The translations under genes and the position numbers were made by a program. Of a stretch of DNA of 60,526 nt, positions 1 to 60,526 are shown one piece after another. Source of the DNA: Legionella sp. W10-070. Lineage in GTDB: Bacteria > Pseudomonadota > Gammaproteobacteria > Legionellales > Legionellaceae. Where the stretch lies: positions 1 through 60,526 of the forward strand of contig NZ_CAAAJC010000018.1 in assembly GCF_900640175.1 (NCBI RefSeq), read 5' to 3'. A model generated the notes under the pieces. That model searched no databases and was not told the DNA's origin. It saw only the letters and a list, made by a program, of their open reading frames with translations. Every line of letters begins with the position of its first letter. The first letter of the stretch is position 1.

Positions 1-150
1 CTAAAAACAAAATTGAAGAATGGCGACAGGATTATAATGATTTCCGACCTCATTCCTCACTGAACAATTTGACTCCAAATCAGTTCAAACAGAAGGTGTT
101 AGGTGCCGGTTTTTCTAATTAATACCGGATCGGTTTTGGGGAGAGGATCA
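1..150 (+). mobile_element. Right end of an IS3-family insertion sequence (partial)
   Basis: The first 122 bases encode the C-terminus of an IS3-family OrfB transposase. They are followed by a terminal segment that closes with gagaggatca at 141-150, so the element ends in CA as IS3-family elements do. Past base 150 the sequence switches to the interior of an IS982-type transposase gene on the other strand, which sets the junction. The left end of the element lies outside the window, so the target duplication cannot be checked. Confidence 0.7.
3..122 (+). CDS. IS3-family transposase OrfB, C-terminal fragment (cut by window edge)
   Basis: The frame beginning at base 3 is open to a TAA at 120-122 and encodes 39 residues. 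They include WRQDYNDFRPHSSLNNLTP, the signature C-terminal part of the DDE integrase core of IS3-family OrfB proteins (W..dYN..RPHs.L...TP). In this family OrfB is normally made as an OrfAB frameshift fusion that cuts and joins DNA ends. Only the last portion is present here, so neither completeness nor the frameshift signal can be judged. The stop lies 28 bases before the inferred element end, a usual distance. Confidence 0.8.
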   Translation, partial: KNKIEEWRQDYNDFRPHSSLNNLTPNQFKQKVLGAGFSN

Positions 151-333
151 CCGCCATATACCGGCGTCCGTATCTTTTCCTAAAAACTCCCCAACAATAT
201 CCATCATAATCACTTCTGCGTCTGACATCTTCGGCTCAAACCCTCGGCTTCTCAATCGTTTAGCCTCAGTGATCTTTTTTAGCTCAACATCTACCAGACA
301 ATACACAGCAATGATAAAATCTTCAACTGACAC
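148..333 (-). pseudogene. IS982-family transposase, N-terminal remnant
   Basis: Sixty-one residues resemble the N-terminus of IS982-type DDE transposases: MSVEDFIIAVYCLVD at the start, then LRSRGFEPKMSDAEVI and the conserved IVGEFLGKDTDAGIW block at about residues 46-60. Family members are usually around 270-300 residues, so the catalytic domain is missing. Homology stops exactly where the IS3 terminus begins (base 150), and the reading frame then closes at once with R-stop. The simplest reading is that an IS3 element inserted into, or recombined with, this older IS982 copy. Not functional. Confidence 0.75.
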
Positions 334-457
334 AGCCTTACTCCTTGTAATTTCTGATTTTTTCGAAACAAAAATTACAATAAAAGGCTTTGTCTTTCAA
401 ATTTAGTTCAATTCAGACTGAGAAAAGTCGAACATCGCGTTAACTAAGGGATTCGCC
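334..457. other. IS982 leader and probable terminal region next to the hydrolase start
   Basis: This stretch is the upstream side of the truncated IS982 transposase, with a purine-rich RBS for it at about 340-345. By the usual layout of the family, the element end should fall roughly 80-120 bases from the transposase start, that is about 415-450, near gcgttaactaaggg. The AAGGG there also serves as a plausible RBS for the + strand gene starting at 458. If so, the element runs almost to the start codon of the next gene and has displaced its native promoter. Confidence 0.35.
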
Positions 458-1360
458 ATGCCTAAATTTTTTAAAACTAATATACTACATAAAGACTTCT
501 ATATAGTTAGTTTCTTATATAAGGCTGAATTGCCATATATTTTGTTTATTCATGGTGGTCCAGGGTTAAATAGTGCAGTTTTGGAATGCTTAATAGAAAA
601 TGAAGAAATATTTAGCTCTCTTGAATTTAATATTATTTTATATGATCAACGGAATTGTGGTAGATCAATTCGCTCTGAAATGACAGTTCTGCATAAGCAC
701 AATATTGATGATCTCCATGAAATGGTTACATATCTATCACAAGTTCAAAATTTTAAAATAGCATGTATAGCTGGCCATAGTTATGGTGCTAAATTACTAT
801 ATGATTATTATAAAAAATATGATGCTCAATACCCAGGTATATTCATATCTACTGCCGAATCAATCACTATACCTCGTGTGAATAATTTAATGCTTGATTT
901 AAATTATCTCAAAAGAACCCATCCTGAAAAATATCAAGAAATAGTTAAAGATATGGTTACATTAGATAGTGGCAATCTATGGAAAATATCAGAAGAGTTA
1001 GCTCATGTTTTTCAAGAAAACAAAGAAAGAATTTATTTCTATTGGGCTAATTTAGACCGTATGAGTCGAGTAGTAGAAATTCAGAGTAAGATTGGGATTC
1101 AAATTAATAAAGACGTTTTTACAAGTGTGAGAAAAGATCTTTATACGGATGATTCTAACTCTTCTGTTGCCATTGATGAATTAAGCATTAGAAAAGTATG
1201 GATAAATGGAGCTCAGGATTTAGTCATGAACGGTCCAAGTGGAGCTTTTTCAAATAAATATAAAGTTAAAACCTTTTTCAATTCTGCTCATTATCCACAT
1301 ATAGAAGAAGAAGAAAAATTTTGCCAACTGGTTAATGGCTTTGTTAATAGTAATGAATAA
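458..1360 (+). CDS. Alpha/beta hydrolase, prolyl iminopeptidase-like (peptidase S33 type)
   Basis: This is a 300-residue soluble protein with no signal peptide. HGGPG at residues 32-36 forms the oxyanion hole, DQRNCGRS at 63-70 is the strand-4 motif typical of prolyl iminopeptidases (DQRGCGRS in the family), and GHSYG at 106-110 carries the likely nucleophile Ser108. Asp254 (AQDLV) and His278 (SAHYPH) complete a credible triad. Substrate cannot be named: the family includes aminopeptidases, lactonases and esterases. It leads a three-gene AT-rich run with a 37-base gap to the receptor gene, so it may make or remove the ligand sensed by the downstream proteins (inference). Base composition is far below that of the core genes to the right, pointing to horizontal transfer. 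Confidence 0.8.
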   Translation: MPKFFKTNILHKDFYIVSFLYKAELPYILFIHGGPGLNSAVLECLIENEEIFSSLEFNIILYDQRNCGRSIRSEMTVLHKHNIDDLHEMVTYLSQVQNFKIACIAGHSYGAKLLYDYYKKYDAQYPGIFISTAESITIPRVNNLMLDLNYLKRTHPEKYQEIVKDMVTLDSGNLWKISEELAHVFQENKERIYFYWANLDRMSRVVEIQSKIGIQINKDVFTSVRKDLYTDDSNSSVAIDELSIRKVWINGAQDLVMNGPSGAFSNKYKVKTFFNSAHYPHIEEEEKFCQLVNGFVNSNE

Positions 1361-1397
1361 TTCATTTTAATTAGCATTATATAAGGTCTGTTAGCCA

Positions 1398-2510
1398 ATG
1401 ATTAAAGCCATTATACCTTCAAAAAGCTTTGGAAATTTATTGGTTGGGTTGTGGGGTATATCAAGCTTAATATTTATGACTAGTCCGTTTGCAGCTAGAA
1501 CAATCTGTTTAACAGGTCGTATTGTAGAAAGTATTGGTAGCTATGGTCAATCCTTTCATCGTGCTGCTGAGATGGCACTTGAAGAAAATAATAATTTAAA
1601 AAATAAGATTCAATTAAAATACTATTTTTATGACAATAAACCCCTCCAACCCATTCATATATATCATAAAATGTTAGATGATGATTGTTCCGCAATAATA
1701 GGTTTTGAGTATTTATCTGATCTTCTTTTAGTAATAAAAGAACAAAGAACAACTAACATTCCAATTTTTACGTCTTATGCAAGTTTTTTATCAACTGATA
1801 AAATACCTAATAATGTTTTTGTATTTATGCCCACCTATGATGATCATGCTGCAACAATGGTTGAGTTTTTAGAAAAGAAGTTTGCTGATCTAAGTGACTT
1901 GTTACTAATTACTGAAGTAAATCGTGAAGAAATGTTGAAATATAAGAAAGCTTATTTAAAGGAGCTTTTTAAAAGAAATATTCAATTTTATTCATATGAT
2001 TTCTTAACAAATGATCCATTGTTTTTGGAAAAGTTAAAAAAGTACATGAAAAATAAAAAATATAGGCATGTGGTTCTATTGTCTAGTGCAACAACGTCTG
2101 CCAAGATTGTGGATTTTTTAAAAAGCTTAGATGTTGTTTATATTGGTACTGAAAATTTCGGATCTACTGTCAGTCCATCCTTTTACACTAGACTTACCAA
2201 TAAAAATATTAACGCTTATTTTATTAGAAACCTTGATTATATTAAAAGCGGGAAAAAATTGTCATCCTATAAAGAAAAATATGTTTTAAGGTTTAAAAGT
2301 TTACCTACCGTCATGTCAGCCTACACCTATGACGCAGTAAACATTATCTTGAAGGCCTTTATGCAAACTGGATCAATGGATACTGATAATATTTATAAGA
2401 TAAATCATAGGGGAATAACTGGAGCTTACATCAAAAACCATAAGTTTTTTCGCTCCAACAAGTATACAGTTCTGTCTGTCTATGCTGATGGATACCATTA
2501 TGAAAAGTAA
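1398..2510 (+). CDS. Periplasmic ligand-binding protein, Leu/Ile/Val-receptor type (Peripla_BP_6-like)
   Basis: This 370-residue protein has a hydrophobic N-terminal export segment at about residues 12-32, suggesting a periplasmic or membrane-tethered product. The body has the layout of type I periplasmic binding proteins: ICLTGRI early, GQSFHRAAEMALEE at about 50-63, alternating strand/helix segments, and a late KYVLRFKSLPTVMSAYTYDA block that matches the 'F...fg..P...aaYDav' hinge helix of LivJ-type receptors. No ABC permease or ATPase gene is nearby. The gene overlaps the next one, a sensor histidine kinase. A receptor that presents a ligand to a kinase, as LuxP/LuxQ or TorT/TorS do, is therefore more likely than transport (inference). 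Strongly AT-rich. Confidence 0.7.
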   Translation: MIKAIIPSKSFGNLLVGLWGISSLIFMTSPFAARTICLTGRIVESIGSYGQSFHRAAEMALEENNNLKNKIQLKYYFYDNKPLQPIHIYHKMLDDDCSAIIGFEYLSDLLLVIKEQRTTNIPIFTSYASFLSTDKIPNNVFVFMPTYDDHAATMVEFLEKKFADLSDLLLITEVNREEMLKYKKAYLKELFKRNIQFYSYDFLTNDPLFLEKLKKYMKNKKYRHVVLLSSATTSAKIVDFLKSLDVVYIGTENFGSTVSPSFYTRLTNKNINAYFIRNLDYIKSGKKLSSYKEKYVLRFKSLPTVMSAYTYDAVNIILKAFMQTGSMDTDNIYKINHRGITGAYIKNHKFFRSNKYTVLSVYADGYHYEK

Positions 2511-3978
2511 GTCACTTTCTATTAAAAACGTTTTTTTTAGAAAAATGGGCTGCTCTGCTATTTTTCAAATAATTTTCCTTAGTATATTCTTGATTCTTAG
2601 CCAGCAATTTATTACCAAATATCAAAATAACGAGATAAGAGAATCCTTAATTATTAATGACACCTTTTCATTAGAAGAGATTACCCAATATGTTTTACTT
2701 AACAATCAGAATGCACTAGATTTGGCTCTGTTAAATTTAGCTCAAGAACGCAAAATGGATCATATAAAATTTGTACCTGCAAGAGATATAAGATTAGATA
2801 GTCTAAATTGCTCTGGTAAAAAAAATATTGAGGGCATTTGTCATAAAAAAGGTAATTTTTTTATGGGGGTAACCCGCATTGAAAATCGAGATAAAACTTT
2901 AGGTTTTGTGCTTTCTGAAAAAAAATATAAGGCTTTTTTTTCAATTCCTGTAACAAAAGGATTGGTATTTATCATAGCTATTGTTCTTATAATTTATATC
3001 TTTAATACTCTCTTTATATTGTTGTCTATGCGTAAAATTATTGCTAAAGATACTAAGAATTTAATTGACTATATTCACGATCTAAAACATGGAATATCTC
3101 CTAATTTATCAGTTATAAGCATAACAGAGTACAAAGACATCGCTCAGCGATTTATAAATGAACACGAGCAAATATTATTCCTCCAACAAGATAAACTATA
3201 TTATGAAACAAAGAAGGAGATTTCAGAACAAGTTGCTCATGATATTCGCTCACCCATTGCGGCAATTAATGCTATTGTTTCAACCTTGGAAAACGTACCA
3301 AAAGAAAAGTTATATCTGATTAAGAATTCAGCAGACAGAATAAATGATATTGCTAATAACTTACTTTTAAATTCAGGTAACCATAGTTCTGATGTTATTC
3401 ATAACATTGATGACGCTCATCCAGAATTAATATATAAGATGTTAGATAATCTTGTTTATGAAAAAAGATACGAATACAAAGATTTGGATATAAATATTAC
3501 ACTTAACTCTAATAAAGAAGATAAAAATTGTTACTCATTGGTAAATAGCGTTAAATTTATCCGCGTGATGTCTAATTTGATTAATAACAGTGTTGATGCG
3601 ATTAAAGGTTCTGGCAATATTGGAATAGTATTGAAAGCAGACAATGACTTCGTCAATATCATTCTTACAGATAATGGTTGTGGCATTCCTGAAAATATTT
3701 TACCTCATATATGCAATCGAGGTTTTAGTTTTAATAGAGAAAAAAATTCAGGCCTAGGGCTATTCTTTGCTAACCAATATATTAATCAGATAAATGGCTG
3801 CATGGAGATAAATTCAGTAGTGAATAACGGAACAATAATTACAATTAAATTAATTAGAACACAATGTAAAAGTACCAGGCAATATCATATCGAACAAGCG
3901 CATAGATTGGCTGTAGATAAAGTACGCCATTTTAACGAAAAATCTGCGGACAAAATTGTAGTAAAATCAAATGGTTAA
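2482..3978 (+). CDS. Membrane sensor histidine kinase
   Basis: This is a 498-residue kinase. TM1 lies at about 24-44, followed by a periplasmic sensor region of about 115 residues containing Cys110 and Cys120, then TM2 at about 160-183. The H-box reads EQVAHDIRSPIAA with His253. The N-box is VMSNLINNSVDAI (about 363-374), the G1 box TDNGCGIP (396-403) and the G2 box SGLGLFF (423-429), so all ATP-binding motifs look intact. The start overlaps the receptor gene. An alternative ATG at 2500 reduces the overlap to 11 bases. No receiver domain is fused and no response regulator gene is next door, so the phosphoacceptor must be elsewhere or lost. A tail of about 40 residues follows the ATPase domain with no recognisable family. 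Confidence 0.85.
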   Translation: MLMDTIMKSKSLSIKNVFFRKMGCSAIFQIIFLSIFLILSQQFITKYQNNEIRESLIINDTFSLEEITQYVLLNNQNALDLALLNLAQERKMDHIKFVPARDIRLDSLNCSGKKNIEGICHKKGNFFMGVTRIENRDKTLGFVLSEKKYKAFFSIPVTKGLVFIIAIVLIIYIFNTLFILLSMRKIIAKDTKNLIDYIHDLKHGISPNLSVISITEYKDIAQRFINEHEQILFLQQDKLYYETKKEISEQVAHDIRSPIAAINAIVSTLENVPKEKLYLIKNSADRINDIANNLLLNSGNHSSDVIHNIDDAHPELIYKMLDNLVYEKRYEYKDLDINITLNSNKEDKNCYSLVNSVKFIRVMSNLINNSVDAIKGSGNIGIVLKADNDFVNIILTDNGCGIPENILPHICNRGFSFNREKNSGLGLFFANQYINQINGCMEINSVVNNGTIITIKLIRTQCKSTRQYHIEQAHRLAVDKVRHFNEKSADKIVVKSNG

Positions 3979-4185
3979 AATGACACTAGGGATCATAGTC
4001 CGTTGGTATTCAATTTTAAAAAAGATACTTTAAATCTTCTTCTAAGAATAAACAAAATAGAGCATAAAGATAAAAATTGGCTTGCTACAAAACAATGTTT
4101 AGATGACTTTGTAACTATTAGATTTTTTTAACCCAATTCATCCGTGGCCCAGAATGCCTCGAAATATCATTATAAACAACCAGAA
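3979..4185. other. Gene-free stretch after the kinase, with possible decayed receiver sequence
   Basis: In the same frame as the kinase, codons stay open from 3979 to a TAA at 4129-4131 without a start codon. The segment ends WLATKQCLDDFVTIRFF, loosely like the end of a receiver domain (CL..GmDDFvtKPF). It may be a remnant of a fused or adjacent response regulator, but the match is short. From about 4132 the composition changes toward that of the core genes, suggesting the island edge lies here. No terminator is evident. Confidence 0.3.
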
Positions 4186-5085
4186 TCAAAACTGGCTTTC
4201 ATTACAGCATTGATATAATTGCTTTACCTCTTCCATATGAGCCAGCATAAACTCAAGTGCCAGCAAAGTATTTTTCGCCTCCTCATTCCATGCTCGGTTT
4301 AAGTTGTAGGCATACCAAAGCAACCAGCTGTGTAAAGCCATCTCCCAAAGAATAGGGTCTGGTGTGGGAATCTTACCTGCCTGTTGGCCATAACCGCTGA
4401 CAACGGCCTGAAACAATGCTTTATTGAATCCGGTAGCGGCTAATCCAGAACAGTTGGTTGCAAGGCCTATCAATTCGACAAAAGGATGTATAAGTCCCGC
4501 ACTCTCCCAGTCAATCAGGCAGGGGGTTTGCTCATCTCGCCAAACAATATTGCCAAGATGAAGGTCGCGATGGCTGACTACCCTTTGATTAGCCCGATAA
4601 AAGCGATAATGATTACACTGGTCAACCAGAGAAGATAACCAGGGAGGATGAGACTGCGTCTGGGGCAGGCATACAGGGGGAAATCCTTCGGCCTCATCCC
4701 CAGGCAAGCTGAGCAAATGCAGCCTGGCAAGCATTTTTCCCAAAGAGAAAGCCTGGCTTTCCTTAACAGCGCCTATGATCTTTCCTTCACAATATGGAAA
4801 GATCTGGAAACAGGCTTCTCCAAAACCGGAAAGGTTTCCCTGATATTTAGCGGTTACTGCCATCACTGACTCTGCAGCCCTGCCAGCAATGTCATTGGTC
4901 AATTCAAGCCGCTGACGGGACATCGTCCCAAGCCAGATTTGTTTGGATAATTTTTTACATACCCATTTGCTATGATCGCCAAGCTCAATCAAATCAGTTT
5001 GGTGTTGCAAGCCGCCTTTTAAAACGGTGATTGCCCTGACGGGCTGGTTAAAGAAAATACCTGACCAATGCAGCCTTTTATTCAT
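4186..5085 (-). CDS. Aminoglycoside/choline kinase-type phosphotransferase (APH family)
   Basis: This is a 299-residue small-molecule kinase of the APH fold. The catalytic Brenner-type loop is HRDLHLGNIVW at residues 172-182 (Asp174, Asn179), and the magnesium-binding LIDWES lies at 190-195 (Asp192). The ATP-binding N-lobe is less conserved, and LKGGLQHQ at 22-29 may be the glycine-rich part. The acceptor cannot be told from sequence. Choline, thiamine, a sugar or a hexosamine are all options, and drug resistance should not be assumed. The start overlaps the stop of the upstream bPH gene by 8 bases, so the two are probably co-translated. Confidence 0.8.
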   Translation of the reverse strand: MNKRLHWSGIFFNQPVRAITVLKGGLQHQTDLIELGDHSKWVCKKLSKQIWLGTMSRQRLELTNDIAGRAAESVMAVTAKYQGNLSGFGEACFQIFPYCEGKIIGAVKESQAFSLGKMLARLHLLSLPGDEAEGFPPVCLPQTQSHPPWLSSLVDQCNHYRFYRANQRVVSHRDLHLGNIVWRDEQTPCLIDWESAGLIHPFVELIGLATNCSGLAATGFNKALFQAVVSGYGQQAGKIPTPDPILWEMALHSWLLWYAYNLNRAWNEEAKNTLLALEFMLAHMEEVKQLYQCCNESQF

Positions 5086-5500
5086 GCATTAACTGTTCAA
5101 TATAGCGCCTGCAAGTCAATGGCCTATCAAGAAAATTGATCATATGACGAGTACCGCCAGTTCCTGTGATAATTAATGAGCCGTAGCGTAAGATACTTCC
5201 AATAACTGATTGGCGAATATCAATGCTTTCTATTTTTGACAAGGGGATATCAATGGTTTGCCTTACCAGCATACCCGTTCGCAAAATAACCTGCTTTTTC
5301 TTAATCGTCAGCGACGAAAAATGATAAGTGACCCAGGTCATCACTGTCCAGGCTAAGGCAAAAAGCACTAAAAAAATAGCCACTTCCCTTAAGTGACCAA
5401 TCTGAGAACCGATAAATATTGCAAAACAGGCAAGTGCGATCGGCCAAAAGAATAAAATCCAATGAAGTCTTGCCAGGTACACTACATTGCTGTCTGTCAT
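5078..5500 (-). CDS. Membrane protein with bacterial PH (bPH2/YdbT-like) domain
   Basis: I place the start at ATG 5500 (MTDSNVVYLARLHW), giving 140 residues, because AAGGA sits 7 bases upstream. A longer frame to 5584 lacks such a site. Two hydrophobic segments lie at about residues 14-32 and 38-56 (WILFFWPIALACFAIF, VAIFLVLFALAWTVMTW). A bPH2-type domain follows: TIKKKQVILRTGMLVRQ, then IPLSKIESIDIRQSVIG and a terminal GTGG..HMINF block. The family is membrane-bound and of largely unknown role. It overlaps the phosphotransferase gene and diverges from the DciA-like gene across about 80 bases that must hold both promoters. Confidence 0.75.
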   Translation of the reverse strand: MTDSNVVYLARLHWILFFWPIALACFAIFIGSQIGHLREVAIFLVLFALAWTVMTWVTYHFSSLTIKKKQVILRTGMLVRQTIDIPLSKIESIDIRQSVIGSILRYGSLIITGTGGTRHMINFLDRPLTCRRYIEQLMHE

Positions 5501-5582
5501 TAAAATATCCTTTTGTATCGTAAAATTGGATATAATATTGCAGATAATAGAAATTTGCCATGTTAAAAGAGATTGATCTACC

Positions 5583-6002
5583 ATGCGCCCTATCAGTCAT
5601 TGCTTAAATAACCAGCTATCGAAAATCTGCCAACATACTCTGCAACTGGATGCACTGGATGCATTATTGAAGTCCAGTCTTCCCCCTCATCTGGTTGGGC
5701 ACTGTCAGACAGGCGGTTTTTCCAAAGGATGTTTAACGATTAGCATAGACAATGCAAGCTGGGCGACCGAATTACGTTATCTTCTTCCGGAGCTACGCGA
5801 TAAGCTGAGAAAAGAGGCAGGTCTGTATCAACTTGTTTCCATTAAAATTGCTATTAAACATGCCGATGCCCCTGCCAAAGCCAAAAAACAAAAGAAAGCA
5901 GCAACGCTTTCATCGGCAGCACGTGTTGCCATTCGAGCTGCAAGCGAACAATGTGACGATCCCACTTTAAAGGGAGCATTACAACAATTAGCCAGAGAGT
6001 AA
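5583..6002 (+). CDS. dciA: DUF721 protein, DciA-like replicative helicase loader
   Basis: This 139-residue protein shows the DUF721 pattern: an N-terminal segment of short helices, then a domain with GCLTISIDNASWATELRYLL at about 48-68, where 'W...Lr.l...l...L' is the family hallmark. A basic linker follows (KAKKQKKAA, about 99-107). In bacteria without DnaC/DnaI, DciA proteins load DnaB at the origin, and the gene is often found near lpxC and secA in gammaproteobacteria. Here it sits close to lpxC, with one unknown gene between, which supports the assignment. The symbol rests on family and context, not on direct evidence. Confidence 0.7.
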   Translation: MRPISHCLNNQLSKICQHTLQLDALDALLKSSLPPHLVGHCQTGGFSKGCLTISIDNASWATELRYLLPELRDKLRKEAGLYQLVSIKIAIKHADAPAKAKKQKKAATLSSAARVAIRAASEQCDDPTLKGALQQLARE

Positions 6003-6004
6003 TA

Positions 6005-6029
6005 AGCACATCCCTTGCAGGATAGTGCT
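6005..6029. terminator. Weak inverted repeat between convergent genes
   Basis: AGCAC-ATCC at 6005-6013 can pair with GGAT-(A)-GTGCT at 6020-6029 around a 6-base loop, with one bulged A. It lies in the 29-base gap between two convergent genes, where a shared terminator is expected. There is no T-run on either side. Confidence 0.35.
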
Positions 6030-6031
6030 CA

Positions 6032-6718
6032 TTATTGCCCGGGTCGAACCGCGATATCAGACTGCTGTTCATTTATTATTAACTTAGCCTGTACCGCTTG
6101 AAAATCCTGCTGCCAAAATTCCAGGGCATTTGAGAAGATGCTGCCTGCTTCTTCTGTACCATCATTTAATTTATCCTGCAGAAGCCGAACCGCTTGCTCT
6201 ATTTTGCCAACCAGTCTTTTTATATATAAAAGATTGCGCACTGCGTCACCTTTTTTAGTAATCGGCAATTGCAGGGCTAATGCAGAATCAGTGAACGATT
6301 GAATCGCCAATACCAACTGCCTCGACGATTGAAAGTGAGGTGAGCCAGCGTTATATTCATCAGATAGTGCCTTAAGCATCCTTTCAATATCTTTATGCAA
6401 GGCTTCTGTATTCTTTTTGATGGTAAGTCTGCGACTTATAGTTGGTATCACCGCAACAGTATGGGAAATAAAAAAACCAAATGCACACCCTCCAAGCCCT
6501 CTCCATAAAGAGGGTTGTTTTCTGGCAGCCATCATCCCAAATACCGCTGTGCTGACAAGGATGCCTCCTCTGATAAATAACTCACGCCAACTATAATGAT
6601 TCCATAACCCTAATAACGTCTCCCGGGTGCGCTGTCTTGCAAGCCCGCCAATGTTATAAAAATCAAGTAAATTGCCCGATGCCCGGGTGAGGGTTTCGGC
6701 TGCTGGTGTAAAAGACAT
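6032..6718 (-). CDS. Conserved-looking unknown protein with a short membrane region and coiled helices
   Basis: I do not recognise this 228-residue protein. Residues about 49-65 (IRGGILVSTAVFGMMAA) and 72-92 (WRGLGGCAFGFFISHTVAVIP) are hydrophobic and may form a helical hairpin. The C-terminal two thirds is a string of charged helices (HKDIERMLKALSDEY, LVGKIEQAVRLLQDKLND) with coiled-coil character. There is no signal peptide and no catalytic motif. It lies between dciA and lpxC, convergent with the former. The position looks stable within an otherwise conserved neighbourhood, but the function is open. Confidence 0.6.
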   Translation of the reverse strand: MSFTPAAETLTRASGNLLDFYNIGGLARQRTRETLLGLWNHYSWRELFIRGGILVSTAVFGMMAARKQPSLWRGLGGCAFGFFISHTVAVIPTISRRLTIKKNTEALHKDIERMLKALSDEYNAGSPHFQSSRQLVLAIQSFTDSALALQLPITKKGDAVRNLLYIKRLVGKIEQAVRLLQDKLNDGTEEAGSIFSNALEFWQQDFQAVQAKLIINEQQSDIAVRPGQ

Positions 6719-6874
6719 GATTACATTCCCTAATTGATATAAATTCCTTTAATCCTCAATAGCCTACCAAAACCTATCATGCTAAAAAGCTAAAGCCCAT
6801 CACGGTAGGTCTGCTTTAGTCTATTCTTTAGATGATGTAATGCAACAGGAATCAGGCTGGATACCTTGAGTTAG

Positions 6875-7789
6875 TCAAGCTTCTACTGGCAAATAGTCTG
6901 CTGCAATGGTCGGCTGATAGTTCTCGACATCAAAATAAGTGTATTCCCAGGCATCCTGATGAACCATCAGTTCCCGTAAAAGACGATTATTAAGGCCATG
7001 GCCTGATTTATAGCCTTCAAAGGCACCAATGAGTCCGCAGCCTAAGAGATAAAGGTCGCCAATAGCATCCAAAACTTTATGAGTAACGAATTCACCATCA
7101 AAACGCAGACCATCTTCGTTGAGAACACGGTAGTTGTCTACCACAATGGCGTTATCGAGACTACCCCCTTTCGCCAAATCACTTTCACGTAATTTTTCAT
7201 AATCGGAAAGAAAACCAAAAGTACGCGCCCGACAGACTTCTTTTACATAGGAAGTGCTGGAGAAATCAAAGGTTGCCGTTTGTGGTTTATCGTTAAAAAC
7301 TGGGTGGTCAAAACCAATCGTGAAGGAAACCTTATAGCCATTATAAGGAAGAAACTGAACATAGCGGTCATTATCCTCTATGCGGATAGGTTTTAGGATG
7401 CGAATGAAACGCTTTGCGGCACTTTGCTCTCGAATGCCAGCTGATTGAATTAAAAATACGAAGGGAGCCGCACTTCCATCCATAATGGGAATTTCTGGTG
7501 CATTGATATCAACATAAGCATTATCAATTCCCAATCCGGCAAGCGCGGAAAGCAAATGTTCGACTGTAGCTACCTTTACTCCCTCTCTCTGCAGAGAGGT
7601 GCAAAGCATTGTATCGCCAACCTGATCATACAGAGCAGGGATTTCCACTACCGGATTTAAATCGATACGCCTGAAAATGATACCTGTATTAATGGGAGCG
7701 GGACGCAAGGTAAGAAGAACTTTTTCTCCGGAATGCAAACCTACACCTGTTGCTTGAATGACTTTCTTAGGAGTTCTTTGTTTTATCAT
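6875..7789 (-). CDS. lpxC: UDP-3-O-acyl-N-acetylglucosamine deacetylase
   Basis: LpxC performs the committed step of lipid A synthesis in the cytosol, removing acetate from UDP-3-O-acyl-GlcNAc with a catalytic zinc. At 304 residues it matches the family (E. coli 305). The zinc ligands and catalytic residues are visible: VEHLLSAL with Glu77 and His78, [12 protein letters not shown] with His237 and Asp241, and KSGHGLNN with His264. The start is MIKQRTPKK, preceded by a clear AGGTGA ribosome site at about 7795-7801. It is the last gene of the dcw cluster and is separated from ftsZ by 214 bases with a hairpin, so it may have its own promoter as well as read-through. Confidence 0.97.
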
Positions 7790-7945
7790 TCAGTGGTCAC
7801 CTTTTGATATCCCATTTTTAAGCACAATAAACTGCCAAAGCATAGCAACAATTTATTGATTTGTCTAATTTTTTATAACTCCGCTTGCAAAAAATTGTCC
7901 AACATGCACCCTATCTGCCTGATTAAAGCGCTTGCCAGTAACAAC

Positions 7946-7969
7946 AGCCTCGGCACCCTGCCCGAGGCT
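7946..7969 (-). terminator. GC-rich hairpin between ftsZ and lpxC
   Basis: AGCCTCGG (7946-7953) pairs perfectly with CCGAGGCT (7962-7969) across an 8-base loop. On the minus strand the stem is followed by GTTGTTACT, a weak T-rich tail, just downstream of the ftsZ stop. It probably reduces but does not abolish transcription into lpxC. Confidence 0.45.
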
Positions 7970-8003
7970 TAAAAATACAACGGAGTACTTTCCATTTCTT
8001 ATG

Positions 8004-9173
8004 TTATTCGACACTTTCCTCTTGCCGACGTAAGAATGCAGGGATATCCAGGTAATCCACATCAGGAATTGAAGATTCGCCGAGCGATTTTGCAGCTGCT
8101 TGCTTGCGCATTACAGCAGGCCGTTCATATTGCTGATAATCCAGCGTTCCATCACTGCGGCTTGCTTCCATTACCCGAGGCTTTGTTGTAATAGCTGACT
8201 GCTGATGACGCCCTCGCGTCTCGCCAAGCCCGGTAACAATGACAGTAACACGCATTTCATCCGTCATTTCCGGATCAATGACTGTACCAACAACCACTGT
8301 AGCATCATCAGAAATAAATTCCTTGACAACATCACCCACTTCTTCAAATTCGCCAATTGACATATCAAGGCCTGCGGTGATGTTAACTAAAATGCCTCTT
8401 GCACCTGAAAAATTCACATCTTCCAATAACGGGGAGGCAATGGCGGCTTCCGCAGCCTGGCGGGCTCTTTGTTCACCTGTTGCACTTCCAGTTCCCATCA
8501 TTGCCATGCCCATTTCCGACATCACCGTTCGCACATCCGCAAAATCGACGTTGATTAAGCCTGGGCGGGTAATCAGATCCGAAATCCCTTTTACTGCACC
8601 TGAAAGTACATTGTTTGCAGCTTTAAATGCATTAAGCAAACTAATGTTCTTACCTAAAACGCTAAGCAATTTGTTATTAGGAATAGTAATCAACGAATCG
8701 ACATGCTCCCCCAAGCGGCGGATGCCCTCTTCTGCCGCCAAAGCACGTTGCTTGCCTTCAAAGGAAAAAGGTTTGGTCACCACCGCCACGGTCAAAATAC
8801 CCAGATCTTTGGCTACCTCGGCAAATACAGGGGCAGCTCCTGTTCCTGTGCCCCCCCCCATTCCGGCAGTAATAAATACCATGTCAGCACCTGCCAAAGC
8901 TTCCTTAATCCGCTCTCTGTCTTCTTCTGCTGCCTCGCGGCCAATTTGTGGATTAGCACCCGCACCCAATCCCTTGGTTAATTCTTCGCCCAACTGAATA
9001 TGGATCTTGGCATTTGAATTTTTGAGTGCCTGAGCATCGGTGTTGGCACAAATAAACTCAACCCCATCGATATTTTCAGCCACCATGTGTTGAACAGCAT
9101 TACCACCACCTCCTCCAACACCAACAACTTTTATTACGGCATTGTCAGACTGACTTTCCGTTAATTCAAACAT
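8004..9173 (-). CDS. ftsZ: Cell division GTPase FtsZ
   Basis: FtsZ is the tubulin-like GTPase that assembles the cytokinetic ring at midcell. The 389-residue protein has the G-box GGGTGTG at about 106-112, the NTDAQAL nucleotide-binding segment at 44-50, the T7 loop region NVDFADV at about 208-214, and the C-terminal peptide [11 protein letters not shown] that docks FtsA and ZipA (both encoded in this window). It follows ftsA with an 87-base gap and precedes lpxC. The G-box codons contain an unbroken run of nine G (C at 8851-8859 on the + strand), unusual in an essential gene. Confidence 0.98.
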
Positions 9174-9260
9174 CGACCTATCTCCTCAAAAATTCCGCCA
9201 ATAACGAGGTTCTATTCCAGGCTTTTTGCTAATAGCCCATGTTATTTAGAATCGAACCTA

Positions 9261-10499
9261 CTAAAAATTACCATTAAACCATTCTTTCATTCTTGCCCAT
9301 ATCCCTTTGCCATTATCATTTAGGGCAATCACATTATAACCACCTTCATATTGCTGTTGAAACCCATGCAATAATAAACCAACCCCTGTTGCCATGGACG
9401 GATTCACTGTAGCCTCCGTTAAGCCTGAAACCTGGCTTGCACAACCATGACGAACAGGCATTTCAAAACACATCTCTGCCAACTCAATTGCGCCACGGAC
9501 ATTGGACCCGCCACCGGTCATAACCATACCGGCAGCAACACGCTCTTCAAAACCACTACGGCGAAGCTCATTGCGTACCAGAGAAAACAACTCCTCATAA
9601 CGCGCTGAAACAACATCAGAAAGCACTTTAGCTGAAATTTTTCGCCCCGGCCTTTCATTAACACTTAAAACCTCGATCATTTCACTCGAATTGGACAATT
9701 CAGGCATTGCACAAGCATGCTTTATCTTAATCGTCTCAGCTGCTTTGGTAGGCGTACGCAACGCCATCGCGATGTCATTAGTGACCTGATCGCCTGCAAT
9801 TGGAATAACTGAAGTATATTGAATGGCCCCCTCAGCAAAAACAGCAATATCGGTTGTCCCTCCCCCTATATCAATGAGGCAAACACCAAGTTCTTTCTCA
9901 TCCTCGGTGAGGACTGCATGACTGGATGCCAATTGCTCAAGAATAATATCATTAACTTCCAAGCCACAGCGACGAACGCATTTGATGATATTTTGAGCAG
10001 AGCTTACAGCCCCTGTCACAATATGCACTCTTGCTTCCAGCCGCACACCCGCCATCCCGACCGGCTCACGGATACTCCCCTGGTTATCAATAATGAACTC
10101 CTGGGGTAGGATATGAAGAATTTTTTGATCAGCAGGGATTGCCACTGCCTTTGCTGCCTCAAGGACCCGCTCCACGTCAACTTGTGAAACTTCCAGATCC
10201 TTAATAGCTACGATGCCATGAGAATTCAAACTGCGGATATGGCTGCCGGCAATTCCAGCGTAAACAGTACGGACTTCACAGCCTGCCATTAATTCAGCTT
10301 CCTGAACCGCACGTTGAATAGAGTTCACCGTCGCTTCAATATCCACAACGACGCCTCGTTTTAACCCACGGGAAGGATAACGACCTATACCTATAATTTC
10401 TATAGCACCATCAGCAGCCACTTCACCTATCAAAGCAACCACTTTTGAAGTGCCAATATCCAAACCAGTAATGATGTTTTTTTCTAATTTTTTTGCCAT
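9261..10499 (-). CDS. ftsA: Cell division protein FtsA
   Basis: FtsA is the actin-like ATPase that tethers FtsZ to the membrane and recruits late division proteins. I prefer the ATG at 10499 (MAKKLEKNIITGLDIGTSK), which has GGGAAG just upstream and matches the family N-terminus. An upstream ATG at 10523 would overlap ftsQ. The phosphate-1 motif GLDIGTSKV, the SHM insertion (SGLRTPTK-like 1C region at mid-sequence), phosphate-2 LIDIGGGTTD and the adenosine motif MTGGGSN are all present. The C-terminal IWARMKEWFNGNF is the amphipathic membrane-targeting helix. Complete at about 412 residues. Confidence 0.97.
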   Translation of the reverse strand: MAKKLEKNIITGLDIGTSKVVALIGEVAADGAIEIIGIGRYPSRGLKRGVVVDIEATVNSIQRAVQEAELMAGCEVRTVYAGIAGSHIRSLNSHGIVAIKDLEVSQVDVERVLEAAKAVAIPADQKILHILPQEFIIDNQGSIREPVGMAGVRLEARVHIVTGAVSSAQNIIKCVRRCGLEVNDIILEQLASSHAVLTEDEKELGVCLIDIGGGTTDIAVFAEGAIQYTSVIPIAGDQVTNDIAMALRTPTKAAETIKIKHACAMPELSNSSEMIEVLSVNERPGRKISAKVLSDVVSARYEELFSLVRNELRRSGFEERVAAGMVMTGGGSNVRGAIELAEMCFEMPVRHGCASQVSGLTEATVNPSMATGVGLLLHGFQQQYEGGYNVIALNDNGKGIWARMKEWFNGNF

Positions 10500-10510
10500 T
10501 ATCTTCCCGC

Positions 10511-11215
10511 TTATTTTTTCCATTGCACCGCCATGCCTCGCGGATAACGTAAATCAACACTTGCCAACTGTTGCGAACGCTCTGCAAAAACAGCAGGATA
10601 TGCCTTACAGAAGCGAGTAATTCGTGTTTCCAAATCACGCTTGCCCAAGCGTAATATAACGCCATTAGCCAGAGTAAGCTCCCAAGCCTGATTCTCACGC
10701 CATTCCAGTGAGGCGACATGCAAACCGTATATTGATAATATCTTACTCATTTTTTTGTAAACTTGTAAGACTTCTTTTTGCTGATTAACAGGTCCCCTGA
10801 GATGAGGCAAGGAGGAATCCAATGTCCCTCCTTCATTAAACAGCTCACCATCCTTGGTTACCAACGCATTATTCCAGGTGGCGACAGGACGTTTTTCTAT
10901 CAGCGAAATTTTCAAAGTATCAGGCCAAACCCGCTCAACCTGAGCCTGACTTACCCATTCCAAAGAGGCCAGTTCAGTATACAGCTTGCCGGCAGCCAGC
11001 GAAAAAAAACTGGCATTTAAGTATTTAATAAGTACAGACTCCAGTTCCTGGTGACTGATATGACGATAGCTTGCAGTAATTTTTACCTTATTAATAGGAA
11101 ATCGCTGCGCGTCCGCTAAATATAAATAAATTAATCTGGCCCCCAAAAAAAGGGCAACGATAATTAATCCAGTTAAAAGGCCCGCATAACGTAATCGTCC
11201 AGTATCAGTATCCAT
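10511..11215 (-). CDS. ftsQ: Cell division protein FtsQ
   Basis: FtsQ is the bitopic divisome scaffold that links early and late division proteins through FtsB/FtsL. The 234-residue protein has a short cytosolic N-terminus, one TM segment at about 10-31 (AGLLTGLIIVALFLGARL), then a POTRA domain starting INKVKITASYRHISHQELE at about 40-58 and the FtsQ domain with WVSQAQVERVWPDTLKISL. The gene order ddl-ftsQ-ftsA-ftsZ is the standard one. The start codon is preceded by GATGGAA, and the stop lies 11 bases before the ftsA start. Confidence 0.93.
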   Translation of the reverse strand: MDTDTGRLRYAGLLTGLIIVALFLGARLIYLYLADAQRFPINKVKITASYRHISHQELESVLIKYLNASFFSLAAGKLYTELASLEWVSQAQVERVWPDTLKISLIEKRPVATWNNALVTKDGELFNEGGTLDSSLPHLRGPVNQQKEVLQVYKKMSKILSIYGLHVASLEWRENQAWELTLANGVILRLGKRDLETRITRFCKAYPAVFAERSQQLASVDLRYPRGMAVQWKK

Positions 11216-11274
11216 CCATTTTTTCCATCGATTGTCTTGTGGTTTTATCGAGCATCAATATGTTATGCCAGCCG

Positions 11275-12369
11275 TTATTGATAATCCGTCACCAGTTGTT
11301 GCTTACAATGATGATGAACTACCGCCAGATGAATCAACTCATCCAAAAGCGATGGGTATTCCAATCCACTCGCTTGCCACATTTTGGGATACATGCTGAT
11401 GGAGGTAAAACCAGGCAGGGTATTAATTTCATTAAAGTAAATCCTTCCTGTAGATCCGTTAACAAAAAAATCGACACGGGCCATACCCCTGCACTTTAGG
11501 GTTGTAAAGATTTCACCCGCAGCTGCCTGTAAACGCTTGACCAGATCCTCATCGAGATCAGCCGGCACATGCAATACCGTTTGGCTACTTTCTAAATATT
11601 TTGCAGTGTAAGAATAAAAACCATCCCCATGATTGACGCAAATTTCTCCAGGCAAGCTGACTCTGGGAGAAGCGGAGGGTATGCGGTTTTCAAGCACAGC
11701 CAGTTCAATTTCGCGCCCCTGAATAAATTCTTCTACCAGAATCGATTTATCATAACGCAGTGCATCCTCAACAGCCGCTTTCAGCTCCGTTAAGTTTTTA
11801 GCCTTATGGATACCGACACTTGAACCTAAAGCGCAAGGCTTGACAAATAAAGGCCAGCCGAGATCTGCTGCTGCTTGCTCACAAAATTCCTGTCTCTCCG
11901 CGCTATTACTATGAAAGGAGAGCATCCGGTAGCGGGCTGCCTTGATTGTCTCATTACAGACAAGGCGCCTGGCAATATCTTTATCCATGCCAATGGCGGA
12001 AGACAAAACATCACAGCCGACATAAGCCACTCCTGCGAGTTCCAATAGCCCTTGCAGGCAACCATCTTCATACAGGGGACCATGGACAACAGGGAATACT
12101 ACATCAGCATCGATGGCAAGCCGCCCATTCACCATTAAACTTTCTAACGGACGTGAACGGGGAGTCATCACCGGCAAACTTTCTTTGTATGCAAGTAACT
12201 CTTCATAAGTATTTAGATAATATCGACCCTCTTTATCCATCCCCACAGGAATGATATGGTATTTTCCAGCATCCAGGTGACTCAAAACTGAGGCAGCAGA
12301 AATCAGGGAAACCTCATGTTCGCCGGATTTACCGCCGTAAAGCAATAGAAGATTGGTTGGTGCAGCCAT
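11275..12369 (-). CDS. ddl: D-alanine--D-alanine ligase
   Basis: This ATP-grasp enzyme makes the D-Ala-D-Ala dipeptide for MurF. Motifs in order are [14 protein letters not shown] at about 9-22 (substrate Glu), [18 protein letters not shown] at about 173-190 (ATP lid and Ser), [17 protein letters not shown] at about 214-230, and [17 protein letters not shown] near the end (metal-binding Glu/Asn and D-Ala2 site). At 364 residues it is of the longer DdlA-like size, although it occupies the ddlB position of the cluster. The start forms a TAATG overlap with the murB stop, so it is translationally coupled. Confidence 0.95.
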
Positions 12370-13268
12370 TAATGATCTCCAATGATGTGTACTTCGTGAG
12401 CCAGGTTGATATTCATCTGCCTGTGCACCGTATCACGCACAAGCTCAATTAATGATTCAATATCCTGGGCTGATGCATTACCTTGCTGGTTAATTATAAA
12501 ATTGGCATGCTTCTCTGAAACAACAGCCCCCCCTATCTGCTTTCCCTTTAAGCCACAGGCTTCAATAAGCCGGGCAGCAAAATTACCCGGGGGATTGCGG
12601 AAAACTGAACCACAATTGTATTCACTGGTCGGCTGAGTATTCGCTCGGTGGGCTAATAACTCTTTGATAAGCTGCAGCGATTTCTCTTTCTCACCTTTCA
12701 TCAAACGACAAGTCGCCGCCACAAACCACTCATCCTGCAAACCGGAGACATGGCGATAGGCAATTTCAAATTCTTCGGGCTTGCGTGTTCTCAACTCCCC
12801 GTTGCGTGTCAGGGTCACCACCTCAACTACTGCCTGCCAGGTCTCACTGCCGAAACATCCGGCATTCATTCTCAAAGCCCCTCCCATCGTCCCTGGAATT
12901 CCAGCCCAGAATTCGCCGCCGGCCAGACTGGAACGGGCACAAAATCTTGCCATTGTGGCACAAGATACTCCAGCCTCCACATGCACAAGATCGTCAGCAA
13001 TGAGCTTGATTTCTTTCAGACAGCCCTGAGTCAGAATGACAGTTCCTGCAAAGCCTGTGTCGCGAATAAGTGAATTACTTCCCAATCCTAGCCACAATAC
13101 AGGTTCCTCTTTAGGTAATTGCTTAAGGAAAAGCGCCAGATCAGCAATATTTAAAGGCTTATATAGCCTGCTTGCTATCCCGCCAACCCGCCAGGTTGTA
13201 TAACCAGCCAAAGGCTCATTTGTTAATAACTGTCCTTGATAGTCCGTGTTTCTGCTCATGGTCATCAC
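12369..13268 (-). CDS. murB: UDP-N-acetylenolpyruvoylglucosamine reductase
   Basis: MurB reduces the enolpyruvyl group with NADPH and FAD to give UDP-MurNAc. The 299-residue protein is of the shorter, type II-like form. TTWRVGG lies at about 24-30, the FAD-binding [13 protein letters not shown] at about 58-70, [19 protein letters not shown] at about 116-134, NCGSVFRNP with the catalytic Ser at about 218-226, and the C-terminal [11 protein letters not shown] at about 249-259 with the catalytic Glu region. The first in-frame start is a GTG at 13268 forming GTGA with the murC stop. ATGs at 13265 and 13259 are alternatives. Confidence 0.95.
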
Positions 13269-14689
13269 GCTGATTCCCGCATTGTAGACTGCATAAGGTT
13301 AAGTGCCAGCTGGCCAATATTACCAGCCCCCTGCATTAAGATAACACTGCCATCCGTTGTCAGCTCGTCCAGGATTTGTTCAAAATTTTTATCATTTACT
13401 AACCTTGCGTTCGGTTGGCGTTGGCTGATTTGCTGCAGCAGCGTTTCACTGCTTATTCCAGGGATAGCCTGTTCACCTGCGGAATAGATATCCATTAGCA
13501 ATAACTCATCAGACAGGCTTAACGCATTAACAAACTGCGTAAACAAGGACTTGGTGCGGCTGTAGCGGTGAGGCTGAAACACATGAATCAGGCGTTTATT
13601 TGGCCACACGCGACGAAAAGCATCAATCGTCGAGACAATTTCCTGCGGATGATGGCCATAGTCATCGACAACAATCGCTGAACCACGTCCAAACTGTCTT
13701 TCGCCAAGCATTTGAAACCGCCTGCCTACCCCCTGAAATTTGAACAAACCGTTGGAAATTGCCTGATCATCAACGCCTAATTCGGTAGCAATGGCAATTG
13801 CAGCCAAAGCATTCAAGACATTATGCCGACCTGGCCATTGGAATTTAATCTTTAAAGGCTGGTGAGGAATAGGCCGCAGGACGGTAAACTCACTTAGCAA
13901 ACCGTTTTGCGTCCAGTCTATAGCCCGATAATGAGCTTCTTCACGAAAACCATACGTTCGCGCAGGCCTTTGAATGGCAGGCAAAATACGATTGACTTCC
14001 TCATCTTCAATACAAAGGACAGCTAATCCGTAAAAAGGCAAATGATGTAAGAATTCAATAAAGGTATTGCGCAACTTATCAAAACTGTCATCATAAGTAC
14101 CCATATGATCAGCATCAATATTGGTGACCACCGCCATCATTGGCTTTAAAAATAAAAAAGAAGCATCACTCTCATCGGCCTCGGCAATAAAATATTCAGA
14201 CTTACCCAGCTGGGCATTTGAACCACAACTATTTAGTTTGCCACCAATAACAAAGCTTGGATCCATGCCCCCCTCAGCCATAAGACTACTCACCAGGCTG
14301 GTTGTGGTGGTTTTGCCATGGGTACCGGCAATAGCAATCCCATGTCGAAAACGCATCAGTTCGGCAAGCATTGCCGCACGAGGAATAACGGGGATCGATT
14401 GTTCCTGTGCTGCGATAATTTCAGGATTATCAGCACTCACTGCCGTGGAGCGTACCACCACATCGGCACCGATGATGTTCTCAATTCGATGCCCCACATG
14501 CACTTTGATACCTAACGATTGCAGCCGTTGCACAGCCCGGTTTTCACCCAAATCCGAGCCTGTGATCCGATAGCCTTGATTATGTAATACCTCAGCGATG
14601 CCGCACATGCCAACACCACCAATACCAACAAAATGAATCTGTTCTACTCGTCCCATCCTTGGCGATAGAAAATGTCCTACGTTATTCAC
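13265..14689 (-). CDS. murC: UDP-N-acetylmuramate--L-alanine ligase
   Basis: MurC adds the first residue, L-Ala, to UDP-MurNAc. The protein is 474 residues long. The N-terminal HFVGIGGVGMCGIAEVL at about 19-35 is the UDP-binding glycine motif, the ATP-binding loop is AGTHGKTTTTSL at about 116-127, NIDADHMGTYDDS at about 189-201 belongs to the central domain, and VVDDYGHHPQEI at about 352-363 lies in the C-terminal domain. The usual murG between ftsW and murC is absent: only 84 non-coding bases separate murC from ftsW. Confidence 0.97.
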   Translation of the reverse strand: MNNVGHFLSPRMGRVEQIHFVGIGGVGMCGIAEVLHNQGYRITGSDLGENRAVQRLQSLGIKVHVGHRIENIIGADVVVRSTAVSADNPEIIAAQEQSIPVIPRAAMLAELMRFRHGIAIAGTHGKTTTTSLVSSLMAEGGMDPSFVIGGKLNSCGSNAQLGKSEYFIAEADESDASFLFLKPMMAVVTNIDADHMGTYDDSFDKLRNTFIEFLHHLPFYGLAVLCIEDEEVNRILPAIQRPARTYGFREEAHYRAIDWTQNGLLSEFTVLRPIPHQPLKIKFQWPGRHNVLNALAAIAIATELGVDDQAISNGLFKFQGVGRRFQMLGERQFGRGSAIVVDDYGHHPQEIVSTIDAFRRVWPNKRLIHVFQPHRYSRTKSLFTQFVNALSLSDELLLMDIYSAGEQAIPGISSETLLQQISQRQPNARLVNDKNFEQILDELTTDGSVILMQGAGNIGQLALNLMQSTMRESA

Positions 14690-14773
14690 AAAATTCCCCT
14701 TACTTGGGAGTCTGGCTGCAAATGGTGATCAAATCATTCATAGTCAGTCTCAAAAATTGGCGGGTCTTGAAGG

Positions 14774-15952
14774 TTAACCAGTCCTTAAACCCAAAGATTG
14801 CCAACGATTTTCATGGTCAATACGCAATAAAAGTGCAATTACGGCGCAGTTAACTACCATACTGGCACCGCCATAACTTAACATAGGCAATGTCAGTCCC
14901 TTGGTAGGCAATAGTCCCGAATTGACCCCCATATTAATAGTAGCCTGTAATCCTATCCAAAAGGTTAAACCATAAGCTGTAAAGGCAGCAAACAAACGCT
15001 CCTGGCTATAGGCGGTAAAACCAATTAACATACCTCTGATAACTAATATACTATATAAAATCAATACTAATAGTACTCCGGAAAGCCCCAGCTCTTCAGC
15101 TAATACCGCAAACAAAAAATCGGTATGCGCTTCAGGTAAGTAAAATAATTTCTGCACACTATCGCCTAAACCAACACCTAAAAACCCACCTCGGCCAAAG
15201 GCAATCAGTGATTGCGTCAGCTGATAGCCACTGTTAAATTGATCAGCCCAAGGGTCAAGAAACGCAGTTAAACGTGCAAGACGATAAGGTGAGGAAACAG
15301 CAAGCATTACCAAAGAACAACCAACAACCAGCAATAATCCGATATAATAACGTAATTTTACCCCCGCCAAAAATAACATCGCCATTACCGTTCCGGCAAT
15401 GACTACAGTGCCACCGAAATCAGGCTCCAAAAGCAATAAAACAGACACCAGCCCGAGAACAACCATTGGCTTAACAAAACCAACGATATTCTGGCGGACA
15501 CTTTCCTGCTGCCGCACCAGATAGCCTGCCATGTAGAAAATCATCGTGACCTTGGTTAGTTCGGAAACCTGAATACCGATGGGCCCCAGGGCAAGCCAAC
15601 GCCTGGAACCATTCACTATACGGCCAATACCCGGAACCAAAACCATAAATAGCAAAAGCAGGCATACCAGCAATAAAGGGACGCTGATTTTTTCCCAAAT
15701 AGTGCTATCTATGCGCATGATTATCAGTGCTGCCAGAAAGCCGACAAAAAGGTAACAACTTTGCCTGATAAGAAAATGAAAGGGTTGATGGTAGTATTTT
15801 GTTGATATCATAATGGAGCTGGAAGCGACCATCATCAAACCCACAATCAACAGGCCAAGGGCAGCCCCCATAAGCCATTTATCGTAAAGCGCGATGGGTC
15901 TGCTGACGGGCTTTCCCCTCAAGTTATAATGCCTGGGATGCATGGTGCTCAC
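14774..15952 (-). CDS. ftsW: Septal peptidoglycan polymerase FtsW (SEDS family)
   Basis: FtsW is the SEDS glycosyltransferase that polymerises septal glycan strands together with FtsI. The 392-residue protein has about ten hydrophobic segments. SEDS landmarks are GIGRIVNGSRRWLALGPIGIQ, shown here as GSRRWLALGPIGIQVSE at about 114-130, LLLEPDFGGTVV at about 173-184 with the catalytic-loop Asp, AHTDFLFAVLAEELG at about 273-287, and GLTLPMLSYGGAS at about 348-360. The frame opens with GTG at 15952 inside a GTGA overlap with the murD stop. An ATG at 15943 is also possible. Confidence 0.95.
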   Translation of the reverse strand: MSTMHPRHYNLRGKPVSRPIALYDKWLMGAALGLLIVGLMMVASSSIMISTKYYHQPFHFLIRQSCYLFVGFLAALIIMRIDSTIWEKISVPLLLVCLLLLFMVLVPGIGRIVNGSRRWLALGPIGIQVSELTKVTMIFYMAGYLVRQQESVRQNIVGFVKPMVVLGLVSVLLLLEPDFGGTVVIAGTVMAMLFLAGVKLRYYIGLLLVVGCSLVMLAVSSPYRLARLTAFLDPWADQFNSGYQLTQSLIAFGRGGFLGVGLGDSVQKLFYLPEAHTDFLFAVLAEELGLSGVLLVLILYSILVIRGMLIGFTAYSQERLFAAFTAYGLTFWIGLQATINMGVNSGLLPTKGLTLPMLSYGGASMVVNCAVIALLLRIDHENRWQSLGLRTG

Positions 15953-17289
15953 AATTTGCCTACTAACTGGGTATATACTTCACCACGGTGATTAAAATCA
16001 CGGAACATATCAAAACTTGCACAGGCAGGTGATAATAAAACGACATCACCAGGTTTCGCCTGTTCTTTGGCCAGAGCAACGGCTCCATCCAATGACAAAG
16101 CGTGTAAAACAGGCACCACATCAGAAAGGGCGCTCTCAATTCGCTCGGCATCTTCACCAATCAGTACTACCGAACGAACATAGTCGCCAACAGGCAAGCG
16201 TAACTCCTCGAAATCTGCGCCCTTTCCCTGGCCGCCGGCAATTAATACTATTTTCCCTTGCATGGAACCTCCTATTCCGGAAATTGCAGAGATAGTCGCC
16301 CCTATATTAGTCCCCTTGGAGTCATCAATCCAGTCAACTCCATTTAACCGCCTTATCCATTGGCAACGATGAGGCAGGCCGCTGAACGATTGCAATGTTT
16401 TAACAATAGTGTTAAACCCTATTCCTGCCGCTGCTGCAAGGGCACTTGCAGCCAAGGCATTTTGCCAATTATGTTTGCCTTTAATCAGAAGCTTATCAAC
16501 AGCCATAAAGCAATCAGTCCCTTGGGCCAGGTAATTGACTCCATTTTTTTCTATAATACCCCAACCACCTGCGGTTGGTTCATGAAGACTGTAACTGGCT
16601 ATTGCTGTCTGAGAAACCAATGAAGCATCAGGGATAGTTTGCCTGTCGTCCCGATTGTATAAAAGAAATTGAGCCTGCCGATAAATACGCTGCTTCGCCT
16701 TGATGTAAGCTTCAAGGCTATGATGCCGATCAAGATGATCCGGTGAAATATTAAGGATAGTTGCGGCAACTGCTGCCAGGGAATGAGTCAAATCCAACTG
16801 GAAACTTGATAACTCCAGAACCCATAGATCATAATCTTGCTGATCATCAAGCAAATCAAGTACAGGGGAACCAATATTACCGGCAACCGCAACCGAAAAT
16901 CCTGCTGCTTTGGCCATTTCACCGACTAAGGTGGTTACTGTAGACTTACCATTAGTGCCGGTAATTGCAATAATGGGGGCTTTGACTTCCCGTGCCAGAC
17001 ATTCAATATCGCCAAATATCGGTATATCCAAACTTAAAGCGGGCCTTAAAAAAAGCTCATCTAAAGAAATCCCCGGACTAAGGATAATACCCGTTAGCTG
17101 GTTATAAATGGTGGCAGGCAGCTCCCCCAGAAACACTTCGACTCCGGGAAATTCAGCAATAAATTCGGCTAAACCTGCAACCTGCCGCCGGGTATCGAAT
17201 ACTACAAAAGGTTGGCAGCGGCGCTTCAGATAACCAGCAATCGAACGTCCGGTTTTTCCCAATCCTGCGACCAAATAAAGTGTGCTCAT
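15949..17289 (-). CDS. murD: UDP-N-acetylmuramoylalanine--D-glutamate ligase
   Basis: MurD adds D-Glu to UDP-MurNAc-L-Ala in the cytosol. At 446 residues it is of normal length. GLGKTGRSIAGYL at about 9-21 is the N-terminal nucleotide motif, ITGTNGKSTVTTL at about 107-119 is the ATP P-loop, ISPDHLDRHHSLEAYI at about 181-196 carries the magnesium-binding His, and DDSKGTNIGAT at about 315-325 is in the C-terminal domain. It is sandwiched between mraY (7-base gap) and ftsW (4-base overlap). Confidence 0.96.
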   Translation of the reverse strand: MSTLYLVAGLGKTGRSIAGYLKRRCQPFVVFDTRRQVAGLAEFIAEFPGVEVFLGELPATIYNQLTGIILSPGISLDELFLRPALSLDIPIFGDIECLAREVKAPIIAITGTNGKSTVTTLVGEMAKAAGFSVAVAGNIGSPVLDLLDDQQDYDLWVLELSSFQLDLTHSLAAVAATILNISPDHLDRHHSLEAYIKAKQRIYRQAQFLLYNRDDRQTIPDASLVSQTAIASYSLHEPTAGGWGIIEKNGVNYLAQGTDCFMAVDKLLIKGKHNWQNALAASALAAAAGIGFNTIVKTLQSFSGLPHRCQWIRRLNGVDWIDDSKGTNIGATISAISGIGGSMQGKIVLIAGGQGKGADFEELRLPVGDYVRSVVLIGEDAERIESALSDVVPVLHALSLDGAVALAKEQAKPGDVVLLSPACASFDMFRDFNHRGEVYTQLVGKL

Positions 17290-17296
17290 CTTGTAC

Positions 17297-18391
17297 CTAA
17301 CGTAGTTTTAAGGTTGCCAGACCACAAAGAACAAACACCACGGTCATAATCCAGAAACGAACGATAATTTTAGGCTCAGACCATCCCTTTAATTCAAAAT
17401 GATGATGAAGCGGCGCCATGCGAAATAAACGCTTGCCCCCCGTATACTTAAAATAACCTACCTGCAAAATAACGGATAGGGTTTCAATAACAAATAAACC
17501 ACCCATGATCAAGAGTACTAACTCTTGTCTGACGATTACAGCAACCATCCCCAAAGCAGCCCCCAGGGATAAAGAGCCGACATCCCCCATGAATACCTGG
17601 GCAGGATAAGTGTTGTACCAGAGAAAACCAAGGCCAGCACCGACAATAGAAGAGCAAAAAATAGTCAGCTCTTCGGTATTGGGTACGTAGGGAATAGCCA
17701 AATAATGGGCATAAATCGCATTGGAACTTGCATAGGCAAAAATGCCCAGGGCTCCGGCCACCATCACGATGGGCATTATTGCCAGGCCGTCCAAGCCATC
17801 AGTTAAATTTACCGCATTACTGCTGCCTACAATAACAAAATAGGCTAAAACAGGAAATAAAGGGCCAAGGTTGATGAGTATGTCTTTAAAAAAAGGCACA
17901 GTAAGCTGCGTTTGCACAGCAATTTCTGCATTCCAATAAAGATAAAACACCGCCGCAAGCGCAATGACTGACTGCCAGAAATACTTCCAACGGCCTGGCA
18001 AACCTTTGGAATTTTTACGAACCAGTTTGCGGTAATCATCAACCCAGCCTACCAACCCAAATCCGGTGGTAACCAATAATACCAGCCACAATGCAGATTG
18101 CCTCAAATCACCCCAAAGCAAACAACTGGCAATAACTGCCAACAGGATAAGCACACCGCCCATTGTAGGGGTTCCTGCCTTTGATAAATGGGTTTTTGGT
18201 CCATCATCACGCACCATCTGACCAATCTGCAAATTCCGAAGCCAGCGAATCATCAGCGGACCGCAGAAAAGTCCGACCAGCAACGCGGTTAACGCCGCTA
18301 AGATCGAACGGAATGTCAAATATTGAAATACTCTAAACGCATGATACTGCCCCTGCAATATCTGCGTTAACCAGTAAAGCATGTTCCACAC
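17297..18391 (-). CDS. mraY: Phospho-N-acetylmuramoyl-pentapeptide transferase
   Basis: MraY moves phospho-MurNAc-pentapeptide onto undecaprenyl phosphate to form lipid I at the inner membrane. The 364-residue protein has about ten TM segments. Its conserved pieces are [18 protein letters not shown] at about 62-79, WVDDYRKL at about 115-122, [13 protein letters not shown] at about 193-205 with the catalytic-site Asp pair, [15 protein letters not shown] at about 268-282, and [12 protein letters not shown] at about 325-336. The start lies 110 bases downstream of the murF stop. Confidence 0.96.
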
Positions 18392-18501
18392 CTCATAAGA
18401 AAGTTAGGGGTAACACCCCGTTTCCGGGGATAGATAATAAGCCGTCTCATGCAGTTTATGAGCCGCATAAAAAGCCGCCAAGCATACCATATCTCAATGC
18501 T

Positions 18502-19824
18502 TCAACCTATTAGTTGATGTACAATTTTCTCCATCTTCGAGGCCCGTGAGCCTTTTACCAGTACCGTTGTATCGGCATCAAGCGTTAAAAGCAAATCCCG
18601 GACCAACGCCTCCTGGTTATTATAATGCCTGGCATTCTCTCCAAATATGTTGCTCGCATACTCACTATCCACGCCATAAGTTAGCAGTAAATCAACGCCC
18701 TGATGCAAAGCAACATGCCCCACTTGCTCATGATGTTCACGTGTCCAGGAGCCAAGCTCTCCCATGTCTCCTAAAACAAGAATACGGCGCCCCTGACGCC
18801 TGGCCAAAATATCAACCGCAACCAATACAGAGTGGAGGTTGGCATTGTAGGTATCATCGATAACCAGGGAATTATTTTTACCGTCAAGAAAGGTCATTCG
18901 CCCAGCGACACCACGAAATTGATTTAAACCGCTAACGATATCAGCCAACCCAATCCCTGCCGCATAACAACAACAAGCGGCAGCCAGAGCGTTACGCATC
19001 GTATGTTCACCCGGGACCTGCATCATCACCCTGGCTTCACCCAAAGGCAGAACCATCTCAAAATGTGCACAGCCCCGCTCATCGTAGGCAATATTTTTTG
19101 CATAAACATCGGCTGTTTTTGTCAGTGAAAAACGCAAAACTTGCTTATCGCCAAGCATCTCATCCCAAAAATGAGCATAATCATCATCTTCATTGACTAC
19201 GACCGTCCCTACTGTCGCTGCATAGATCTCCCCCTTTGCCCGGGCAACACCCTCAATCGAACCAAACTCGCCAATATGCGCCGGAGCAATGTTATTAATC
19301 AGGGCGATGTCAGGCTTGACCAGCCCGGCCGTATAAGCAATTTCCCCTATGTGATTGGCACCCAGCTCAAAGACTGCATATCGATGCTCGGTCTTTAATT
19401 GCAACACGCTAAGTGGCACACCAATATGATTATTGAGATTCCCGAGTGTTGCATGAGCAGGCTTTGGCAAGATTGACGCAATCATGTCCTTCACCGTTGT
19501 CTTGCCATTGCTGCCTGTTAATGCAATCACCGGACAAGTGATTGTCTGGCGATGCCAGGCAGCAATTTGTGCCAATGCCTTCAAGGTATCCTTTACGATA
19601 AACTGGGGAATGGATACCGGCCTGCTCGCCTGAGTGCAAACAACAGCAATAGCCCCCTTTGCTGCTGCTTCCTCAATAAAATCATGCCCGTCAAAGCGCT
19701 CGCCTTTCACGGCAATGAATAAATCGCCGGACTTAACCTGACGGCTATCAATCGTTACACCAGTAATGACTGCATTACTGTCACAAGAACTATTCAGTAC
19801 TGAGGCTATTTGAGTTAAATTCAT
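18502..19824 (-). CDS. murF: UDP-N-acetylmuramoyl-tripeptide--D-alanyl-D-alanine ligase
   Basis: MurF attaches the D-Ala-D-Ala made by Ddl to the UDP-MurNAc tripeptide. The protein is 440 residues long. It begins with ITGVTIDSRQVKSGDLFIA at about 20-38 (the conserved Mur N-domain DSR motif), has the P-loop LTGSNGKTTVKDM at about 102-114, NNHIGVPLSVL at about 133-143, INNIAPAHIGEF at about 181-192 and VIDDTYNANLHS at about 314-325. murE and the earlier dcw genes do not precede it. The DUF167 gene lies 90 bases upstream instead. Confidence 0.95.
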   Translation of the reverse strand: MNLTQIASVLNSSCDSNAVITGVTIDSRQVKSGDLFIAVKGERFDGHDFIEEAAAKGAIAVVCTQASRPVSIPQFIVKDTLKALAQIAAWHRQTITCPVIALTGSNGKTTVKDMIASILPKPAHATLGNLNNHIGVPLSVLQLKTEHRYAVFELGANHIGEIAYTAGLVKPDIALINNIAPAHIGEFGSIEGVARAKGEIYAATVGTVVVNEDDDYAHFWDEMLGDKQVLRFSLTKTADVYAKNIAYDERGCAHFEMVLPLGEARVMMQVPGEHTMRNALAAACCCYAAGIGLADIVSGLNQFRGVAGRMTFLDGKNNSLVIDDTYNANLHSVLVAVDILARRQGRRILVLGDMGELGSWTREHHEQVGHVALHQGVDLLLTYGVDSEYASNIFGENARHYNNQEALVRDLLLTLDADTTVLVKGSRASKMEKIVHQLIG

Positions 19825-19914
19825 GATGCATTCGGGCTGTTAAAACCCTAGTGTACTCATTATTAGTTAAACCTTCCAGATGGCATATTCATACCCTGCC
19901 ATCCTCTATGTTCG

Positions 19915-20226
19915 TTAGTTTGAAAGTCCGATAAGCAGGTTCACTGCTTTTTCCTGTTCTGCAGGGGTTATCTTGATGGCAAGCACTTTTGTGCGCGAAG
20001 CCGCACCACGCACAATCGTTAGCTGCTTTTGTGGAATCCTCAATAACTTTGACAAGTATTGAATTAGCATTTTATTGGCTTTGCCACCCTGGGGGCTTGC
20101 TTTAAGGCTAATCTGCAAGCCTTCTTTAACGTCCAGGGCAATTGCATTTTGCCTGGCATCAGGCTTAACCCTGACTTGCACCAGGAGTTGCTCTGGGGTG
20201 GCTTTAAGCCAGGGATAACTCATCAA
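19915..20226 (-). CDS. DUF167 / YggU-family protein
   Basis: This 103-residue protein shows the YggU fold signatures: VQVRVKPDARQNAI at about 16-29, LQISLKASPQGGKANKMLIQ at about 36-55, where 'a.p..gkANk.l...l' is diagnostic, and LTIVRGAASRTKVLAI at about 68-83. The family's biochemical role is not settled. The start overlaps the zipA coding end by 23 bases, and murF follows 90 bases on, so it rides in the smc-zipA-murF transcript. In other gammaproteobacteria yggU usually follows yggT/proC, so this position is atypical. Confidence 0.85.
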   Translation of the reverse strand: MMSYPWLKATPEQLLVQVRVKPDARQNAIALDVKEGLQISLKASPQGGKANKMLIQYLSKLLRIPQKQLTIVRGAASRTKVLAIKITPAEQEKAVNLLIGLSN

Positions 20227-20917
20227 CCTCCCTGATATCGAGTAAGCGATAATAGTAAGCCATCCTCTCTTTCGTCAGTGGCTTGCGCTTATCATCAAGC
20301 AGATAGGTATCCAATCCGTCACGCAGTTGTTTTGCTGTTTCATACATAATGTCGAAGCGTTCTGCATCGATCGTAGGATTGCCTGAAGAATGCATAAACA
20401 GACAAAGTCCCCGTACGCTGAAAGCGCCGATATTCTGTAAATCAAAAACACCGCTTGCTGTCGCTGCAGCCAGGCTGCAAACTATCGGCCCCTGACCATT
20501 GGGATACTGGTGGCGATGAAACAAGCTGCCTTCCCCAAAGCGCAAGCCAGCAGCCAGGATTGTCTGCAACAGCTCATAACCGGCCAATTGCCGATTTTCT
20601 TTAGCCAACAAAAACATCATTAAGGATTTGCCTGACTCAGAGTTTCCGGTTTGTAACTCCTCTTTTAACTCACCAATGGCCGGTTTTTTTGCATTCGTCT
20701 GCGCCGTAACGTTCTTGTCTGTCTCGCTTTCAGCCACATTGTTAACCTTGCGCACAGCAATGATATCATCGAATTGCCTGCTTTCTACCTGGCCTAGCGA
20801 AGGTTGATAATTGACGGGGTTTAAATTCTGCCGTCTTACCTTCATCAAACGCCCTATTGCAGCCACCACGCCAACTAATAATAAAATATTAAGGATAAGA
20901 CTCCAGTTTGCCCCCAT
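20204..20917 (-). CDS. zipA: Cell division protein ZipA
   Basis: ZipA anchors FtsZ filaments to the inner membrane in gammaproteobacteria. The 237-residue protein has the expected plan. An N-terminal TM lies at about 6-23 (LILNILLLVGVVAAIGRL), followed by a basic stretch (KVRRQN), a low-complexity linker to about residue 95, and a C-terminal FtsZ-binding domain beginning SLMMFLLAKENRQLAGYELL at about 98-117. GEGSLFHRH, QNIGAFSVRGLCLFM and a final helix follow. It is shorter than E. coli ZipA (328), with most of the loss in the linker. smc lies 39 bases upstream. ligA, a common neighbour, is absent. Confidence 0.9.
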   Translation of the reverse strand: MGANWSLILNILLLVGVVAAIGRLMKVRRQNLNPVNYQPSLGQVESRQFDDIIAVRKVNNVAESETDKNVTAQTNAKKPAIGELKEELQTGNSESGKSLMMFLLAKENRQLAGYELLQTILAAGLRFGEGSLFHRHQYPNGQGPIVCSLAAATASGVFDLQNIGAFSVRGLCLFMHSSGNPTIDAERFDIMYETAKQLRDGLDTYLLDDKRKPLTKERMAYYYRLLDIREVDELSLA

Positions 20918-20956
20918 TTTAACTCCTGGTTATGCGGCTTCGATCCATAAGCCGCT

Positions 20957-23900
20957 TCAATTAACACCCTCTGACGAACTCATCGATAAGGCCTGCTCTA
21001 CATCTACTGCAACCACTCGCGAAACCCCTGGCTCACGCATGGTCACCCCAATTAAATGATCAGCCAACTCCATGGTTACCTTGTTATGAGTAATAAACAA
21101 GAATTGCACGAATTGGGACATCTCTTTTACCAAAGTACAAAAACGCCCGACATTTACATCATCCAGCGGCGCATCAACTTCATCCAACATACAAAATGGC
21201 GAAGGGTTAAGCTGAAAAATTGCAAATACCAGTGCGACCGCAGTCATTGCCTTCTCTCCACCAGAAAGCAAATGAATTGTACTGTTACGTTTACCTGGCG
21301 GCTGTGCCATCACCAGGACACCGGCTTCCAATAGATTATCACAAGTTAGCTCCAGCATGGCACGACCGCCGCCAAAAAGTCGTGGAAAAAGGGATTGGAA
21401 AGCGGTATTGACCTCACTAAACGTGGCTCGCAGCCGCTGTTCAGTTTCCCTGTCCATTTTTTTTATGGCCGCATCCAGTGTTGTCAATGCTTCCACAAGA
21501 TCCTGGTATTGATGATCCAGGTGTTGCTTGCGTTCCAGCTCGGCCTGATATTCTTCAACAGCCACCAGGTTAACTGCCCCTAAGCGCTTTATTTTATCGG
21601 CAATGTCTTCCAGTTCCTTTTCACGCATACTTTGCGTAACCCCGACAGGAAGTCCTGCAAGTAACTGCTCTGTGTCGGCATGGAATTCTGAAAGCGATTC
21701 AAGGATACCACCTGCACGCACAGCAAGTGCCTGCTCCTGCATTTGCTCCTGTTGCATTCTTTCCTGTACACCCTGAGCATTTTTTTCTTCCGCTCGTACC
21801 GATGCCTCAAGGGATTCTAATTGTCTGGATAAAGCCTCTGTCTTTTCGCGATAGCCGCTCAACTGGCTCTCCAATTTACCATGTTGCAGTACCTTTTCTT
21901 CCAATATATCACTCAGCGTTGACCCAGGCGTTTCAAGTTCAACCAGGCGGCTTGCTAAAATTTCCATCCGCTCGTTTAGCATGACCAACCGTAATTGCTC
22001 ACGTTTGACATTTTCACCAAGTTGCTGGGTTTTTATTTTCTCCCTGTCATATTGCAATTGGGTTTGATGCAGAATACTCCGCGCCTCTTCAACTGTCTGG
22101 CTCTGCCTGGACAAAGCCGACTCCCAATTTTTTTTCTCATCAGTCAACTGGCGCTGTTCCTGCTCATATTGCGTCATCATCAGAGAAGCGGCAGACAGCA
22201 ACCGTTCTGCATTATCCTGCTCTAAAGCCAGTTCTTCCAAACTTAACCTGAGATCTTCACTTTCTTCAACCAACAACGCCTGTCTTGTTTTTGCCTGCTC
22301 AACTGCCCGCTCCTTCTCTCTAATCACCGCTTCACAGGTTCTAACCTCATCGCGCAGCATTAATAATTCCTGCTTGATTGCATCCAGGGCCTGCTCGCTT
22401 TGTCTGACTTGAAGCTGGAGGTTATCCCGCGTCATTTTCAAGACGCCAAGCTGCTCTTGTGTCGTGGCAAGTGCTTCATCCAGTGCAGCTAAAGCCTCTT
22501 GCCGTGCCAATAAACCAGCCTGATCCTGCTCGCCTGGATTTGCAATTTTGACCCATCCTTTTGCTATCCAATAACCATCAGCAGTCACAATGGATTCGTC
22601 ATCGCTTAAATCAGGCAACCATTCTCTGGCTTGCGTTAAGTTGATGGCCGTGTAAATTTTGTCAAGCCGATAAGGCCAACAAGGATTGAGCCCTTTAATT
22701 TTATCAGACAAGCGGGGATGATTGGATTTTCCACCCGTTTGCAGCGCCTCTGTCAGGAACGCCATCGAAGCCGATACATCCTCGATTTTTGGCCACAACT
22801 CGTCCAAAGTCTCTAGAAAAACCGCTTGTAACCCTTCAGCAAAAACCAGCTCACAGGCATATCGCCACGGCTCATCAACCCTGATTGCTTCCACCAGCCT
22901 CGGTTTATCTTTCCAGACACCTGTCCCTTCCTCATGATTGTCATTTCGGCCCAAAGCAGCCTGTTGTGCTGCATATAAACCGGCCTGCTCCGTCGTTAAT
23001 TGATGAATTTTATCCTGCATCTGATGAAGCAATATTTCATTTGCAGATAACTGTTCGCGGCCCTTGGTTGATGCATCTACGATTTGTTGATAATCATCTT
23101 CTTTCTGTTGCAGCCCAACTCTCAGAGCTGCCAAGGATGAGCGCTTCATTTCAAGCGCCTCGAGCAAAGGCTCTGCCTCGTTTCGTGCCTGCTCTTCTGC
23201 CATTTTTTCCAGCCTTGACAGACTCTGCTGACGCTGTTGTGCAATATGCTGGATACGAACCTGCCCGACTTGAATTTCTCGCTGTGTATTGTGAAAGGCT
23301 TGCTGAACTTTCTGGTCTTTTTCAGACCACTCCATCTGCTGTCGTTGCAATTCCATTAACAATTGCTGCTGCTTAACCAACAGCGCTTGCTGTTGGTCTA
23401 AATTTTGTTGCAACTGTTGAGCAACGTCCTGGCTGATGCTTATCAGCTCATTATCCTGTTGAATCTGGCTGGTTGCACTCTGCCAGTCAGTCTGCATCTG
23501 TTGCTGATCCGCCTTGAGCCGTTGTTTTTCACGTTGATTCTGTTGAACGCTTTCTTCCAAACGGGCAATCTCTGTTGCCAACTGGTAAAAGCGCGTTTGA
23601 ATCTGCTGAAAAACGTCATTGTCTTGACGTAGTTTTTCCCGTAATGTGGCACTTTGACTAAAGGCTTCCGTTATATTCGCCTGGTACTTCTCGTATTCAA
23701 CTGCCAGCTGCCTGATTGTATTCTGCCTTACCAACTGCTCTTCAGTTAAGGATTTCCATTTGAGTGCTAAAATTTCAGATTTGCACAAACGTTCACTTGC
23801 TTTTAACGCCTTATAACGCTCAGCAGCCTTTGCCTGTCTTTCAAGCCGGTGCAGCTGCTTATCCAGCTCCTCACGAATATCAGCCACACGGGCTAAATTG

Positions 23901-24466
23901 TCCTGAGCATGAGTCATGCGCAGCAGCGTCTCACGACGACGTTCCTTGTATCTGGATACCCCGGCAGCTTCTTCCAGATAGCCCCTTAATTCTTCTGGCC
24001 GCGCCTCGACAATACGGGAAATGGTACCTTGGCCAATGATTGAATAACCGCGAGCCCCCGCGCCGGTTCCCAGAAACAGATCGGTAATATCCTTACGACG
24101 GCAACGGCTGCCATTTAAAAAATAACAGGACTCGCCGTCACGGCTCACAACCCGTTTAACAGCAATTTCCTGATAGCTTGCATACTGACCTTGCAGACGG
24201 CCGAGGCTATTATTAAAAATTAATTCAACAGAAGCCTGTCCCACGGCCTTTCGCTGGCTCGAGCCATTAAAGATGACATCAGTCATCGATTCGCCCCGCA
24301 GGCTCTTGGCAGAACTCTCACCCATTACCCAGCGCACTGCATCAATCACATTGGATTTTCCACACCCATTAGGACCAACAACAGCAACTAATTGACTTGG
24401 AAAAGGCACTACAGTGGGGTCAACGAAGGATTTAAATCCCGCCAATTTCAGCTCTTTTAATTGCAT
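20957..24466 (-). CDS. smc: Chromosome condensin subunit SMC
   Basis: SMC forms the ring-shaped ATPase that organises and segregates the chromosome with ScpA/ScpB (not in this window). The 1169-residue protein shows the full plan: Walker A GPNGCGKSNVID at about 32-43, a long Gln/Glu-rich coiled coil to about 500, a hinge with the region GTGVWKDKPRLVEAIRVDE near 510-530, a second coiled coil, the ABC signature LLSGGEKAMTAVALVF, and Walker B FCMLDEVDAPLDDVN near the C-terminus. Its presence instead of MukB argues against Enterobacteria. It heads the long minus-strand cluster. Confidence 0.97.
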   Translation of the reverse strand: MQLKELKLAGFKSFVDPTVVPFPSQLVAVVGPNGCGKSNVIDAVRWVMGESSAKSLRGESMTDVIFNGSSQRKAVGQASVELIFNNSLGRLQGQYASYQEIAVKRVVSRDGESCYFLNGSRCRRKDITDLFLGTGAGARGYSIIGQGTISRIVEARPEELRGYLEEAAGVSRYKERRRETLLRMTHAQDNLARVADIREELDKQLHRLERQAKAAERYKALKASERLCKSEILALKWKSLTEEQLVRQNTIRQLAVEYEKYQANITEAFSQSATLREKLRQDNDVFQQIQTRFYQLATEIARLEESVQQNQREKQRLKADQQQMQTDWQSATSQIQQDNELISISQDVAQQLQQNLDQQQALLVKQQQLLMELQRQQMEWSEKDQKVQQAFHNTQREIQVGQVRIQHIAQQRQQSLSRLEKMAEEQARNEAEPLLEALEMKRSSLAALRVGLQQKEDDYQQIVDASTKGREQLSANEILLHQMQDKIHQLTTEQAGLYAAQQAALGRNDNHEEGTGVWKDKPRLVEAIRVDEPWRYACELVFAEGLQAVFLETLDELWPKIEDVSASMAFLTEALQTGGKSNHPRLSDKIKGLNPCWPYRLDKIYTAINLTQAREWLPDLSDDESIVTADGYWIAKGWVKIANPGEQDQAGLLARQEALAALDEALATTQEQLGVLKMTRDNLQLQVRQSEQALDAIKQELLMLRDEVRTCEAVIREKERAVEQAKTRQALLVEESEDLRLSLEELALEQDNAERLLSAASLMMTQYEQEQRQLTDEKKNWESALSRQSQTVEEARSILHQTQLQYDREKIKTQQLGENVKREQLRLVMLNERMEILASRLVELETPGSTLSDILEEKVLQHGKLESQLSGYREKTEALSRQLESLEASVRAEEKNAQGVQERMQQEQMQEQALAVRAGGILESLSEFHADTEQLLAGLPVGVTQSMREKELEDIADKIKRLGAVNLVAVEEYQAELERKQHLDHQYQDLVEALTTLDAAIKKMDRETEQRLRATFSEVNTAFQSLFPRLFGGGRAMLELTCDNLLEAGVLVMAQPPGKRNSTIHLLSGGEKAMTAVALVFAIFQLNPSPFCMLDEVDAPLDDVNVGRFCTLVKEMSQFVQFLFITHNKVTMELADHLIGVTMREPGVSRVVAVDVEQALSMSSSEGVN

Positions 24467-24544
24467 CAGGAACGCAAAAGAAAATAAATTGCCGGAATTG
24501 TAACCTACAAATAGTCTGCAGGAGAAGAACTGATTCGGACCAGG

Positions 24545-25525
24545 TCAGAATTCTAGTAACACGGTACCCCAGGTATAACCGGCACCAAATCCGCTGAGTA
24601 AAATTAAATCTCCTTTCTTGATTTTTCCTTCCTGGAAAGCAGCATTGAAAGCAAGCGGGATAGAAGCAGCGGAAGTATTGCCATGCTTATCAAGCGAGAT
24701 CAGTATTTTTTCCATCGGGATATCAAGATTATGTGCTATCGCTTTAAGAATACGGATATTTGCCTGATGAGGGATAAAATATTTAATATCCGTTGTAGTT
24801 AATTTGTTAAATTCTAAAGCCTGCTGAATCTCATTACTAAACCGTTCAACTGCTTGTTTAAAAACCTGCTTCCCATTCATTTGCAGGTAGGGCTTGTTCT
24901 TTGCCATTCCTTGCATGCCTTGGCCAACCCCCCAGGGTATCTGCAGCTCCTCGACTCCAGCCCCATCAGAGCCAAGCTTGCAATAAAAGATTCCCCTGCC
25001 ATCATCCAAAGGAGAACGCGATAATAAAAAAGCACCAAAACCATCACCAAACAAAATAGCCGTTGCTCTGTCTGTCTTATCAATAATTTTAGAGAAAACA
25101 TCACATCCAAGGACTAGAGCGTAGTTAATGTCGGGATTGGCCTGCATGAAATAATAAGCACTGGACAGAGCATAAACAAAACCACTGCATGCAGCCTGCA
25201 TATCAAAGGCAATCGCATTATCGATACCCAGTTTTCTCTGCACCATTGCTGCACTGCTCGGCATCAATTGATAGGGGGTAGTTGTGGCGATGATAATTAA
25301 ATCAATTTGCTGGTTGGAAATGCCTCCTCGGTTAATCGCAGTCAATGCTGCCTGACAGCTGCAATCAATAAAATTTTCATTATCATCCAGTATGTGGCGT
25401 TCTTTTATACCCGTCATCTGGCTAATCCAGTTATCCGTTGTATCTAAAAGCACTTCCAACTCTTTATTTGTCAGCGTTTTGTTAGGAAGATAACCACCAC
25501 AAGACAAAATTTTTATAGCTTCCAT
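24545..25525 (-). CDS. FabH-like beta-ketoacyl synthase III
   Basis: This 326-residue thiolase-fold enzyme has the KAS III triad: Cys113 in QAACSGFVYAL, His253 in IPHQANIRIL and Asn283 in HGNTSAASIP. Normal FabH condenses acetyl-CoA with malonyl-ACP to start fatty acid synthesis, but the housekeeping copy usually sits in a plsX-fabH-fabD cluster, which is not here. This copy is divergent from phaC. FabH homologues such as NphT7 can make acetoacetyl-CoA from acetyl- and malonyl-CoA, so it may supply PHA precursor in a locus that shows no phaA thiolase (inference). The start ATG 25525 is followed by MEAIKILSCGGYLP, the normal N-terminus. Confidence 0.85.
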   Translation of the reverse strand: MEAIKILSCGGYLPNKTLTNKELEVLLDTTDNWISQMTGIKERHILDDNENFIDCSCQAALTAINRGGISNQQIDLIIIATTTPYQLMPSSAAMVQRKLGIDNAIAFDMQAACSGFVYALSSAYYFMQANPDINYALVLGCDVFSKIIDKTDRATAILFGDGFGAFLLSRSPLDDGRGIFYCKLGSDGAGVEELQIPWGVGQGMQGMAKNKPYLQMNGKQVFKQAVERFSNEIQQALEFNKLTTTDIKYFIPHQANIRILKAIAHNLDIPMEKILISLDKHGNTSAASIPLAFNAAFQEGKIKKGDLILLSGFGAGYTWGTVLLEF

Positions 25526-25958
25526 TAATTATCCCAACCTCAAAATAGTCATAATTACTTAAACAGACTCCAAACTGCCATTCTGGCTTTCCTGCTCAGG
25601 TATCAAAGACTCTGTCAATACAGACAGGTAGCTGACATAGATTTTACTTAGTGTAGGATACCTAATTGATGTTTTCAATTTTTACAAACTGCTTTTTTTT
25701 GGTTTTATGCGCCATTTTAATGCCAACCCGCTTTAATTTTTTCGCTATTTTTAACCGATTTAACCAATGATTCCTGTTGGCTTTTAAATGATTTTAGTTT
25801 TGATTTAATTGATTAATTCTGCTTAAATTAACCTTTGATATTTATTAAAAAATGACTTTAACCTCTCTATCCGCAGAATGCATCAACCGAGGCAGGAAAA
25901 AGATCAATAATATATATACAGATGAAAGCAAAAAAAAGCCTGCAGTGGGCGATAGATT

Positions 25959-25995
25959 TCTCATTAATAATGACTTATCACTGCTCTTAATGAGA
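25959..25995. repeat. 9-base inverted repeat upstream of phaC
   Basis: TCTCATTAA (25959-25967) is mirrored by TTAATGAGA (25987-25995) with 19 bases between, centred about 70 bases before the phaC start. The spacing of half-sites is about two helical turns plus, compatible with a dimeric regulator. No factor is identified. Confidence 0.35.
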
Positions 25996-26004
25996 TTTTA
26001 TTTG

Positions 26005-26012
26005 CTAAGCTT
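26005..26012 (+). promoter_or_regulatory. Possible RpoS-type -10 element of phaC
   Basis: CTAAGCTT preceded by G differs at one position from the extended RpoS -10 pattern CTAYRCTT. It lies 35 bases ahead of the phaC ATG with a good RBS in between. Storage polymer synthesis in stationary phase would make sense, but the match is short. Confidence 0.3.
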
Positions 26013-26046
26013 TAATGATTAAGTCGCACTACTTTTAGGAGACCGG

Positions 26047-27891
26047 ATGACAACAGATACAGAACTAAGCGATCTCATGCATTCCGTTGCCATGAAAAGC
26101 TTACAAATGTTGGAAGGGTTTAAGCAGCAACCCATGCAGTTACCCAATCTTCTCAAGCAATATATCGAATTGACCAAAGATTACCAGGCCTTATTGACGG
26201 TGTTATTCAAAAACCCTGAACAACTCTGGCAAATGCAGATGGCTTATTGGCAAGATGCTTTAAATCTGGCACAGGAACAATTTAATCATTGGCTTGAAGG
26301 CAAACCCATGCCTATTCAAGATCGGCGTTTTAGCGCCGAAGAATGGGTGAATAATCCGTTCTTTAACCTGTTAAGCCAGCATTACTTGTTAGCCAGCGAA
26401 CACTTAAATTCCTTGCTGGATCGGCTGGACTACGGTGATAAACAGCTTGGCAAAAGAGTCCGTTTTTTTACCAGGCAATATCTTGATGCGCTATCACCTG
26501 CCAATTACTTGCATACCAACCCCGAGCTAATGGCAGAAACCATACAAAGTCATGGCAAGAACTTATTACGAGGCCTGGAAAATCTGCTCACGGATATGGA
26601 AGAGGGTTCTTCCCGCCTGATTATTAAGATGACCGATACCAATGCTTTTACAATTGGAGAGAATATTGCCACAACGCCCGGGAAGGTGATTTATCGCAAT
26701 GAGATGATAGAGTTAATTCAGTTCCTTCCGCAAACAGAGAAAGTCCGGGCAGTGCCGCTTCTAATCGTTCCACCCTGGATTAACAAATACTATATCCTTG
26801 ATCTGAGCCAGCAAAACTCATTTATTGGCTGGCTGGTGAGTCAAGGGATCAGCGTCTTTGTCATTTCCTGGGTGAATCCTGATGCCAGCTATGCTCAAAA
26901 AGGCATTTATGATTACCTTAAGGATGGGCCTCTGGCCGCCATACATGCCATTCAAAAACAGCTTGGTGTCGAGCAAGTCAATGTTCTTGGCTTTTGTATT
27001 GGAGGAACATTAATCGCCTGTATGCTCGCTTATTTAAAAGCACTTAATGAAAATCCAGTACGTAGTGCAACCTTCCTTGCCTCAATGATTGATTTCAGTG
27101 ATCCGGGTGACATCTCTGTATTTATCGATGAGCAGCAAATTGGCCGCATTGAAGAAGAGATGCATGCCAAAGGATTTCTCGATGGCCGCTTTATGGCCAG
27201 TACATTTAACTCTTTAAGAGCCAATGACCTGGTCTGGTCCTTTTTTATAAAAAATTACCTGCGAGGCAAAGACCCCGTACCCTTTGATATTTTATATTGG
27301 AATGCCGATGCCACCAATATGCCGGCCAGAATGCACTCCCAATATTTGCGCTGGATGTACTTGCATAATGACCTGGTAAAACCAGGCAAAATTCATCTGA
27401 ACCATGTCCCCTTGGATATTACTCAAATTGATACCCCAACCTTTTTTGTCTCGACACAGAAAGATCATATTGCACCCTGGCAAACTACTTATTTAGGTTT
27501 CCAGCTCATGAAGGGGAAAAAACGGTTTTTATTAGGCGGTTCGGGGCATATTGCCGGTATTGTTAACCCCCCCAGCAATAATAAATACGGCTTTTATCGG
27601 AACAACAGTGCGAATCAAACCGCCGAGGAATGGTTAGCTAATGCCACTCACCATCCTGGTTCCTGGTGGCCTGAATGGCTTGACTGGCTTAACAAAGAAT
27701 CGGGTTCCTTAATTACTGCGCCTGATTTAACTCAATTGCCATTTAAAGCAATCATGGATGCCCCCGGAAGTTATGTCCTTAAAACCCATAAGGCAGGTAA
27801 GGAAAACCTGCTGCCTGGGGATTATTTAAAAGAGCTGTTACCTTCTAAAGAAACATCGGCATCGTCTGAATCATCAGAAGAGACTGCCTGA
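26047..27891 (+). CDS. phaC: Class I poly(3-hydroxyalkanoate) synthase
   Basis: PhaC polymerises (R)-3-hydroxyacyl-CoA into PHA on the granule surface. The 614-residue protein has the alpha/beta-hydrolase core with a cysteine lipase box, LGFCIGGT, giving Cys317. Asp473 (STQKDHIAPW) and His501 (GGSGHIAGIVNPP) complete the triad. The N-terminal region of about 180 residues is the family's PhaC_N domain, including RVRFFTRQYLDALSPANY at about 137-154. Length and the lack of a PhaE partner point to class I. It faces a phasin, phaR and two reductase genes across a shared bidirectional terminator. The C-terminal tail is Ser/Glu-rich. Confidence 0.96.
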   Translation: MTTDTELSDLMHSVAMKSLQMLEGFKQQPMQLPNLLKQYIELTKDYQALLTVLFKNPEQLWQMQMAYWQDALNLAQEQFNHWLEGKPMPIQDRRFSAEEWVNNPFFNLLSQHYLLASEHLNSLLDRLDYGDKQLGKRVRFFTRQYLDALSPANYLHTNPELMAETIQSHGKNLLRGLENLLTDMEEGSSRLIIKMTDTNAFTIGENIATTPGKVIYRNEMIELIQFLPQTEKVRAVPLLIVPPWINKYYILDLSQQNSFIGWLVSQGISVFVISWVNPDASYAQKGIYDYLKDGPLAAIHAIQKQLGVEQVNVLGFCIGGTLIACMLAYLKALNENPVRSATFLASMIDFSDPGDISVFIDEQQIGRIEEEMHAKGFLDGRFMASTFNSLRANDLVWSFFIKNYLRGKDPVPFDILYWNADATNMPARMHSQYLRWMYLHNDLVKPGKIHLNHVPLDITQIDTPTFFVSTQKDHIAPWQTTYLGFQLMKGKKRFLLGGSGHIAGIVNPPSNNKYGFYRNNSANQTAEEWLANATHHPGSWWPEWLDWLNKESGSLITAPDLTQLPFKAIMDAPGSYVLKTHKAGKENLLPGDYLKELLPSKETSASSESSEETA

Positions 27892-27897
27892 TAATAA

Positions 27898-27932
27898 AAA
27901 AGACATTTTATGCTGGGCATAAAATGTCTTTT
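27898..27932. terminator. Bidirectional Rho-independent terminator between phaC and phaP
   Basis: AAAAGACATTTTATG (27898-27912) pairs perfectly with CATAAAATGTCTTTT (27918-27932) around the loop CTGGG. The flanking A and T tracts serve both directions, as expected for the convergent phaC and phasin genes. Confidence 0.9.
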
Positions 27933-27974
27933 AAAATTCAGTTAAAAACTTAAGCGATACTTACAAGTAATAGC

Positions 27975-28265
27975 TTATTTTTTAATTTCAGTTTTGCTTT
28001 TTACTTCCTGTACTAGAGAAAGCATGGCTTTTTCCATAATTTGGAATGATTTTTGTAGATAATCAAGTGCCTTATGTCCATTTTCAATAGCCAGACCAAT
28101 TTGCTTTTCCAACAATTCCTCAGGTTTTTTTACATTTGCCAATTCTTCTGGCTTGATGTAATTTAACCCTTGTAAAGTTTCCACATTAAGTTTAGCTATG
28201 GCCTGAAGAGGTTCTTGTACCTTTTTAGCCATCTCACTCCAGTTTTCAAAATATGCCTGTGTCAT
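27975..28265 (-). CDS. phaP: Phasin (PHA granule-associated protein)
   Basis: This 96-residue, all-helical protein starts at ATG 28265 (MTQAYFENWSEMAKKVQEP). GGGAGAG lies 6 bases upstream, which favours this over the in-frame ATG at 28292, which lies inside the operator/promoter region. The body LQAIAKLNVETLQGL and QIGLAIENGHKALDYLQ resembles the Phasin_2 family, whose members coat the granule and set its size. It is shorter than most phasins. Its promoter (28300-28328) and two flanking TGCA-rich sites suggest control by the adjacent phaR gene. Confidence 0.85.
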   Translation of the reverse strand: MTQAYFENWSEMAKKVQEPLQAIAKLNVETLQGLNYIKPEELANVKKPEELLEKQIGLAIENGHKALDYLQKSFQIMEKAMLSLVQEVKSKTEIKK

Positions 28266-28280
28266 AATTCTCTCCCGTAT

Positions 28281-28294
28281 GTTGCACTGCACAA
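28281..28294 (-). promoter_or_regulatory. Putative PhaR operator, promoter-proximal
   Basis: On the minus strand this reads TTGTGCAGTGCAAC, just downstream of the phaP -10, at the expected transcription start. It shares TTGTGCA-N2-GCAA with the site at 28347-28360. PhaR regulators are known to bind TGC/GCA-rich sites and to repress phasin genes until granules titrate them away. The assignment is inference from motif, position and neighbouring gene. Confidence 0.5.
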
Positions 28295-28299
28295 TTCAG

Positions 28300-28328
28300 A
28301 GAATAGTAGCTTAATATGCATGTGTCAA
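28300..28328 (-). promoter_or_regulatory. Sigma70-type promoter of phaP
   Basis: On the minus strand a perfect -35 TTGACA (28323-28328) is followed by a 17-base spacer and the -10 TATTCT (28300-28305). A start site near 28293 would give a leader of about 28 bases with the GGGAGAG ribosome site. A strong core promoter with operator-like sites on both sides fits a repressed, inducible gene. Confidence 0.75.
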
Positions 28329-28346
28329 GGGATGGGGGCGATTTTT

Positions 28347-28360
28347 TTTGCGTTGCACAA
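28347..28360 (-). promoter_or_regulatory. Putative PhaR operator, upstream copy
   Basis: The minus strand reads TTGTGCAACGCAAA, a near copy of the promoter-proximal site, placed 19 bases upstream of the -35. Two sites about 66 bases apart (about six helical turns) could allow cooperative binding or looping. Confidence 0.45.
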
Positions 28361-28377
28361 TAAAAGAGCTCCCGTAA

Positions 28378-28788
28378 TTAACCCTTAAAAAACCCTTGCC
28401 ACTGGGTAAAAAATTGCTGCATTTGCTGATTCCAGAAAGCGGTTGCCTTCTGATAGTCATTTAGATAAGGGTTTGCTTGCAGCAAATTTTTCATGTTTGC
28501 AAACATCTGCTCTAACACCTCTTTAAACGATTGGCTCATTGGATGATTTGCAAACACAATCAATTGGCGCAAAACGTCTGCAGATAGAAATTTTGTCGCC
28601 CCGCTTTCCATCTCCACAAAAATTTGCAACAATGTTGCATTGGTTATATCTTTGCCTGTAACGGAATCTTCTACCCGGAAAGCTAATCCTTCCACCACAT
28701 AATGCTGCAATTCGTCAACCGTGATATATTGGCTTTTTTCTGTATCGTAAAGTCTGCGGTTTTTATATTTTTTTATTAATCTTGCCAT
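28378..28788 (-). CDS. phaR: PHA synthesis repressor PhaR
   Basis: The 136-residue protein opens with the highly conserved PHB/PHA accumulation regulator DNA-binding domain: MARLIKKYKNRRLYDTEKSQ and YITVDELQHYVVEGLAFRV. A second domain, LLQIFVEMESGATKFLSADV, corresponds to the polymer-sensing repeat (PHB_acc). The C-terminus is Gln/Phe-rich and probably contacts PHA granules. Known homologues bind phasin promoters and leave DNA when polymer appears. It is transcribed toward phaP, whose promoter begins just past the phaR stop. Confidence 0.95.
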   Translation of the reverse strand: MARLIKKYKNRRLYDTEKSQYITVDELQHYVVEGLAFRVEDSVTGKDITNATLLQIFVEMESGATKFLSADVLRQLIVFANHPMSQSFKEVLEQMFANMKNLLQANPYLNDYQKATAFWNQQMQQFFTQWQGFFKG

Positions 28789-28880
28789 GCTTTTCTCAAT
28801 GTAGGATCCTCAGGAGGCTGATGCCTCCCGAATACACTTCCTTACAGGCTCTCCAAGGTTGCCATATTCGCCATGACAGC

Positions 28881-29627
28881 CTAATACATGTGCAAACCGC
28901 CATTAATACTCAGGTTTGCCCCAGTAATATAGGCGCTCTTTTCGTCTGCTAAAAATTCGACTACCCAGGCAATCTCTTCTGGTTCAGCCAGGCGCTTGGC
29001 AGGAATCAAATCGATAATGGACTGCAAAATATCAGCTCTTATTCCTTTCATCAACCGAGTATCGACATAACCAGGAGAAATACTGTTTACGGTAATATTT
29101 TTTGACATAAGCTCCTGGGCAAGGCTTTTGGTAAAACCATAAACTCCCGCCTTGGATGCCGCATAATTAGCTTGAGAAAATTGGCCTTTCTGAGCATTCA
29201 CCGAAGAAATATTAATAATACGTCCGCTTTCCTGCTCGCGCATTTGCTCAACAACATGACGGGTTACATTAAACATACTATCAAGATTTACCCTTAGCAC
29301 CTGATCCCATTGTTGTTTGGTCATCTTGGTAAACACTGCATCTCTGGTAATGCCAGCATTATTAATTAAAACATCTGCTCGACCAAATTCAGAGAGGATA
29401 TCCTTAATAACTGCTTCGCATTCCTCAAAATTGGATACATCCATTTTCCTGTAAAACACATTTTGATAGCCCTGCTCTTCCATCTCGGATTGCCATAAGC
29501 CTGCCTCCCGCTCAGGAAGTACATCCAGTGCAATAACTTTCCCGTAAATAGAGCTTAGTTTCTTGATGATGGCTGTACCGATATCTCCGGTCCCCCCTGT
29601 GATTAACACTACCTTTTCTTCTTGCAT
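28881..29627 (-). CDS. phaB: Acetoacetyl-CoA reductase (SDR family), first copy
   Basis: This NADPH-type short-chain dehydrogenase reduces acetoacetyl-CoA to (R)-3-hydroxybutyryl-CoA for PhaC. I chose ATG 29627 (MQEEKVVLITGGTGDIG, 248 residues) because AAGGAAAAG precedes it. The longer frame would add a non-conserved leader. The cofactor motif GGTGDIG lies at about 11-17, NNAGITRDA at about 89-97, the catalytic Ser in INISSVNAQKGQF, and the YAASKAG Tyr-x3-Lys pair at about 155-161. The C-terminal TGANLSINGGLHM matches PhaB/FabG. A FabG-type activity on ACP substrates cannot be excluded. Confidence 0.9.
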   Translation of the reverse strand: MQEEKVVLITGGTGDIGTAIIKKLSSIYGKVIALDVLPEREAGLWQSEMEEQGYQNVFYRKMDVSNFEECEAVIKDILSEFGRADVLINNAGITRDAVFTKMTKQQWDQVLRVNLDSMFNVTRHVVEQMREQESGRIINISSVNAQKGQFSQANYAASKAGVYGFTKSLAQELMSKNITVNSISPGYVDTRLMKGIRADILQSIIDLIPAKRLAEPEEIAWVVEFLADEKSAYITGANLSINGGLHMY

Positions 29628-29733
29628 GCTTTTCCTTATTCTCTTGAGAACCAGCTGCTGCACTAATACTGATAATACGTTGATTCCCCCTCCATAAAAG
29701 GGAGCAACCAACGGCTATCAGATACCAAATAAT

Positions 29734-30474
29734 TTACATATACTGGCCACCATTGATGTCTATATTCGCCCCGGTAATAAATCCGGAAGCAGGAGATGCC
29801 AGGAAAGCAACCGCATCGGCTATTTCCTTTGGAGTGCCCAAACGGCCAACAGGAATATTAGCAATAATATTATTTAAAACCTCTTCCTTCATTGCAGCCA
29901 GCATTGGCGTTTTAATGTAGCCAGGAGAAACCGTGTTAACAGTAATCCCCTTTGATGCCACTTCCTGAGCAAGACTTTTTGTAAAGCCAAAAAGAGCAGC
30001 TTTGGATGCTGCGTAATTACATTGGCCAAACTGTCCTTTTCGCCCATTGATTGAGGAGATACTTATGATCCGGCCATAACCCTTTTCAAGCATGGCAGGC
30101 AAGATATTACGGGTTACATTAAATACACTCGTCAGGTTCGCATCAATAACTTGTTGCCATTGCTGGGGACTCATTTTTTTAAAACTGGTATCCACAGTAA
30201 TTCCAGCATTATTAACCAACACGTCGATATGACCATACTTTTCAAGAACAAGGGCTGCCAGTTTCTCGCAATCTGCATAATGAGCAATATCAGCATAAAG
30301 GATATCGATATCATAACCTGCTGCTTTCTGTTCTTCCTGCCAACGCTTGGCTTCCTCGTGCTTTCCATCTTTAAAATAACAGGCAATGACCTGATAATCA
30401 TCAGCCAGGCGCTGACAGATAGCCGTACCAATCCCACCAGTTCCTCCCGTGACAACAGCAATCAATTTCTCCAT
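29734..30474 (-). CDS. phaB: Acetoacetyl-CoA reductase (SDR family), second copy
   Basis: A tandem paralogue of the gene at 28881-29627, with the same order of motifs: VTGGTGGIGTAI at the N-terminus, NNAGITVDTSFKKMSPQQW, the catalytic SSINGRKGQFGQ, YAASKAALFGFTKSLAQE and TGANIDINGGQYM at the end. I place the start at ATG 30474 (MEKLIAVVTGG, 246 residues). It has a very strong AAGGAGG site 9 bases upstream, whereas the ATG at 30492 would lie within that site's leader. The 106-base gap to the next gene suggests one transcript for both reductases and possibly phaR. Confidence 0.9.
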   Translation of the reverse strand: MEKLIAVVTGGTGGIGTAICQRLADDYQVIACYFKDGKHEEAKRWQEEQKAAGYDIDILYADIAHYADCEKLAALVLEKYGHIDVLVNNAGITVDTSFKKMSPQQWQQVIDANLTSVFNVTRNILPAMLEKGYGRIISISSINGRKGQFGQCNYAASKAALFGFTKSLAQEVASKGITVNTVSPGYIKTPMLAAMKEEVLNNIIANIPVGRLGTPKEIADAVAFLASPASGFITGANIDINGGQYM

Positions 30475-30590
30475 AAGTAACGCCTCCTTCAAAACATGAT
30501 TGGGATCATTACTTCAAAACAAAAGCAGATGATTGTCAATCTTCTTTGCCAATAATTATAATTTTAGCATTAAAATAAAAGCTTAATGCC

Positions 30591-30630
30591 AGGTTCTGTG
30601 CGCTTCGATAAAGATAAGCGCACAGAACCT
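30591..30630. repeat. Perfect 15-base inverted repeat in a gene-free gap
   Basis: AGGTTCTGTGCGCTT (30591-30605) and AAGCGCACAGAACCT (30616-30630) form a perfect stem around the loop CGATAAAGAT. It lies in the 300-base gap (30475-30774) between the desaturase stop and the second phaB start, both on the minus strand. On that strand a T-rich stretch follows about 10 bases after the stem, so it may end desaturase transcripts or be a dispersed palindromic repeat. The rest of the gap shows the phaB RBS and no credible gene. Confidence 0.8.
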
Positions 30631-30774
30631 AAAACTTAAGATAGGAAAAACCAGAAATAAATAATGAAGCTCATCAAGATTGAAGTAGTATTACCAGAAT
30701 TTACCTGGCGGAAATTGGTGGCATCATCCAAGCGCAAGCACCGGAAGAGGCCTCCAAGTGACAATGACTACAAC

Positions 30775-31956
30775 CTACGCTTTCACTGGTTGAGGGACAT
30801 ACCCTTTAATTTGCAGAGCAAATTGACGTAACGCGTCTAAACCAGACTCCTCTGCCTGCTTGCACCATTGCTGTAAGGCATCGACCAGTTCTTTTTGGGA
30901 CGTTGCCGTTTTTAACCAAATATTTTGCAAGGACTGGCGAAAGCTATAAACCAGCTGCAACTGCTCTCGGCTGGCTAACAGGGCATGCAAACGCAATCTT
31001 GCACGTGGCGACAATAAGCTGTCCTGCAACCTTAGCAAACGGCCTGCTCGTTGGAACAGATGCTTATCCTTATCCGCCAGGCTGCGTTTTTCATCCTTAA
31101 GGATAGGGCGTACCACACGTTTGTAATACTGGGACATAATTTGGAATCGATTGCCAATCACGGCTTTGACTGTCTCCAAATCCACATGTAACTTGCCTTC
31201 TTCCATTGCCAGTTTGGGCGGCAGTTTTTTTACTTTGGCAAGCCTTAAAAAACAAAGGCAACGGATATATAGCCAGCCTATATCAAATTCCCACCATTTC
31301 ATCGAAAATTTGGCCGAGGAGGCGAAGGTATGATGATTATTATGCAATTCTTCCCCACCAATCCAAAAACCCCATGGGAAAATATTCGTAGCAGCATCCG
31401 GACATTCATAATTTCTGTATCCCCAATAATGGCCAATACCATTTACAACGCCTGCTGCATGAATTGGGATCCACATCATTTGAATAGCCCAGATTGTAAT
31501 GCCCGGAAGACCAAACAAGAGTAGGTCGAGAATAAACATTAACAAAATACCCTTGGCGGAAAAGCGTGAATATATATTCTTTTCAACCCAATCATTAGGC
31601 GTTCCATGCGAATACTTAGCGATCATCTCTCTGTCTTTCGAGGCTTCCCTGTATAATTCAGCTCCTTGCCAAAACACTTTTTTTATACCCAGTACCTTAG
31701 GGCTGTGCGGATCACCTTCAATGTCGGTAGTCGCATGATGCTTGCGGTGGATAGCCACCCATTCAGCGGTAATCATCCCCGTAGTTAACCATAACCAAAA
31801 ACGAAAAAAATGGCTAACCACTGGATGCAGGGTCAATGCACGATGTGTTTGATGGCGATGCAAATAAATAGTAACCGCAGCAATTGTAATTTGCGTTAGG
31901 ATAATTGTTGCCAGTACATAGCCCCAAAATGATAAGTCCAAAACACCATAAACCAT
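30775..31956 (-). CDS. Acyl-CoA/acyl-lipid delta-9 fatty acid desaturase
   Basis: This membrane di-iron desaturase introduces a cis double bond into saturated acyl chains. The start at ATG 31956 (MVYGVLDLSFWGYV, 393 residues) has GGAG 7 bases upstream. The frame extends to a TTG at 31977 without better support. Three histidine boxes are present, HRHQTH (33-38), HRKHH (70-74) and HNNHH (205-209), with paired TM segments at about 11-30 and 136-165. The C-terminal 150 residues are a charged helical extension beyond the usual desaturase core. Alone in its transcription unit and likely to adjust membrane fluidity. Confidence 0.9.
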   Translation of the reverse strand: MVYGVLDLSFWGYVLATIILTQITIAAVTIYLHRHQTHRALTLHPVVSHFFRFWLWLTTGMITAEWVAIHRKHHATTDIEGDPHSPKVLGIKKVFWQGAELYREASKDREMIAKYSHGTPNDWVEKNIYSRFSAKGILLMFILDLLLFGLPGITIWAIQMMWIPIHAAGVVNGIGHYWGYRNYECPDAATNIFPWGFWIGGEELHNNHHTFASSAKFSMKWWEFDIGWLYIRCLCFLRLAKVKKLPPKLAMEEGKLHVDLETVKAVIGNRFQIMSQYYKRVVRPILKDEKRSLADKDKHLFQRAGRLLRLQDSLLSPRARLRLHALLASREQLQLVYSFRQSLQNIWLKTATSQKELVDALQQWCKQAEESGLDALRQFALQIKGYVPQPVKA

Positions 31957-32239
31957 AGATTTACTCCACTCAATCAATTATAAGAGCACTCAGGTGTTAT
32001 CGATTCACACAAGCGCTTTCTTCTATAATACCACATATTGGACAATTAGCATTGCATACGTCCGACTTGTGAACGATAATTAAAGAAAGTTTACGATACT
32101 TCAAGGTGGCTAAAACCTGCTGCCCCAGAATCAAATCCAACAGCAAATAGCGGCTGATTAAGCGAGAACAAGCCACCAATGATGATAAACCCTGAACATT
32201 ACAGCCTACTAACTCATTGTATTACCCCAGGAACTGGTT

Positions 32240-32470
32240 ATGAATGAAAAATTACGTCATCTTTTACAACCGTTAATCCCTTTCCTTATCATCGGAATTG
32301 CAATTGCCCTGGTAATAGGATTATTTATCCTGTTCTCTTATGTTTTAGTATGGGGTTTAATTATAGGCGGTATTCTCTGGCTGGCAGCTCTGGTTAAAAG
32401 TTATCTCTTTCCCAGCCGTAAACCAGCTGATGCCAAGGGTCGGATTATCGAACACCAAGATAAAGATTGA
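32240..32470 (+). CDS. Small two-TM membrane protein of unknown function
   Basis: The 76-residue protein has hydrophobic helices at about 11-34 (LIPFLIIGIAIALVIGLFIL) and 37-58 (VLVWGLIIGGILWLAALVK) and a charged C-terminal tail (KPADAKGRIIEHQDKD). Only a short loop separates the helices, giving a hairpin. The stop TGA overlaps the mutM start codon by one base (TGATG), so mutM translation is probably coupled to it. I do not recognise the family. Confidence 0.75.
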   Translation: MNEKLRHLLQPLIPFLIIGIAIALVIGLFILFSYVLVWGLIIGGILWLAALVKSYLFPSRKPADAKGRIIEHQDKD

Positions 32471-33294
32471 TGCCTGAGCTACCTGAGGTTGAAACAACAA
32501 AACGCGGTATAAGCCCTTACCTCATCAACTCGACTATTACCGCCGCCATTGTCAGGCAGCCGCAACTGCGAGCATTAGTTACTCCTGATTTAAATCATTT
32601 ATGCTCCGGACAATCCGTATTGGCTGTAGAACGCCGCGCAAAATATTTATTGCTGCAACTTACTCAGGGGCATCTTCTTATTCATCTAGGCATGTCCGGT
32701 CACTTACGCTTGATTCAGGGTGGGGTAGCTGCAGGAAAACATGATCATATCGATTTACTGCTTGGCAATGGCTATATCCTCCGTTATAACGACCCCCGAC
32801 GATTCGGGCTTTGGCTTTACTGTGCGGACAATCCTTATAAACACCCCTTATTAGCGCATTTAGGCCCAGAACCACTCTCTGAAACATTTAACAGCTGTTA
32901 TTTAAGCCAGCAAGCTTATAAAAAGAAGCAAAGCATTAAAGCGTTCATTATGAGAAATGAGATAGTTGTGGGAGTAGGTAATATCTATGCGACCGAAAGT
33001 CTCTTCCTTGCAGGAATCCACCCTCAAACACCAGCAGGCTCCCTGGATCAAAAGCAATGTCAGCAGCTTGTTGTCCGTATCAAGCAAGTGCTTAGGCAGG
33101 CGATCCATGCTGGCGGAACAACGTTGCGCGATTTTTATGCCATTGATGGAAAGCCCGGTTATTTCGTTCAGGATTTAAAAGCCTATGGCCGAAAAGGTCT
33201 CCCTTGTCTGCAATGTAATTCTTTGATTCAGACAATCAGCATCGGAGGACGTAATTCTGCCTTTTGCCCTGTCTGTCAGCCGAATAATTTATAA
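32470..33294 (+). CDS. mutM: Formamidopyrimidine-DNA glycosylase (8-oxoguanine repair)
   Basis: MutM removes 8-oxoG and formamidopyrimidines and nicks the abasic site. The start must be ATG 32470, because the mature enzyme needs Pro as first residue (MPELPEVETTKRG) for its Schiff-base chemistry and Glu3 nearby. An in-frame TTG one codon upstream is rejected. The 274-residue protein has YNDPRRFGLWLY at about 107-118, the helix-two-turn-helix region NEIVVGVGNIYATE at about 160-173, and a C-terminal zinc finger with four Cys (CLQC...CPVC). Confidence 0.96.
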   Translation: MPELPEVETTKRGISPYLINSTITAAIVRQPQLRALVTPDLNHLCSGQSVLAVERRAKYLLLQLTQGHLLIHLGMSGHLRLIQGGVAAGKHDHIDLLLGNGYILRYNDPRRFGLWLYCADNPYKHPLLAHLGPEPLSETFNSCYLSQQAYKKKQSIKAFIMRNEIVVGVGNIYATESLFLAGIHPQTPAGSLDQKQCQQLVVRIKQVLRQAIHAGGTTLRDFYAIDGKPGYFVQDLKAYGRKGLPCLQCNSLIQTISIGGRNSAFCPVCQPNNL

Positions 33295-33372
33295 TTTAAT
33301 AATTACTTCCGCTGGGAAAGTTAAAATACATGAAGTATCATCAGGCAAATTATTGCTAATATTGTTAAAATT

Positions 33373-34131
33373 ATGAGAATCAGCAAGCTACGTACCCAAT
33401 GGATCATATTGTTGTCCATTTTCTACACTGCTTCCACCTGTATGCAAGCGATCTTCAAGCGGCTCGCCGGTTCAATCAATCGCGATTGGGTAAATAAAAA
33501 AATTCATCGCTGGAGCAACCGTTTACTTGATCTTGTTGGGGTAAAACACAAGGTAATTAACCCGCACCAGGTGGAGCCTCAGCCTGGCCATGCGACTATC
33601 ATCATGTGCAATCATAGTAGCTTATATGATATACCGCTTAGCTTTAAAGCCTTCCCTAATCATTCCATTCGTATGTTAGCTAAAAAGGAATTATCCAAGA
33701 TTCCCTTGATGGGAAAAGGCATGGCAGCTGCAGAGTTCCCTTTCATCGATCGTAAACATCGACGCCAAGCCATAAAAGATTTAGAAGCTGTCCGCAAACT
33801 TTTGCAAAGCGGCATTGTGATGTGGATAGCTCCCGAAGGAACCCGCTCTAAGGATGGCAAGCTTGCCCCTTTTAAAAAGGGAGGATTTATTACCGCCATT
33901 GAAGCAAATGCAACGATTATTCCCATCGGGATTCGGGGAGCCTACGACATTTTACCAGCAAGGACCACGCGTTTTAACATTAACCAGACAGCTGAAATCC
34001 ACATTGGCAAGGCGATTGATGCCTCAAAATACAGCCTTGAAAATAAAGAGGAGCTGGTAGACCTTATATTCCAATCAATTAAAAATTTAACAGGTGAGCA
34101 ATCGCATCCTCAAGATTTAAAGGAAACGTAA
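33373..34131 (+). CDS. plsC: 1-acyl-sn-glycerol-3-phosphate acyltransferase
   Basis: PlsC makes phosphatidic acid from lysophosphatidate at the inner membrane. The 252-residue protein has one hydrophobic N-terminal segment (about 10-26), the catalytic NHSSLYDIP (the family HX4D motif) at about 79-87, and the EGTRSKDGKLAPFKKGG substrate motif at about 156-172. FIDR at about 117-120 and the IIPIGIRG block follow. It is the last + strand gene before the convergent ggt. Its RBS is weak. Confidence 0.9.
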   Translation: MRISKLRTQWIILLSIFYTASTCMQAIFKRLAGSINRDWVNKKIHRWSNRLLDLVGVKHKVINPHQVEPQPGHATIIMCNHSSLYDIPLSFKAFPNHSIRMLAKKELSKIPLMGKGMAAAEFPFIDRKHRRQAIKDLEAVRKLLQSGIVMWIAPEGTRSKDGKLAPFKKGGFITAIEANATIIPIGIRGAYDILPARTTRFNINQTAEIHIGKAIDASKYSLENKEELVDLIFQSIKNLTGEQSHPQDLKET

Positions 34132-34210
34132 AAACCCAATTCATCTCTCAACCTTATCATGGCAGCCCAAAGCTATGACATTGCAGGCTCAAACTGCGGA
34201 GAGGCAACTG

Positions 34211-35917
34211 CTAATGGGCAAGACCATAACCGTTGGTATTTGTCGTGACAACCGTTGATTGGCCTATACTTCTAGGGTCAGACGCAGCAGTGAGAAGATT
34301 CGTTTTTTTATCCCAACTGATGGCCTGCATGTCCCCATAATATTGCTTCAAAGCCATCAGCTGATACCCCATCGCTTTTAACTCCGCCTGCAGCTCGGGA
34401 GAAAAGGTCTCCGGCTCAAACTGTAGCCAATCAGGCAGATACTGATGATGAAAGCGCATAGAGGAGGCCATTGAGATTGCTCCCTGATAATCATTAAAGA
34501 CAAGCGATGCAAGTAATATCATAGTAGGAATACGGCTGCCTCCAGGTGTTCCTACAATAGCAACACGCCCGGGCATCTCCAAAAAGGCAGGCGCCATGCT
34601 TGAGAGCGGCCGCTTGCCTGGGGCAATGCTGTTTTTCTCGCTGCCAACAAGCCCGAAGACGTTTTTTTCTCCAGGTTTAATGGAAAAATCATCCATTTCA
34701 TCATTTAGCAATACGCCTGTGCCTGCTGCTATGACACTGGAACCAAATATAAAATTGACTGTGGTTGTTGCAGAAACGCGGTTACCTTCGCTGTCCAATA
34801 TAGAAATATGGGTCGTATTCTCACTCGGCTCATGAATTTCGTCACCTTGCAACAAGGTACTTGGCGTTGCCTTATCAGGATAGATGAGCGTTCTTAGTTG
34901 TCTTGCATTCTCAAAAGATACCAGCCTCTCAACAGGCACTTTTACGAAATCAGGATCTGCCAAAAACTGAGTACGCTGCCAATAAGCAAGCCGCATTGAT
35001 TCTACTAAATAATGCACCCATTGTGCCTTAGAAAAATTTTTTAGGGGATAATCAGCCAAAATATTCAGCATGGTTAATAGTGCAACGCCTCCAGCTGATG
35101 GTGGGGGGGCTGTAATAATTAGCATGTTGTGATAGGCTCCCAGCAAGGGTTCACGAATTTTGACCTGGTATTGGTGCAGATCTTTTAAAGTCCATATTCC
35201 TCCGGTTGCCCGTACAGCCCGCACCAAACGTTCAGCGACGTCACCACGATAGAAGCCGTCATGCCCTTTCTTTGCTAATAGTTTCAACGTCCTGGCCAAA
35301 TCAGGTTGCTTTAAACACTCACCTGGTTGATAGGGCTTGCCGTGGTGAAGAAAAACAGCAGCCGTATCAGGAAAACGTCGCAGCATTTCCAGCCGTCCCG
35401 GCATGGTGGAATAATAATAAAACGGTTGATCGACAGTAAATCCCTCTTCTGCAAGATGAATTGCCGGAGCCAATGTCCTTGATAAGGGCAGGCGGCCATA
35501 ATGCTCAGCGATATAAACAAGTGCTGCAGGCTCTCCTGGAATGGCAGCAGCCAACCCACCATTTAACGATAAGCCCGGTACTGGTTTACCCTCAGCATCG
35601 AGAAACATCTCTTTATGAGCAGCAAGAGGAGCGGCCTCACGCCCATCAATAAAAATATTTTTCCCTCCTTGCTCCTGATGCAACAGCCAAAACCCTCCGC
35701 CACCCAAGCCGGAGTGGTAAGGAGCAACTACCGCAAGTGCCGCACTGACAGCAATGGCTGCATCAAATGCATTCCCACCGGCAGACAGAATTTCCAATCC
35801 AGCCTTAGTAGCTAATGGATGAGCAGCTGCCACAGCATACCCGGAAGGCTTATCCGCATATTGCGCATAAACAAAATTAGTCAAAAGCAATAACAGCAAT
35901 CCTGATGCGATCCTCAT
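34211..35917 (-). CDS. ggt: Gamma-glutamyltranspeptidase (secreted proenzyme)
   Basis: GGT cleaves gamma-glutamyl bonds of glutathione and related compounds, usually in the periplasm. The 568-residue precursor has a signal peptide ([18 protein letters not shown], cleavage after about 18). [20 protein letters not shown] and [11 protein letters not shown] mark the large-subunit side. The autoprocessing site is Thr368-Thr369-His370 in [10 protein letters not shown], which separates large and small subunits. The small subunit ends with [14 protein letters not shown] and DPRSIG motifs. The start codon overlaps the coaD stop as ATGA, so the two genes are coupled. Confidence 0.95.
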
Positions 35918-36402
35918 GTCGTATGCTTTTTTCGGTCATCAAAAGCGCGCACCACTGCAGGAGGAACAAACTGGGAAACCTCCCCGCCCAATTGTGCAAT
36001 TTCACGAACCAGGGTGGAGGAAATAAACAGCAAATTCTCGGAAGGCGTTAAAAATAAAGTCTCTACTTCTTTTGCCAATTTTCGGTTCATGCCTGCCAAT
36101 TGAAATTCATATTCAAAATCATTAACCGCTCTCAAGCCTCTTAAGATAATCCCTGCATTCTGTGCCCGCACAAAATCTATTAGTAAGCTATCAAAACCTA
36201 CCACAGCAACACCTGGTAAATTTCCCAATGCTTCTTTTATCAGATTAATGCGGGTTTCCAGGGAAAAATACGGGCGCTTGGCACTATTGCTCGCTACAGC
36301 AACGATCAATTCAGGGAATATCTTAGCCGCCCTGCAAATAATGTCTATGTGACCATTGGTTACCGGATCAAACGTACCTGGGTAAATTGCTTTATGCTTC
36401 AT
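35914..36402 (-). CDS. coaD: Phosphopantetheine adenylyltransferase
   Basis: CoaD performs the penultimate step of coenzyme A synthesis, adenylating 4'-phosphopantetheine. At 162 residues the length is standard. The nucleotidyltransferase motif [15 protein letters not shown] lies at about 7-21, [20 protein letters not shown] at about 87-106, and the second ATP motif [14 protein letters not shown] at about 127-140. It is first in a two-gene unit with ggt and diverges from lolB over 176 bases. Confidence 0.96.
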
Positions 36403-36578
36403 AAGAACAAATTTTTAATGATAATTGTGGAGTCTAGCGTATTGTACCTGGAAAAACTATTACCTCAGATGTATTGGATAGAATCTGATATGGCTACCTA
36501 TGTAACAAGAAAAATTGGCAAACACAGGCTATTATAAGATGACATGATCATAGCAAATGGAATTAGGAGACACATAAA

Positions 36579-37307
36579 ATGAGGGATATTAAACCTATCA
36601 TCAAACCCGTATTAATTATTCCTTTCATCCTCCTGGCTGCTTGTGCCCCGCGCCCAGCCACCCTGGGACCGTACCCTGAGATGAGCAGCAATAGAAGCTC
36701 GTCTGCAGCAACTATAAACAAGAAGATAGAAAATAATCAGGAAAGTGCACAGACAACAGAAACTGCTGCAAATAAAAAGCAGGGGATTGCAAGTAGCGGA
36801 GAGACAGCTAAAAGAGCAGCCACAGCCTCTGCAAGCGCCATATCCACATGGGAAATATCAGGTGCCATGGCGGCCCGCAGCAAAAGCAAGGGTTGGAATG
36901 CCTCCGTCAATTGGCTGCAACGAGGTGTTGGCAACTATCAAATCCGTCTGTTTGGCCCCCTGGGAAGCGGAACAGTAATCATTAACAAAAAAGGAGGGGT
37001 TGTCACTTATCAAGATGGCCCCAAATCGGCTTCTTCTTCCAATGCCGATGAACTCCTCAAACGGGCAACGGGTATCCGTTTGCCGGTGAACAACCTCTAT
37101 TATTGGGTAAGAGGCTTGCCAGCGCCAGGCTCTGTACAATCCGTTAAGCGTGATCCTGCAAATCATGTATTGGTATTAAGGCAAGCAGGCTATGTGATTG
37201 AATATGGACAATATATGTCTGTAGGTAAAACGGTCCTTCCTCGACTTATTCGATTACAGGGTAATGGCATTTTTATAAAATTTGTGATTAAACGATGGCG
37301 GTTATAA
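36579..37307 (+). CDS. lolB: Outer-membrane lipoprotein insertion protein LolB
   Basis: LolB accepts lipoproteins from LolA and inserts them into the outer membrane. The 242-residue precursor has a lipoprotein signal with lipobox LLAACAPRP (Cys22). The LolB fold begins near residue 90 with WEISGAMAARSKSKGWNAS and includes YQIRLFGPLGSGTVII, LPVNNLYYWVRGLPAPG and a terminal KFVIKRWRL. Between Cys22 and the fold lies an unusually long Ser/Ala/Lys-rich segment (about 35-88). In E. coli the fold starts close to the lipid anchor. The gene normally followed by ispE is followed here by tRNA-Gln and prs. Confidence 0.85.
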   Translation: MRDIKPIIKPVLIIPFILLAACAPRPATLGPYPEMSSNRSSSAATINKKIENNQESAQTTETAANKKQGIASSGETAKRAATASASAISTWEISGAMAARSKSKGWNASVNWLQRGVGNYQIRLFGPLGSGTVIINKKGGVVTYQDGPKSASSSNADELLKRATGIRLPVNNLYYWVRGLPAPGSVQSVKRDPANHVLVLRQAGYVIEYGQYMSVGKTVLPRLIRLQGNGIFIKFVIKRWRL

Positions 37308-37632
37308 GCTTTTAGGATAGCCAATCCACTTAATTAAAGTCGGTTCTGGCCATCCGTTTTTAAAATTACCCACCGGAAAAGGGGGCTATTGAACTGCGGT
37401 TTTGCCTTTACCACAGTTTTAATCGCACCCCGGGAAAAGATTAACAAGGGTGTTTTTGATTTAAATTGCTATAATTAGATAATTCTTAACATGCACAATC
37501 ATTTATTAAAGGCAAATTATTATTTTGTCTAACAAAATATTTGACAAGACCCTAAATAGACTGCAAAATACGCACGTTTGCAGCAATGCATGTATGCAAT
37601 CACGGATGATTTAATAAGAATCTACAACTTAT
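37308..37632. other. Gap between lolB and tRNA-Gln holding the tRNA promoter
   Basis: There is no gene in these 325 bases. An ispE gene would be expected here in many gammaproteobacteria but is absent. The only clear signal is the promoter at 37541-37569. Confidence 0.7.
37541..37569 (+). promoter_or_regulatory. Sigma70 promoter for tRNA-Gln
   Basis: A perfect -35 TTGACA (37541-37546), a 17-base spacer and the -10 CAAAAT (37564-37569, 4 of 6). Transcription would begin near 37576, about 57 bases before the mature tRNA, and could continue into prs. Confidence 0.6.
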
Positions 37633-37707
37633 TGGGGTGTCGCCAAGCGGTAAGGCACAGGGTTTTGATCCCTGCATACCTAGGTTCGAATCCTAGCACC
37701 CCAGCCA
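37633..37707 (+). tRNA. tRNA-Gln (anticodon TTG)
   Basis: A 75-base cloverleaf. The acceptor strands TGGGGTG and CACCCCA pair fully, with discriminator G and an encoded CCA (37705-37707). The D-arm is GCCAAGCGGTAAGGC, the anticodon stem CAGGG/CCCTG encloses TTTTGAT with anticodon TTG, and the T-arm is CTAGG-TTCGAAT-CCTAG type. It reads CAA (and CAG by wobble). It closely follows the bacterial tRNA-Gln pattern, with U1 at the first position as usual for Gln. Confidence 0.98.
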
Positions 37708-37852
37708 CAATCTTGTTGATTCAAGTAAACAGACGGCAGAAGATACTAGGAAGGATGCGTTCATTGAATCGCTCAAATAATAATTATATCTTACTGGCTG
37801 TCTTCTGCTATGTGTTTAGTTACCTGATTAAACTCATCAAAGGTTTTTACAC

Positions 37853-38809
37853 ATGTCGACAATGATGATCTTTACTGGCAATGCTAACCCAGAACTGGCG
37901 CTTAAGATTGCCTCCCATCTACAAATCCCCATAGGTCAAGCTTCTGTAGGTACTTTCAGCGATGGTGAGACCATGGTTGAGATCCTTGAAAATGTCCGCG
38001 GTCGTGATGTTTTTATTGTTCAGTCTACATGCTCACCTACTAACAATAATTTGATGGAATTACTGATCATGGCTGATGCTTTAAGACGATCCTCCGCAGG
38101 TCGTATTACAGCCGTCGTACCCTATTTTGGATATGCCCGCCAGGATCGTCGCGTTCGTTCTGCTCGTGTACCTATTACCGCTAAAGTGGTTGCTGATATG
38201 ATGGCATCCGTGGGGATTTGCCGCATGCTCACTGTTGATTTACACGCAGATCAAATTCAAGGCTTCTTTTACATGCCGGTTGATAACGTCTATTCAACGC
38301 CTATTTTGCTGGAAGATATTAAGCAACAAAACCTTTCTAATCTGATGGTTGTTTCTCCAGACGTAGGTGGTGTTGTTCGCGCAAGGGCCATGGCAAAACA
38401 ACTCAACGATGCCGATTTATCGATCATTGATAAAAGACGTAGCGGGCCTAATAAGTCAGAAGTCATGCACATTATTGGCGAACCTGCTGGCAGGCACTGT
38501 ATTATCATCGATGACATTGTTGATACTGCCGGTACGCTTTGTTCTGCCGCTTACCAGCTTAAGCAAAATGGGGCTATCAGTGTACGCGCCTATATTACCC
38601 ACCCGGTTTTATCAGGGCCGGCAGTTGACAACATCATCAACTCTTCTTTGGATGAAATTGTCGTCACTGATACTATCCCGCTTTCTGAAGCAGCGAAGTC
38701 TTGCCAGAAAATCAGGATAGTCAGCTTGGCAGATATGCTTGCGCAGGCGATTAAACGAGTCAATGTCGAAGAATCGGTTAGCTCCATGTTTGCCGAGCAG
38801 CAACTCTGA
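37853..38809 (+). CDS. prs: Ribose-phosphate pyrophosphokinase
   Basis: Prs makes PRPP from ribose 5-phosphate and ATP for nucleotide, His and Trp synthesis. At 318 residues it is class I-sized. [19 protein letters not shown] opens the protein, [14 protein letters not shown] follows, the ATP-site [18 protein letters not shown] lies at about 98-115, and the PRPP loop [17 protein letters not shown] at about 218-234. The TTT..ACACATG start has AAAGG upstream. The 145-base leader after tRNA-Gln contains an 8-base inverted repeat (GCAGAAGA 37736-37743 and TCTTCTGC 37801-37808) that could fold the transcript. Confidence 0.97.
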
Positions 38810-38820
38810 TATGTTGTTAA

Positions 38821-38856
38821 AAAAAGAAAAAGGGGATTAAATCCCCTTTTCTTTTT
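38821..38856. terminator. Bidirectional terminator between prs and fis
   Basis: An A-rich arm ending AAAAAGGGGA (38821-38836) pairs with TCCCCTTTTCTTTTT (38842-38856) around a short TTAAA loop, with one extra A in the left arm. The T-run on each strand suits both convergent genes. Confidence 0.9.
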
Positions 38857-38868
38857 GCTAAACGAAAG

Positions 38869-39150
38869 TCAATCCCTTGTACCTACGTATTTATCATCAA
38901 AATAGCGACGCAATTTAGTTCTTAACGTACCTCTGCTGATTCCAAGCATAATCGCTGCACGAGATTGATTGTATTTACAATGCTCCATAACAGCACGAAA
39001 CAAAGGCGTCTCAATTTCTTCAAGAACAAACTGGTACAGATCAACAGGTTCAGTTCCCTTCAGCTCGGCGAAATATTTTTGCACTGATTGAGTGACACTC
39101 TCTGCCAGTGACGCAGTTGTATCCCCGGCTTCATTACTGATTGTTGTCAT
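38869..39150 (-). CDS. fis: Nucleoid-associated regulator Fis
   Basis: Fis bends DNA and tunes transcription with growth phase. I place the start at ATG 39150 (MTTISNEAGDTTASLAESV, 93 residues), close to E. coli Fis (98). An AAGGAGG lies about 11 bases upstream, and the longer in-frame start at 39207 adds a non-conserved leader. The C-terminal helix-turn-helix is diagnostic: PLFRAVMEHCKYNQSRAA and MLGISRGTLRTKLRRYF. The gene is not in the usual dusB-fis pair. Multiple Fis paralogues are common in Legionellaceae, so this may be one of several. Confidence 0.9.
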   Translation of the reverse strand: MTTISNEAGDTTASLAESVTQSVQKYFAELKGTEPVDLYQFVLEEIETPLFRAVMEHCKYNQSRAAIMLGISRGTLRTKLRRYFDDKYVGTRD

Positions 39151-39269
39151 TATTCTTAACTCCTCCTTAAAAACAAGCATCTTACCGAATTGGGCAATTC
39201 CTGACAAGATTTACAAGCCATCTAATCAGGAATTACTGAATGAGACCAGTGCCAACCAGTCTCAAATTT

Positions 39270-40754
39270 TTAGAAATTCATCATCGCAGGATTAAAGGGC
39301 TTACCATTAACTGTGAACTGCCCCTGATTGAGACTTAACTCGATAATATAGTCTGTCCCTTGCTTAACTAAAACGCCATTCTCTACCATCGTTGCTAACT
39401 GCTTATCTGCTAAAGTAACAGCTTGCTCTGAAATATCAGCAGAATTGGCAGCAGCTTGAGCAGGACTGACATCTGAAGAAGAATTACCTTCTGCCTGAGT
39501 CTGTGCAGTGCCTTGGGCGACCTGTTGCTGCGGTGCCGGAGGAGTCATCATTTTTTGTTTTATGGATTCAGTAACCAACTGCTTAACAACAACAGCAGGC
39601 ATTTTCAACTTGCCATTCCCCTGGATTTTCTGCATGAGCTCAAATGGGTTTCCTGATTCGCCCTGCGGCAAGGAAACCATCATACTTCCCTCTACAGTCC
39701 CTTGAGGCATAGAAAAGTTCATTTCTGTAACTTCAAACTCTGCTCCCTTGCTGAATAGTTTTGGCAGCTCAGGTAACATCGCCAGCATGGCTCTCTGACG
39801 CTCAACATCCGTTCCTTGCTGAACCCGCCTGGCTTGCTCATTTAACCGAGCCAACACATCAGCATCAAGGTTACGGATGGCAACCTCCAAACTACCTGGC
39901 CCATAAACCTGGTCATTGGCGATAATTTTTTCTACAGAGGTTTTAAGATGAGAATTATACAAGCCGTTTTCTATATCAGAATCGGAACGAAGGTCAAACT
40001 GCCCAAGTTCAAATAATTTCTTATCATGGCTCATCACCACAAATGAAGGGAAAGACAAACTGGCATCCCCGAATAATAACCCCTGGGCTGTTTTATAAAT
40101 GTTATATTCACTGGTAACAGTCGACATTTGAGTATCAATCTGATCCTTGGAAAAGTTCAACCCTTCAATCGTGATGTTGCCACCTATTTTCTCCCGATCG
40201 GAAGAAACACTGGTTGAGGTAGACATACCCAGCCATTCAAATCTTGCATCACCTTCCCTTGCAACTAATTTAAATGCGGGGAGCGACATATCAAGACTGC
40301 TTGTGCCTAAATAGTTCACAAATAAGCTCATTGCCAAGGTGGGTTTTGTAGACTCATGAGTAAACAGGTTGTTAAATTGCTGCATATATTCTGCAGGAAC
40401 TGACAAGTCAGTGTAAGCATAGCCCAAACCAAACTTTATGCCCCGTCCAGAAAATATTATCGGCCCGTGGTAAACAGTCACAGGCATTCGCATACTATAG
40501 TCTCTGGCCGGTATCGTCTGCGGTTGGCCATCGGACTGGATAACCTGCTGCGGAATGTGTAATCGCCAGTTAAAGGTCGCTGTAGACGTAAACCAGCCGC
40601 GTTTGTATTGCTCGACATTGGCTGCCAGCCCATTTGATTGGTTTATGACATTAAGGCTTTCCTTGATTTTTTGTTCAGTTAGATAGCCCATACCATAATA
40701 AGAGCCGAGGACTAGAACGGCAAGGATAACCACTAATCCTGTAAATTTTTTCAT
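39270..40754 (-). CDS. DUF945 (YdgA-like) exported protein
   Basis: The 494-residue protein begins with an uncleaved-looking signal anchor (MKKFTGLVVILAVLVLGSYYGMGYL, shown in part: VVILAVLVLGSYYG). YLTEQKIKESLNVINQSNG and KRGWFTSTATFNW then follow, the hallmark opening of the DUF945/YdgA family. The central part is rich in beta strands. A Gln/Ala/Ser-rich stretch lies at about 405-440, and the end reads GQFTVNGKPFNPAMM, also family-typical. The product should sit on the periplasmic face of the inner membrane. The family's function is not established. It appears to be a single-gene unit. Confidence 0.85.
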   Translation of the reverse strand: MKKFTGLVVILAVLVLGSYYGMGYLTEQKIKESLNVINQSNGLAANVEQYKRGWFTSTATFNWRLHIPQQVIQSDGQPQTIPARDYSMRMPVTVYHGPIIFSGRGIKFGLGYAYTDLSVPAEYMQQFNNLFTHESTKPTLAMSLFVNYLGTSSLDMSLPAFKLVAREGDARFEWLGMSTSTSVSSDREKIGGNITIEGLNFSKDQIDTQMSTVTSEYNIYKTAQGLLFGDASLSFPSFVVMSHDKKLFELGQFDLRSDSDIENGLYNSHLKTSVEKIIANDQVYGPGSLEVAIRNLDADVLARLNEQARRVQQGTDVERQRAMLAMLPELPKLFSKGAEFEVTEMNFSMPQGTVEGSMMVSLPQGESGNPFELMQKIQGNGKLKMPAVVVKQLVTESIKQKMMTPPAPQQQVAQGTAQTQAEGNSSSDVSPAQAAANSADISEQAVTLADKQLATMVENGVLVKQGTDYIIELSLNQGQFTVNGKPFNPAMMNF

Positions 40755-40919
40755 ATTTTCTCCATACTAATGTCAACCTCTGCGGAAGCTTGGATGAGAG
40801 GCACGTCCCTAATTAAAACATGAGATGGGCTAACTAGCAAAAGAAATTAGAAAAATTAAATACTTGCCAGGATGTGCCGCCACGAGATTGTTTTACACCC
40901 CCATGACGGCAACTATTGC

Positions 40920-42218
40920 CTATGTCTTACGGATAGGTTTGCAGTACGTTTCTTTTACCGTACACGCCAGGATAAACGCGATTAAGGAACAAAGAGGCAA
41001 TAGTTTCAAACCCGCTTGAAAGTCTGACAGCAGTAATGTCTCAACATTGTACGCACGCGGTCCTGACGCGATATCAACCAGGCGCCCTACCAACGGCTGC
41101 ATGGATGCGCCAACAAAAATAGAGATCATATTAGTAAAAGCAATAGCAGTACCAACGACATTGTTTTCATGAATTTCTGTTGAAACGGCATAAGCAATCG
41201 CAACACCTGTATTGGTAAGGCCAAAAACGAAAAAGAGAATATAGGCAGTAGACTTATCAATATGAGGGTAAAACACAAATAATGAGGACAGTATCAATCC
41301 GCAGAAAGCAGAAAATAACATCAGCGGCTTTCTACGTCCAATTTTATCCGACAACCAGCCAGATAATGGACCACCAATCCCCCAACCAATAAAAATCAAT
41401 CCGGTTGCAAATGCGGCAGTATGAGCCGTCAATCCATGTCCATACTGAAGATAGGCCGGACCTATTGCTTCTCCAATCACTGCCGTAGGTCCAAACAGGA
41501 ACCCCGCATAAAGCGCGTTTAACCAGGTTTGACGATGTGACAATACTCTGCGTAAGCTACGGGAAATACTCAGTGAAGGTTCACACTTCTTAAGTTCTTG
41601 CCGTTTGGAACCTGGCCTATCCTGTATAAACTGGTACAGCAGGCCTGCAAGCGCAATAAACAAAAAGGCGATAATCAGCATACTATGCCGCCAGCCCACA
41701 TTCGCCACCAAAAATGAAACAGGCGCCTCTCCAGCAGCCGCCCCCAACATTCCCAACGCTTGAGTTAAACCAGCCAATAAACCAAGCATTGCCGGAGGAA
41801 ACCAGGAGGTAGCAAGGCGCAAAGAACTTACAAAAGCAAAAGCCGCACTAAAGCCAATAAGCATTCGACCTACCGATGCCATCATTAAGCCATCAGCCAG
41901 ACCAAAGACACAACACCCAAGAGCGGTCACCAACGACATTACCGTAAGGATTGCACGAATACTGACACGGTCAACAGTGAGTCCAACAGGAATCTGCATC
42001 AGGATATAAGGGACATAAAATGAAGCAGTAAGAATACCAAAGCCCGCTTCATTAATGCCAAAATCAATCTGCAAGCTGCGATGCATAACCCCTGGGGCTA
42101 CGCGTGCCATATAATCGGAAAAATAAAAGGCTGCCGCCAAACCCCATACCACCCACGCAAAGCCTAATTGACCCATGCGCCCTGCTTTTTCACGCTGAGA
42201 CATTGCTATCATATTCAT
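40920..42218 (-). CDS. Major facilitator superfamily transporter
   Basis: This 432-residue protein has twelve predicted TM segments in two six-helix halves. MFS signatures are PVGLTVDRVSIRAIL in loop 2-3 (a degenerate 'G.laDR.GrR') and GWLSDKIGRRKPLM in loop 8-9. ATSWFPP and GLTQALGMLGAAAGEAP lie in helices 4-5. The overall pattern resembles the anion:cation symporter/glucarate-type branch, but the substrate cannot be read from sequence. ATG 42218 is followed by MNMIAMSQREKAGRMG, and the internal ATG at 42203 is an alternative start. Confidence 0.85.
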   Translation of the reverse strand: MNMIAMSQREKAGRMGQLGFAWVVWGLAAAFYFSDYMARVAPGVMHRSLQIDFGINEAGFGILTASFYVPYILMQIPVGLTVDRVSIRAILTVMSLVTALGCCVFGLADGLMMASVGRMLIGFSAAFAFVSSLRLATSWFPPAMLGLLAGLTQALGMLGAAAGEAPVSFLVANVGWRHSMLIIAFLFIALAGLLYQFIQDRPGSKRQELKKCEPSLSISRSLRRVLSHRQTWLNALYAGFLFGPTAVIGEAIGPAYLQYGHGLTAHTAAFATGLIFIGWGIGGPLSGWLSDKIGRRKPLMLFSAFCGLILSSLFVFYPHIDKSTAYILFFVFGLTNTGVAIAYAVSTEIHENNVVGTAIAFTNMISIFVGASMQPLVGRLVDIASGPRAYNVETLLLSDFQAGLKLLPLCSLIAFILACTVKETYCKPIRKT

Positions 42219-42544
42219 AAATTCACTACTCAGTTAGGGTTCCATCCTAGATAAATCAAACTAAATTGTATAGACTAACAGTAGGCTGGTCATTTAATTA
42301 ACAAATTTTCATTAAGCATTATACTGCCACCGATGATTATTTCAACACATTGGTTATTCAGATTCTCTTAAATCCCTGGTTAATTAAGGAAAAAACGGGG
42401 GGATTCTCCCTTTACGATAGAAAAGGGCTGAATGATTGGCTGCCATTTTGATGTATCTTGGGTATAATTTCCCGCTTTCATCCTGCTCTTTATCTTACGC
42501 CCTGATACGGTAGGAGCTAAGGGACATTAGTATAGGTTTGTATA
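42219..42544. other. Divergent intergenic region between the MFS gene and the SseB-domain gene
   Basis: These 326 bases hold no convincing gene. A good + strand promoter is at 42440-42468. The leader from about 42475 to the start at 42545 is about 70 bases and contains two purine-rich GGAG/AAGGG sites (about 42513-42523) far from the start codon, perhaps from a lost short leader ORF. Confidence 0.5.
42440..42468 (+). promoter_or_regulatory. Sigma70 promoter for the SseB-domain gene
   Basis: CTGCCA (42440-42445, 4 of 6 to the -35 consensus), a 17-base spacer and a perfect TATAAT (42463-42468). Confidence 0.6.
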
Positions 42545-42934
42545 ATGAACGATCTCGAACTGGCAATCAAAAATGCACTGGATTCATCAGGAGCTAACGC
42601 CGAGGCTAATAAGGCTTACCTCGAGTTTATTAAGGCTAATTTTATTATTCCGGTGAAGAAAAATTCAGCGTCAGAAGAACCCGAAGTACTTTACCTGGAG
42701 CATAACGAACAATTTTTCTTACCCGTTTTTACCAGCATGCACTACCTCGACCTATGGGCTGAGGAAATTAGGGATAATATTCAAATTCTTAAATTATCGG
42801 GTGTTGACTTGCTGAAAGGCATAGGTGAAGAAGTTACCGTTTGCCTTAACATTGGCAGTACCATCTACAAGGAATTTAATCCGGCAGAACTGGCAAGAAT
42901 GAGAAGCATGGTTTTGAAACTGTTTAGTAAATAA
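42545..42934 (+). CDS. SseB-like N-terminal domain protein
   Basis: This 129-residue soluble protein starts with LELAIKNALDSSGANAEANK and contains EQFFLPVFTSMHYLDLWAEE at about 56-75, the 'lPvFTs...l..w' signature of SseB N-terminal domains. VCLNIGSTIYKEFNPAELA follows near the end. E. coli SseB is larger and binds or modulates sulfurtransferases; stand-alone N-terminal domains are widespread and uncharacterised. No transfer or frameshift signs. It stands alone between two divergently or convergently placed neighbours. Confidence 0.6.
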   Translation: MNDLELAIKNALDSSGANAEANKAYLEFIKANFIIPVKKNSASEEPEVLYLEHNEQFFLPVFTSMHYLDLWAEEIRDNIQILKLSGVDLLKGIGEEVTVCLNIGSTIYKEFNPAELARMRSMVLKLFSK

Positions 42935-42964
42935 TAAAATCAAACGAAACCTGCCTTCCCCAGC

Positions 42965-42993
42965 CATCCTCGTAGCTCAAGACTACGAAGATG
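42965..42993. terminator. Hairpin between convergent genes
   Basis: CATCCTCGTAG (42965-42975) pairs with CTACGAAGATG (42983-42993), 10 of 11 positions, around a 7-base loop. It lies between the convergent SseB-like and RMF-like genes. No strong T-run follows on either strand. Confidence 0.4.
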
Positions 42994-43015
42994 CGGGAAC
43001 AAGGCTCTCCAGCCT

Positions 43016-43399
43016 CTAGGCAACTAAATCCAGTACCTGATAACCCACCACAGCCGTCGCGGCAAGTGCTCCAGTAATCTTGAGGAAATTATTGAAAAAC
43101 TTTCTGTTCATCATTTGACTCTTTGAATGGTAAACCTCATCATTTACCGCTTTTTCCTTGATTTCTGGCTCTATTGTCAAAGCAGCAAGATCAAATAATG
43201 GCTTCTCACCATAAAATCCTGCCCACCAGCCATCGGACCATTGTTCATGCTCGGCAGTGCCTTCATGGTAAGGATTTGCTTCTTCATTAATTTCTGCTAA
43301 CGCACATTCATAACCATAAGCATAACACTCTTCCAAATCGGGATGCTTGACGTTAAAACGCAGCTTGATATCTGGTAACAACGCAGTGATCTCTTTCAT
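43016..43399 (-). CDS. RMF-like motif protein with C-terminal membrane anchor
   Basis: This is a 127-residue protein without an obvious named family. Residues 25-62 read as a ribosome-modulation-factor-like module: YAYGYECALAEIN, then NPYHEGTAEHEQWSDGWWAG, matching the 'GY.aG......cPY......W..GW..G' spacing of RMF and CrpP-type peptides. A hydrophobic helix at about 106-124 (LKITGALAATAVVGYQVL) ends the protein, suggesting a tail anchor. RMF itself is a free 55-residue ribosome-hibernation factor, so a membrane-anchored version would be unusual. The similarity is to the motif only and could be coincidental. Confidence 0.55.
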   Translation of the reverse strand: MKEITALLPDIKLRFNVKHPDLEECYAYGYECALAEINEEANPYHEGTAEHEQWSDGWWAGFYGEKPLFDLAALTIEPEIKEKAVNDEVYHSKSQMMNRKFFNNFLKITGALAATAVVGYQVLDLVA

Positions 43400-43706
43400 A
43401 TTGGTACCCTCGTCTTAGCGCTTTTAAAAATCTTTTAAAAACTCTGGTAATCAAATCCTATGTCTTTTCAGAACATAATTTTTATTTACCCCCATTTTAT
43501 GCCTATTCAATTGCTTAGGGCATTTATTGCCACTTTTTTACTCTTTCTTGACAAAACAAAATCTTTTACGGCAATTACAAAACATAATCCAAGGCACCTC
43601 ACAATATCAATCAACTGGTTTTTTCCATTTATATCAAGCACTAACTCATTCAAACGTTCCAGACCAGCTGTTTTTTTTCAGGAATACCTGACGATTTAAG
43701 ATGCAT
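43400..43706. other. Gene-poor gap between the RMF-like gene and pdxH
   Basis: The 307 bases are AT-rich. A 79-codon + strand frame (43460-43699) exists, but it lacks an RBS and has no recognisable motif, so I do not call it. The region upstream of 43399 should carry the promoter of the RMF-like gene. No terminator of strength was seen. Confidence 0.5.
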
Positions 43707-44354
43707 TTATGGTGCCAAGCGAGAAAAACTCCACTTCCCCTGACTTTTATAGTAATAAATCCGATCATGTAAGCGGTTATCACGCCCCTGCCAAAACTCT
43801 ATCTCGTCTGGAAGTATCATATACCCACCCCAATACCTTGGTCGTATAATTGGCTCCTGGCCATATTTTTCTATCAATTCATTTAATGAGTCTTCCAGTT
43901 TTTTTCTACCGCTTATTTCCTTGCTTTGAGGGGATGCAATGGCACTCAATTGGCTAATGAAAGGTCTTGAAGCAAAATAATCATCCGATTGCTTTTTACT
44001 TGTTTTCTTGACCCGCCCACGGACACGTACCTGACGAGCCATCTGTGGCCAATAGAAATTTAAAGCCGCATAGGGTTGGTGGCTTAGTTGTAAAGATTTG
44101 GTGCTTTGATAATTGGTATAAAAAATAAAAGCCTCCTCCTTCAGTCCCTTAAGCAGGACTATGCGTGAATCAGGAAAACCTCTTTCGTCCACTGTAGAGA
44201 GTACCATAGCAGTGGGATCACTTTTCTCTACAGTCACAACCTCCTCAAACCAAAGCTTAAACTGCATGATTGGACAAGGTTGAATTGAGTTTTCATCAAG
44301 GGCCAGGTCACCGTATTCACGGCGGATATCAGATAATGTTTGCCAGTTAGTCAT
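43707..44354 (-). CDS. pdxH: Pyridoxamine 5'-phosphate oxidase
   Basis: PdxH is the FMN enzyme that makes pyridoxal 5'-phosphate. The 215-residue protein matches E. coli (218). [14 protein letters not shown] at about 11-24 is the conserved N-terminal segment, [14 protein letters not shown] lies at about 57-70, [15 protein letters not shown] at about 76-90, [10 protein letters not shown] at about 109-118, [16 protein letters not shown] at about 129-144, and [24 protein letters not shown] toward the end (in parts [19 protein letters not shown]). All substrate and FMN-binding positions look intact. Confidence 0.96.
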
Positions 44355-44680
44355 ATTTTTCCTTAGCGATCAGCGCTTCAAAAGTGTATGAGCTAGCTCG
44401 TTTAGATGCAACTGCAGCGGAAAGAATTTACGACTTGTTTAAGCCTATAGGCATTTACACGTGATTATTGATCGGCTAACAGAGATTGCATTCAAGGCGG
44501 AGCGGGCAAATGGTGGTTATTTTAACAGTTATCTGCGGCTTGAATAAACCAATCCACTGTGGCCTGTTGAAAAAGCTACTGTCTACATAGCAGGCTGCGC
44601 AGCGTTTGTAAAAACTTGTAATTCCAGAATGGCAAGGCCAAGCGTGCGCTGCCCGCTTAGCCTTGCCATGTAAGCGGTTA
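44355..44680. other. Gap between pdxH and sucD with a large palindrome
   Basis: These 326 bases lie between two minus-strand genes. The left part should hold the pdxH promoter. The right part contains the palindrome at 44629-44669. No gene of credible length or composition was found. Confidence 0.6.
44629..44669 (-). terminator. Long hairpin downstream of sucD
   Basis: ATGGCAAGGC (44629-44638) pairs with GCCTTGCCAT (44660-44669). Inside, AAGCG (44640-44644) pairs with CGCTT (44654-44658), separated from the outer stem by one mismatch, giving about 15 base pairs. It starts 12 bases past the sucD stop, so it probably ends the sdh-suc transcript, although a T-run does not follow immediately. 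Confidence 0.6.
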
Positions 44681-45556
44681 TTACCAGCCTGTCATCTCTG
44701 CGATGGCATCACCCAGATCGGCAGGAGAACGTACCGTTCTAACTCCCGCCGCTTCAAGAGCGGCAAATTTCTCTGCTGCAGTTCCTTTGCCGCCGGAAAT
44801 AATGGCACCTGCATGTCCCATCCGCTTTCCAGCAGGTGCAGTCACTCCAGCAATATAGGATACAACCGGTTTGCTGACATTGGATTGAATATATTCAGCA
44901 GCCTCTTCTTCCGCTGAGCCACCGATTTCACCAACCATAATAATCGCTTCAGTCTGTGGATCTTGCTCGAACAATCCCAGGGCATCAATAAAGCTGGTGC
45001 CAGGAATTGGATCACCGCCTATTCCAATACAAGTGCTCTGGCCAAAACCTTTATCAGTCGTCTGCTTGACCGCCTCGTAAGTTAAAGTACCAGAACGGGA
45101 AACAATGCCTACCTTGCCAGGTAAATGGATAGAACCTGGCATGATACCAATTTTACATTCACCCGGGGTGATAATCCCTGGGCAATTTGGGCCTATAAGG
45201 CGAGAATCGGTATTATTCTCCAGATATACTTTCACCTGCAGCATATCAAGAACAGGTACTCCCTCTGTGATACAGACAATTAGCTTAATTCCTGCATCAG
45301 CTGCTTCAAGAATGGAATCTTTACAGAATGGCGCGGGGACATAAATTACTGTGGCATCCGCCCCCGTTTCTTTTACGGCATCTTTTACCGTGTTAAATAC
45401 AGGCAACCCAAGGTGTGTTTGCCCCCCTTTCCCTGGAGTTACACCACCGACCATCCGCGTGCCGTAGGCAATCGCTTGCTCAGAATGGAAAGTGCCCTGC
45501 TTGCCAGTAAAACCCTGACAAATTACTTTGGTTTGTTTATTTACTAATACGCTCAT
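44681..45556 (-). CDS. sucD: Succinyl-CoA synthetase alpha subunit
   Basis: The alpha subunit binds CoA and carries the phosphohistidine for substrate-level phosphorylation in the TCA cycle. The 291-residue protein has [15 protein letters not shown] at about 16-30 (CoA-binding Rossmann loop), [20 protein letters not shown] at about 121-140, [10 protein letters not shown] at about 152-161, and [14 protein letters not shown] at about 249-262 with the active-site His. sucC lies 54 bases upstream in transcription order. It is the last gene of the series. Confidence 0.97.
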
Positions 45557-45610
45557 TGTTAGCCTCGAAATGTAAGTCAGGGCATTTTGTTAAATACCCT
45601 TAAATGATAA

Positions 45611-46771
45611 TTAGGCAACAGCCGCTACAATCTTCTTCGCAGCATCAGTTAAACTATCTGCGGCGATGACATTTAATTCACTTCTGTTGAGGATATCAGC
45701 GCCTAACTGAGCATTATTGCCTTCAAGACGCACAACTACAGGCACCTTCACATCCACTTCCTTGACCGCCGCAATGATGCCGTCAGCAATCAGATCACAA
45801 CGGACGATACCGCCAAAAATATTAACCAGAATGCCCTTAACTTTTTCGTCAGACAGTATAATTTTAAATGCTTCACTAACGCGTTCTTTTGTCGCACCGC
45901 CGCCGACATCAAGGAAATTAGCAGGCTCGCCTCCATGTAACTTGATTACATCCATTGTTGCCATAGCAAGTCCTGCCCCATTGACCATACAGCCAATGCT
46001 TCCATCAAGCGGAATATAATTCAATTCCCAATCGGTAGCACGGTTTTCGCGTTCGTCTTCCTGGGTTGTATCACGCATGCTTTTTAGTTTGGGCTGTCGG
46101 TACAATGCGTTGCTATCAATATTTACCTTGCCATCCAGACAAAGCAGCTGACCGCTTGTATTGACAACCAGGGGATTTATTTCTAAAAGACTTAAATCAC
46201 ACTCGACAAACATTTTACCCAACGACAGCATCAGGCCGGTGAACTGTTTGACTTGCTCATCGGTCAAACCCAGTTTGAAACCAACCTCGCGACATTGGAA
46301 AGGCATGACACCAACCAGAGGATCTACCACCACCTTAAAAATCTTTTCCGGAGTTTCCTGCGCTACCTTTTCAATTTCAACACCGCCCTCGGTAGAAGCC
46401 ATAATAACAATACGCCGACTGGCCCTATCGACTACCGCCCCTAAATAAAGTTCGCGAGCAATATCGCAAGTTTCTTCAACCAATACCGCATTAACTGGCT
46501 GTCCTTTAGCATCTGTCTGATAAGTGACCAAACGGGTACCTAATAACGATTTGCTGATGGCTGCCAACTCGTCTTTGGTTGAAACCAGCTTAACCCCCCC
46601 TGCCTTGCCGCGTCCACCGGCATGAACCTGCGCCTTGACAACCCACTTTGGAGTAGTCAGCTGAGAAGCGACCTGCAGCGCATCCTCAACATTATAGGCA
46701 ACTTCTCCCTGGGGAACTGGTAATCCGTAGCTGGCGAATAATTGCTTAGCCTGGTATTCATGTAGATTCAT
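45611..46771 (-). CDS. sucC: Succinyl-CoA synthetase beta subunit (ADP-forming)
   Basis: The beta subunit provides the ATP-grasp nucleotide site and contacts succinate. At 386 residues it is close to E. coli (388). [20 protein letters not shown] opens the protein, [17 protein letters not shown] lies at about 43-59, LEINPLVV at about 197-204, [15 protein letters not shown] at about 258-272, and [14 protein letters not shown] and [11 protein letters not shown] further on, all classical. The sucB-sucC gap of 58 bases holds a hairpin that may lower sucCD expression relative to sucAB. Confidence 0.97.
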
Positions 46772-46791
46772 TATTTAGCACCTTAAAAAGC

Positions 46792-46812
46792 AAAACCCGA
46801 CAAGCGGGTTTT
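46792..46812 (-). terminator. Intercistronic Rho-independent terminator between sucB and sucC
   Basis: AAAACCCG (46792-46799) pairs with CGGGTTTT (46805-46812) around a 5-base loop. On the minus strand the stem is followed by GCTTTTTAAGG. Because sucC follows on the same strand, it should act as a partial terminator or an mRNA-stabilising 3' end for sucAB. The sucC RBS overlaps the tail region. Confidence 0.7.
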
Positions 46813-46829
46813 GTAGTTAACCCATTTAA

Positions 46830-48023
46830 TTAAATATTTAGTAACAGACGCGAAGGATCTTCGAGCAGTTCTTTAACACTTACTAAAAATTGTACAGATT
46901 CCTTGCCATCAATCAAACGATGATCATAAGATAATGCCACATACATCATGGGACGAATGACAATTTGTCCTTTTTCCACAATCGGCCTATCCTCAATCTT
47001 ATGCATTCCCAGGATACCCGTTTGCGGCGGATTGATAATTGGCGTTGCCAGCAGAGAGCCAAAAACGCCGCCATTGGTAATGGTAAAGGTTCCACCCTGC
47101 ATCTCTTCCATGGAAAGCTTGCCCTGTCTTGCACGGTTTGCAGAATCACCAATCGATTTTTCAATAGCCGCCATACTCATTTGATCAGCATCCCTTAACA
47201 CGGGAACAACCAATCCTCGCTCCGTAGAAACAGCGATTCCTATATCATAGTAACCATGATAGACAATATCCTGATCATCTATAGACGCGTTTACAGCCGG
47301 GAATCGCTTTAATGACTCAACCACCGCCTTGGTGAAAAAAGACATAAAGCCTAATTTGACACCATGCTTTTTCTCGAAGCCATCTTTATACTGCGCCCTT
47401 AAATCCATGATTGCTTTTAAGTTCACTTCATTAAAAGTCGTCAGCATTGCCGCATTATGCTGAGCCTGCACCAAACGCTCGGCAATTTTTGCTCTTAATC
47501 TTGTCATTGGCACACGACGCTCCTCACGCACACCCATAGGTGCCTGCAAGCCTTGCTTCTCTGGTGCCTGTTTTGATCTTTCACGGTTTGCCTCAATATA
47601 GGCGATAACATCTTCCTTGGTAATCCGGCCGTCTTTGCCCGATCCTGAAATCTGACCCGGTTGCAGGTCATTCTCAGCCAGCATGCGCCTTACAACTGGA
47701 CTGGTTGCCTTTTCCTCTTCCTGGCTTTGGGGCTGCTCTTTGACAGCTTCCTTTTCTACTTTAGCAGGAGCCTCAGTAACAGCCTCACCGGCTTCAATAC
47801 GTGCAAGAATTTGATTGGATTCAACCGTGTCGCCTTCCTTAAAGAGGATCTCCTTAAGAATCCCATCAGCAGGAGCTGGCACCTCAAGGACTACCTTATC
47901 TGTTTCCAGATCCAGCAAATTTTCATCACGACTGACTTTTTCACCAATTTTTTTATGCCAGGCGGCCACGGTAGCATCTGCCACTGATTCGGGTAAGGCA
48001 GGTACTTTAACTTCAATAGACAT
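46830..48023 (-). CDS. sucB: 2-oxoglutarate dehydrogenase E2 (dihydrolipoyl succinyltransferase)
   Basis: This E2 subunit forms the core of the oxoglutarate dehydrogenase complex and passes succinyl to CoA. The 397-residue protein has one lipoyl domain with the modified Lys43 in [10 protein letters not shown], an Ala/Pro/Glu-rich linker (about 80-105), a peripheral-subunit-binding domain ([24 protein letters not shown], about 110-140), and the catalytic domain ending [15 protein letters not shown] with the active-site His and Asp. sucA lies 28 bases upstream. The E3 subunit is not encoded here. Confidence 0.97.
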
Positions 48024-48051
48024 GGTTATACCTTCTTTAATATATTATTTG

Positions 48052-50856
48052 TTAATCCAATAATGCCTGCTCGACTAATTCCTGCTGCTGCTGTGCATGT
48101 AATAAAGGACTGCCTACTGCAGGTGCTGCAGCAACTTCCCTTCCTGCATAGCTTAAAGTCTGCCCTGAGCGTAAACAATCCTTCATGTTGTGCTGGGAGG
48201 AGAACCACACGCCCTGGTTTTGCGGTTCCTCCTGACACCAGATAACTTCTTTAGCATGAGGGAATTTTTCAATTTCCTCCTTCAGCGCATCGATAGGGAA
48301 TGGATAGAGCTGTTCGATTCTTATGATAGCTACATGGCCTAAATTACTATCCCGCCGCTTTTGCAACAGATCATAATAAACTTTTCCGCAGCATAATACT
48401 ATTCTTGTTACCTTGGCTGCATCCAGCGTATCAATTTCAGGAATAACATTATGGAATTTCCCCGCTAACAAATCCTCAAGTGGTGAAACAGCCAGCTTAT
48501 GACGCAGCAAGCTTTTAGGTGTCATTACAATTAAGGGTTTGCGGAAAGGGCGTATCATTTGCCGGCGAAGCAAATGGAACATCTGCGCCGGCGTAGTTGG
48601 TGTACAAACCTGAATATTATGCTGGGCGCATAGCTGCATATAACGTTCCAGCCTTGCAGACGAATGCTCAGGCCCCTGGCCTTCATAACCATGCGGCAAC
48701 AACATTACCAAGCCGCAAAGACGGCCCCATTTCTGTTCGCCGGAGCTGATAAACTGATCAACAACAACCTGAGCACCATTTGCAAAATCACCGAACTGTG
48801 CTTCCCATAATACAAGGGAGGAGGGTTCAGATGCAGCAAAACCATATTCAAAAGCTAATACCGCTTCTTCTGATAAAACCGAATCAATCACAACAAACGA
48901 TTTGTTGGCGTTAGTAACGGTTTTTTCCAAAGGAATATAAGTCTCCCCACTATTGATATCATGCAAAACAGCATGTCGGTGGGCAAAAGTCCCTCGGCCA
49001 CTGTCCTGACCAGACAAACGAACCCCATAACCATCGTGCAGTAAACTGGCATAGGCCATCGTTTCCGCATATCCCCAATTCATGGGAATCTCTCCAGCAG
49101 TCATCTTTTCGCGTTCCGTCAGCAGCCGCTTGACAACCGGGTGAAGTTCAAAACCATCAGGCAAAGTATGCAGTTGCTTTGAAAGCAATAACAGGGTTTT
49201 CTTAGAAATCGTGGTATCGGCTTTATCCGTCCACTGGCCATTGTAATAGGGTGTCCAGTCACTGGATATTTTTCCCTCATAACCGCCCTGGACTACATTG
49301 ACAACAGCCTCACCCTTATCCAGCTTGTCACGGTAATCTTCTATTAACTGCTCAACCTCCTGCTTGCTTAATAAGCCTTTGGCAATTAATTGTTCGGCAT
49401 AAATCTCACGCAATGGACGCATGGATTTAATTTTTTTATACATTGCTGGCTGGGTAACCGAAGGTTCGTCTGCTTCATTATGTCCATGACGACGGTAGCA
49501 AACCAAATCAATGACTATATCGCGCTTGAATTTCATTCTAAACTCAAAGGCAATTTGGGTTGCAAAAACGACCGCTTCAGGGTCATCGCCGTTTACATGA
49601 ATGACCGGTGCCTGCACCATTTTTGCCACATCGGTACAATAGAGGGTGGAGCGTGAATCCAATGGATTGCTGGTAGTAAATCCAATTTGATTATTAATAA
49701 CAATATGGACAGTCCCGCCTGTGCAATAACCTCGAGCCTGGGAAAAATTAAATGTTTCCATTACCACGCCCTGACCCGCAAATGCCGCATCACCATGAAT
49801 TAATACCGGAACCACCTTCTCTTTTTTGTCCAAATCATGATGGCGACGCAAACGAGAACGCGCAGAGCCTTCAACTACCGGACCAATGATTTCCAAATGC
49901 GAAGGGTTAAAGGCTAAAGCCACATGGACAATGGCACCCTCCTGTGTCTTTAGGTTGGAGGAAAAGCCCATGTGATATTTTACATCACCAGAGCGTTCTG
50001 ATTTGGTTTTCCCCTCAAACTCCTCAAATAATTGGTTTGGCTCCTTGCCAAGAACGTTAACCAGTACGTTTAAGCGTCCCCGATGCGCCATGCCGACAAC
50101 CAGCTCTTTCACGCCGGATTGGCCACCCATTCTGATTAGTTCCTTCATCATGGGGATTAAAGCGTCCCCTCCCTCAAGAGAAAATCGTTTTTGGCCTACA
50201 AAACGGGTACCCAGGTAACGCTCGAGTCCATCAGCAGCAATCAGATCATTAAGGATTTCACGTTTTTTATCCGCATCAAAGTCAGCGCAACCACGTACCG
50301 GCTCTATTTTTTGCTGCAGCCATTCTGTTTCCCGATTATCAGAAATATGCATATACTCAATGCCTATGCTGCTGCAATAGGTGTCTCGAAGCGCTTTATA
50401 TATTTCACGTAAAGGCATTTGAGCACCATTGAAATACTTGCCGGCAAAAAATGACCTGTCCATGTCTGCTTCTGAAAGCTGATGATAACTTAACTCAAGA
50501 CTTGGCACATGAATACGTTCAGCCATTCCCAAAGGATCCAGCCTTGCAGCATGATGCCCATGAGAACGGTAGGCATTAATCAGATGAGCGACTTGATATT
50601 GTTTACTATCCTCAGAAGGTATGGCTGCAGTTTGTTTTTTTTCAGCATGCTGCAGGAAATAATCACGGATATCACGGTGCGAAATATCCTGGGTTCCATC
50701 GGTTTTTTTTGCAAGCTTATCAAAAGCGGCACGCCAATCTGCAGGCACAGAATCGGGATCTGCCAGATAATCTTCATATAGACCATCTACATAAGCCATG
50801 CTTCCACCTGATAAATAGGAAGAAGCCCATTGATTTTGCAGGTCGCTACTGCTCAT
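48052..50856 (-). CDS. sucA: 2-oxoglutarate dehydrogenase E1
   Basis: E1 is the thiamine-diphosphate enzyme that decarboxylates 2-oxoglutarate. I place the start at ATG 50856 (MSSSDLQNQWASSYLSG, 934 residues, E. coli 933) with GGAG upstream. The longer in-frame start at 50901 adds a non-conserved leader. YRSHGHHAARLDPLG lies at about 97-111, the substrate region MAHRGRLNVLVNVLGK follows, GDAAFAGQGVVMET is in the ThDP site, and YRRHGHNEADEPSVTQP carries the cofactor-contact residues. LLPHGYEGQGPEHSSAR lies in the C-terminal half. Complete. Confidence 0.98.
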   Translation of the reverse strand: MSSSDLQNQWASSYLSGGSMAYVDGLYEDYLADPDSVPADWRAAFDKLAKKTDGTQDISHRDIRDYFLQHAEKKQTAAIPSEDSKQYQVAHLINAYRSHGHHAARLDPLGMAERIHVPSLELSYHQLSEADMDRSFFAGKYFNGAQMPLREIYKALRDTYCSSIGIEYMHISDNRETEWLQQKIEPVRGCADFDADKKREILNDLIAADGLERYLGTRFVGQKRFSLEGGDALIPMMKELIRMGGQSGVKELVVGMAHRGRLNVLVNVLGKEPNQLFEEFEGKTKSERSGDVKYHMGFSSNLKTQEGAIVHVALAFNPSHLEIIGPVVEGSARSRLRRHHDLDKKEKVVPVLIHGDAAFAGQGVVMETFNFSQARGYCTGGTVHIVINNQIGFTTSNPLDSRSTLYCTDVAKMVQAPVIHVNGDDPEAVVFATQIAFEFRMKFKRDIVIDLVCYRRHGHNEADEPSVTQPAMYKKIKSMRPLREIYAEQLIAKGLLSKQEVEQLIEDYRDKLDKGEAVVNVVQGGYEGKISSDWTPYYNGQWTDKADTTISKKTLLLLSKQLHTLPDGFELHPVVKRLLTEREKMTAGEIPMNWGYAETMAYASLLHDGYGVRLSGQDSGRGTFAHRHAVLHDINSGETYIPLEKTVTNANKSFVVIDSVLSEEAVLAFEYGFAASEPSSLVLWEAQFGDFANGAQVVVDQFISSGEQKWGRLCGLVMLLPHGYEGQGPEHSSARLERYMQLCAQHNIQVCTPTTPAQMFHLLRRQMIRPFRKPLIVMTPKSLLRHKLAVSPLEDLLAGKFHNVIPEIDTLDAAKVTRIVLCCGKVYYDLLQKRRDSNLGHVAIIRIEQLYPFPIDALKEEIEKFPHAKEVIWCQEEPQNQGVWFSSQHNMKDCLRSGQTLSYAGREVAAAPAVGSPLLHAQQQQELVEQALLD

Positions 50857-50910
50857 AGTTATTTCTCCAAAGGGGTACACCTGGCATTGCCAGGGAAACA
50901 AGAAATGCTA

Positions 50911-51633
50911 TCAAGTTTCCTGAATCAGCATTTGCTTGCGAATTTCAGCAATTGCTTTAGTCGGATTGAGTCCCTTCGGGCAAACATTCGCACAATTCAT
51001 AATTGAGCGACAACGAAATACACTGAAAGGATCCTGTAGCTTATCCAAACGGTGCTGGGTCGCTGTATCCCGGCTGTCAGCTAAAAATCGCCGGGCCTGC
51101 AAAAGTCCTGCCGGGCCGACAAATTTGTCTGGGTTCCACCAGAATGAGGGACAGGAACTGGTACAGCATGCACATAAGATACATTCATACAGGCCATCCA
51201 GTTGCGCACGCTCTTCAGGTGATTGCAACCGCTCACGGGCGGGAGCCAAACTGTCATTTTGCAAATAAGGTTCGATGCGTTCATATTGTTGATAAAATTG
51301 AGTCAAATCAACCGCCAGATCACGTACTACAGGAAAGCCTGGCAGTGGGCGAATGACTATTTTCCCGGTTTTCAACTGGGAAAGAGAGGTCACGCAGGCT
51401 AAGCCATTGGTACCATTGATATTCATACCATCAGAACCACAAACCCCTTCACGGCATGAGCGCCTGAACGTTAATGTCACATCCTGCTCTGCTTTGAGGC
51501 GTTCAAGCAGGGTCAGCAGCATAGGGTCACTTTTGGCAGGAATGCTGATTTCATAATCCTGCATATAAGGTTTATCATCAACCTCAGGGTTGTATCGGTA
51601 AATAGACAGGCTTAGATTTCTATTATTAGCCAC
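50911..51633 (-). CDS. sdhB: Succinate dehydrogenase iron-sulfur subunit
   Basis: SdhB passes electrons from the FAD of SdhA to quinone. The 240-residue protein has the [2Fe-2S] cysteines in CREGVCGSDGMNI and GLACVTS (about 60-80), and the [4Fe-4S]/[3Fe-4S] ligands in CILCACCTSSCPSFWW (about 151-166) and CRSIMNCANVCPKGLNP (about 207-223). All eleven expected Cys positions appear present. It lies 12 bases downstream of sdhA and 54 bases upstream of sucA. Confidence 0.97.
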   Translation of the reverse strand: MANNRNLSLSIYRYNPEVDDKPYMQDYEISIPAKSDPMLLTLLERLKAEQDVTLTFRRSCREGVCGSDGMNINGTNGLACVTSLSQLKTGKIVIRPLPGFPVVRDLAVDLTQFYQQYERIEPYLQNDSLAPARERLQSPEERAQLDGLYECILCACCTSSCPSFWWNPDKFVGPAGLLQARRFLADSRDTATQHRLDKLQDPFSVFRCRSIMNCANVCPKGLNPTKAIAEIRKQMLIQET

Positions 51634-51645
51634 AGCATATCCTCT

Positions 51646-53421
51646 CTAGTAAACGCGTTCTTTAGGCTCAAACGCCTGAATATATTTAGGTGATGTATTC
51701 ACAGGGCGAAAATCAATAATATCACCTTGCTCAAAATACAATGTATGCTTAATCCAGTTTGCATCATCTCGCGCAGGATAATCTTCCCGACTATGCGCGC
51801 CGCGGCTTTCTGTACGGGTCAAGGCGGATCTGGCTGTCGCATAAGCCGTAGCCATTAAATTATCCAGTTCCAAGGCAGTGACCCTTTCCGTATTAAATAC
51901 TTTACTTTTATCACTTAACACCGCATTGCTCAAGCGCTCACGCAGTGCCTGCAGGCGATGCAATCCGGACTCCATTACCTCTCCTGTCCGGAATACACCA
52001 AAGTCTTCCTGCATGACACGCTGCATTTCTTCACGAATTACAGTAGGACTTTCGCCTTCGGTTGAATTTTCCCAGCGATAATAACGTGCTAAAGAAGCAT
52101 CAAGCTCATCTTCAGCAACATAAGGCATATCAGGCAATTGATTGGATTGCCACAATTCTTCCACATGAAGTCCCGCTGCGCGCCCAAACACTACCAGGTC
52201 AAGCAGGGAATTGCCCCCTAAACGGTTGGCACCGTGAACGGAAACACAGGCACACTCACCGACGGCATAAAGTCCCTCGACAACATGCTCTGCTCCCTCT
52301 TTTTTACTGAGCACCTGACCATGCATATTAGTAGGTATTCCTCCCATGCTGTAGTGGCAGGTTGGTACCACCGGGATAGGCTCTACAATCGGGTCAACTC
52401 CGGCAAACTTTAATGATAATTCACGAATGCCAGGCAGACGGGACTTAATTAAATCCGCGCCTAAATGATCCAGCTTTAATTTCACATAATCGACCCCTTT
52501 AGGGTCAAAACCTTTGCCCGCACGAATTTCTAACGCCATGGAACGTGCAACGACATCTCTTGACGCAAGGTCTTTCACCCGAGGCGCATAACGCTCCATA
52601 AAACGTTCGCCATCCTTGTTAATCAGATAGCCGCCCTCACCCCGGCAGCCTTCTGTTACAAGAACACCGGCGCCTGCAATCCCTGTGGGATGGAATTGCC
52701 ACATTTCCATGTCCTGCAGTGCCAAACCCGCACGTAAAGCCATACCAAAACCATCACCCGTATTAATATAGGCATTGGTGGTGGATTGATAAATACGGCC
52801 GGCTCCGCCAGTGGCCAAAATGCATACGCGGGATTGATAAAAGACAACCTCACCGGTTTCAATGCACATTGCGGTTACCCCCACAATACGCCCATGCGCA
52901 TCTTTCACCAAATCAAGCGCATACCATTCACTAAACACATGGGTCTTGGCTTTTAAATTTTGTTGGTACAGGGTATGAAGCAGCGCATGTCCGGTCCTGT
53001 CAGCCGCAGCACAGGTACGTGCGGCCTGTTCACCACCAAAATGCTTCGACTGGCCACCAAACTGGCGCTGGTAAATTCTGCCATTATCCATTCTTGAAAA
53101 AGGCAAGCCCATGTGTTCAAGCTCGTAAACGGCCTCCGGCCCGGTTTTACATAGATACTCAATACAATCCTGATCGCCGATATAATCAGCCCCTTTCACG
53201 GTATCATACATATGCCAGCGCCAATCATCTTCATCGGCATTGCCCAGTGCGGCAGTAATACCACCCTGCGCAGAAACGGTATGGGAACGCGTTGGGAACA
53301 CTTTGGATAATAACGCGACTTTTAAACCCGAATTGGCTAATTGCAGAGCCGCCCGCATGCCCGCACCACCCGCACCAATAATTACCGCATCAAACTCATA
53401 ACGTGCAATTGCCATACTCAT
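51646..53421 (-). CDS. sdhA: Succinate dehydrogenase flavoprotein subunit
   Basis: SdhA oxidises succinate at a covalently bound FAD. The start at ATG 53421 ([16 protein letters not shown], 591 residues, E. coli 588) forms an ATGA overlap with the sdhD stop. An upstream in-frame start at 53469 would lie inside sdhD and is rejected. The dinucleotide motif [13 protein letters not shown] lies at about 14-26, the flavin attachment His47 in [31 protein letters not shown] at mid-sequence, the catalytic Arg region [16 protein letters not shown], and [14 protein letters not shown] and [12 protein letters not shown] near the end. Confidence 0.97.
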
Positions 53422-53765
53422 TGTCCCCACATAATCATTAAGCCCCAAACGAATTGACTCAACAGCCATAAAACAACCAGCATTTGCACAAACAGCCTTC
53501 GGCCTAAGCTTTTTATATAATCAGTTGTTACTGTCCAAATTCCGACCCAGGCATGTAAAGAAAGGGCAAATAAAGCCAGAAGACTGGCGATTTTAACAGC
53601 GACATGATGAAACAGGCTGTGCCATGTTACAAAATCCAAGTGCGGATGAAAAAACAGGTACCCCATCAGAGCTAATGCATAGATAGCCATGTAAACAGAA
53701 GTGACCCGTTGAATTAACCAATCCTTCAAGCCATTTCCGGTTAAACTTGTGACATTAGTTACCAT
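53418..53765 (-). CDS. sdhD: Succinate dehydrogenase membrane anchor subunit
   Basis: This 115-residue, three-TM anchor helps bind heme b and quinone. [20 protein letters not shown] at about 4-23 is the conserved N-terminal block (family 'G...W...R.sav'). [20 protein letters not shown] at about 69-88 contains the probable heme ligand His75 and the conserved Asp-Tyr that contacts quinone. It overlaps sdhC by 7 bases at the front and sdhA by 4 bases at the back. Confidence 0.93.
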
Positions 53766-54139
53766 ATCCAGATTCCCAATAAAATTGTTAAAATAACTGT
53801 CAAACCGATAACAAATATCGCACTTCGCCGCCCCGCATCAAGCTCCTCCCCATAACCGACATCCATCAGTAAATGACGAATCCCTGCAAGGAGATGGTAA
53901 ACAAGCGCCGTGCCAAAAGCCCATAATACCAATTTATGAAAGGGACTGCTTAGGGTTTGCTGAAGCTCGGCAAAGGATTCATTACTCAAAAGTGACAAGC
54001 CGAGAAAATAAAGCATCGCGGGCATTAACAAAAAGAGAACGATGCCTGAGAGGCGATGTAAGATCGAGGCGATCGCCATGGGAGGAAATTTCATTGTTCC
54101 CAAATCCAGATTGATGGGTCTTTTTTGTTTCACTGTCAA
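53759..54139 (-). CDS. sdhC: Succinate dehydrogenase cytochrome b556 subunit
   Basis: This 126-residue, three-TM anchor has KQKRPINLDLGTMKFPPMAI at the N-terminus and ASILHRLSGIVLFLL at about 26-40 with the quinone-site Ser/Arg. HLLAGIRHLLMDVGYG lies at about 82-97 with the heme-ligand His. There is no ATG. The candidate starts are TTG 54139 and GTG 54133, with AAGGAAGAA just upstream of the TTG, so initiation is non-canonical either way. It is the first gene of the sdhCDAB-sucABCD series, with a promoter at 54164-54191. Confidence 0.93.
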   Translation of the reverse strand: MTVKQKRPINLDLGTMKFPPMAIASILHRLSGIVLFLLMPAMLYFLGLSLLSNESFAELQQTLSSPFHKLVLWAFGTALVYHLLAGIRHLLMDVGYGEELDAGRRSAIFVIGLTVILTILLGIWIW

Positions 54140-54163
54140 TTCTTCCTTAAGAGAAATATCGTA

Positions 54164-54191
54164 AATATAACATACCAGCGCATGTCCTCAA
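54164..54191 (-). promoter_or_regulatory. Promoter of the sdh-suc series
   Basis: On the minus strand TTGAGG (54186-54191, 4 of 6) is followed by a 16-base spacer and TATATT (54164-54169, 5 of 6). The start site would be near 54157, giving a leader of about 20 bases. Confidence 0.55.
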
Positions 54192-54495
54192 TCAAGTTTT
54201 TGGCTGCCGATGCAGCTGATTGTGTATCATTTGATGCCTGACTTCGTTAACCTGGGCTTGCCATTCGCCCTCACTAAAGCACAAAATGATAGGCAATCCT
54301 TCACTTTTCCTCTTCCGAAAACTGATTGAGGGTACATCCCAAATGATTATCCTAATAAAAAGCAGTTAAAGCTTGCTTGCTTCACTGTTTATAAATACTG
54401 TCCCAAAAACCCGCGCAGTATACCACTCCCTATTTTTGGCGCAAAGAGCACTTCGCCCCCACTCAGGAGTTTTTAGCGATTCAGGCATTCCCGTA

Positions 54496-54503
54496 CTATG
54501 CTT
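54496..54503 (+). promoter_or_regulatory. Possible RpoS-type -10 element of the EAL-HDOD gene
   Basis: CTATGCTT matches the RpoS -10 pattern CTAYRCTT at all eight positions. It sits 26 bases ahead of the start codon, with AGGATATAGGGA between. No sigma70 -35 is positioned for it. A short match, so tentative. Confidence 0.35.
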
Positions 54504-54529
54504 TTATCAAAGGATATAGGGAATTAACC

Positions 54530-55672
54530 ATGCTGATTAAACGATCTGTCTATAATCAACAATTAAAATGCACTGGTGTTGAAATCATTGCCAATAAGCA
54601 AGCCAAGGCGCATGAAGAGCTATTTGAACATTTTGCAACAATACAACGTAATACTGCAACTCATTTACCGTTGTTTATTCCTTATATGCTGAAATTCCTG
54701 GTGGAAAACCCTGATGCGCCTATTGAGCATCCCGTGATCATTAAACTCCATGCTGGCGATATTGACGTCCTATGCCCACGGACTGAACTGGAGAATTATG
54801 CGCACCCCGTAGCACTATTAATCAGTAATCCCCAACAATTGGCCTGGCTGAATTTTGCTGAATATATCGCACTAACTGAGCATCTCATGACTGCGGCCAA
54901 TGTCAGCAAGGTTGTCAAATACAGTCAGGACAGAGAGCGCAAAGTCATTGCCTATGACATTAGCAATACAGCAAGTTTTGAGCGCTGTAAGGCAATGAAA
55001 ATGGATTTTTATTGTGGCGACTTTCTGTTTCATCCCCAGGGGATGACGGAAAAAAATGACATTGCTTCCAGCCAAATCAATCTACTGGAATTGATTACTA
55101 CATTACAACAAGATACCAGTCTGGAGACTATCATTAACCTTATCCAGGCAGACCCGATGTTAAGCTATCAACTGTTAAAGGTAGCTAATGCCGTAGCTTT
55201 CTCCGGCTACCAGGATATTGAGTCTATTCAACAGGCCGTGGTAAGGCTGGGCATTTTAAATCTAAAAAACTGGGTTATGGCCTTGTCGATGACCAATATT
55301 TCCAACAAACCTCTGGAAATTGTTGAGTCAGGCTTGATTCGAGCGCAAATGGCGCAAAAACTGGCGGAAACACAACCGGAACTTTGCGCCCAAAGTGCTT
55401 ATACTATGGGACTACTTTCAGTTTTGGACAGCTTAATGGACAGTCCTCTTGAGGTATTAATTGAGCAGATCACCTTATCATCTGAAGTTAAGCTTGCCTT
55501 ACTTTCCCGTGAGGGGCCTCTTGGCAAAATACTCGATATTGTCATAGCCTATGAAGAAGGTCATTGGGAAAACCTGCAGGAAGATACTTACCTGGGTCTG
55601 GACCTGAGTCAAATCTATATTGATTGCCTTGAACAGGTATCCCTTGGCAAGCAGGCAATTCGTAAAAATTAA
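54530..55672 (+). CDS. Degenerate EAL plus HDOD signalling protein (YuxH-like)
   Basis: This 380-residue protein has an N-terminal half with the outline of an EAL domain: KRSVYNQQLKCTGVEII at about 4-20 (compare 'RQPI.d..l...G.ELL'), and AYDISNTASFERCKAMKMDF followed by YCGDFLFHP at about 146-174. It lacks the EAL/ELL and metal-binding residues, so it should not hydrolyse c-di-GMP. The C-terminal HDOD domain (about 183-375) starts INLLELITTLQQDTSLETII and includes ADPMLSYQLLKVANA and VVRLGILNLKNWVMALSM. YuxH-type proteins are regulators of unknown output. The RDD gene follows 12 bases downstream. Confidence 0.85.
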   Translation: MLIKRSVYNQQLKCTGVEIIANKQAKAHEELFEHFATIQRNTATHLPLFIPYMLKFLVENPDAPIEHPVIIKLHAGDIDVLCPRTELENYAHPVALLISNPQQLAWLNFAEYIALTEHLMTAANVSKVVKYSQDRERKVIAYDISNTASFERCKAMKMDFYCGDFLFHPQGMTEKNDIASSQINLLELITTLQQDTSLETIINLIQADPMLSYQLLKVANAVAFSGYQDIESIQQAVVRLGILNLKNWVMALSMTNISNKPLEIVESGLIRAQMAQKLAETQPELCAQSAYTMGLLSVLDSLMDSPLEVLIEQITLSSEVKLALLSREGPLGKILDIVIAYEEGHWENLQEDTYLGLDLSQIYIDCLEQVSLGKQAIRKN

Positions 55673-55684
55673 CTGAGATTTTTG

Positions 55685-56068
55685 ATGATTATCAAATACC
55701 TGGCGTCACAACTCTATGATAGCTTTATTATCGTTGCACTATTTTTTGCATTTACGGCTCTTTGCCTGATAGCAACACAGGGTCAGGCAATTCCTCCATC
55801 AACCAGATGGTATCAATTGGCTTTAATTACTATTGCTGCCAGTTATTATCTGTTTTCTATTATTCATGGCGGGCAAACTATTGGCATGCGCGCCTGGCGG
55901 CTGCAACTTCTCAGTGATACTCACACGCCAAACTGGCGGCAAGCACTAAGCCGCTTAATTCTGATTCTCCCAGCCCTGTTATGCGGCACCGCGAGGCTGA
56001 CCAACCCGCAGCGTTTGCTTTACCGGTGGACTGGTACACGCCTGACGGTACTTCCCAAGTCCGCTTGA
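55685..56068 (+). CDS. RDD-family membrane protein
   Basis: This 127-residue protein (ATG 55685, a TTG one codon earlier being less likely) opens with YLASQLYDSFIIVALFFAFT, where the RDD motif 'R..a...D' is partly degenerate (Gln-Leu-Tyr-Asp). Three hydrophobic segments lie at about 12-33, 46-66 and 96-112. The second family motif, GQTIGMRAWRLQLLSD, is at about 68-83. RDD proteins are small membrane proteins, some linked to ion transport, but most have no known role. It is probably in one transcript with the EAL-HDOD gene. Confidence 0.8.
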   Translation: MIIKYLASQLYDSFIIVALFFAFTALCLIATQGQAIPPSTRWYQLALITIAASYYLFSIIHGGQTIGMRAWRLQLLSDTHTPNWRQALSRLILILPALLCGTARLTNPQRLLYRWTGTRLTVLPKSA

Positions 56069-56111
56069 CATCATTTTACTCCTAAATAATAATGCCCGAA
56101 ATTTAATCACC

Positions 56112-56909
56112 ATGAGAATTTCAATGCCAGTAACGGTTGCTTTGCTTGATGTAGACTACACCTTGAGTTTTCCCTCAGAAACAGATGATGATGAGTATGA
56201 CATAAATACCAACCTCCTCGACTCTCTAAAAAAATATAACATTAACGACATCTACCTCTTTACCGATATGAGGCTGATGGATTGCTGGATGACCCATCGA
56301 AATCAACTCGTCAACTATCTCGAGTCGCAGGGTTTTACTGTTCATGGAGTCATTACACCCAATGATCTGCTATGGAACCCCCTCCCTGAAACCGGAGCGC
56401 CGCCATTCCCTGATGATTTCAGCCAACAAAAGCCAGGAAGAGGGTTCAGAGAAGCAAATGAAGAAATTCTAAAGCATGGTAAATTAACCGAACAGACTCA
56501 ACAAAGAAGCCAGTACATCGCAAGAGAACTCATGCCACAGCGAAGAAAAGAGAGGCAACTGAAGCATGTTAAAGGACTGATGTTTCAATTATTCCTGACC
56601 CACCGGCCTGATTGGGCAGACAGCATCGTTATTATTGATGATAAAAAATCGGTTATCGAGAGCATTTGCCAGATTAAGGACTCTGCCGCCCAATTAGGAT
56701 TAACTGTTCCACCGCTCTCTTTCCTGCAGGTGACTACTAAAGAGCTGGAAACAGCGTATTATGATAAAATTTTGGCCGACCATCAAAGCAAAAACAAACT
56801 GTCTTCACAGAGTGTTTTCCGTAGTGTCAAGACAGCCAGTACGCCCCCAAACGCCGCCACAACTTATGTCGTGGAGATTCAAGGAGAAGGACATCCATTC
56901 CCTGGTTAG
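56112..56909 (+). CDS. HAD-like protein of unknown role
   Basis: The 265-residue protein has credible haloacid dehalogenase motifs: motif I LLDVDYTLSF with Asp13, Asp15 and Thr17; motif II LFTD with Thr51; motif IV VIIDDKKS with Asp176-Asp177. A candidate motif III Lys lies in the basic stretch RRKERQLKHVKG (about 144-155). The region 88-140 is a polar insertion that could form the cap. The last 40 residues are polar, Ser/Thr-rich and probably disordered, ending VVEIQGEGHPFPG. No signal peptide. A host-directed role is conceivable in a Legionella-type organism, but nothing here proves it. An internal ATG at 56124 is an alternative start. Confidence 0.6.
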   Translation: MRISMPVTVALLDVDYTLSFPSETDDDEYDINTNLLDSLKKYNINDIYLFTDMRLMDCWMTHRNQLVNYLESQGFTVHGVITPNDLLWNPLPETGAPPFPDDFSQQKPGRGFREANEEILKHGKLTEQTQQRSQYIARELMPQRRKERQLKHVKGLMFQLFLTHRPDWADSIVIIDDKKSVIESICQIKDSAAQLGLTVPPLSFLQVTTKELETAYYDKILADHQSKNKLSSQSVFRSVKTASTPPNAATTYVVEIQGEGHPFPG

Positions 56910-57523
56910 CGTGACATACCTGGCGTGGCGCCGTGGGACTGGCGAAACGTTTCGCGTGGCGCTTCCGGCGGATAGCCATAACCTTTGTCTGCAAGGCGTT
57001 TTACGATTTGCAGATAGCGCTCCCCCCAGGCTCCCGGGTCAAAATTAGTCACCACCACGTTATAATTTAAGTTTATTACCGACTCAAATGCCTTGCGTTG
57101 GGCAAGCTCATGGCCGCTAAAGGCAACCTGCACTTCCGTTTCCTGAGCAATGCCGCCAGTCTTCAAACGCTCTACCAACAAATAAATCATTTTCTCAATG
57201 GTATAGTACAGTTTGCAATTTGACTTGCCAGCCTTGTACATCTCCGGCCCTTTGGAAGTAGACAATTTATAACCATGATCATGGATAGGGTAGACAAACT
57301 CACGCTCTTCAGAACCTGGCAGAAAATCAGCCTCAATGATTAAAGGAGGGGAAATGGCGGCTATGGTTGGACTAACAATAAACAACTCAAAATCAGCCCA
57401 ATGCCACCACAATTGATAAAGCTTTTCAATTAGAAGAACAGGATCTTCCTCAGCATCCAGGAAGGTCTTTCGTCCTTCTTCGGCCAGGGTAGCGTATTCC
57501 TCTATAGAGAACTTTTCAGCCAT
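56906..57523 (-). CDS. Unknown soluble protein
   Basis: I do not recognise this protein. ATG 57523 (MAEKFSIEEYATLAEEGRK, 205 residues) is preferred because AGGTG lies 5 bases upstream. An in-frame ATG at 57541 lacks an RBS. The protein is acidic, without membrane segments. LYQLWWHWADFELFIVSPT and FVYPIHDHGYKLSTSKG are the most distinctive pieces, followed by a YTIEKMIYLLVERLKTGGI helix and a Lys/Arg-rich end. Its stop overlaps that of the convergent HAD-like gene by 4 bases. It lies 91 bases downstream of feoC on the same strand and could be read through from the feo operon. Confidence 0.65.
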   Translation of the reverse strand: MAEKFSIEEYATLAEEGRKTFLDAEEDPVLLIEKLYQLWWHWADFELFIVSPTIAAISPPLIIEADFLPGSEEREFVYPIHDHGYKLSTSKGPEMYKAGKSNCKLYYTIEKMIYLLVERLKTGGIAQETEVQVAFSGHELAQRKAFESVINLNYNVVVTNFDPGAWGERYLQIVKRLADKGYGYPPEAPRETFRQSHGATPGMSR

Positions 57524-57614
57524 AGCAACACCTATTATCATACAATACAGCTATCTTAGCCTAAAATAGCCAGCAGGGCACCGCCAAAATACTAAAGAAA
57601 ATGTAAAGTAACCC

Positions 57615-57833
57615 TTATTTCCGATATTGATAATAGACCAAAGGCTGAATTTTGCACTTGAAACAACGGCTTTGACAGGCAGGCGGTTCCTGGCAACATT
57701 CAATAATCCCCTTGCGAAGCCAGATATCCAGCATGGGCTGTAAAGTGTGAATATCCATATGAAAAGCACGTGCTATTTGTTGGTTGCTGGCAACCTGCTC
57801 TCGCCGCAAATAATCACGGATTTGCAGTAGCAT
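57615..57833 (-). CDS. feoC: FeoC-like winged-helix protein with Cys cluster
   Basis: This 72-residue protein has an N-terminal winged-helix (LLQIRDYLRREQVASNQQIA, AFHMDIHTLQPMLDIWLRKG) followed by a Cys-rich wing with Cys46, Cys47, Cys53, Cys57 and Cys60. That matches FeoC-type proteins, in which four Cys can hold an Fe-S cluster. FeoC is thought to protect or regulate FeoB. The start overlaps the feoB end by 20 bases, the usual coupling, and the position as third gene of the operon supports the call. Confidence 0.85.
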   Translation of the reverse strand: MLLQIRDYLRREQVASNQQIARAFHMDIHTLQPMLDIWLRKGIIECCQEPPACQSRCFKCKIQPLVYYQYRK

Positions 57834-60045
57834 GCATCCCTCCCGAAGACTTATTATTTAGAAATCCAAATGCAAAAACCACAGCAAGTAAAATACTTGC
57901 AATCCAGGCCAGCGATTGCACAGGATGTGCCAGGAACGTTGCCGCCTGATAAAATAAAACAGCGGAAAGGTAAGCGACAATAAGCGACCAACTGACAGAA
58001 AACCACATTAGCCTGGGACTGGCTTCCTGCCGGATAGCTGCCATTGTTGAAACACAGGGCACATAAAGCAAAATAAACAACAGGTAGGCATAAGCGCCTG
58101 CCTTGCCATCAAAACGTTGAGCCATCATGCCATAAACCGAATGTGAAACTTCACCATCAGGTGCACTGGCAATAACAGGATTTAACAGGGCATGGCTTAA
58201 CCCTGCAAGATTCTGTGGAATAGACCAGAGGGCAGCCTGTAAAGAGCCTAAAAAATCAAAATTCGCCATACTGGCCTCGCCCAAATGTCCAAGCTGGGAG
58301 TATAGGGAGTTCAAAGAACCCACAACGACTTCCTTGGCCAACATCCCGGTTAATAATCCCACCGTGGCAGGCCAGTTATCTGGATGCAGGCCCATGGGGG
58401 CAAAAACCGGAGTCAGCCATTGGCCTAACAACGACAATACAGATTGCGTACTTGCATCAGCTCCACTAATGCCGCCTTCGATAGTTAAAGCATTCAACCC
58501 GCCTAAAATGATGCAAACCGGAATAATGATACGGCCTGCTCGAATAACGAAATGCCGCAGGCGCAAGGACGTTTCTTTCAGCAATCGCTTAAATGCCGGT
58601 TTATGGTAGGCAGGAAGCTCTAAGATTAGCGGAGATGCCTGGCCGCTTAAAGTGGTTTTACGCAAAATAAATCCGGTGAACACCGCCATTAATATGCCAA
58701 TGAGGTAGAGAGAGAAAACCACATTTTGTCCGCCGGTTGGAAAAAATGCGGCAACAAATACGGCATAGATTGCCAGCCGGGCTGAGCAAGACATAAAAGG
58801 ACTCATCATCACTGTCAATAACCGATCCCGCTCTGAATCGAGAGTCCGCGCTGCCATAATGGCAGGTACATTACAGCCAAAACCGACGATCATGGGTACA
58901 AATGATTTCCCAGGAAGCCCCAGCACCCGCATGACTTTATCAACGACAAAGGCCGCCCGTGCCATGTAGCCTGAGGCTTCGAGTAACGATAAAAAGAAAA
59001 ACATCGCAGCAATGACAGGAATAAAGGTTAAGGTGGTATTAATGCCCTTACCTATCCCGTTTGCAATCAGGGCAATTAACCAGCCGGGTGCATGAATTGC
59101 CTGTAACAACCAGGCGCTTCCCTGGACAAATAACGTCTCCGTTGTAATATCAAAAAAGTCCTGAAAAGCCCCGCCTATGTTGATGGCAAACAAGAACATC
59201 AGGTACATCATCGCAAAAAAAATCGGCAAAGCCCAATAACGATGAAGGACAATCTTATCCAGCCTGGCAGTAAAATGCTCACTGGCGTCACTTTGTTTTT
59301 TCTGAATCTGACCCACCAGATGGTGAATTTTCTGATAACGCGCATCAGCAAAAACAATATCTAAATCAAGCGTTTTTGATTCCTGCACTGGATTCTCAGG
59401 CAACAGGCTGTTGTCTCCTTCCACTATGCGACGCGCATAATAACCCACCAATCGCTCGGGAATGCCTTTGGCGCTTAATTGTTGCTCTAATTCTGCCAAT
59501 AAGCGCTCAATTTCAGCACTTAGGGTCAGAACAAAAGGCTTTATCTTACCTGGCTTGTCAATAATGGCTTGATTCAACCTATCAATGCCTACTTTTTTAT
59601 GGGCTTGAATGGACACAACAGGGCAACCTAACTGTGCCGCCAGCGCCTTAACATCAATATCAATACCGCGTTGCCTGGCGATATCCATCATATTCAGCAC
59701 CAGAATAACCGGTTTGCCTAACTCCAGAATTTGACTGGTCAGGTATAAATGACGTTCTAAATGGCAGGCATCAACCACATTGATAATCAGGTCAGCTTCC
59801 AGATTCACAATAGCCCTGGCTGTAATTTGCTCATCCTGGCTTGAACCGGTTGTAGAACAACTCAATGAATAGATGCCGGGCAGGTCGGTCACTTGAATAG
59901 ATTGATTAGCCCAAAAATAGGAGCCTGTTTTCTTCTCAACGGTGACACCGGGCCAATTGCCTACCCGCTGATTAGAGCCAGTTAAGGCATTAAACAGGGT
60001 GGTTTTTCCACAATTAGGGTTGCCGACTAACAAAATATGCGTCAT
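57814..60045 (-). CDS. feoB: Ferrous iron transporter FeoB
   Basis: FeoB is the inner-membrane Fe(II) permease with a cytosolic G domain. The start at ATG 60045 (MTHILLVGNPNCGKTTLFNA) forms ATGA with the feoA stop and has GGGAG upstream, giving 743 residues. An ATG at 60057 lies within feoA. The G domain has G1 GNPNCGKTT (8-16), G2/G3 VTVEKKTG and DLPGIYSL, and G4 LNMMD. The membrane domain carries two Gate motifs with VPMIVGFGCNVPAIMAARTL and the second-half FILLYVPCVSTMAAIRQE. The polar tail is short. Confidence 0.97.
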   Translation of the reverse strand: MTHILLVGNPNCGKTTLFNALTGSNQRVGNWPGVTVEKKTGSYFWANQSIQVTDLPGIYSLSCSTTGSSQDEQITARAIVNLEADLIINVVDACHLERHLYLTSQILELGKPVILVLNMMDIARQRGIDIDVKALAAQLGCPVVSIQAHKKVGIDRLNQAIIDKPGKIKPFVLTLSAEIERLLAELEQQLSAKGIPERLVGYYARRIVEGDNSLLPENPVQESKTLDLDIVFADARYQKIHHLVGQIQKKQSDASEHFTARLDKIVLHRYWALPIFFAMMYLMFLFAINIGGAFQDFFDITTETLFVQGSAWLLQAIHAPGWLIALIANGIGKGINTTLTFIPVIAAMFFFLSLLEASGYMARAAFVVDKVMRVLGLPGKSFVPMIVGFGCNVPAIMAARTLDSERDRLLTVMMSPFMSCSARLAIYAVFVAAFFPTGGQNVVFSLYLIGILMAVFTGFILRKTTLSGQASPLILELPAYHKPAFKRLLKETSLRLRHFVIRAGRIIIPVCIILGGLNALTIEGGISGADASTQSVLSLLGQWLTPVFAPMGLHPDNWPATVGLLTGMLAKEVVVGSLNSLYSQLGHLGEASMANFDFLGSLQAALWSIPQNLAGLSHALLNPVIASAPDGEVSHSVYGMMAQRFDGKAGAYAYLLFILLYVPCVSTMAAIRQEASPRLMWFSVSWSLIVAYLSAVLFYQAATFLAHPVQSLAWIASILLAVVFAFGFLNNKSSGGMHATANP

Positions 60046-60269
60046 AGCCGCTCCCATTCCAACTGACCAGCTTCTTCTTTACGCAAGGTTAGTGAAGTAC
60101 CCCGCACAGCAACCTGCACTGGACAGCCGAAAGGCGCTACCCTTATTACCGAAATTTCAACCCCGCGAGTAATGCCCAAAGACAATAATCTGCGCCGGTA
60201 CAACAGCGATGTTTGACCAAAGTCGACCAACCGTACCAGATCACCTTCTACAAGCTCGGTAATTCGCAT
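60042..60269 (-). CDS. feoA: Ferrous iron transport accessory protein FeoA
   Basis: FeoA is a small SH3-like cytosolic protein needed for FeoB activity. The 75-residue sequence has RRRLLSLGITRGVEISVIR at about 25-43, the 'l..LGl..G..i.v' signature, and PFGCPVQVAVRGTSLTLRKE at about 46-65. It is the first gene of feoABC, transcribed from a promoter overlapped by a Fur box about 35-65 bases upstream. Confidence 0.95.
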   Translation of the reverse strand: MRITELVEGDLVRLVDFGQTSLLYRRRLLSLGITRGVEISVIRVAPFGCPVQVAVRGTSLTLRKEEAGQLEWERL

Positions 60270-60304
60270 AATTCCAGTTTAAAATGAACCCAAAGGCAAA
60301 GTGT

Positions 60305-60334
60305 ATCATAAATGATATCGAGAATCATTCTCAA
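60305..60334 (-). promoter_or_regulatory. Sigma70 promoter of feoABC
   Basis: On the minus strand TTGAGA (60329-60334, 5 of 6) is followed by an 18-base spacer and TATGAT (60305-60310, 5 of 6). The start site would lie near 60298, giving a leader of about 29 bases to the feoA ATG. Confidence 0.7.
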
Positions 60335-60335
60335 T
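60317..60335 (-). promoter_or_regulatory. Fur box overlapping the feo promoter
   Basis: A 19-base site contains the perfect palindrome GAGAAT-C-ATTCTC (60320-60332) with outer AT/AT symmetry, close to the classical Fur consensus of GATAAT-type inverted hexamers. It covers the -35 and most of the spacer, so iron-loaded Fur would block polymerase. Confidence 0.8.
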
Positions 60336-60454
60336 TTAGAAAAAAAATAGTCACTTCCATCCGCATTTCAACCGATTGAAATTAGGGTTTGTTGACAATT
60401 GGAGCCAGAGCCTACGTACCGCGCTTTATGCTTCCAATTGGCCCTAAGTTTTTA

Positions 60455-60497
60455 TTGACAAAGCTCTTATAATGCTGTTTAAGAGCTTTTTTATTTT
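60455..60497 (+). promoter_or_regulatory. Overlapping promoter and terminator-like hairpin before the edge gene
   Basis: TTGACA (60455-60460), a 17-base spacer and TTTAAG (60478-60483) form a plausible promoter. The same bases form a hairpin, AAAGCTCTTA (60460-60469) with TAAGAGCTTT (60480-60489), followed by TTTTATTTT, a textbook terminator on the + strand. Either reading is possible. If transcription enters from further left, the hairpin would stop it before the gene at 60511. Confidence 0.5.
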
Positions 60498-60510
60498 AAT
60501 GGAGTAAGAA

Positions 60511-60526
60511 GTGCTTGGTACAGGAA
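60511..60526 (+). CDS. Start of an unidentified gene cut by the window edge
   Basis: GGAG at 60501-60504 stands 6 bases before a GTG at 60511, which opens a frame reading Met-Leu-Gly-Thr-Gly. Only five codons are visible, so the product cannot be named and the start is tentative. Confidence 0.35.

What the first reader, a model, noticed from the sequence alone, without database searches (positions are those of the whole stretch)
458..3978. AT-rich hydrolase-receptor-kinase module: candidate new signalling system
Seen: three + strand genes spaced by 37 bases and an overlap encode a prolyl-iminopeptidase-like hydrolase (HGGPG, DQRNCGRS, GHSYG), an exported LivJ-type binding protein and a two-TM histidine kinase with all catalytic boxes. 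60-base lines at 1321, 1561 and 3421 count to only 13-16 G+C, against 27 at line 4561. Known: LuxP/LuxQ and TorT/TorS pair binding proteins with kinases. Inference: the receptor presents a ligand (peptide, amino acid or autoinducer) to the kinase's periplasmic domain, and the hydrolase makes, trims or destroys that ligand. I know of no described system with this hydrolase partner.
Basis: partly seen in the sequence, partly recalled or inferred. Interest (0 to 1): 0.8.

Follow-up and report, generated by a model that had tools for sequence, protein, structure and literature searches.

The report
Swappable signal-receptor-kinase cassette in Legionellaceae
Three genes found together here, an enzyme, a receptor and a sensor kinase, belong to a family of interchangeable signalling cassettes that Legionella relatives carry on conjugative plasmids and near peptide-making gene clusters, which suggests that these elements use private chemical signals.

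Summary
The trio is real: a PIP-like α/β-hydrolase (458-1360), an exported LivJ-type receptor (1398-2510) and a two-TM histidine kinase (likely 2500-3978), 29.5% G+C within 44.5%. It is not a self-contained system but the sensor half of a modular one. All 25 places encoding the receptor family among 143 genomes of the order also have the hydrolase (27 places). Of 27 mapped loci, 21 hold all six parts: HTH protein, hydrolase, receptor, hybrid kinase, 75-aa HPt-like protein and an LqsR-family regulator, often beside csrA, tra and par genes of conjugative plasmids. Other loci keep the kinase core but change enzyme and sensor together (GNAT, SDR, isochorismatase, prolyl oligopeptidase and others; 0 of 5000 shuffles match). 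The window's lineage (three genomes) has a non-hybrid kinase and another regulator (RR47), in two of them beside a graspetide-type peptide cluster; in the window's genome that block is on contig C8. The genome holds no LivH/M-type permease, so the receptor serves no such transporter. Best reading: the hydrolase makes or processes a small signal that the receptor presents to the kinase. Ligand, reaction and contact are unproven.

The parts
458..1360 (+). PIP-like alpha/beta hydrolase, no signal peptide by eye; S108, D254 and H278 invariant in the 15 family members aligned
1398..2510 (+). LivJ/LivK-type (Peripla_BP_6) receptor with an N-terminal signal segment (by eye)
2500..3978 (+). Two-TM histidine kinase without receiver domain; likely start 2500 (finding: 2482); residues encoded after about 3868 come from unrelated DNA
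441..3868 (+). Block shared at 86.8% nucleotide identity with L046 (G075), where it lies in a different context
1..120 (+). Flank: end of an IS3-type transposase reading frame (label recalled, by eye); the contig begins here
147..345 (-). Flank: start of a transposase-like frame (label recalled, by eye)

Best explanation
The trio is the signal-and-receptor half of a swappable cell-cell signalling cassette. SHOWN by sequence: a hydrolase without signal peptide (by eye), an exported receptor with no LivH/M-type permease in the genome, and a sensor kinase are inherited as one unit; in most mapped relatives the kinase continues into two receiver-like domains and is accompanied by a 75-aa protein with invariant H and N (HPt/DHp-like) and an LqsR-family regulator; the enzyme family changes together with the sensor while the kinase core stays recognisable; the same sensor type is found with two outputs (LqsR, mostly beside conjugation or partition genes; RR47 plus HTH47, in some genomes beside a graspetide-type peptide cluster). 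INFERRED: the hydrolase makes or finishes a small, probably amino-acid-like, diffusible molecule; the receptor binds it in the periplasm and docks on the kinase's ~110-residue periplasmic domain; in the window's genome the kinase then acts in trans on the RR47/HTH47 pair at the start of contig C8 and so perhaps on the peptide cluster there; on plasmids the relay acts on the HTH protein, csrA and the transfer genes, so that transfer responds to neighbours carrying the same cassette.
For: Co-occurrence: receptor family 25 places (24 genomes), hydrolase family 27 places (26 genomes) among 143 genomes, 25 shared. Over 27 mapped loci (25 genome loci plus 2 plasmid records, many near-identical): hydrolase 27, kinase 25, HTH 24, HPT75 21, LqsR 21, CsrA 18, TraT 16, ParA 15. 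LqsR: PDB 6sy9, E 3e-41, residues 8-329 of 330. HPT75: H11 and N15 invariant in the 13 sequences aligned. Covariation: 40 dereplicated kinases in 10 sensor clusters, 32 with a library enzyme nearby; 56 of 85 same-sensor pairs share an enzyme family, shuffle mean 12.7, maximum 38, 0 of 5000 reach it; the window's sensor cluster has hydrolase and receptor in 9 of 9. Exchange: the L037 kinase core is 67-76% identical to cores with unrelated multi-TM sensors (G134, G100, G122, G062), and 47-68% to cores with its own sensor type outside the 85-100% group. One sensor type, two outputs: S1 in L037 (LqsR) and L047 (RR47); S0 in L088 (LqsR) and L165 (RR47). RR47 in 5 of 143 genomes at E 1e-8, among them all three short-kinase trio genomes (hypergeometric P 2e-5, taking genomes as independent). 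No BPD_transp_2 match in G000; 12 of 14 control genomes ring. dN/dS 0.18-0.22 for the three genes against G075. An Aquicella plasmid has, after a 30%-identical HTH protein beside tra genes, a thioesterase and an Autoind_bind-domain protein. Reviews: autoinducer synthase and cognate sensor genes usually lie adjacent (PMC3376566, passages); LAI-1 lowers csrA and raises rsmY/Z (PMC5289986, passages).
Against: No ligand, reaction or contact has been measured or modelled. The covariation count uses related loci, so part of it is shared descent; 29 of 85 same-sensor pairs do not share an enzyme, the multi-TM cluster S0 alone pairs with GNAT, cyclase and ABM genes, and 8 of 40 kinases had no library enzyme within 4.5 kb. 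A hydrolase is an unusual signal synthase; it could equally degrade the ligand. In the window's genome regulator and trio are on different contigs, and RR47 resembles LqsR only weakly (20% identity, E 6e-4 pairwise; no PDB match at 0.001). RR47 also occurs without this trio (G126, G132). The two annotated plasmid stretches show no peptide cluster, so the peptide link is not general. HPT75 was not searched in the window's genome.
Confidence: 0.5

Rival explanations
1. Signal removal: the hydrolase destroys or trims an imported or self-made ligand and so resets or tunes the receptor, as quenching enzymes do; the ligand is made elsewhere.
For: Hydrolase fold; no signal peptide by eye; AidH, an N-acyl homoserine lactonase, is among the weak structural matches (E 1.2e-3) and UilS lactonase among weak NCBIfam matches (E 0.017). 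Another slot enzyme, isochorismatase-like, belongs to a hydrolase family too.
Against: Several other slot enzymes are transferase, reductase or synthetase types (GNAT, SDR, NRPS-reductase), which fit making better than destroying. The structural matches to AidH are not specific: many hydrolases score alike.
Confidence: 0.2
2. Nutrient or host-metabolite sensing: receptor and kinase detect an amino acid or related compound and the hydrolase is a catabolic gene of the same regulon.
For: LivJ/LivK-type receptor fold (TM 0.76 to 3td9); profile match to LivJ 4gnr E 9e-8; nutrient-sensing PBP-kinase pairs are known (recalled).
Against: No LivH/M-type permease in the window's genome; 5 of 6 genomes tested lack it; no such transporter annotated around the two plasmid copies read (that gene table is incomplete); placement beside csrA, tra, par and LqsR; enzyme follows the sensor.
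Confidence: 0.18
3. Peptide autoinduction: the exported graspetide or a fragment of it is the ligand; the PIP-like hydrolase trims it and the kinase regulates its own peptide cluster.
For: In G037 the trio is followed by HTH47, RR47 and a cluster with ATP-grasp peptide maturase, GG-leader precursors, HlyD and C39-peptidase exporter; the window's genome has the same block on C8 (82% nucleotide identity over 5.8 kb; maturase TIGR04187 E 2e-54). A parallel cassette pairs a prolyl oligopeptidase with an SBP_bac_5 (OppA-type) receptor.
Against: The two annotated plasmid stretches show no such cluster; in G075 none is recognised beside trio or RR47; maturase homologues occur in 68 of 143 genomes, most of which lack the receptor. 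LivJ-type sites usually hold small ligands (recalled).
Confidence: 0.12
4. The window copy is a decaying relic of an excised or rearranged element.
For: IS remnants upstream, foreign tail on the kinase after 3868, no HTH or LqsR neighbour, regulator on another contig.
Against: Three intact ORFs, dN/dS about 0.2 against G075 for all three (an average that cannot exclude recent loss), and an open RR47 frame in this genome.
Confidence: 0.15

Closest known systems
Legionella Lqs quorum sensing (LqsA-LqsR-LqsS/LqsT)
   Same: Plasmid cassettes use an LqsR-family regulator (PDB 6sy9, E 3e-41); sensor kinases converge on it; same bacterial family.
   Different: A PBP receptor with a two-TM kinase in place of the multi-TM LqsS (recalled); no LqsA-type synthase is annotated beside the two plasmid copies read (not searched for further); hybrid kinase plus HPt-like protein; the window lineage uses a shorter, distant regulator.
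LuxP/LuxQ and CqsS-LuxU-LuxO of Vibrio
   Same: Periplasmic binding protein plus two-TM kinase; hybrid kinase to HPt to regulator relay (CqsS relay read in PMC3376566, passages).
   Different: Receptor is LivJ type, not the sugar-binding type of LuxP (recalled); an enzyme is encoded in the operon; output is LqsR/RR47, not LuxO.
lvrRABC regulatory loci of Legionella T4SS elements (PMC3864950, passages)
   Same: SOS-repressor-like protein, two further genes and CsrA beside conjugation genes; the plasmid cassettes sit at a place of this kind.
   Different: The passages seen describe no sensor cassette there; equating P0001, P0007-P0009 with LvrR/A/B is by position and domain only.
Proline iminopeptidase / tricorn factor F1 (S33)
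   Same: N-terminal half and the nucleophile region align.
   Different: Scores far below PIP cut-offs; the C-terminal part aligns only weakly (2 bits).

Membership tests
Lqs system | LqsR-family response regulator | tested here: inconclusive
   Met on plasmids (6sy9, E 3e-41). For the trio lineage RR47 is only weakly similar (E 6e-4 pairwise; no PDB match at 0.001).
Lqs system | Adjacent LqsA-type autoinducer synthase | not tested
   None annotated in the two plasmid stretches read, but no LqsA search was run.
LuxPQ-like receptor-kinase pair | Exported binding protein encoded next to a kinase with a periplasmic domain | tested here: met
   kinase in 25 of 27 receptor loci; the exceptions L042 and L051 are broken loci.
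LuxPQ-like receptor-kinase pair | Physical receptor-kinase complex | not testable with these tools
   Single-chain folding only.
Branched-chain amino acid ABC transporter | LivH/LivM-type permease (BPD_transp_2) in the genome | tested here: not met
   0 matches in G000, G075, G037, G092, G106; 1 in G052; controls 12 of 14.
Proline iminopeptidase | Score above curated family cut-off | tested here: not met
   47.8 against 500 and 45.9 against 167.65 bits.
Proline iminopeptidase | Ser-Asp-His catalytic residues | tested here: met
   S108, D254, H278 invariant in the 15 aligned; their role is assigned by homology.
Quorum-sensing system | Enzyme that makes a signal and a cognate sensor, encoded together | tested here: inconclusive
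   Linkage and covariation met; signal production not testable here.
Graspetide RiPP cluster (neighbour on C8) | ATP-grasp peptide maturase, leader-bearing precursor, exporter | tested here: inconclusive
   TIGR04187 E 2e-54 but 184.7 bits, below its 350 cut-off; PF21068 MvdD pre-ATP-grasp 28.3 over 27; leader model TIGR01847 16.8 over 15.7 bits (E 0.007); HlyD; C39-ABC shown by HMM in the G037 copy, same-place ORF in the window's genome.

The most novel reading that the evidence does not exclude
Legionellaceae mobile elements carry an open-ended set of private chemical languages: enzyme-plus-sensor pairs (eight of the ten sensor clusters found have a library enzyme nearby) that recombine as cassettes in front of a common kinase core and an LqsR-type or RR47-type output, letting conjugative plasmids and peptide clusters recognise cells that carry the same cassette, with the PIP-like hydrolase and LivJ-type receptor as one of these languages.
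Probability: 0.4. Interest if true: 0.9.

Novelty: new variant of a known kind. Interest (0 to 1): 0.75.

Why it matters
If right, this gives a natural library of matched enzyme-receptor pairs, each a route to an unknown bacterial signal, and links quorum-type signalling to plasmid transfer in Legionella, including L. longbeachae, which lacks LqsS/LqsR (PMC2824747, passages) but has plasmids with this cassette. It would give a role to LqsR-like regulators on plasmids, and makes the question of what conjugative plasmids of amoeba-dwelling bacteria listen to testable pair by pair.

Tried and rejected
Rejected: that the trio is a chance neighbourhood (25 of 25); that the receptor serves a LivHMGF transporter; that it is commonly phage-borne (viral contig scan: 14 pattern matches, no relative); a broad distribution (genome-contig scan with two peptide patterns: 22 loci, 20 titled Legionella, Fluoribacter, Tatlockia or Legionellaceae and 2 titled 'Proteobacteria bacterium LEG1'; class sample: 2 of 369 genomes including the window's own, the other a partial hit in a 1143-aa frame). 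Both scans have limited sensitivity.

Led nowhere: Rfam on six loci, 0 matches; the 1.7-kb gap between LqsR and ParA on L037 shows 15-base repeats but no RNA family; PDB accession text search, 0 papers; the hydrolase model is of moderate quality (pLDDT 75.6) and its structural matches do not tell the substrate; the residues of PIP that bind the substrate could not be compared because the C-terminal part aligns poorly. I considered that the plasmid LqsR copies are ordinary chromosomal LqsR: the window genome's only match, on C24, is 29% identical, against 38-100% for the copies found near these cassettes.

Results against my reading: 29 of 85 same-sensor pairs do not share an enzyme and 8 of 40 kinases had none of my library enzymes nearby; RR47 occurs in two genomes without this trio; HPT75 was not searched in the window's genome; P0001 (HTH) has no match there or in G037 and only 30-31% matches in G075. 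Before the covariation count, kinases 90% or more identical were dropped (49 to 40). One search was given the window and 46 loci chosen by hand; one search had listed 64 kinase-core matches in 47 of 143 genomes, of which redundant and the weakest ones were left out.

Full report
OBSERVATION. The three ORFs exist as described, with Pfam support and the lowest G+C of any equal span tested in the window. The module is poorer in G+C than its surroundings in 11 of 11 loci compared (27.9-33.8% against 31.7-44.5%), so AT-richness belongs to the module and not only to a recent arrival here. The kinase most likely starts at 2500: aligned homologues begin there, and the resulting 11-base overlap with the receptor gene is the same as in the plasmid copy L037.

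WHERE IT LIES. Upstream are IS remnants; downstream begins ordinary chromosome (lpxC, ftsZ by eye). Window 441-3868 is 86.8% identical to L046 in G075, where it lies in another context; within window 1-6000 no other similarity to L046 was found. After 3868 the kinase frame runs ~37 codons into unrelated DNA. dN/dS against G075 is 0.18 (hydrolase), 0.22 (receptor) and 0.22 (kinase) at dS 0.39-0.46: purifying selection on all three, averaged since they parted.

A CONSERVED UNIT. Among 143 genomes of the order the receptor family (E 1e-57 or better) has 25 places in 24 genomes and the hydrolase family (E 1e-86 or better) 27 places in 26 genomes, 25 shared. The two hydrolase places without receptor are L086 and L087; L087 is visibly broken. 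In a class-wide sample 2 of 369 genomes matched, one being the window's own. At this sensitivity the family appears confined to Legionellaceae.

THE FULL SYSTEM. Four Legionella plasmid records, all typed conjugative, carry the receptor. In the two I read in detail (MOBF/MPF_F) the order is HTH/S24-like protein, hydrolase, receptor, 701-aa kinase (ATPase then two receiver-like domains, weak Pfam scores), 75-aa protein, and facing them a regulator, between tra/traT/csrA genes and parA/parB/repB. The regulator is LqsR family: PDB 6sy9 over nearly its whole length, E 3e-41 (that 6sy9 is LqsR is recalled, the record says 'Response regulator'; PMC10653808, passages, cites the LqsR structure paper). 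The 75-aa protein has H11 and N15 invariant in the 13 sequences aligned, like the H-box of a phosphotransfer helix; calling it an HPt is inference. Over 27 mapped loci (25 genome loci, 2 plasmid records; many near-identical, so fewer independent cases) counts are hydrolase 27, kinase 25, HTH 24, HPT75 21, LqsR 21, CsrA 18, TraA 17, TraT 16, ParA 15. All six cassette parts are in 21 of 27; 18 of these have the plasmid order (L040, L041, L055 are rearranged) and some carry a broken or partial gene (L039, L049, L057). For L062 and L051 missing parts were found on other contigs (L101, L099). The upstream genes resemble in position and domain the lvrRABC locus of Legionella T4SS elements (PMC3864950, passages); csrA/rsm genes were reported on 21 of 29 Legionellaceae plasmids (PMC9928087, passages).

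ENZYME AND SENSOR ARE SWAPPED TOGETHER. Searching LqsR and the kinase core alone led to loci with other front ends. With HPT75, HTH and LqsR kept: GNAT with a multi-TM sensor (L088, L095, L096) and cyclase with a multi-TM sensor (L091); L097 has GNAT, HPT75 and LqsR. With the kinase core kept and fewer of the other parts in reach: SDR or nitroreductase with PBP-like proteins (L044, L043; no Pfam match, similarity by blastp), isochorismatase with SBP_bac_8 (L218, L220, L221), ABM with a 343-aa protein without Pfam match in the receptor position (L170/L205), prolyl oligopeptidase with SBP_bac_5 (L213, L216, L217), a second alpha/beta hydrolase with an ANF-receptor-type protein (L206; L207 by blastp) and an NRPS-reductase (L209) (TM counts by eye). 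In L041 the HPT75 protein is fused to a cyclase. In 40 dereplicated kinases (10 sensor clusters, 32 with a library enzyme nearby) 56 of 85 same-sensor pairs share an enzyme family; 5000 label shuffles gave mean 12.7, maximum 38. Loci are related, so this is not a probability, and 29 pairs do not share an enzyme. Separately, the plasmid kinase core is 67, 70, 74 and 76% identical to cores carrying unrelated sensors (G134, G100, G122, G062), but 47, 49, 53, 57, 60, 67, 68 and 68% to cores carrying its own sensor type outside the 85-100% group, which points to exchange at the sensor/kinase border.

THE WINDOW'S LINEAGE. The window, G075 and G037 have a kinase that ends after the ATPase domain. 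In G037 the trio is followed by a facing pair, an HTH protein (HTH47) and a 256-aa regulator (RR47), then a peptide cluster. RR47 homologues at E 1e-8 occur in 5 of 143 genomes: the three trio genomes plus G126 and G132 (hypergeometric P 2e-5). In the window's genome HTH47 and RR47 lie at the very start of contig C8, followed by the same cluster (82% nucleotide identity over 5.8 kb with G037); C8 similarity begins about 100 bases after the end of the kinase gene in G037. So the trio on C18 and the C8 block look like two halves of one G037-type locus; whether parted by real rearrangement or by assembly I cannot tell. In G075 trio (C93) and RR47/HTH47 (C41) are also on separate contigs, with no cluster recognised. 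The cluster on C8 has an ATP-grasp peptide maturase (TIGR04187 E 2e-54, below its cut-off), a second ATP-grasp, a 57-aa precursor with a GG leader (TIGR01847 above cut-off) and HlyD; a C39-peptidase ABC exporter follows (HMM on the G037 copy, same-place ORF here): a graspetide-type RiPP cluster. In G132 an RR47/HTH47 pair stands beside a GNAT/multi-TM cassette, and in G126 beside an SDR/PBP-like cassette: this second output also meets different cassettes. RR47 resembles LqsR weakly (20%, E 6e-4 pairwise).

MECHANISM. The receptor model (pLDDT 82.6) matches LivK 3td9 (TM 0.76) and other amino-acid and aromatic-acid receptors; in the profile alignment with LivJ 4gnr an A-S pair and an acidic residue (E252 in the window, invariant in the 12 aligned) fall near LivJ's A-T and D, which hints at an amino-acid-like ligand (inference; roles recalled). 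No BPD_transp_2 permease was found in the window's genome, and 5 of 6 trio genomes tested lack it. The hydrolase has an intact triad and a PIP-like N-terminal half but is no PIP by score. Since adjacent synthase and cognate sensor genes are the rule for quorum systems (PMC3376566, passages), and many slot enzymes are biosynthetic types, I favour signal making or finishing by the hydrolase, then quenching, nutrient sensing and peptide autoinduction as rivals. An Aquicella plasmid with an HTH relative followed by a thioesterase and an Autoind_bind-domain protein beside tra genes supports a signalling slot.

KNOWN OR NEW. Parts are known kinds: LqsR family, PBP-kinase pairs, phosphorelays, lvr loci, graspetides. 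I found no description of the cassette family (searches: listings, plus passages of six papers). A 2012 review says lqsR clusters with lqsA and lqsS in species that harbour it (PMC3376566, passages); the two annotated plasmid stretches show LqsR-family genes without either being annotated (that gene table is incomplete). PMC10653808 (abstract and passages) reports another uncoupling of an LqsR-family regulator, PhcX, in Ralstonia. PMC2824747 (passages) mentions an earlier report of a two-component system on an L. longbeachae plasmid; I could not check whether it is the same. Verdict: new variant of a known kind, with interest well beyond this single window.

Noticed in passing
L135 (own genome C8) 1748-8669 and L139 667-2748: Graspetide-type RiPP cluster with GG-leader precursor and C39 exporter; maturase homologues in 68 of 143 genomes of the order.
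   Followed up: partly
L047 937-6332: Second, divergent set beside the trio in G037: alpha/beta hydrolase, homocysteine S-methyltransferase-like, PBP-like, small exported protein, hybrid kinase; the hydrolase recurs (90%) beside a RiPP cluster in G101 (L167).
   Followed up: partly
L041 6309-7184: HPT75-like domain fused to a PF04199 cyclase in one protein.
   Followed up: no
L128 10001-12441 (Aquicella lusitana plasmid 4): HTH relative followed by thioesterase, Autoind_bind-domain protein and SDR beside F-type tra genes.
   Followed up: partly
L213 10196-13956; L216; L217: Prolyl oligopeptidase/DPPIV-type peptidase plus SBP_bac_5 receptor plus kinase with an LqsR-like regulator nearby: candidate peptide-signal cassette.
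   Followed up: partly
L037 20676-20793: Five 15-base direct repeats (a sixth at 19585) in the gap before ParA, possibly iterons or partition sites.
   Followed up: no
window 25001-26000: Local G+C dip to 36% inside otherwise about 45% sequence.
   Followed up: no
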